From: a virus
Strand: one strand, 5' to 3'
Virus record (IMG/VR): IMGVR_UViG_3300005470_000020
Coordinates: 1-24,299 of that record
DNA: 24,299 nt
Positions 1-24,299 of this stretch are shown piece after piece; the first letter of the stretch is position 1; each line of letters begins with the position of its first letter. The notes under the pieces were generated by a model. That model worked only from the letters and a program-made list of their open reading frames with translations. It made no database searches and was not told the origin of the DNA. The position numbers were made by a program, and so were the translations under genes.

Positions 1-1808
1 TCAGAATTTATTGTTAATACACCATCAAATATAACATTATTATCAAAATGCCAACTATCCTCACTTTCATCCCAATAGAACTCTGCGTTTGCATAATCAC
101 CTCGACGGATAATAACACCGCTATCTTCAGTTGGAACACCAGATGTAAAATTGGAATTCAGTTCAACTTTATTATCAGCAATAGTAATAGTTTCAACGTC
201 TATTGTGGTAACATTACCACTTACTGTTAAATCTCCTTCAATAACAACACTTCCAAATGTTGGATTCGTGTTTATATATTCTCTGGTTAATAAAGTTTCA
301 AAATCTGTTTTAAATTGTGAAATATCAACCCCGTCAACATTGCCATTTATAGAAATGTTTCCATTAACATTTAAATTTCCATTTAAATAATCTCCATCAG
401 CGTTGATAAACCTTTCATCTGCTTCTGTTTCAGTATAATATCTCACATCGTGCGTATGACTATCATTTAAAACAGCAACATTTATATCCATGGATGCGTT
501 AGAAACATCTGTAAACACTACATTAGCACTCCCACTTACATCACCATTTAAATTTATATCTAATTTTGGCGATGGTTTATTTGTAGTATTATTCCAATTT
601 AAATAATAACTTCCATGTTGTCCATCTAATAGATCAGCATTAAGATTTTCTACTAAAGTATTAGATGATATTATAATATTGTTTGCTGACATTGTTTCAA
701 ATGTTACATTTGAATTTTCAGCTATTCCTAAAATATTTAAAATATCCCCTATTGTGTTAGCAGTTAATATATTTCTACCTACAGAAGTACTATCATATAT
801 TTCATCACTGCTCATACTCAATCTTTTAGGATTTACGAATATTTTACCATGTTGTGAATGTGAATATAAAACTATACCTACTCTAAATACCTTATATCCA
901 CTTGGTGGTTTTATAATAGTCATTCCACCGCTAACTATATTTGAAAGATAGACAATATCACCATCTGAAAAGGATGATGTATCAATGTTATTAACAATGC
1001 CTATAGCTGTAACATAACCAGTTTCGTTATTATTTATATCGTGGGTAGCCATACCAATAGTACACTCACAATCACCATTGCCCAACGCTTTTGATATAGT
1101 AGGGGTTTGTCCTAATGCTCCTGTAATTTTTACAACTTCACCATCATATATAGTTTCACCACTATTATTTCTACATCTGACAACAACCTCTTGTCCTATG
1201 TTTATTTTAACTTCGTTATTATCATTATAATAACTCAATGTATGTGAAACACTATCATAAAAAACCTTTCCTTCTACCCATTCATCATCTTCTACTAAAT
1301 TAAATAATTCTTCATTAATGTTAATGCTGTTAAAAACTACGTTAGCAGATGAATGAACATTTTGTGGAAGTGTTAAAACTATATCGCTTGCCTCCGATGC
1401 GGCTCCACTTGTATAAATTTGATTATTACTACCAAAAACATTTCTAACATATTTACCAATAGTATCAACACCTAATTCTACACTATTTTCCTGTATTGTA
1501 GTGCTAAAGGTAATGTTAGATGATCCATCAAAGGAAAAACTACCGTTAACATCACCAGTCAATTCTATAGTAACATCAGAATTTAAGGCTAATGCAGTGT
1601 TAGAAACACCTGAAAATGTGTTTCCAATAAAATTATCAGCGGTAACATTTCCATCAACGTCAACATTGGAATTGAAATCATAATAACCGCCTGTATTTGT
1701 TTTTATAACATAATTATTGTATTCTAATACCAATTCATTTATTTTCAATCTCAAATCATTGATTGAATTATTAGCATAAACTAATGTAATATTATTATTA
1801 GATGACAT
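1..1808 (-). CDS. Long tail fibre / structural fibre protein (3' end beyond window)
   Basis: Open for 602 codons from an ATG at 1808-1806 to the left edge, so the C-terminus is missing. The start follows directly on the stop codon of the membrane-protein gene to the right (TAA then ATG). The N-terminus (MSSNNNITLVYAN) leads into repeated short beta motifs of the type D-G-N-V-T, G-D-V-N-G-S and L-N-G-N-L-N-V-N-G-N, typical of trimeric beta-rich phage fibres. A central stretch (roughly residues 180-320) has the look of a beta domain found in phage decoration or fibre proteins. Near the end of the visible part is DSGVIIRRGDYANAEFYWD, a motif I recognise from T4-like cyanophage tail-fibre proteins. 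The role is inferred to be host contact at the baseplate periphery. Which T4 fibre it replaces cannot be told. Confidence 0.8.
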   Translation of the reverse strand, partial: MSSNNNITLVYANNSINDLRLKINELVLEYNNYVIKTNTGGYYDFNSNVDVDGNVTADNFIGNTFSGVSNTALALNSDVTIELTGDVNGSFSFDGSSNITFSTTIQENSVELGVDTIGKYVRNVFGSNNQIYTSGAASEASDIVLTLPQNVHSSANVVFNSININEELFNLVEDDEWVEGKVFYDSVSHTLSYYNDNNEVKINIGQEVVVRCRNNSGETIYDGEVVKITGALGQTPTISKALGNGDCECTIGMATHDINNNETGYVTAIGIVNNIDTSSFSDGDIVYLSNIVSGGMTIIKPPSGYKVFRVGIVLYSHSQHGKIFVNPKRLSMSSDEIYDSTSVGRNILTANTIGDILNILGIAENSNVTFETMSANNIIISSNTLVENLNADLLDGQHGSYYLNWNNTTNKPSPKLDINLNGDVSGSANVVFTDVSNASMDINVAVLNDSHTHDVRYYTETEADERFINADGDYLNGNLNVNGNISINGNVDGVDISQFKTDFETLLTREYINTNPTFGSVVIEGDLTVSGNVTTIDVETITIADNKVELNSNFTSGVPTEDSGVIIRRGDYANAEFYWDESEDSWHFDNNVIFDGVLTINS

Positions 1809-2108
1809 TTATTCTTTCCTTTCTTTTAATTCTATTTCTAAAAGTTTATTTCTAAGTTCAACATTTTGTCTTTCAGCCCTTTTCAATTTAGCTCGTTCTA
1901 TTGCAAATGTTATCGCAACGTATGACGATATTATTGTCAAGAGAGACAAAATAAGTTGAAAAAGAATTGGTATAGTTGGTAAAACAGTATCCAACATTTT
2001 ACTTAACCATGAATACACGTTTAATAATATTAAAAATATCCAAGAGATTATAAAATCCTTTAGATTATGGGGTGTATGTAAATCATTGCTTATATGTGAA
2101 AGTGGCAT
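1809..2108 (-). CDS. Small two-TM membrane protein with C-terminal coiled coil; holin candidate
   Basis: The 99-residue protein has two hydrophobic segments, about residues 20-37 (IISWIFLILLNVYSWL) and 43-68. A strongly charged tail (about 70-99) of Glu, Lys, Arg and Leu is likely helical or coiled coil. Both ends would lie on the same side of the inner membrane. It sits between a conserved small phage gene and the tail-fibre gene in the late transcription unit. Two TM helices, a charged C-terminus and late expression fit a class II-type holin, but this is inference from architecture only; it does not resemble T4 holin gpT. It could equally be another late membrane protein. Confidence 0.6.
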   Translation of the reverse strand: MPLSHISNDLHTPHNLKDFIISWIFLILLNVYSWLSKMLDTVLPTIPILFQLILSLLTIISSYVAITFAIERAKLKRAERQNVELRNKLLEIELKERKE

Positions 2109-2109
2109 A

Positions 2110-2499
2110 TCAATTATTTTCTTTTATTTTGAAATATAATTTATCGTCAAATATAATGTCGGATGTAAATATCATTTTTTGTTGATGATTATAAAAACTA
2201 CTTGGCAACATTTTCAAATACAATAAACAAGATTTTAATTGTGGGTAATAATAATCTTCCACTTTATAAAATAATATATTCAATCCGGCATCCTCGCCAA
2301 AGGTGTTGAAAAGAATTTTAAAATGATTTATCAACATTTTATAATTTATTTCCTTTCCACAGACATGTTTACGAAATAATGTCTTTATAAATTTTGGTGT
2401 ATTGCAATCATTAAAAAATTCCTTTTCACTCATGCAATGATTGTTTTTATAATTCTCTTTGCAATAATCAAAGAAATTATATTCGTTTAGTATCTTCAT
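2110..2499 (-). CDS. Conserved T4-like phage protein downstream of terminase, function unknown
   Basis: The 129-residue soluble protein is rich in Phe, Tyr, Asn and Lys. The central part (INHFKILFNTFGEDAGLNIL) followed by FYKVEDYYYPQLKSCLLYL resembles a small conserved protein that I recall beside the terminase genes of T4-like cyanophages and pelagiphages. No catalytic motif or membrane segment is seen. One base separates its stop from the start of the membrane-protein gene. Its start lies only a few bases from a TATAAATA octamer at 2506-2513. Probably a late protein with a packaging or virion role, but that rests on position alone. Confidence 0.65.
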   Translation of the reverse strand: MKILNEYNFFDYCKENYKNNHCMSEKEFFNDCNTPKFIKTLFRKHVCGKEINYKMLINHFKILFNTFGEDAGLNILFYKVEDYYYPQLKSCLLYLKMLPSSFYNHQQKMIFTSDIIFDDKLYFKIKENN

Positions 2500-2505
2500 T
2501 TTTTA

Positions 2506-2513
2506 TATTTATA
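2506..2513 (-). promoter_or_regulatory. T4-type late promoter octamer before the 2110-2499 gene
   Basis: The minus strand reads TATAAATA, the T4 late-promoter -10 consensus, in the 27-base gap after the terminase C-half. With T4 spacing, transcription would start almost on the ATG at 2499, giving a nearly leaderless mRNA. AT richness makes chance matches common, so location in a gap is the main support. Confidence 0.45.
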
Positions 2514-2526
2514 AAATTGATATAAT

Positions 2527-4281
2527 TTACCATAAGAAGCCGTTAAAATTATTATCCCACCTTTCATCTTTAACCCATCCATTTCTCAGATCTATCAAAT
2601 CTTCATCATCTATCAAACCTGCCTTCTTTTCAAAATTTGTCATAAAATTAATTCGCTTTAATTTATTTATAATATCATCTTCATGTTGATTACGTATATC
2701 TTCTCCTACATTTTTTTTCAAATCTTTGAAATAATCCTGTGTGGTCATCCATGCGAATAACACAAGCGTCATAACAATATCATCATTCCTACCAATTTCA
2801 GCTTCAAAACTATTTTTAACTTTTATAAAGGTTGATAATTCTGATAATGTCGCATAATCAACTATCTCTAATTTATCATGTTCAATGAGTGTTTTAAGAT
2901 TAGAACAACCAATATTTTTTACACTTGAACTCATCTTAACACCAATCATAGATTTTCCATCATTTCCATAACATATTCTCTGTTTTTTATTAGTGACTTC
3001 TGTCCAAAGAATATGTTCATATTCAAATTCATTCCAAAGAATATGACCAATTTGATGACCGTATTCATTATTTTCTATTAACAGCGTAGCATAATTATAA
3101 TTTCTCCCAATTCTATCAATAATTTCTGGAAATACTAAAGGTGTTATTTTATTGCATCTATATATTGCGACTTGTTTATATTTATTGCCTGTAATATCTA
3201 TAACGCTAAAACTACTATAATCCAATTCAACGCCTTTAGCTGTATCAATAGTTATTAAATATTTATGATGGTTTTTAGGTCTATCATATATTTTTATATC
3301 TTCTTCCTCTGCAATAGGATCTTCAAATTTACTCATCATATTTTGTAATATTTCAGGATTTATCAATCCTTTGGTAGAACTTTCAAAACTACATTCATGC
3401 TCTTGCATAAATTGTTGCAGGGATGTGTTTTTAATTTTTTCCTGCTTCCACGCATCGTCACGACCAGGAACTTCGTGCCACAACACCTTTACAGGAGCAT
3501 AACTATTTCTGCCATGTATAGCATCTGACCACAATTTATGATATAAATTATAGCCGTTTGGTGTAGATATAATAATCAATTTAGTTGTTTCACCAGATGA
3601 TATGGTTTCAAAGGCAGAGGCATAGAAATCATCAATAATACTGGCATCAATGAATGCAAATTCATCAATTAGAACCAAGTTAGATGATTTACCCCTTAAA
3701 GAAGTTTTAGAGGTAGCACGTGAAAATATTTTAGATTTATTTTCAAGATGTATTTCGTGTGCATCGTATCTCGATACGCCCTGTTGCAACCATTCTGGAA
3801 GATTTTCAAATGCAAGTTTAATCATATCTAACAAGTTTTTAGCCGCGTCATCATCTTTAGAAAGAATAGCAACTTTATAATACGATTTAAACAACGCATG
3901 ATGAAGAGCAACACCAGCGGTTATTGTCGTGTTATGACTTGCTATTCCATCTGTAAAATAAATATGACCATCAACATTCATCAAATCATACATATTATCA
4001 TATTTATCAGTAATCTCAACTTCTTTAACAGTAACATATCCATCGACAGATAAAATTTTGTCACCACAATTCAAATCTTTTGCATATACTTCATCACCAT
4101 CAATCAATATTAAAATGTGTTCATCTGCGCATATAAATTCTTTATCATTTTCTTCAAACTTTATTATATATTCCTGAAATTCTATAGTTTTAGCAACACC
4201 ATCAAAATCCTTCCACCCGTCAGGTGTCCAAATTTCATATTCATCAGAAAATTTTTCATCTATAAATTTTTCCACTTGCAT
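2527..4281 (-). CDS. terL: Split large terminase gp17, C-terminal half preceded by C-intein
   Basis: 584 residues. Residues 1-117 are the C-terminal part of an intein. A block-B-like region is ICADEH (His55). Block F/G runs through VDGHIYFTDGIASHN, with His106, penultimate His116 and terminal Asn117. Thr118 is the +1 nucleophile. There is no endonuclease domain. Residues 118-584 are the rest of a T4-type terminase ATPase-nuclease: it opens with TTITAG, the continuation of the P-loop, then Walker B NLVLIDEFAFI (Asp206, Glu207), coupling motif STPNG (239-243), and RNase H-like nuclease acidics Asp346 (ITIDTAKG), Glu403 (LLIENNEYG) and Asp500/501 (RNDDIVM). After trans-splicing to the 5010-5372 product the enzyme would be 552 residues, normal for gp17. 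It lies 728 bases downstream of its N-half with an opposite-strand gene between, and has its own TATAAATA at 4301-4308. Confidence 0.95.
   Translation of the reverse strand: MQVEKFIDEKFSDEYEIWTPDGWKDFDGVAKTIEFQEYIIKFEENDKEFICADEHILILIDGDEVYAKDLNCGDKILSVDGYVTVKEVEITDKYDNMYDLMNVDGHIYFTDGIASHNTTITAGVALHHALFKSYYKVAILSKDDDAAKNLLDMIKLAFENLPEWLQQGVSRYDAHEIHLENKSKIFSRATSKTSLRGKSSNLVLIDEFAFIDASIIDDFYASAFETISSGETTKLIIISTPNGYNLYHKLWSDAIHGRNSYAPVKVLWHEVPGRDDAWKQEKIKNTSLQQFMQEHECSFESSTKGLINPEILQNMMSKFEDPIAEEEDIKIYDRPKNHHKYLITIDTAKGVELDYSSFSVIDITGNKYKQVAIYRCNKITPLVFPEIIDRIGRNYNYATLLIENNEYGHQIGHILWNEFEYEHILWTEVTNKKQRICYGNDGKSMIGVKMSSSVKNIGCSNLKTLIEHDKLEIVDYATLSELSTFIKVKNSFEAEIGRNDDIVMTLVLFAWMTTQDYFKDLKKNVGEDIRNQHEDDIINKLKRINFMTNFEKKAGLIDDEDLIDLRNGWVKDERWDNNFNGFLW
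3931..4281 (-). other. C-terminal split-intein fragment (IntC, 117 aa)
   Basis: The coding part for residues 1-117 of the terminase C-half. It begins with its own ATG, contains WTPDGWKDFDGV near residues 18-29, the block-B region and the splicing C-terminus ASHN before Thr. The long IntC that includes block B means the break point lies very near the intein N-terminus. From memory this matches the layout of AceL-TerL-type atypically split inteins, where IntN is about 25 residues and IntC about 104. Confidence 0.92.
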
Positions 4282-4300
4282 ATTTAATATCTTTTTATTA

Positions 4301-4308
4301 TATTTATA
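4301..4308 (-). promoter_or_regulatory. T4-type late promoter octamer before terminase C-half
   Basis: TATAAATA on the minus strand, with expected transcription start about 14 bases before the ATG at 4281. An independent late promoter here is needed in principle, because the interrupting gene on the other strand separates this half from the gp16/N-half transcription unit. Confidence 0.5.
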
Positions 4309-4312
4309 TAAT
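4307..4312 (+). promoter_or_regulatory. Possible -10 element (TATAAT) for the 4331-4921 gene
   Basis: A perfect TATAAT on the plus strand 18 bases before the ATG at 4331, overlapping the opposite-strand late octamer. Only a poor -35 (TTAATA at 4284-4289, 17-base spacer) accompanies it. The two signals would make a compact divergent promoter. Confidence 0.3.
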
Positions 4313-4330
4313 CAAATAAAATTAAATAAC

Positions 4331-4921
4331 ATGATTGTAAAAATAGGAAAATATAAAAATTTTTTTGGGATCTATCATTTAGCAGATTTGTTTCAAAAAA
4401 TTGGATTCAAAGAAGAAACGTGCGAAAATATCGGGGATTTTCTTGGAGAAACATTTTTAAAGGATTTTTTTCTTTGGATTAATAAGAAGAATAAAAGAAA
4501 GACATTTGTAAAAATTCATAAATATGATGTTTGGAGTTTAGATCATACTCTTGCTTTAATTATATTGCCAGCATTGAAAGAATATAAAAACCAAATGTTA
4601 GAATCTCCTTCTCATCCAACAACAGACGAAATAAAAAATTTTAATGATTGGTTGAACATCATTAATAAAATGATATGGAGTTTTGAACATATTGTTAATG
4701 ATAGTTGGCAAGATAAATATTACAATTGGCATAAAACAAAAACATGGTTGCCAAAACCAAAAAGAGATGAAAAGCCTTATGATAAGGCATTAATAATTGG
4801 CTTTTATGACGAAGAAAGAATCGACGGAACACCAGACTACAAAGGATTAGAGACTAAAGAAAACGAAATTAGGAAAGGTTTGGAATTGTTTGGAAAATAT
4901 TTTACATTTTTATGGAATTAA
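4331..4921 (+). CDS. Conserved T4-like phage protein of unknown function inserted between terminase halves
   Basis: The 196-residue protein has KIHKYDVWSLDHTLALIILP at residues 61-80, a MIWSFEHI stretch, and a C-terminal end of GLELFGKYFTFLWN. I recognise the combination 'D-x-W-S-x-D-H-T-L-A-L-I-I-x-P' plus a final 'G-L-x-L-F-G-K-Y' from conserved hypothetical proteins of T4-like cyanophages. No LAGLIDADG, HNH, GIY-YIG or very-short-repair-like nuclease motif is visible, so it does not look like a homing endonuclease. It runs opposite to the terminase genes and exactly fills the space between the two halves. The stop codon overlaps the start of a 33-codon frame at 4912. Confidence 0.8.
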   Translation: MIVKIGKYKNFFGIYHLADLFQKIGFKEETCENIGDFLGETFLKDFFLWINKKNKRKTFVKIHKYDVWSLDHTLALIILPALKEYKNQMLESPSHPTTDEIKNFNDWLNIINKMIWSFEHIVNDSWQDKYYNWHKTKTWLPKPKRDEKPYDKALIIGFYDEERIDGTPDYKGLETKENEIRKGLELFGKYFTFLWN

Positions 4922-5013
4922 TTAAAGGAACTGAAAATCAAAGTAAATCTGTAAGATGTTCTATATCTTTAGAATCACTTATTTCTAAATATTACAACAA
5001 GAAAGAAGATTAA
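4912..5013 (+). CDS. Short ORF (33 aa) overlapping the end of the 4331-4921 gene
   Basis: MELIKGTENQSKSVRCSISL begins a 33-residue frame that overlaps the preceding stop by 10 bases and ends 4 bases into the 3' end of the terminase N-half on the other strand. The start has no convincing ribosome site, so it may be translated by coupling or not at all. Its last residues (NKKED) mirror the end of the intein fragment (NKKEN) only because both lie in an inverted repeat. Function unknown. Confidence 0.35.
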   Translation: MELIKGTENQSKSVRCSISLESLISKYYNKKED

Positions 5014-5027
5014 TTTTCTTTCTTGTT
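4996..5027. terminator. Perfect 12-bp inverted repeat at the convergent gene junction
   Basis: Left arm 4996-5007 (AACAAGAAAGAA) and right arm 5016-5027 are exact reverse complements around an 8-base loop. It covers both stop codons of the converging 4912-5013 and 5010-5372 frames. Position suggests a two-way transcription terminator separating the terminase N-half from the inserted gene. The stem has few G-C pairs and there is no clean U-run, so this is inference. Confidence 0.45.
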
Positions 5028-5117
5028 CAGTCTTTTATAGAATTCTCCAATGGAAATTTCTTCAATTTTTCCATTGGCTTTATTTTTTATCTTTATCATG
5101 CTCTCTTCTCGACAACA
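5010..5117 (-). other. N-terminal split-intein fragment (IntN, 35 aa)
   Basis: The last 35 codons of the terminase N-half, starting at Cys86 (CCREESMIKI) directly after the Walker A GK and ending GEFYKRLNKKEN before the stop. Cys1 plus the block-A-like beginning identify it as an intein N-end. The ending resembles, as I recall it, the YKRLA end of AceL-TerL IntN. Confidence 0.9.
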
Positions 5118-5372
5118 CTTGCCAACCTGTCTTGACGTAAGCATAATAGTATATCTATTATCAATAATAGTATCAATCATTTTGTGCTGATAATTACGTA
5201 GTTTAAAATCGACAAGGCCATGATCTACGTTATCAATTTTAACATATTTTTCAATAAAATATGTAGAATTGGTTGCACAATTTGCATATTCGTTTAAAAG
5301 TTCTTCAGTCCATTCAATATTTTGATTTACAGGTTTTAGATTTTCATTACCTTTATATCCTCTTTTAGCCAT
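5010..5372 (-). CDS. terL: Split large terminase gp17, N-terminal half followed by N-intein
   Basis: 120 residues. Residues 1-85 are the gp17 N-extein: a basic N-terminus, then DFKLRNYQHKMIDTI (adenine-binding/Q-motif region) and the P-loop MLTSRQVGK, cut after Lys85. Residues 86-120 are IntN, starting with Cys86. On its own the product cannot hydrolyse ATP, because the P-loop is incomplete and Walker B is on the other polypeptide. The ATG at 5372-5370 overlaps the gp16 stop by one base (TAATG) and has a strong GGAGGTGG ribosome site inside the end of gp16, so gp16 and this half are co-translated. T4 gp17 has SRQLGKTT at the same place, which fixes the splice junction as GK | TT. Confidence 0.95.
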   Translation of the reverse strand: MAKRGYKGNENLKPVNQNIEWTEELLNEYANCATNSTYFIEKYVKIDNVDHGLVDFKLRNYQHKMIDTIIDNRYTIMLTSRQVGKCCREESMIKIKNKANGKIEEISIGEFYKRLNKKEN

Positions 5373-5743
5373 TATCTACCACCTCCAGCTTCCTTTATTT
5401 TCTTTTCAATCATTTTTTGTACGTCAGTAGTGGTTGCTAATATTAGCGTATTATTGTTTATTTGTTCTGAATCTTTTTCGTCATTTTGACTTTCATTTTC
5501 CATATCAAATAATATTTTATTGTTTGCTGAAATCACGTTGGTGAGATTGATATATGCTTCAAAAAATCTGGCGTTTTCTGTTTCTTCGGCTATATTTTTG
5601 ATAGTTTGTGCCACATGTATACTATCATCAATGACCTTTTTTATGTTTTTTCTAGCGTATTCATAATCTTCGCCTCTTTTTATTTCTTTATGTTTTTCTA
5701 TAGAGGAATCTTCTTCTCCATATACTACTATTTCCTCACTCAT
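5372..5743 (-). CDS. gp16: Small terminase subunit, gp16-like
   Basis: The 123-residue protein has a central helical part (EYARKNIKKVIDDSIHVAQT to FFEAYINLTNVISANNKILFD, about residues 28-80) that matches the pattern of T4-type gp16, where an oligomerising helical core carries an ARxN...AFEVL...AN motif. A polar, Glu/Gln/Asn-rich linker and a basic C-terminal helix (VQKMIEKKIKEAGGGR) follow. gp16 forms a ring that recognises DNA and stimulates gp17. It overlaps the upstream gp15 paralog by 4 bases (ATGA) and the downstream terminase N-half by one. The N-terminal residues are acidic and variable. Confidence 0.85.
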   Translation of the reverse strand: MSEEIVVYGEEDSSIEKHKEIKRGEDYEYARKNIKKVIDDSIHVAQTIKNIAEETENARFFEAYINLTNVISANNKILFDMENESQNDEKDSEQINNNTLILATTTDVQKMIEKKIKEAGGGR

Positions 5744-6450
5744 AAATCATCTCCTGTTAAAATTTCAGATTCATCTGGTATATATTTTTCTTCTGAATCT
5801 AAATCTAAATAATTAATATAAATTGTTTCTATTTGTTTTCTTAATTCTTCTTCTGTTTTAAAAAACCATGCTTTACAGTTAAAATATAAAGTAGTGGTTA
5901 TAATTCTTTCTTCATCAATCTTTCCATCATAATTTTCATCATTCATTATTATATTATTTAATGATAAGGATAAATCAAACGACTTATTAAAATCGTCTAA
6001 TAATAAAGATGAGAATTTTAAATGTGGTGAAAAATGTGGAATTATTTGTTCTAATATTTTTAAATTATCGCTTTGTTTTTTTGTTATTATATTAAGTTCG
6101 AATGTTAAATTATATGGCACTGGTGTGTATGCCTTTTTGTCAGTTCCTATTGAAATTGTGTTTGTTTTATTTAATTTCCTTTCGCTATCATATTTATAAT
6201 CAACTATATTAAAGGATAATCTTGGTAGAGTCATTTTAACACCCTTTTTTGATGTTTCTCTTCTCAGATATCTTAATATTAGTTTATCCTTTTTAGCATA
6301 ATTTATAGGAACTTTAATGCTTTTTATAAGTGTTTTAGAATTATCATCTACAATATTCATATCTTCTGAACTATATTTATTAACATAAATATTATTAAAT
6401 ATAGTTCCAAATATGACTATATATTTTTTATGTAATTTATTATTTATCAT
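5740..6450 (-). CDS. gp15: Tail completion / sheath terminator protein, gp15 paralog B
   Basis: The 236-residue protein follows the T4 gp15 pattern: FGTIFNNIYVNKY, then IKSIKVPINYAKKDKLILRY, TLPRLSFNIVDYKYDSERKLN, a PVPYNLTFELNIITKKQSDN strand, ILEQIIPHFSPHL and a C-terminal strand TTTLYFNCKAWFF. gp15 caps the tail tube and sheath after assembly and joins tail to neck. It starts 11 bases before the end of a longer gp15-like gene, and the two share the same motif order, so this is a second, shorter copy. It may form a mixed ring with the first, or one copy may have taken a new role. Confidence 0.82.
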   Translation of the reverse strand: MINNKLHKKYIVIFGTIFNNIYVNKYSSEDMNIVDDNSKTLIKSIKVPINYAKKDKLILRYLRRETSKKGVKMTLPRLSFNIVDYKYDSERKLNKTNTISIGTDKKAYTPVPYNLTFELNIITKKQSDNLKILEQIIPHFSPHLKFSSLLLDDFNKSFDLSLSLNNIIMNDENYDGKIDEERIITTTLYFNCKAWFFKTEEELRKQIETIYINYLDLDSEEKYIPDESEILTGDDL

Positions 6451-7363
6451 AAAGAACTCTTGATGTGTCTATTGTTGTTTGATCTTGGAACATATCATTA
6501 TAAAAATAATCATAATGTCTTTCAAGATTTATTATAGTGTTTTCTGTGGTTGGGGCAACGGCAGATTCTATTCCATCCATTTTTTCTCCGCTTTGATAAT
6601 CTAATAAATTAACAATTATATTTTTTATAATCTTTTCCTTTTTAATATTTTTAAAAAACCATACTCTCATACTAAATTCTAATGTGTCTATAAAAAGAGA
6701 TTCTTTATCAAAATTTGTATTTTCTATATGTTCTCGTTTAACATTTTTTAAAACTATTGGTGTATCTAAAACAAATTCTATTCTTCCTTTATAGTCAAAT
6801 GGGTTTGTAAATTCTTCAGGTGCAAAAACATATTTTACACTTCTATATAATTCTGGTGTAAAATTTGGTAAAATTTGTTCTAATATATTATCAGAATCTA
6901 TTTGTTTTTTATTTATTATATATAGTTTAAATCTTAATATATACGGAACTCTTTCATATAATGAAAAAACATAATCCTTTGTATAGGATTCTATTGGATA
7001 ATCGTCAAATTCTGAAATTGGCGTTGAAAGATCAAGAGGAAAGTTTGTGTCGTTTATATCGTTATATCCATAAGTTTTATTCAATCTGTTTCTTTTTGTT
7101 TCAGTGTCGTAATATAAATCCCCTATCCATTCAAACCCCATTCTTGGTAACGTAGTTTTTATGACATCATTAATGTCATTAGAATCTATTCCACGTCTTA
7201 TATATCTTTGTATATGTTTATCTTTATTACTATACATAATAGGAACTTTTATAAATTGTATGACAGAATCCTTAGAATCTATACGCTCTATAAAAATATT
7301 TTCAAAACATGAACCAAATGTATTTATTGCAGTTTGAATAGATTTCCAACTAAAATATGACAT
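6440..7363 (-). CDS. gp15: Tail completion / sheath terminator protein, gp15 paralog A
   Basis: The 307-residue protein has the gp15 signature in order: FGSCFENIFIERID, IQFIKVPIMYSNKDKHIQRY, TTLPRMGFEWIGDLYYDTETKRNRLN, VPYILRFKLYIINKKQID, NILEQILPNFTPEL, and a late strand LEFSMRVWFFKN. Compared with paralog B it has extra residues in the middle (about 95-130) and a longer C-terminal tail (about 265-307). Its start is the first after the terminator and late-promoter pair at 7374-7422, so gp15A, gp15B, gp16 and the terminase N-half probably form one late operon. Confidence 0.85.
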   Translation of the reverse strand: MSYFSWKSIQTAINTFGSCFENIFIERIDSKDSVIQFIKVPIMYSNKDKHIQRYIRRGIDSNDINDVIKTTLPRMGFEWIGDLYYDTETKRNRLNKTYGYNDINDTNFPLDLSTPISEFDDYPIESYTKDYVFSLYERVPYILRFKLYIINKKQIDSDNILEQILPNFTPELYRSVKYVFAPEEFTNPFDYKGRIEFVLDTPIVLKNVKREHIENTNFDKESLFIDTLEFSMRVWFFKNIKKEKIIKNIIVNLLDYQSGEKMDGIESAVAPTTENTIINLERHYDYFYNDMFQDQTTIDTSRVLYDK

Positions 7364-7373
7364 ATACAGTTTT

Positions 7374-7387
7374 TATTTATATTTATA
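7374..7387 (-). promoter_or_regulatory. Overlapping pair of T4-type late promoter octamers before gp15A
   Basis: Two TATAAATA octamers on the minus strand (7374-7381 and 7380-7387) overlap by two bases. They lie immediately after a terminator-like hairpin and before the gp15A start at 7363. Predicted leaders are about 5 and 11 bases. Confidence 0.55.
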
Positions 7388-7391
7388 AAAT

Positions 7392-7422
7392 TAAAAAGGC
7401 GTAGAGAACATGCCCCACGCCT
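7392..7422 (-). terminator. Intrinsic terminator after gp14
   Basis: On the minus strand AGGCGTGGGG pairs with CTCTACGCCT (10 pairs, two of them G-U) around a 6-base loop, followed by a five-T run. It is GC-rich against a very AT-rich background and sits directly after gp14, so it probably ends the gp13-gp14 transcript before the next late promoter. Confidence 0.8.
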
Positions 7423-7449
7423 AAATCTTATGGTTATATTGTTTAAATG

Positions 7450-8076
7450 TTAATCAAAACCATAAGGATTAGATTCTGTGTCATCTATATATAAGTCTTC
7501 AAATGTTGAAAATGTATTATTATCTGATGGTTCTGTAAATTCTGTATTAGATACGGGGAATTTTTCAATTTCTGCATCTATTTCAGTATTAGATGTTTCT
7601 ATATCAGCACCATCATATGTGTATAATGTAGTTTTTAATTCCCATACATAATATGAACCAGCGGGATAAAACTCACTTTCATGGTCCACGTGATTTATTT
7701 CAAAGAATGATTTTGTAAGTGGGAAATAAATTAAATCCCCTTCTCTTGGCATAGTAAGAACACCAGATAATTCTGTTTCAAATCTGCTTTTAGAAACTAT
7801 AAATGTAGCTTCGTTGTCTAAAAGAATACCAATGTTACTCATAATATCTCCCATTCCTCCCCAACTTTCTACATTAGTCAAATACATTTCAATAATATGA
7901 GTATTTGCAAAGGAATATTGATTGCCCTCCCCAAAAACTTCATCAAAATTTATTATATCTCTTGGAAGATAATGCACATCGATTCCTTTAAACTTAATGG
8001 ATTCTATAACCAAATCGTTAAAAAGATTTTGTGTATTTGCAAAATTATAATTATTTACGTATGGATTTATAGCCAT
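7450..8076 (-). CDS. gp14: Neck protein gp14
   Basis: The 208-residue protein begins MAINPYVNNYNFANTQNLFN and continues LVIESIKFKGIDVHYLPRDI, FDEVFGEGNQYSF and IIEMYLTNVESWGG, the clear N-terminal pattern of T4-type gp14. gp13 and gp14 form the neck that closes the filled head and accepts the tail. The C-terminal 50 residues are acidic and low-complexity. An AAAGGAA ribosome site precedes the ATG, 12 bases after gp13. Confidence 0.9.
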   Translation of the reverse strand: MAINPYVNNYNFANTQNLFNDLVIESIKFKGIDVHYLPRDIINFDEVFGEGNQYSFANTHIIEMYLTNVESWGGMGDIMSNIGILLDNEATFIVSKSRFETELSGVLTMPREGDLIYFPLTKSFFEINHVDHESEFYPAGSYYVWELKTTLYTYDGADIETSNTEIDAEIEKFPVSNTEFTEPSDNNTFSTFEDLYIDDTESNPYGFD

Positions 8077-8088
8077 GTTTAAATTCCT

Positions 8089-8880
8089 TTATCCTATTTT
8101 CCATCTTGGTGGCATACATTCATTCTGTATGGTAATTTTTGCATCGTCTATATCTCCAACCGCTTCGTTATAAATTCCTTGACCATTTAACTGTTGTCCA
8201 CCCATCAAAGGTATGGTAGAATATTTTTTAAGAATTTCACCCCATTGTTTTTTAACCATAGCAGTTGCTAAATCTAAAAATAACCTGTTCGATAATATTT
8301 TTCCATAAACTTCTGGATCGACTATAGCAGTTGCTTCGTATGTTAAATATTGTCCAGATTCAAACAACATATCCCAATCTCCATAATAATACAAACGTCC
8401 TTTATGACGGTTAAATTTTATATTTTTCTGATTCTTAAATAAGAAACTTATATTAGCCAATTGCTCTCTCATCAACATAAATTCTGTGACACTGGAAAGA
8501 TACATACCAGTTCCACTTGCATAATCAGAAAAGTTTAATCGATTAAACATCATATAATCAATATTTTCAAATAGATTTTTAGCAATAGTTAAAGGCTGTA
8601 ACACTTTATGAATTTCTAATATAAGATTATCGTTTATTTCAATATATTTTTGATCTATTTCTTGTTCTGTCAATTCATGTGCTATATAAATAATTTCAGT
8701 GCCTTCATTATTATAATCTCTCCAATATTGTAAAGCATCTGCAATTCTTGCCAATATTTGGTCATCGGTTACATTTACTTGTATAACTGGTTCCCCTAAT
8801 TTCTCTCTAATATATGTGACAACGTCATTTGCATTATTTGGCAATGTTATCTGCGAAGATGTTCCGTATGAATATGACAT
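8089..8880 (-). CDS. gp13: Neck protein gp13
   Basis: The 263-residue protein has ANDVVTYIREKLGEPVIQVN, then DDQILARIADALQYWRDYN near the N-terminus, and later GRLYYYGDWDMLFESGQYL with a C-terminal NECMPPRWKIG. The start contains the helical head-completion arrangement of T4 gp13, which binds the portal after packaging. The first 14 codons lie inside the right-hand part of a 123-bp tandem duplication, whose second copy carries an orphan duplicate of this start at 9003. No strong ribosome site precedes the ATG. Confidence 0.88.
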   Translation of the reverse strand: MSYSYGTSSQITLPNNANDVVTYIREKLGEPVIQVNVTDDQILARIADALQYWRDYNNEGTEIIYIAHELTEQEIDQKYIEINDNLILEIHKVLQPLTIAKNLFENIDYMMFNRLNFSDYASGTGMYLSSVTEFMLMREQLANISFLFKNQKNIKFNRHKGRLYYYGDWDMLFESGQYLTYEATAIVDPEVYGKILSNRLFLDLATAMVKKQWGEILKKYSTIPLMGGQQLNGQGIYNEAVGDIDDAKITIQNECMPPRWKIG

Positions 8881-9083
8881 ATTATATTAAGTTAAGCTGT
8901 TCTTTTCCACATGTAACATGTTATGTATGGCTGAATATTTTTATTTTCACCTGAAACGCCTTGGCAATGTTATCTGCGAAGATGTTCCGTATGAATATGA
9001 CATATTATATTAAGTTAAGCTGTTCTTTTCCACATGTAACATGTTATGTATGGCTGAATATTTTTATTTTCACCTGAAACGCC
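8838..9083. repeat. Exact 123-bp tandem duplication across the collar-protein/gp13 junction
   Basis: Positions 8838-8960 and 8961-9083 appear identical base for base. Each copy holds the last 22 codons plus stop of the collar protein and the first 14 codons of gp13. Only the outer ends are used: the intact collar gene ends in the right copy and the intact gp13 starts in the left copy. The left copy therefore contains a dead collar tail (stop equivalent at 8892-8894). The right copy contains a dead gp13 start that would give an 18-residue peptide (8947-9003). Confidence 0.95.
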
Positions 9084-9878
9084 ACTATTATGGATTGTTG
9101 TTGATGTTGTTGTTGAGGCTGATATTGTTATACCAGTATAAGATTTATCAGTATCCTCGGGATAATTCTCCCAACCCTTTTTATCCCCCTCTATAGAGTG
9201 CACATCACTTGCAGAATTAAATTTTTTATAGCCATGATCATGGCCAGGGTCTGTCATAGTGATACTTGTGCTAGAGTTAGACGCGGCAACATGACCATGC
9301 TCGACAACTACCGCATCTTTAGACCCGCCAGTTTTTTCAAAAACATTAAATAATGCATCAGTAGACTTTACACCAACTGGCACTCTCCCTTGTCCCCATT
9401 CTTCCCACGTTCCAACGCCAAATGTGGTCGAAGGGTTTTGAGAATTAGTTGACATATAAATTGCCCCGACTGGATAAATCAGTCCTATCAATTCCTGATA
9501 GGATGATTTTGGGTTTGATGTGCTTTTTGATTTTAAAGTAGAAACTGTTAAGGTGTCATTAACAATAATATTTACTGCATTCGCAGTGCTATTAAATTGC
9601 GAAACTCCATCTACTTGTAAAGAGCCATTGACATCTAACGTATATAATGGGGTGTCCTCATTTATACCAACTCTTCCATTTGCAACAACTAATGTATCGG
9701 ATCTAAATTTTATATCTGTTGATAAATTGTTAGTACCTAAAAATAAATCGCTTATTGAAAGGTTGTAAGATTCTGTAGATCCTCCTACTCTATGAACTAT
9801 GTATAACAGGTCATTTCCTAACAACGATGAATACGTTAAAGGATCAAACTCACTTACTTTTTTTAAATTTTGTGCCAT
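9015..9878 (-). CDS. Tail collar / short-fibre type baseplate protein (gp10/gp12-like)
   Basis: 287 residues. The N-terminal half has the fibre-tether pattern TLVVANGRVGINEDTPLYTL-DVNGSLQVDG. The C-terminal half is a collar-type receptor-binding domain: YPVGAIYMSTNSQNPSTTFG-VGTWEEWGQGRVPVGV at about residues 136-170, then a GHDHG/EHGHV histidine pair set and a final NIQPYITCYMWKRT. This domain occurs at the end of T4 gp10/gp12-like and many siphovirus side-tail proteins. The HxH residues resemble metal-binding positions in gp12 heads. It follows the LamG protein by a one-base TAATG overlap. The last 22 codons are in the duplicated segment. Confidence 0.85.
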   Translation of the reverse strand: MAQNLKKVSEFDPLTYSSLLGNDLLYIVHRVGGSTESYNLSISDLFLGTNNLSTDIKFRSDTLVVANGRVGINEDTPLYTLDVNGSLQVDGVSQFNSTANAVNIIVNDTLTVSTLKSKSTSNPKSSYQELIGLIYPVGAIYMSTNSQNPSTTFGVGTWEEWGQGRVPVGVKSTDALFNVFEKTGGSKDAVVVEHGHVAASNSSTSITMTDPGHDHGYKKFNSASDVHSIEGDKKGWENYPEDTDKSYTGITISASTTTSTTIHNSGVSGENKNIQPYITCYMWKRTA

Positions 9879-11440
9879 TATTTTGGTTGTAATTGTAAAT
9901 TATATCCTACAGGATGACATATATTTTTCATAAATTCTTCAACATCTGACGAACCATAGTTATTTGTTTTAACTACATAACTATATATATTATCACTGTA
10001 AATATCTGTACCAATTTCTAAATCTTCGTTGTATATTAATTTAAACAATTTTTTAATTGCTTTAAATGTACCTTTAGATTTATATAATTCTTTAATATTT
10101 TTAGATAATAATGATTTTATAACTTCATCATGTTTAGGCGAAAGAAAAAGCGGAAATCCAAACATTATTTCTTTCCATAAATATTGAAAATAATCATTAC
10201 TTACAAAATTGTTATAGTCAAAAACATAATCTATATTTTGATAATTTTGTATATTATTTATAGCATTTAATGGATTTTTGGCTTCTATAAAATCAGATAT
10301 TACAATTGTATTAGTAGGTGTAGATTTTATAACAACATTTGTTTCCAATTTACCATACAAATGTTCTGCAAACACTAACAACCTATTACTCATAACACCT
10401 TCTTCTCCACCATCATATCTTATATAAGATAAAACGTTTACAGATAAAGAATAATTTTCTCTATCTTCTGTTATTAATGCACTTATATTATAAGGGACAT
10501 CAAATTCATATAATGGATTGTTGTATAAGTTTCCATTGTATGAGGTATTAATTTCATTAGTCGCAACCGTTGTATTAGAATCCTCAAATCTATAATAATT
10601 TATCAAATTTGTATTTGAAGCATAATCACCATTATTCAATGTTAAATCTATCGTAGTCCCATCATTATATATACTTATAATTTCATCATCAGAAATAAAA
10701 GAATCCCATACACTAACTTCATCTATATTACCATTAAAGAAATTTCTACTATTATATAAATCACATCCTAAGACAAATCTATTAGTAACAGTGGAAGAAA
10801 GATCTATAGATGTATTATATGAATATTGAGAAATATTATCAATTACATCATAAAAAAGTTTTTTATTTGATGAATCATATCTTATATTCAATAAATACCA
10901 TTCATCCTTTTTAATGATTATATCGGTTTTAATGGTATTACCATCTATATTAGCGGTAAGTTTATTAGAATCTTCTGATAAATTTGCTAATGATAGATAG
11001 CCAGAGTTGCTTAATGTGAGTATGTCAAAATCTGTTCTTGAAACAGATGGGTATTCATTTGCCCTAAACCATAATGATATGCTCCAGTCATCAGTAATAT
11101 CAAAGATGCTATTAGATACATCCATGTGATCATTTTCACCATCAAACCTTAATGAAAAATTATTTTCAAAAATGACTGACATATTTGTATCTTCACTGAC
11201 TATTATAAAGTCTTCAGTTTCATCTATAAGACTGTAAAAAGATGTGTCTAAAACTTCGCCGATTTTTATATCATTTTCTTCTATCGGATATTCAGACTTG
11301 AGAACCAATATCACTACACGTTTTTCCAACCAATCATAATATGTTCTCATAAACTCCACAAACCTTTCACCTTCATTTTTTACAAAAAAAGGAAACTGAT
11401 TTTCTACATGTATACTAGTTTTAGAATTTTCGTAATTCAT
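9878..11440 (-). CDS. Baseplate wedge/structural protein (gp7-position) with LamG-type lectin domain
   Basis: 520 residues in three parts. Residues 14-40 (NQFPFFVKNEGERFVEFMRT-YYDWLEK) and about 420-520 (KNIKELYKSKGTFKAIKKLF, then IYNEDLEI and ICHPVGYNLQ) match the ends of a T4-like cyanophage structural protein found after gp6, in the position of gp7. Between them (about 95-295) is a Concanavalin/LamG jelly roll: LRFDGENDHMDVSN, WSISLWFRANEY, DEWYLLNIRYDS, FFNGNIDEVSVWDSFISDDE, YYRFEDSN. LamG domains bind sugars, so the protein may combine a wedge role with surface-glycan contact. It begins two bases after gp6 ends and overlaps the collar gene by one base. Confidence 0.78.
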   Translation of the reverse strand: MNYENSKTSIHVENQFPFFVKNEGERFVEFMRTYYDWLEKRVVILVLKSEYPIEENDIKIGEVLDTSFYSLIDETEDFIIVSEDTNMSVIFENNFSLRFDGENDHMDVSNSIFDITDDWSISLWFRANEYPSVSRTDFDILTLSNSGYLSLANLSEDSNKLTANIDGNTIKTDIIIKKDEWYLLNIRYDSSNKKLFYDVIDNISQYSYNTSIDLSSTVTNRFVLGCDLYNSRNFFNGNIDEVSVWDSFISDDEIISIYNDGTTIDLTLNNGDYASNTNLINYYRFEDSNTTVATNEINTSYNGNLYNNPLYEFDVPYNISALITEDRENYSLSVNVLSYIRYDGGEEGVMSNRLLVFAEHLYGKLETNVVIKSTPTNTIVISDFIEAKNPLNAINNIQNYQNIDYVFDYNNFVSNDYFQYLWKEIMFGFPLFLSPKHDEVIKSLLSKNIKELYKSKGTFKAIKKLFKLIYNEDLEIGTDIYSDNIYSYVVKTNNYGSSDVEEFMKNICHPVGYNLQLQPK

Positions 11441-13522
11441 TTATCTTGATTGTCTTATAGCGGTTGAATCTATATTGATATTAGAATCAATTTTCAATAT
11501 TTGATTTTTTTCAGATTCTAAATCTAAATTTTCAGGGACACAATATATTTTAATTATTTTATCGTTTGATGAATCCACTTCAGCGGTTTCTGTTATTATC
11601 ACATTACTAATTTGAATAATGCCATTGTTATAATTAATCGTTCCAACATTATTAGAAACAATTGATGTTGAATTTGCTATTGAAAGATAAGTATTATTAG
11701 CCTGAAAATAACAATTATCATATGTTGTACCACTTACATTACAAGAAAACGTGCTTGATGTTATAATAGATTCACATGATGAATAATCCTTTATGGCATT
11801 TGCATATTTTAGTAATTCTGATGTTGCCACATTTAAATTTGGCTTAAAATGTTTACCCATTTGAATTGTCGTTTCGTTGCCTAATATAAATTCATTAGAT
11901 TCATCTATATTAGTAACAAACACACTATAATAAAAGGTACTTTTAAATTTATGGCAAAAATTTCTACAATAAGATTTTATATTTTCAATAGTATCTGTTT
12001 CTATCTTTTCTTTTGTGGTATTGGGGTTGATATCTGAATTGTATTTAATATTTATAGTTGGTTTTATATAAATGTAATCTGCGTCAACTATTTGAACATT
12101 GACACCTATCATTTTTTTATCTTCAATTACATTTTCTATAATATAATCCTTTTCCCACTGATCTAAAAATTCTCTTGATCTTGGTTTACAAGAAATAAAT
12201 ATCTCTCCTAATTGTTGTGGATCTTCTTCTTCCCCACCCCAACAAACGATATTATCTATATATGGATAATCATTTTTAATTATCGTTTCATAATCAACGG
12301 ATGTTATTAACCTATTTTGTGCAGAATAAAATTTTGGCGCATAGAATTTTATCGATTCTATATCTTCTATCTCAGATCCGCCTGTTGAAACAGATGTTTC
12401 TGTTTTTATAGAATTTATAACAGCATTTGCGCCATATACAACATTAGATCCTAATACACTCTCTTCATGAATAGTTTCTCCAAATTGAAATGACGCATCG
12501 GCTCCATATAGTTTTAATATATTATTTGTATTATCAAAACTATAAACATATGCTATAGAGTTGGATGTTTCGCCTCTAACCTTTTCATCATTTGTAAACG
12601 CGCCTGAATTATTTATTACATTCATAACAATGTAATTAGAATTGGTAACAGATAATACATCATACTCTCTTATAGAAGAATTTGAATAACTATAATTTCC
12701 TATATTGAATAATTTAGCCCCGTTTGCATCTTCTCCTTCTGTTACTATATATTCTATATATACTATATTGCTTATATCTAATTTAGACCCAAATTCACCA
12801 TTGCCAAATTCTATATAAAAATTTTCATCATCACCCTCATATATCCAATATACATCTGAATTTTCATCAACATTTAAAAAATTATCAGCTTTTGTAAATG
12901 TTGTATAAGAATTACTATCTTCGGTTGTATATATTTTAACAATTAAACTATTTATATCTGCGTTTTTATTTGGAATAATATATCTATCATATTCATTCTG
13001 AACTTTCCATGAATATGTATAAATTTTCCCTTGTACTATTTTAACATTTTGTTTTTTATAAATCCAATAATCGCCACCATCACTATCATATTTTAACGCA
13101 TTTGTTTCAGGTGTTATAAAATTAAAATCATCTTCTTGCACTGTTGTTGTGAATATTGCATAAGAATTTAGACTTATGAAGCTGTTAGATGATGGTGTTT
13201 CTACAGACGCTTTATTGATATGGGCTTCAATATCTATATAAGCATATGAACTTACAGAACTACTTGGAACATATCCCAATGCCTTTGCTCTACTTACAAC
13301 ATTTTCTCTTTTTGTTGCACTATCTAAAAACATCTCGTTTCCAATAGCATTAATATAAAATGCGTTATAGAAGGTATTATATGATAAAACATCTAAAAAA
13401 ATAGATAACGATGATCCATCAAAGTTATAATCTTTGAACTCGTCTTGCGATTTTAAATAATTTTTAAAGTTATCTAAAATAGAATCATAATCTGTTTCTG
13501 TTATTTGTAAGTTATTTTTCAT
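11441..13522 (-). CDS. gp6: Baseplate wedge subunit gp6
   Basis: 693 residues, close to T4 gp6 (660). The N-terminus LQITETDYDSILDNFKNYLK-SQDEFKDYNFDGSSLSIFLD and then NTFYNAFYINAIGNEMFLDS-ATKRENVVSRAKALGYVPSS is the diagnostic gp6/gpJ start. The middle has VYIEYIVTEGEDANG and YAPKFYSAQNRLITSVDYET, as expected for gp6. gp6 dimers join the wedges into the baseplate inner ring. The start shares its first base with the gp25 stop (TAATG), matching the usual gp25-gp6 pairing. Confidence 0.93.
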   Translation of the reverse strand: MKNNLQITETDYDSILDNFKNYLKSQDEFKDYNFDGSSLSIFLDVLSYNTFYNAFYINAIGNEMFLDSATKRENVVSRAKALGYVPSSSVSSYAYIDIEAHINKASVETPSSNSFISLNSYAIFTTTVQEDDFNFITPETNALKYDSDGGDYWIYKKQNVKIVQGKIYTYSWKVQNEYDRYIIPNKNADINSLIVKIYTTEDSNSYTTFTKADNFLNVDENSDVYWIYEGDDENFYIEFGNGEFGSKLDISNIVYIEYIVTEGEDANGAKLFNIGNYSYSNSSIREYDVLSVTNSNYIVMNVINNSGAFTNDEKVRGETSNSIAYVYSFDNTNNILKLYGADASFQFGETIHEESVLGSNVVYGANAVINSIKTETSVSTGGSEIEDIESIKFYAPKFYSAQNRLITSVDYETIIKNDYPYIDNIVCWGGEEEDPQQLGEIFISCKPRSREFLDQWEKDYIIENVIEDKKMIGVNVQIVDADYIYIKPTINIKYNSDINPNTTKEKIETDTIENIKSYCRNFCHKFKSTFYYSVFVTNIDESNEFILGNETTIQMGKHFKPNLNVATSELLKYANAIKDYSSCESIITSSTFSCNVSGTTYDNCYFQANNTYLSIANSTSIVSNNVGTINYNNGIIQISNVIITETAEVDSSNDKIIKIYCVPENLDLESEKNQILKIDSNINIDSTAIRQSR

Positions 13523-13926
13523 TATTTAATTCTTTCTAAAAATATATTTATTTCTTCTATCTTTTTTATATTTATAATTCTACAATATAGATTTATATCA
13601 TACCCTTCATTTTCATAATCAGGTATTACCTCTATTTTTTCAATAGATACACGTGGTTCAAAATTATTTAAAGTTTCTATTATATCTCGTTCTAAAAGTG
13701 TTGCGGTTATTTTATCAAATTGCTCAAATAATCTTCCATAAATGTTGCTACCTTTTTTAGAATTAAATAATCTATCGTTATATTTTGTTAAAATATGATT
13801 TTTAACAGCTCTTTTTATAGAATCTCCATTCCTAATAACTGTTATATCTCCTGTTTTAGGATGTGGCGTAAATGTCCAATCAAAATCACTATAAACCGTT
13901 TCTCTTTTTCTAAGTCCTACTGCCAT
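13522..13926 (-). CDS. gp25: Baseplate wedge subunit gp25
   Basis: The 134-residue protein has the gp25/gpW fold motifs: DFDWTFTPHPKTGDITVIRN, SIKRAVKNHILTKYNDRLFN and GSNIYGRLFEQFD, followed by NNFEPRVSIEKIEVIPDYEN. It has the standard length of the family. With gp53 and gp6 it forms the wedge core and helps trigger sheath polymerisation. A TATAAATA lies 11 bases before the start, so gp25, gp6 and the following genes can begin a separate late transcript. Confidence 0.93.
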   Translation of the reverse strand: MAVGLRKRETVYSDFDWTFTPHPKTGDITVIRNGDSIKRAVKNHILTKYNDRLFNSKKGSNIYGRLFEQFDKITATLLERDIIETLNNFEPRVSIEKIEVIPDYENEGYDINLYCRIINIKKIEEINIFLERIK

Positions 13927-13936
13927 ATATTTATTA

Positions 13937-13944
13937 TATTTATA
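13937..13944 (-). promoter_or_regulatory. T4-type late promoter octamer before gp25
   Basis: TATAAATA on the minus strand in the 27-base gap between the glycine-rich adhesin stop and the gp25 ATG at 13926. Predicted leader is about 5 bases. Confidence 0.5.
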
Positions 13945-13953
13945 ATTGATTGA

Positions 13954-14904
13954 TTAATTAATTTTATTACCTCTAACATCTCCTAAATTATTCCATATTA
14001 TGTAAGAATTCCCATCAACGGCGTTTCCTGCCGAACCTCCTTTACCACCATATCCAGGACCGTGCGATCCTTGTTCATCCTGTCCATCTTCTCCGTCTTC
14101 ACCAAGATCACCACCATTTCCGCCGTGTCCAGATCCTCGGGTTCCATCTCTTGCTGAAAGACCTTTAGATCCACCACTTAATAATGTTCCGTTCCCTGCC
14201 TCAGATGGTGGTGTACAACATTTATTACCTTCTACTATGTTACCTTTTAATCCAATCTCCCATCCAGCACCACCACCACCAGCGCCTGATACTGGCACAA
14301 TCGAAGGAGGGCCTATTAGAAAATTAAAAAACCAAGCCCCACCACCGGAACCACCACCGCCTCCACCACTGCCAATTATTCCATAATTTGTTATATTAAC
14401 ATTAGATCGTATATGCATTGCATCACCACCATCCTCTCCATCCTCTCCATCCTCTCCATCGCCATATACCGAATCAGCTCCTCTTCCACCTTTGCCAACT
14501 ATATATGCGCCGCTCTCTATTGTTAAATTTATTATATCATCGTTAGAAAATCCGTCTATAACCAAAGCATAATCATCCACACTATCAGATCCTAAAACAT
14601 AACCACTTTTAATTATAATGTTAATAATACTTACACCTTCTATATAACCAGAAACGGTGGTAGGATTTATTATCAAATTTGTGGTGTTGCTATTTATTTC
14701 ATATGTAGATTCAAATTGATTTTTAGCACCATAGAACATACTTAAACTTATCGTTCCCGATGTTGGTATAGAAAAATTCGCGCTAACATCAGGAACAAAC
14801 AAACCACCACGATAAAAATCGCTTAAATTATACGGCGGTGTTACCACGCCAAATTCTTGGGATATCATTGATAATGATATTAAACCACTACTTGGTGATG
14901 CCAT
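13954..14904 (-). CDS. Glycine-rich tail adhesin (gp38-like)
   Basis: 316 residues. The N-terminus has two copies of a short module, SGLISLSMISQEFGV with NLSDFYRGG and SGTISLSMFYGAKN, seen at the start of several phage tip proteins. The middle is beta-rich. The C-terminal half is dominated by glycine runs: YGIIGSGGGGGGSGGGAW, GAGGGGAG, GSGHGGNGGDLGEDGEDGQD and GPGYGGKGGSAGNAV, plus an acidic GEDGEDGEDGGD coded by three 9-bp repeats (14431-14457). Such glycine motifs form polyglycine-II sandwiches in the T-even receptor-binding adhesin gp38, so host recognition is the likely job. It overlaps the spike gene by 17 bases, which points to the spike or hub as partner. Confidence 0.72.
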   Translation of the reverse strand: MASPSSGLISLSMISQEFGVVTPPYNLSDFYRGGLFVPDVSANFSIPTSGTISLSMFYGAKNQFESTYEINSNTTNLIINPTTVSGYIEGVSIINIIIKSGYVLGSDSVDDYALVIDGFSNDDIINLTIESGAYIVGKGGRGADSVYGDGEDGEDGEDGGDAMHIRSNVNITNYGIIGSGGGGGGSGGGAWFFNFLIGPPSIVPVSGAGGGGAGWEIGLKGNIVEGNKCCTPPSEAGNGTLLSGGSKGLSARDGTRGSGHGGNGGDLGEDGEDGQDEQGSHGPGYGGKGGSAGNAVDGNSYIIWNNLGDVRGNKIN

Positions 14905-15922
14905 TTTTTAATAAATCTATTTCTGTTTTTAATTCTTTTATACTTTCTATCAGATATCCAACCAGGTTTGAATATGCTATACTTTTATATCCATCGGGAG
15001 TTTCTAAAATTACCTCTGGAATTATTTTTTCAACATCTTGTGCTATCAATCCACAGTGTTTTTTATCGTCAAAAATAGTATTAAATGTTACGCCCTGTAA
15101 TGATAAAATTTTGTCAAGACCATTGTTTATATTTTCTATATTATTTTTAAATCTTTTATCAGAAAATGCCGTTATATCACCTGTGGCTGTTATAGTTCCA
15201 TCGACTGTTAAATCTCCATTTATAGACGCACCCCCTGTTATATCAGCACCATTTGAAACTGTTATTGAATCGCTTATTTCAACATCTCCAACTATATCAA
15301 CATCTCCATCTATCAAAATAGAACCATGTATATTTAAATTATCTGTAATAATATATCCATCATTGACAGATTTTATAATAAAGTCACCATTATTAATTAT
15401 TTCTATATAACTCCCAGAATCGTGAAATAGATTAATTCGTTTATAACCATCTGTATCATCTATTTCAAATACATTTCCACCCAATCCCTCATACACAAAA
15501 TTATATGGATACATTGTTCTATAAGAATTAGTTGAATTTGGTTCCTCAAATTCTCCGCTATATCTATTATCATTTTTAGTATAAACTATGGTATCTTCAA
15601 TATTTTCATTTCTTGTCAATTTAGATGAATCTGGTTCTTCATTTTCGTCAGATATTCCATTTATAACACCAAGAATTAAAACAGTTTGAAATGTATCATC
15701 CAATGATATACAAATTACTTGTGAACCTATATGAGGGGGATTTACAACAGATAAATTTGGCGGATTTATAGATTGACACCAATATAATTCATCAGATGGA
15801 ATTTGATTTTTATCATTTGTATGATAGCCTATTAATCTTACTTGGCATCTTCCTATCTTCAAAGGATCTACATTATTTTCAACAAATCCAAAGCATATAA
15901 TTGAGTGTTTATTTAAAATCAT
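14888..15922 (-). CDS. gp5-type baseplate spike: OB-fold fused to S74 intramolecular chaperone
   Basis: 344 residues. Residues 9-90 (CFGFVENNVDPLKIGRCQVR-LIGYHT, LYWCQSINPP, PPHIGSQVICISLDD, QTVLILGVING) are the gp5/VgrG OB fold that plugs the hub. No lysozyme domain follows. Residues about 140-250 are beta-helix-like repeats (GSILIDGDVDIVGDVEISDS, GDLTVDGTITATGDI). Residues 254-344 are a peptidase S74 chaperone with SDKRFKNNI (Ser254 and Lys259 as the expected self-cleavage dyad), HCGLIAQDVEKIIPEV and SIAYSNLVGYLIESIKEL, ending in a coiled coil. The chaperone would trimerise the shaft and then cut itself off. It overlaps the hub gene by 4 bases (ATGA). Confidence 0.85.
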   Translation of the reverse strand: MILNKHSIICFGFVENNVDPLKIGRCQVRLIGYHTNDKNQIPSDELYWCQSINPPNLSVVNPPHIGSQVICISLDDTFQTVLILGVINGISDENEEPDSSKLTRNENIEDTIVYTKNDNRYSGEFEEPNSTNSYRTMYPYNFVYEGLGGNVFEIDDTDGYKRINLFHDSGSYIEIINNGDFIIKSVNDGYIITDNLNIHGSILIDGDVDIVGDVEISDSITVSNGADITGGASINGDLTVDGTITATGDITAFSDKRFKNNIENINNGLDKILSLQGVTFNTIFDDKKHCGLIAQDVEKIIPEVILETPDGYKSIAYSNLVGYLIESIKELKTEIDLLKNGITK

Positions 15923-17292
15923 AATATGTCTAAACTATTTTTAAATGTGTTTTTGGCTATTTCAAGATAATTTTTATATTCAAACCCTATTGGCGATTTA
16001 ATTATATTGTGTCTTGATTTTGTTATAAGATAATTTCCACTTATAAAAAGATCTTTATTATCGCCATATTTATCTATATATTCTTGTTGATTATATACTA
16101 TATTTGGTTTACTAAAAACTATAACAGACCCAGCATTATATTTTAAATCCCCTGTCAAATCATTAATATATATTTTATTGTTTTCAAATTCTTGTAATGC
16201 CACCGCCCGTTTGCTTATTATATCTGTTAATACATCAGAAGTATAATCAGATTGATTTTCTTTTATATAGGAATTTTCATTTCTATTTTTCTTTTTTGTG
16301 ATCGATGTATTGTTTGAATTATCTACATACCCTTTAGCCGAAGTAGAAGATGAAAAGGATGAAGAAAATGAATATCTTATAAATTCTGAATATTTTCCTA
16401 ATAAGTTATCATCAAATGTTTTATAACCAAGCTTATCAGCTTTATAATTCATGTTTTCATTATTATAATCATATTTTTGTATTTCATATCTTTTTCTTAA
16501 AAGATCATGATGTATAATAGATTGACTCATCAATCCATTTACCTTACTTTCTACAATATCAAATGATTTTTTAAAATTTATACTTTCAGGAACATTTGTA
16601 TATAAAAAAGGATTTTTTGCCGATTTATGTTTTTGTTTAAATTCTATCTCTCCAATGGGTGACTCATTTTTAAAAATATTTGAAATGCTTTTAAAATTAA
16701 ATGATGCCCCATCTTTGCCCAATGACTCGAAAAAAATAAAATCTGCTGATATATCATTAATACTATAATTTTTAACAATAGTATTAATTAATTCAAATGG
16801 GCGTATTGAAGGTGATATATAATCAAATACACCTATAGTATCATCATAATTCAAATTCTTATCAGTGTTTAAACTCTTTAAAGTGTATTTAATTATATCT
16901 AATGCTGTATAACCTTTAAAACTTTTGCTTATAATATTTTCTATATTAGTCAACGTTTCAAAGCTTGTAAACCATAATTTATAATGCTGTGTAGTATTAC
17001 TTTTTATTTCTCTATCACTCATTCTATAAATTAGAAAATCAAGTGTTATATAATTTTCATAACCATCAAAGGGCAACCCCATCTCTATTTTTAATCTTTC
17101 TCCACCGACAATTGGAAAAAATTGTGGAAGATCATTACTATCTATTAAATGTATATAACCGTTTAAAGTTGATGTATAAATGCTTTCAAATATGTCTATA
17201 TTAGTTACAAGATTTGTAATATCTAACACTTCATTATATATATTTGTTAATTCTATAAATTTTATATCAATATTATTTATATAACTATTCAT
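15919..17292 (-). CDS. Baseplate hub subunit, gp27-like
   Basis: The 457-residue protein has an N-terminal half (VTNIDIFESIYTSTLNGYIH, IVGGERLKIEMG, LDFLIYRMSDREI, YKLWFTSFETLTNIENIISK, FKGYTALDIIKYTL) that follows the pattern of gp27-like hub proteins of T4-like cyanophages, with tube-like beta-barrel domains. A Ser-rich low-complexity segment (SFSSSFSSSTSAKG) precedes the C-terminal domain with a KYNAGSVIVFSKPN strand. It lies directly upstream of the gp5-type spike, its expected partner, and overlaps gp53 by 4 bases. Sequence similarity to T4 gp27 itself is not obvious, so the assignment rests on motif order and position. Confidence 0.72.
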   Translation of the reverse strand: MNSYINNIDIKFIELTNIYNEVLDITNLVTNIDIFESIYTSTLNGYIHLIDSNDLPQFFPIVGGERLKIEMGLPFDGYENYITLDFLIYRMSDREIKSNTTQHYKLWFTSFETLTNIENIISKSFKGYTALDIIKYTLKSLNTDKNLNYDDTIGVFDYISPSIRPFELINTIVKNYSINDISADFIFFESLGKDGASFNFKSISNIFKNESPIGEIEFKQKHKSAKNPFLYTNVPESINFKKSFDIVESKVNGLMSQSIIHHDLLRKRYEIQKYDYNNENMNYKADKLGYKTFDDNLLGKYSEFIRYSFSSSFSSSTSAKGYVDNSNNTSITKKKNRNENSYIKENQSDYTSDVLTDIISKRAVALQEFENNKIYINDLTGDLKYNAGSVIVFSKPNIVYNQQEYIDKYGDNKDLFISGNYLITKSRHNIIKSPIGFEYKNYLEIAKNTFKNSLDIL

Positions 17293-17792
17293 GAAAATAT
17301 ATTTTTAAATTCTCTTGTTATCTGCGGCAAGTATTGTTTATCTATAAGATATATTTCCTTTTTTTCCTCATTAATATCATATTCATAATCATAAAAGGTA
17401 TATTTTTTGTTTACATCTCCATCCCAATCATTCTGACTTATAATATTACCATAATCATCTTCAAAATGATGAATCTCAGTTTGTGCCGATTCCAATGAAT
17501 TGTACTTTGAAATTATATATTTATTGAACACATCTATAGGTTTATGCCAATCTTCATAAATATTTGATATATTATTAATCATCATCACTATCCAAAAAAA
17601 CGTTGTACTTCCATAATATTTTTCAGATATATGTTCTGGCATTTCTCCATCTGATACGATATACGATAAAAATACTTTAGATTTTAATAGATTTTGGTTT
17701 TTTATAAACTTGAATCTATTAGATAGATCTGTTATAGGAACTCCGTTATAATATGTTTTATTAAAAAACTTGAAATAGTTTGTAGCAGGCAT
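17289..17792 (-). CDS. gp53: Baseplate wedge subunit gp53
   Basis: 167 residues. The N-terminal half DLSNRFKFIKN, FLSYIVSDGEMPEHISEKYY-GSTTFFWIVMMINNISNIYE-DWHKP is the LysM-like core of the gp53 family, and the C-terminal YDYEYDINEEKKEIYLIDKQ-YLPQITREF matches the usual ending. gp53 helps join wedges around the hub. It overlaps the hub gene by 4 bases and follows the tube-cap gene with a 2-base gap, so the three are probably translated together. Confidence 0.9.
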   Translation of the reverse strand: MPATNYFKFFNKTYYNGVPITDLSNRFKFIKNQNLLKSKVFLSYIVSDGEMPEHISEKYYGSTTFFWIVMMINNISNIYEDWHKPIDVFNKYIISKYNSLESAQTEIHHFEDDYGNIISQNDWDGDVNKKYTFYDYEYDINEEKKEIYLIDKQYLPQITREFKNIFS

Positions 17793-17794
17793 AA

Positions 17795-18709
17795 TTAAAA
17801 TGTATTTTTAGAATCTTTAAAATCGGATTGTGTAAGCAATTCAGATTCGAGAAAATCTATTGTAAGTTTATACACAACTGGTGAACCGTCATTGTGAAAT
17901 TTATTATCATATTCTATTGATATATTTTCAATGGCGGATGATAATATGTTGAATAAAAATGTATTTTTATCTCTGTCTTTAACATTAAACTTTATATCAA
18001 CAAATGCTGGATATAACCAAACAGCTTCAAAATCCAATTCTTTTGGATGCATATATTTTTTAAGATTAAATAAAATTTCTCTTAATGTATTTGACTCCTT
18101 TTCATTTCTTGGTGATAAAACCCATTGAAAAGAAAATTTTCTAAATGATGGCGATGAATACATCAATTCTTTATACGGATTAAATGCTACATATGCGCCC
18201 TTTCCTGTGAAACCTGTTATACCACGTGCAAAATCTGATAACCACCTGGTAGATATTTTAGATATATCACTCACCACATTATTTACCATTGATTCGCTAT
18301 TACCAAGACTTTCTATACCTTCTCTTAAAAAATAATCAAACAAATTTATAGTTTCCCCTCTCCAACCAGCATTATAATTAACATTCAAATTTATAGGAAT
18401 TGGAAGAATTATATCACATATAGTATTTGTATTAATAGTTATATTAGATGCTAAATTCATAATCGTTGGAAGTTTATCTTGGGTCATATTTTGAATCGAA
18501 TCTATTATATTTCCCCCATTTTCTGATGGTTTATTAAAATCAGATTGAATTTTTTTTAAATCTTCCTTCGATAACCCTTTAATATCCTTTTCCTTTATAG
18601 ATATTATAATATTATGTGTATCATCTATATTATTGGGAAACCTAAGCTGATTTAATATAGTAGAGTTAATTACCCAATCTTCATCGACCATATAATTATT
18701 AGTTGCCAT
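17795..18709 (-). CDS. Tail tube cap / initiator, gp48/gp54-like
   Basis: 304 residues. The C-terminal part has the tube-cap signature: AFNPYKELMYSSPSFRKFSF, LSPRNEKESNTLREILFNLK, MHPKEL, LYPAFVDIKFNV and, near the end, HNDGSPVVYKLTIDFLESEL-LT. gp48 and gp54 are related in T4 and sit on the hub to start tube growth; this window has one, so I cannot say which it replaces. A hydrophobic middle segment is followed by a Gly-rich RGITGFTGKG. It begins two bases after the preceding gene. Confidence 0.85.
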   Translation of the reverse strand: MATNNYMVDEDWVINSTILNQLRFPNNIDDTHNIIISIKEKDIKGLSKEDLKKIQSDFNKPSENGGNIIDSIQNMTQDKLPTIMNLASNITINTNTICDIILPIPINLNVNYNAGWRGETINLFDYFLREGIESLGNSESMVNNVVSDISKISTRWLSDFARGITGFTGKGAYVAFNPYKELMYSSPSFRKFSFQWVLSPRNEKESNTLREILFNLKKYMHPKELDFEAVWLYPAFVDIKFNVKDRDKNTFLFNILSSAIENISIEYDNKFHNDGSPVVYKLTIDFLESELLTQSDFKDSKNTF

Positions 18710-18711
18710 TT

Positions 18712-19494
18712 TTATATCTTTTTCTTACTATCTTTATGTACTTTATTAGCGGAAACTGTGTTTTCTCCACCTTTTTTTTGTTTTACAAATTTGTGTAATG
18801 GTAAAAACAATGCTTGTGTCCATGTTGAAGGGTGTATTTCTATAATACTCGATTTTATACCTTTCATTTTATATCTATGAACACATGGTTTAAATGGCTT
18901 TAATTCAGAACTATTTTTTAATATATTATATGAGATTTTTAGTTTCGTTTCATTATCAAATCTGAAATCTGTTACAATCATGTATAATGCGTCTTGCAAT
19001 TTCGCCCTTAAATTTAATGGCAGATAATGTAAATTTATTCCCATCATATCCCCGTCTTTCATTCCAAATGGATAAACGATTGGGTACATATCCCAATATG
19101 GCAATTTTTCTTTAGTAGTAGCATCATAACTGAAAAAATATAATTTCCCTATTTCAAATTTACTTACAGTAGTTTTTTCTTGTAAAACTTTATTTCTGGA
19201 TACAAAGGCATTTCTAACCCTTTTTCTCATCCAATCTATAGCATCTTTCGTCCTTTCTGGTAAAAATCCTGATTTGATGCTCTTGCTATAAAGATCAAAG
19301 AATACGCTTTTAGTATCTAAATCTATGTATTTGCTGGGGTTATCTATTATTTTAGATTCAAGTTCATATTTTATATCTCTGTTGGCTATTCTTCCACGCC
19401 TTCCAGATTTTGTAAGCTGAAAAAACTGATAGCCGCCCCATACATATCTATTGCCATCACTTGCTTCTATAGGTATATTTTTCTTAAACGCCAT
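18712..19494 (-). CDS. Conserved T4-like virion-associated protein, function unknown
   Basis: 260 residues, basic. The middle has GKLYFFSYDATTKEKLPYWD-MYPIVYPFGMKD then MGINLHYLPLNLRAKLQDAL, a pattern (P-Y-x-D-x-x-P, then G-L-N-L-H-Y-L-P-P) that I recognise from a conserved but uncharacterised protein encoded beside baseplate genes in T4-like cyanophages. The basic N-terminal third (RKRVRNAFVSRNK) and Lys-rich C-terminus could contact DNA. As the first gene of the late run it follows a TATAAATA at 19514-19521. No enzyme motif is visible. Confidence 0.7.
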   Translation of the reverse strand: MAFKKNIPIEASDGNRYVWGGYQFFQLTKSGRRGRIANRDIKYELESKIIDNPSKYIDLDTKSVFFDLYSKSIKSGFLPERTKDAIDWMRKRVRNAFVSRNKVLQEKTTVSKFEIGKLYFFSYDATTKEKLPYWDMYPIVYPFGMKDGDMMGINLHYLPLNLRAKLQDALYMIVTDFRFDNETKLKISYNILKNSSELKPFKPCVHRYKMKGIKSSIIEIHPSTWTQALFLPLHKFVKQKKGGENTVSANKVHKDSKKKI

Positions 19495-19513
19495 AATTTC
19501 AAACCATTTACTA

Positions 19514-19521
19514 TATTTATA
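19514..19521 (-). promoter_or_regulatory. T4-type late promoter octamer opening the late gene run
   Basis: TATAAATA on the minus strand about 20 bases before the ATG at 19494, giving a leader of about 14 bases. It lies in the divergent gap (19495-19582) between late minus-strand and plus-strand genes. Confidence 0.5.
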
Positions 19522-19528
19522 AAAATAA

Positions 19529-19560
19529 TTTGGATGTTAAAAATAATTTTCTTATCTTGG
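19529..19560 (+). promoter_or_regulatory. Possible plus-strand promoter (Bacteroidota-like -33/-7)
   Basis: TTTG at 19529-19532, a 20-base spacer and TATCTTGG at 19553-19560 resemble the Bacteroidota consensus TTTG / TAnnTTTG. A TATAAC at 19563-19568 is an alternative sigma-70-like -10. Either could drive the plus-strand operon from 19583. Two short motifs in AT-rich DNA are weak evidence. Confidence 0.28.
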
Positions 19561-19582
19561 CTTATAACAAAATTGTTTAAAC

Positions 19583-19777
19583 ATGGGAAAAAAGAAAAAG
19601 ATTAAAAGTAAATTGGAAATTTTCACAAAAGAGTTTGGAGGAATGTGGTCGGTTTATTCTGATAACGTTTGGCTATGTAAAGATTCTCGATTTATTTACA
19701 AAAAGGAACATATTTATGTCATAGTCGAAAATGGAAAATCCAAAGAATTTTTAATTGAAAACAACAGGGTAATATGA
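19583..19777 (+). CDS. Small basic protein, function unknown
   Basis: The 64-residue protein has a Lys-rich start (MGKKKKIKSKLEIFTKEFGG), then alternating hydrophobic and charged residues suggesting a small beta fold. I do not recognise the family. It is the first gene of the plus-strand run and its stop overlaps the start of the HAD phosphatase (ATGA), so the two are translationally coupled. No Shine-Dalgarno-like sequence is visible before the ATG. Confidence 0.6.
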   Translation: MGKKKKIKSKLEIFTKEFGGMWSVYSDNVWLCKDSRFIYKKEHIYVIVENGKSKEFLIENNRVI

Positions 19778-20346
19778 AAAAATGTTTATTGACAGATGTA
19801 GATGGTGTCCTCCTTGATTGGGAGAATGCCTTTAGAAAATTTATGACACATAATGGATTTGATAGAATAGGGGACGAAACTCATTATTATCTATCTGATC
19901 ATTATGGATTGGATGACGATATAATAACAAGAATTGTAAAAGATTTCAACACTTCTAATAATGGAGGTGATTTAAATCCTATAAAAAATTCAAATCATTA
20001 TTTGAAAAAATTTTTAGACCTTGGATATGAGATTATTGCCATTACAAGTTTTGGCATATGTAGCCAATCAAGGAAAAACAGATTAACAAATCTTAAAAAT
20101 GTTTTTGATGATATTTTTAAAGCTGTGATTTTTTTAAATGTAAACGAGAGTAAAAAATACGTTTTAAAAGATTTTAAAGATAAAAATGCTATTTGGATTG
20201 AGGATAAATATCAAAATTATAAAGATGGTTGTGATCTTGGAATTGAATCATATTTAATGAGACAGCCTTATAACAAAGGATATAATGCCAATTATATAGA
20301 AGAATGGGGGCAAGTTTATAACAATGTAGCTTTTAGAGAAAAATGA
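19774..20346 (+). CDS. HAD-superfamily phosphatase, probable 5'-nucleotidase type
   Basis: The 190-residue protein starts MKKCLLTDVDGVLLDWENAF: motif I DxDG with nucleophile Asp8 and acid/base Asp10. Motif II is ITSF (Ser/Thr after a hydrophobic strand, about residue 91), and a motif IV-like acidic pair is IWIEDKYQNYKDG near the C-terminus. This compact form is common in T4-like phages and is often annotated as a nucleotidase or phosphatase. Nucleotide or sugar-phosphate hydrolysis is plausible; the substrate is not shown by sequence. It is coupled by 4-base overlaps on both sides. Confidence 0.8.
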   Translation: MKKCLLTDVDGVLLDWENAFRKFMTHNGFDRIGDETHYYLSDHYGLDDDIITRIVKDFNTSNNGGDLNPIKNSNHYLKKFLDLGYEIIAITSFGICSQSRKNRLTNLKNVFDDIFKAVIFLNVNESKKYVLKDFKDKNAIWIEDKYQNYKDGCDLGIESYLMRQPYNKGYNANYIEEWGQVYNNVAFREK

Positions 20347-20465
20347 GTGAAATTTCAGAATTTAATGAATTAATTCCTTGGCACATTAAGGAAAAATTGG
20401 AAAACGAGTTGAAAGAATTTATAAAAATAAATTTTCAAATGTTCATGAAAATTTGTACATTATAA
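20343..20465 (+). CDS. Small acidic ORF (40 aa), possibly the 5' part of a frameshifted gene
   Basis: MSEISEFNELIPWHIKEKLE begins a 40-residue frame whose ATG overlaps the phosphatase stop (ATGA). After ELKEFIK the reading becomes less protein-like, while the -1 frame from the A5 run at 20423-20427 continues sensibly (NKFSNVHENLYIIMKDLW) into the next small ORF. The two may be one gene of about 65 codons joined by a frameshift, or one base may be wrong. As written it ends at 20465 in a TAATG overlap with the next ATG. Confidence 0.5.
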   Translation: MSEISEFNELIPWHIKEKLENELKEFIKINFQMFMKICTL

Positions 20466-20539
20466 TGAAAGATTTATGGGTAAACAGTTATTACCAATCT
20501 TTGGAGGATTTATATATTAAGGAGGAACAAAACCTATGA
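20465..20539 (+). CDS. Very small ORF (24 aa), possibly the 3' part of the preceding gene
   Basis: MKDLWVNSYYQSLEDLYIKE starts a 24-residue frame coupled on both sides: TAATG with the 20343-20465 frame and ATGA with the secreted-protein gene. Its frame is open upstream back to 20390, which supports it being the continuation of a longer protein. It also contains the GGAGG ribosome site of the following gene (20521-20525). Confidence 0.4.
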   Translation: MKDLWVNSYYQSLEDLYIKEEQNL

Positions 20540-20904
20540 AAAACAAAATAATATTGGTTATAATTTTATTCTTTGTGCCAATGATAGGACATGGTGAAGG
20601 AAAGAGTTATAGTGGCTTTAATAATGGAAATGATGGAACATATTTTAATGAATCAAATTTTATTCATCAATCTGATAACCTATTTTCAAATATTTATGTA
20701 ATAGGAGAAAATTTGTATAATAATGTAAATCTTGAAATTGGTGGTGGATTTGTTTCATTAGAAAATAATAAGTTTAATGGGGTTGGAAATCATGATATTT
20801 ATCCTGCTGTATATGTAGGATTTAATTATAAGATGTTTTATTCAAATTATATAATTTCTCATGATATTTCAAATTTCAATGTAGGAATTAAGATTAAATT
20901 TTAA
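20536..20904 (+). CDS. Secreted, outer-membrane beta-barrel-like phage protein
   Basis: 122 residues. Residues 1-21 are a signal peptide: Lys-positive start, hydrophobic IILVIILFFVPMI, and a GHG-type end before EGKSYSG. The mature part is Asn/Gly/Tyr-rich with alternating strands: NVNLEIGGGFVSLE, IYPAVYVGFNYKMF, and SNFNVGIKIKF ending in Phe, as in the C-terminal beta-signal of outer-membrane proteins. The size suits a small barrel or half-barrel. Export to the outer membrane or periplasm of a Gram-negative host is inferred, possibly to block a receptor. GGAGG at 20521-20525 is a good ribosome site. Confidence 0.65.
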   Translation: MKNKIILVIILFFVPMIGHGEGKSYSGFNNGNDGTYFNESNFIHQSDNLFSNIYVIGENLYNNVNLEIGGGFVSLENNKFNGVGNHDIYPAVYVGFNYKMFYSNYIISHDISNFNVGIKIKF

Positions 20905-20909
20905 ATTTT

Positions 20910-21080
20910 ATGCTTAACGATAATTATGAAGTAATTTGCCCAAAATGCAATGAGTTGCAAGTGATTCCGTCTTTAGAAGGTCTTTTTGAATGCCGTTATT
21001 GTAAATGTAAATTTATAATGATAAAGGTTAGAGATAATCTTTATAGTAAAGAATTTAAAGAAGATGGAGATGGATCATGA
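20910..21080 (+). CDS. Small zinc-ribbon protein
   Basis: The 56-residue frame has CPKC at residues 10-13 and CRYCKC at 28-33, the four-cysteine knuckle pair of a zinc ribbon separated by 14 residues. A basic strand and an acidic tail (EFKEDGDGS) follow. The stop overlaps the start of the SLOG-type gene (ATGA). Such ribbons often bind nucleic acid or mediate protein contacts; the actual role is unknown. Confidence 0.7.
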   Translation: MLNDNYEVICPKCNELQVIPSLEGLFECRYCKCKFIMIKVRDNLYSKEFKEDGDGS

Positions 21081-21637
21081 GTTATGTATGTCATTCGGGC
21101 GGGGCCGATGGCTATGATTTTTTATGGGGAGAAATTGGTAAAAAATATGCAATAAATACAAAGCATTATTACATTAAAGGATTTAAAACGCCCCATGGAA
21201 ACACACCAATGGATGTTATAAATTCTAAAGATGTAAATTCGTATTTGAAGGATGTTTCAAAAAGATTGAACAGAACATATCCAACAAAATCAGAGTATGT
21301 CAACAACCTTTTAAAAAGAAATATTTTTCAGATTAAATTTTCAGATGTTGTTTACGCTATTACAGAATCATCTAAAAAGGAAAATGATAACGTAATTTTT
21401 TCTGGTGGAACCGCATGGGCTATAGAAATGGCAAGAAAAAGTAGAAGTAGAAAGATTTATGTGTATGATCATATAAATGATGTTTTATGGTTTTTTGATA
21501 ATCATGTGAATAAATGGCTTGAAATTGATGACATTCCCATTATAGAAAGTGAGAATTTTGCAGGAATAGGAAGTAGAAAATCTAATAAAATGGGTGAAAA
21601 TTTTATTAGAGAAGTTTATAAAAATACTTTTAAATAA
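21077..21637 (+). CDS. SLOG/Rossmann-like nucleotide-binding family protein
   Basis: The 186-residue protein has three motifs: HSGGADGYDFLWGE at residues 6-19, FSGGTAWAIEMARK at 108-121 followed by a KIYVYDH strand, and NFAGIGSRKSNKMGENFIRE near the C-terminus. Gly-rich loops of the SGGADGAD and AGIGSR kinds are typical of DprA/LOG-like (SLOG) folds that bind nucleotides or nucleotide-derived signals. The AGIGSR element, usually at the start of this fold, is at the end here; I recall the same order in other phage and bacterial members. The biochemical activity is unknown. Confidence 0.65.
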   Translation: MSYVCHSGGADGYDFLWGEIGKKYAINTKHYYIKGFKTPHGNTPMDVINSKDVNSYLKDVSKRLNRTYPTKSEYVNNLLKRNIFQIKFSDVVYAITESSKKENDNVIFSGGTAWAIEMARKSRSRKIYVYDHINDVLWFFDNHVNKWLEIDDIPIIESENFAGIGSRKSNKMGENFIREVYKNTFK

Positions 21638-21647
21638 ATTAAGATGA

Positions 21648-22058
21648 AAGATAAGAATAAAAACTTCATTAAGAGATAATGGGAAATTTAGAAATTGTGC
21701 TACCAACATCGCCAACGGGAAATTTAGAAATTGTGCTACCAACATCGCCAACGGGAAATTTAGAAATTGTGCTACCAACATCGCCAACGGGAAATTTAGA
21801 AATTGTGCTACCAACATCGCCAAAGCATCTCCATTTGAACTCATAAATGAAAGGCCAGACATTTATGGTTTTAAGGCGGTTTGGGGTGAATATATTAGAA
21901 CTTTGAAAGAAGCGATGGATTCTTTGGTATTTTTGTTTTTGTTTTTGATTGGCACTATTTTATTTCCGATTAGTCCGTTAATTCGTGCATATTTTTCTAT
22001 AAAGAGGGCAAAAAAAGAAGTACAAAATAATAAAATTAATAATGAATCTAAAAAATAA
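21648..22058 (+). CDS. Small membrane protein frame running through the 36-bp repeats; start unresolved
   Basis: This frame is open from 21648 to the TAA at 22056-22058. It reads four copies of GKFRNCATNIAN, then ASPFELINERPDIYGFKAVW-GEYIRTLKEAMDS, a hydrophobic helix (LVFLFLFLIGTILFPISPLI) and a basic tail. The text flows like one protein, but no ATG occurs in frame before 21915. The nearest ATG (21644, MKDKNKNFIKR) is one base out of register and stops at 21679. Either an indel has broken the start, a rare start is used, or only the short form from 21915 is made. Confidence 0.45.
   Translation, partial: KIRIKTSLRDNGKFRNCATNIANGKFRNCATNIANGKFRNCATNIANGKFRNCATNIAKASPFELINERPDIYGFKAVWGEYIRTLKEAMDSLVFLFLFLIGTILFPISPLIRAYFSIKRAKKEVQNNKINNESKK
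21679..21846 (+). CDS. Repeat-encoded ORF (55 aa), alternative frame over the 36-bp repeats
   Basis: An ATG at 21679 opens a frame of four 12-residue repeats (GNLEIVLPTSPT) ending in KHLHLNS. It is joined by TAATG to the 11-codon frame at 21644. It competes with the membrane-protein frame for the same DNA; its codons have more A/T third positions, but its C-terminus looks like noise. Real coding status is uncertain. Confidence 0.3.
   Translation: MGNLEIVLPTSPTGNLEIVLPTSPTGNLEIVLPTSPTGNLEIVLPTSPKHLHLNS
21681..21824. repeat. Four tandem copies of a 36-bp unit
   Basis: Units begin at 21681, 21717, 21753 and 21789 and are identical apart from the last base of the fourth. There are no spacers, so this is not CRISPR. 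As 36 is divisible by three, copy-number change keeps all frames. Two plus-strand frames and one minus-strand frame are open through the whole array. Confidence 0.97.
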
Positions 22059-22236
22059 AATAAAATTGGTTGAAAATTTACTCTCAAGGCATGGTTACGA
22101 TTTTTCAACCGATGAAATACGGGAACAAGTTTTAAAATTTGTTACTGAAGAGGAATTTTTTGAAGAGTATAAAAAACTAAAAGAGGATTTAAAAATCTCC
22201 GATGGATTTTATTATTGTCCAAACATTCCAAAATAG
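22042..22236 (+). CDS. Small helical protein, function unknown
   Basis: The 64-residue protein (MNLKNKIKLVENLLSRHGYD) is rich in Glu, Lys and Leu, predicted largely helical, ending in a tyrosine-rich GFYYCPNIPK. It starts 17 bases before the end of the membrane-protein frame. The charged pattern fits a small regulator or binding protein, but no family is recognised. Confidence 0.6.
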   Translation: MNLKNKIKLVENLLSRHGYDFSTDEIREQVLKFVTEEEFFEEYKKLKEDLKISDGFYYCPNIPK

Positions 22237-22246
22237 GAGATTAGAA

Positions 22247-22367
22247 ATGATATTTAACATTTTTAGACGATAGGCTGGATAAATTATTTGCCAAGTTTTC
22301 GAACGAAAAAAAAATGAAATTTTTTTTTGAATTACAGAATTTTTCTTATATTGTAATTGTTGAATAA
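22247..22367 (+). pseudogene. Possible small gene broken by one base near its start
   Basis: ATG at 22247 has a GGAG ribosome site (22237-22240) but stops after MIFNIFRR. If one T is removed from the T5 run at 22260-22264 the frame continues as LDDRLDKLFAKFSNEKKMKF to a stop at 22365-22367, a plausible helical peptide of about 39 residues. It could be decay, a sequencing error in a homopolymer, or chance. Confidence 0.28.
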
Positions 22368-22388
22368 ATCAATAATCAAAAAAACACT

Positions 22389-22520
22389 ATGTATAAAATT
22401 AAAAAATTTGATAAACGAGTGCTCGAAAATATCATCAGCAATGTAAAGGAGCAGGGCTTTGGTCACATAACGCCCCTTGAAAATCAAAATTGGGTTGAGT
22501 TCTTCGAAAAAAACTTATAA
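22389..22520 (+). CDS. Small protein (43 aa), function unknown
   Basis: MYKIKKFDKRVLENIISNVK continues to a stop at 22518-22520; the later part is HITPLENQNWVEFFEKNL. The base composition at codon third positions is richer in G/C than in neighbours (GTG CTC, ATC ATC AGC), a slight sign of a different origin. An upstream TTTG...TATATTGT pair at 22326-22354 could be its promoter. Family not recognised. Confidence 0.5.
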   Translation: MYKIKKFDKRVLENIISNVKEQGFGHITPLENQNWVEFFEKNL

Positions 22521-22550
22521 TGGTCTCATTTAATTTAAATAAAATTTACA

Positions 22551-22820
22551 ATGGAATATGACGTTCTAAAAATGAAAACTTTTGAATGGAAATGGATAAA
22601 TCTTCATTTTGTTTATAGAGTAGATAAAAAATTTCCATTCTCAAGCTTAAATAGGAGAAAGGAAATTGGAATTTGGTATAATCCTTCAGAAACCGTGAAT
22701 TTTGATGTTAAAAGGGCCTCCAAGACATGGGACAAACATTTAGACAGATGTTATGATATTGGATTGCGTGTTAATAGAAGTAAATTTTGGATAACAATTA
22801 AATTTAAAACTGGTAAATAA
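22551..22820 (+). CDS. Small basic beta-rich protein, function unknown
   Basis: The 89-residue protein has many Trp, Phe and Lys residues (FEWKWINLHFVYRVDKKFPF, EIGIWYNPSETVNFDVKRAS). The pattern suggests a small beta fold with a positively charged face. No motif of known families is seen. The gap before it (22521-22550) is short and A-rich with no clear ribosome site. Confidence 0.6.
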   Translation: MEYDVLKMKTFEWKWINLHFVYRVDKKFPFSSLNRRKEIGIWYNPSETVNFDVKRASKTWDKHLDRCYDIGLRVNRSKFWITIKFKTGK

Positions 22821-22841
22821 ATTAATAAAGAAAATGAATAT

Positions 22842-23075
22842 ATGAAACATTTAGATAATTTAAAAAAAATGAAAACTGATAAAGAAAAGTGGAGGTATAT
22901 CATTGATCTTTCTAAGGAGGAAAGGGAAAATTTAATCGTCATGTTAGATAACGACCAGACGTTTGTTGTTGAGAAAGGCTCTGATGATTATGTATATTTT
23001 CGTGATTATATTGGATGGTCTATTGGCGTACAATCGTTTCTTGCTGAACTTGGCATTCCTTATGAGGAAGTTTAG
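22842..23075 (+). CDS. Small protein with MKHLDNLK N-terminal module
   Basis: The 77-residue protein has a first 24-residue segment (MKHLDNLKKMKTDKEKWRYI-IDLS) repeated almost unchanged at the start of the partial gene at 24165. After that the two diverge. The rest is acidic and ends in a predicted helix (GWSIGVQSFLAELGIPYEEV). Function is unknown; the shared start suggests a common binding or targeting piece. The stop lies directly before the 19-bp inverted repeat. Confidence 0.6.
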   Translation: MKHLDNLKKMKTDKEKWRYIIDLSKEERENLIVMLDNDQTFVVEKGSDDYVYFRDYIGWSIGVQSFLAELGIPYEEV

Positions 23076-23120
23076 ATGAATTTGCACGATAACATTTGGA
23101 TTGTTATCGTGCAAATTCAT
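23076..23120. repeat. Perfect 19-bp inverted repeat with 7-base loop
   Basis: Left arm 23076-23094 and right arm 23102-23120 are exact reverse complements, beginning immediately after the stop codon of the 22842-23075 gene. No T-run follows on either strand, so it is not a standard intrinsic terminator. It could still stop polymerase, guide RNA processing, or be a repressor operator. Confidence 0.93.
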
Positions 23121-23185
23121 GTTCTTATCGGCCATCATGAAAAAATAAATTTTTATTTTGCTTTTTAATCTTTTATTCCGTAAAT

Positions 23186-23191
23186 TATAAT
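23186..23191 (+). promoter_or_regulatory. Possible -10 element before the 23211 operon
   Basis: TATAAT on the plus strand 20 bases before the ATG at 23211, with no good -35. It lies in the 135-base gap after the inverted repeat, where a new transcript would be expected. The start at 23211 has a GGAG ribosome site at 23201-23204. Confidence 0.3.
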
Positions 23192-23210
23192 CAATCAAAC
23201 GGAGTATGTT

Positions 23211-23348
23211 ATGAAAGAAGATATTGAATCTCGTATTGCTATATGTGAGGGTTTCCTGAAAGAATACATTGAAAACGGAGATGCATTATCTATTCGGGCA
23301 ACCGAGATTATACTGGACGAGCTCAGAAAAATGTTGGAGGAGGTATGA
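23211..23348 (+). CDS. Small helical protein (45 aa), function unknown
   Basis: MKEDIESRIAICEGFLKEYI leads to ATEIILDELRKMLEEV, a 45-residue acidic helical protein. It has a GGAG ribosome site 7 bases ahead and its stop overlaps the next start (ATGA). Amphipathic helices suggest a small oligomer or regulator. Family not recognised. Confidence 0.55.
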   Translation: MKEDIESRIAICEGFLKEYIENGDALSIRATEIILDELRKMLEEV

Positions 23349-23578
23349 CGGATAGGGCTATGTTACTGGGGCTTGCCAAAGAGAAAAATCTGTCTTATGA
23401 GGATTTTCTTGATGAGACGATAAAGCTTGCTAAAAAGAGGTTACACGAATGTGATGTGGAGACAAGGAATCCCGATGAACCAAATGATCCATTTTATAAT
23501 GGGTGGGAAAGAGGGGTTATTGATTGTGGACACATTCTAACAACCTTTATCAAGGATTCTTTTGTAATCCCAAGATAA
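23345..23578 (+). CDS. Small protein, function unknown
   Basis: The 77-residue protein has an acidic helical first half (LAKEKNLSYEDFLDETIKLA), then a conserved-looking DPFYNGWERGVIDCGHILTT. It is preceded by GGAGGAGG inside the end of the coupled upstream gene, so expression is probably strong. No family recognised. Confidence 0.6.
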   Translation: MTDRAMLLGLAKEKNLSYEDFLDETIKLAKKRLHECDVETRNPDEPNDPFYNGWERGVIDCGHILTTFIKDSFVIPR

Positions 23579-23579
23579 T

Positions 23580-23780
23580 ATGAGCAGTATAGTGATGAGT
23601 TATGGAACAATGGTTCCTCTTAAATCAGCTTTAGAAAATAGCGAACGAATTAAGATGATGGATCTTCTTCATAAGGATGATTCATGTATTGAACTGAATT
23701 ACGAAGGGACCTTGGCCTTCACAAACTATTATAGTTATAATGATGATTATTATAAGATAAAAAGAAAACAGAACAATTGA
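23580..23780 (+). CDS. Small protein, function unknown
   Basis: The 66-residue protein (MSSIVMSYGTMVPLKSALEN) ends in a tyrosine-rich YYSYNDDYYKIKRKQNN. It starts one base after the previous stop and its own stop overlaps the next ATG by 4 bases, placing it in the coupled 23211-24160 run. No domain is recognised. Confidence 0.55.
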   Translation: MSSIVMSYGTMVPLKSALENSERIKMMDLLHKDDSCIELNYEGTLAFTNYYSYNDDYYKIKRKQNN

Positions 23781-24160
23781 TGACGGAAGCGTCACAGCAA
23801 ATAGGAATGCCAAACATTTCAAATTTTCAAGAGAAAAAACTTGCTAAGATGGTTATGGAGCTTAGAGATCGTGAAGATCTTATTTGCTATGCTTATATAG
23901 TATCAGATTTTAAAGGTGAATTGATCTATTTTGGAAAGTGTATTGGATATGGTCTTCCATATGGGGTAAGCATTACTAATCCAGAAAAATATTATAGGGG
24001 AAGTGGTGCTGTGGTTCCACAAGCAGAGCCAAACGCCCTTTACACTAATGGAGTAACGTCTTCGGCAACATGGTTGTTCATGATTGATCCAGAAAATGGA
24101 GAACCAAAACCAGTTTATGTAGAACCAGAAATTATTGTATCACCATTCAAACTTAAATAA
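23777..24160 (+). CDS. Conserved phage protein of unknown function (GYGLPYG...NPEKYY family)
   Basis: The 127-residue protein has a core CYAYIVSDFKGELIYFGKCI then GYGLPYGVSITNPEKYY, followed by AVVPQAEPNALYTNGVTSSA-TWLFMIDP and an ending KPVYVEPEIIVSPFKLK. I recall this combination in conserved proteins of phages and proteobacteria without known function. The motif spacing suggests a compact beta domain. An alternative start at the second Met is possible. Confidence 0.6.
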   Translation: MMTEASQQIGMPNISNFQEKKLAKMVMELRDREDLICYAYIVSDFKGELIYFGKCIGYGLPYGVSITNPEKYYRGSGAVVPQAEPNALYTNGVTSSATWLFMIDPENGEPKPVYVEPEIIVSPFKLK

Positions 24161-24164
24161 AATT

Positions 24165-24299
24165 ATGAAACATTTAGATAACTTAAAAGAATTTAAAACT
24201 GATAGAGAAAAGTGGAAATACATTATTAATCTTTCTGTTTATCCACAAGATCTTAAAGGCAGATATACTTGGAATGAAGCTATGGAGGTCTGTGATGAG
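24165..24299 (+). CDS. Partial gene sharing the MKHLDNLK module (runs off the window)
   Basis: 45 codons open to the right edge. MKHLDNLKEFKTDREKWKYI-INLS matches the start of the 22842-23075 product at about four of five positions, then changes to VYPQDLKGRYTWNEAMEVC. It begins 4 bases after the previous stop. A GGAGG at 24284-24288 before an ATG at 24295 may mark the next gene. Confidence 0.5.
   Translation, partial: MKHLDNLKEFKTDREKWKYIINLSVYPQDLKGRYTWNEAMEVCDE

What the first reader, a model, noticed from the sequence alone, without database searches (positions are those of the whole stretch)
2527..5372. Large terminase made as two polypeptides by an atypically split intein
Seen: the gp17 N-half ends 35 residues after a Cys placed directly behind the Walker A GK. 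A distant gene begins with 117 intein residues ending His-Asn, then Thr and the rest of gp17. Joining GK to TT restores SRQVGKTT as in T4 SRQLGKTT. Known: AceL-TerL and related TerL inteins are split very close to the N-terminus. Inference: this is another member with a longer IntN (35 versus about 25 residues) and should trans-splice.
Basis: partly seen in the sequence, partly recalled or inferred. Interest (0 to 1): 0.92.

Follow-up and report, generated by a model that had tools for sequence, protein, structure and literature searches.

The report
Split-intein packaging motor in T4-like phage
This phage makes its DNA-packaging motor as two separate proteins that carry matching halves of a self-splicing element and almost certainly get stitched together; it belongs to a widespread but apparently little-described family of such split elements sitting in the ATP-binding loop, so it is a new variant of something known rather than a new kind of thing.

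Summary
gp17 (TerL) is encoded as an N-half (85 extein + 35 intein residues, 5010-5372, minus) and a C-half (117 intein + 467 extein residues, 2527-4281, minus), 728 bp apart. The fused 152-residue intein aligns end to end with uninterrupted inteins at the same Walker A site (GK^TT). The C-fragment model is a HINT fold close to VidaL and CatC. A second contig is identical over 5.8 kb.

Two parts of the interpretation need correcting. A 35-residue IntN is not unusual: GOS-TerL has 37, and 18 other split inteins at this site have 30-46. And it is not an AceL-TerL sibling: the AceL/GOS consensus fragment is 63% identical to an intein at another TerL site (QE^CEFLGS) but 32% to this one. This intein belongs to a separate Walker A clade, found split and unsplit, and also in phage Clp-like protease, SbcC and DnaB.

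In most relatives with a wide gap, an endonuclease-like gene fills it; a 94%-identical relative has a zinc-finger, HNH-like ORF there. The window instead has an unrelated helical phage gene on the opposite strand. Trans-splicing is inferred, not shown. Verdict: real, a new variant of a known kind.

The parts
5118..5372 (-). gp17 N-extein, 85 aa, ending SRQVGK (first part of Walker A)
   Evidence: starts on the last base of the gp16-like gene 5372-5743
5013..5117 (-). IntN, 35 aa, Cys1 (CCREESMIKIKNKANGKIEEISIGEFYKRLNKKEN); stop codon at 5010-5012
   Evidence: 88% identical N-half in L032/L033; same layout in 18 relatives
3931..4281 (-). IntC, 117 aa with its own ATG, ending ASHN
   Evidence: CatC E 1e-9; HINT fold pLDDT 91.8, Foldseek VidaL and CatC
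2527..3930 (-). gp17 C-extein, 467 aa, beginning Thr+1-Thr, with Walker B and the RNase H-like nuclease domain; stop included
   Evidence: Pfam Terminase_6N and Terminase_6C
4331..4921 (+). 196-aa gene between the halves on the opposite strand, phrog_11543 family, function unknown; occupies the place where relatives carry a homing-endonuclease-like gene
   Evidence: all-helical model, no PDB match; 79 other homologous loci show no TerL or intein nearby
4996..5027 (.). 16-bp-arm inverted repeat across the N-half stop codon; possible two-way terminator for the convergent N-half and 196-aa genes
   Evidence: function inferred
4301..4308 (-). TATAAATA (T4 late-promoter-like) about 20-27 nt upstream of the IntC ATG; may give the C-half its own late transcript
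   Evidence: weak: the motif is frequent by chance in 28% GC DNA

Best explanation
The two genes encode complementary precursors of one T4-type TerL. IntN (35 aa) and IntC (117 aa) assemble into a HINT fold. Cys1 accepts the N-extein as a thioester, Thr+1 takes it over as a branched ester, the terminal Asn cyclises, and the released exteins form a normal bond, giving ...SRQVGK-TTITAG... and a 552-aa motor. Until splicing happens, the Walker A loop is cut between its Lys and Thr, so neither half can be an ATPase. The element is a member of a phage intein family that inserts at GK^T/S of P-loop ATPases, exists split and unsplit, and often carries an endonuclease-like gene between the halves. In this phage that gene has been replaced by an unrelated phage gene. 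Shown: gene layout, intein motifs, fold of the C-fragment, kinship, gap content. Inferred: trans-splicing in vivo, the class 1 chemistry, the loss of mobility.
For: Halves and junctions. Uninterrupted homologs cover 1-152 in one frame at the same insertion point, including an annotated intein in Klebsiella phage Magnus (PMC6763660). Conserved Cys1, block B 'ADxH', 'MYD' and 'SHN'. IntC model pLDDT 91.8, pTM 0.79; Foldseek VidaL E 1e-7, CatC E 1.5e-6. 18 other distinct split inteins at the same site, IntN 30-46 aa, IntC 113-125 aa where its start is clear. Window groups with split relatives L038 and L039. Endonuclease-like genes in the gap of relatives. Identical second contig. N-half sits right after gp16, the normal gp17 place.
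Against: No splicing assay or peptide data. The first eight IntN residues differ strongly between the window and L032 (6 of 8 codons change the residue) although the rest is conserved. IntN here has Glu-Ser where many relatives have Asp-Thr at residues 5-6. The record is a 24.3-kb fragment, so an intact terL elsewhere cannot be excluded.
Confidence: 0.92

Rival explanations
1. Genes-in-pieces: the two halves work as separate subunits without splicing, and the intein parts are relics.
For: A phage ribonucleotide reductase split by a homing endonuclease works in pieces (cited in PMC10448857). The first IntN residues vary between relatives.
Against: The break lies between Lys and Thr of Walker A, and IntC would stay on the new N-terminus. 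Catalytic residues C1, ADxH and SHN+T/S are kept in the window and in its split relatives. IntN residues 9-30 are conserved against L032 (17 of 22 codons identical, 3 synonymous, 2 not).
Confidence: 0.04
2. RNA-level joining: a group I or group II intron removes the gap, as in the ICP1 terL intron.
For: TerL is known to be interrupted by introns (PMC10448857).
Against: No intron family in window 1800-6000 at E up to 1; the only hit is a sub-threshold microRNA match. The flanks encode intein motifs that are uninterrupted protein in relatives. RNA joining would leave 152 intein residues inside TerL, so an intein would still be needed.
Confidence: 0.01
3. Degenerate or dead locus: a fragmented terL, with an intact copy elsewhere in the genome.
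For: The record is a fragment; the usual endonuclease-like gene is missing.
Against: Both frames are intact, the locus is in the normal gp16-gp17 place, an identical second contig exists, and the same layout recurs in other phages.
Confidence: 0.03
4. The 196-aa gene is itself a new type of homing endonuclease and the locus is an active mobile element.
For: It sits exactly where relatives carry an endonuclease-like gene, in the same orientation as the zinc-finger, HNH-like ORF of the close relative L032.
Against: All-helical model with no PDB match, no nuclease family hit, and 79 homologous loci with no TerL or intein of this family nearby.
Confidence: 0.05

Closest known systems
AceL-TerL / GOS-TerL atypically split inteins (and the CatC consensus)
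   Same: T4-type TerL host, short IntN and long IntC; published split is after the first helix (S2); GOS is 37/115 aa, very near 35/117
   Different: Different insertion site (Walker A GK^TT here; QE^CEFLGS inferred for AceL/GOS), Thr+1 instead of Cys+1, only 32% identity to CatC
Uninterrupted TerL mini-inteins of Ackermannviridae (e.g. Klebsiella phage Magnus)
   Same: Same insertion point, Cys1 and Thr+1, about 28-32% identity along the whole length
   Different: One gene, not split
TerL1-a inteins of mycobacteriophages (PMC5050341)
   Same: Inserted between the P-loop Lys and Thr of a terminase
   Different: Different terminase family, in one piece; sequence kinship not tested here
[quoted passage not shown]
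   Same: Gene broken by a split intein, with an endonuclease-like gene between the halves in relatives
   Different: Here the gap holds a gene with no nuclease signature, on the opposite strand

Membership tests
Class 1 inteins (HINT splicing domain) | Nucleophile at residue 1 | tested here: met
   Cys1 directly after GK; invariant in alignments
Class 1 inteins (HINT splicing domain) | Block B His, penultimate His with terminal Asn, Cys/Ser/Thr at +1 | tested here: met
   ADEH, ASHN, Thr+1; A, D, H of block B and SHN invariant over 49 IntC sequences
Class 1 inteins (HINT splicing domain) | HINT fold | tested here: met
   IntC model pLDDT 91.8; VidaL, CatC, gp41-1 best hits. IntN was not modelled with it
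Class 1 inteins (HINT splicing domain) | Protein splicing activity | not testable with these tools
   needs expression
Atypically split inteins (short IntN) | IntN of about 15-37 aa and a long IntC on separate polypeptides | tested here: met
   35 and 117 aa on separate genes; range from PMC13014065. The S2 position is assigned from length and alignment only
AceL/GOS-TerL allele | Same insertion site in TerL | tested here: not met
   Window is at GK^TT; CatC is 63% identical to the intein at QE^CEFLGS in L017 and its C-extein begins Cys-Glu. AceL's native exteins could not be read directly
AceL/GOS-TerL allele | Cys+1 | tested here: not met
   Thr+1; Cys+1 in AceL and GOS (PMC11766414)
AceL/GOS-TerL allele | Closest kinship by sequence | tested here: not met
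   Walker A clade separate, 96/98 support, root unknown; 32% identity to CatC
Fractured-gene split-intein loci | Homing endonuclease gene in or near the gap | tested here: not met
   Window gap gene has no nuclease signature or fold; relatives do carry nuclease-like genes

The most novel reading that the evidence does not exclude
Walker A split inteins are a broad phage family in which splitting and re-joining recur, the gap becomes a niche into which ordinary phage genes can move after the endonuclease is lost, and the split persists because it keeps the packaging ATPase off until both halves are made late in infection.
Probability: 0.15. Interest if true: 0.75.

Novelty: new variant of a known kind. 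Interest (0 to 1): 0.5.

Why it matters
Naturally split inteins with a short IntN are prized for protein labelling and only a handful are characterised. The Walker A clade supplies at least 19 distinct IntN sequences (this one included) with Ser or Thr at +1, a different context from AceL and GOS. It also holds split and unsplit forms at one site, so how an intein becomes split can be studied directly, and it shows a case in which the usual endonuclease-like gene is replaced by an unrelated gene while the split is kept. The papers I could search describe neither this clade nor such a replacement, but the library holds only open-licence papers.

Tried and rejected
Group I/II intron: no Rfam hit. 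AceL-TerL sibling: rejected by insertion site, +1 residue and identity. 196-aa gene as a nuclease: no family or fold support. C-half of the L032 phage: not on its contig, and a scan with its zinc-finger, HNH-like ORF returned only the two known contigs, so that this ORF lies between two halves in that phage is inferred. Direct confirmation of AceL's native exteins: the papers are not held. Late-promoter matches were not used as strong evidence, since the motif is common by chance in AT-rich DNA. One Pfam call on other ATPase hosts failed on coordinates; PHROGs was used instead.

Full report
Observation. The window is a 24.3-kb virus record that carries a T4-like late module: baseplate wedge proteins, head-tail adaptor, head closure, tail sheath stabilizer, gp16 and gp17. 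gp17 is in two genes on the minus strand. The N-half (5010-5372) starts on the last base of gp16 and ends with 35 residues that begin at a Cys right after the Walker A GK. The C-half (2527-4281) starts with 117 residues that end in SHN, followed by Thr-Thr and the rest of gp17. Joined at GK/TT the product is 552 aa. A second contig, L002, has the same layout and no difference between window positions 1578 and 7374.

The two ends are halves of one intein. Given as a fused 158-residue query (152 intein plus 6 extein residues), it matches uninterrupted inteins in the TerL of Ackermannviridae over its whole length at about 28-32% identity. These sit at the same point, after GK and before TT, and one is annotated as an intein in Klebsiella phage Magnus (PMC6763660). 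In the viral contig L040 an uninterrupted intein is 41% identical over all 152 residues. Cys1, the ADxH of block B, MYD and SHN are conserved. The IntC model (pLDDT 91.8, pTM 0.79) is a HINT fold; the best solved matches are VidaL and CatC, and a profile search finds VidaL, gp41-1 and CatC.

It is one of many. A scan with the site's intein alignment gave 411 relatives, of which the best 80 were read. Eighteen distinct IntN sequences end in a stop 30-46 residues after GK^, and IntC, where its start is clear, is 113-125 residues. One of these loci, L115, has a broken IntC frame. Uninterrupted forms at the same site are also present. In a tree of 32 inteins the Walker A set separates from inteins at two other TerL sites (96/98), the window groups with split L038 and L039, and strongly supported branches force at least four changes of the split label; the root is not known. 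Same-family inteins also precede P-loop-type continuations in a Clp-like ATP-dependent protease (L045, L087, L108), an SbcC-like subunit (L095) and a DnaB-like helicase (L068).

It is not an AceL-TerL sibling. The CatC fragment, a consensus of AceL-TerL and GOS-TerL, is 63% identical to the IntC at QE^CEFLGS in L017 and 32% identical to the window; its C-extein in the PDB entry begins Cys-Glu. AceL and GOS use Cys+1 (PMC11766414), the window Thr+1. That AceL and GOS sit at QE^CEFLGS is my inference from these facts. An IntN of 35 is within the published range of 15-37 (PMC13014065), and GOS-TerL is 37/115 (PMC11766414). Terminase inteins between the P-loop Lys and Thr are already known in one-piece form in mycobacteriophages (PMC5050341).

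The gap. In most split relatives with a wide gap, the gap holds a roughly 320-430 aa gene on the same strand as the halves, several with zinc fingers and a Vsr/DUF559/MTES_1575-type nuclease domain, some hits being weak. Two contigs (L032, L033) about 94% identical to the window share the N-half but differ from window position 5026 downward, where they carry a zinc-finger ORF (340 aa in L032) on the opposite strand with what I read as an HNH-like motif; only the zinc finger is supported by a Pfam hit above its cut-off. Their contigs end before any C-half. The window instead has a 196-aa gene of phrog_11543 on the opposite strand. It is predicted to be all-helical (pLDDT 79.7), has no PDB match, and its 79 other homologous loci show no TerL or intein of this family nearby. 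The simplest reading is that the endonuclease was lost and replaced by an unrelated phage gene while the split intein stayed; direction and order of events are inferred.

How it most likely works. Assembly of IntN and IntC, N-to-S acyl shift at Cys1, transfer to Thr+1, Asn cyclisation and ester-to-amide shift are taken from established class 1 intein chemistry, not shown here. The consequence that unspliced halves cannot hydrolyse ATP follows from the break between the Lys and Thr of Walker A.

Limits. No splicing has been shown. The genome is a fragment. The literature library holds only open-licence papers, so lack of a description of the Walker A split family is weak evidence of novelty.

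Noticed in passing
L017:1767-5213: One TerL with two interruptions: a large one-frame intein at GK^ whose first residue is Ala, and a split AceL-type intein at QE^CEFLGS with a GIY-YIG gene between its halves.
   Followed up: partly
L024:628-3778 and L025:1-3154: Vibrio phages 1.255.O and K474 carry split TerL inteins at the AceL-type site, with a GIY-YIG domain fused behind IntN in L024; annotated as 'coil containing protein', 'terminase large subunit' and 'hypothetical protein'.
   Followed up: partly
L026:1251-4362: Escherichia phage kaaroe (Krischvirus) has a split TerL intein next to Walker B (YIDE^CAFI) with a TnsA-like/endonuclease I-like domain fused behind IntN.
   Followed up: partly
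L045, L068, L087, L095, L108: The same intein family lies at the P-loop of phage Clp-like protease, DnaB-like helicase and SbcC-like genes; in several the IntC starts its own ORF.
   Followed up: partly
window 8838-9083: Exact tandem duplication of 123 bp between two late genes; could be real or an assembly artefact.
   Followed up: no
window 21681-21823: Four exact head-to-tail copies of a 36-bp unit.
   Followed up: no
window 5740-6450 and 6440-7363: Two adjacent genes both match the tail sheath stabilizer family (gp15-like), suggesting a duplication.
   Followed up: no
window 705-1302: Contig L002 lacks this stretch inside the 602-aa open ORF 3..1808(-), while the next 6 kb are nearly identical; the ORF looks like a variable fibre-type gene.
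   Followed up: no
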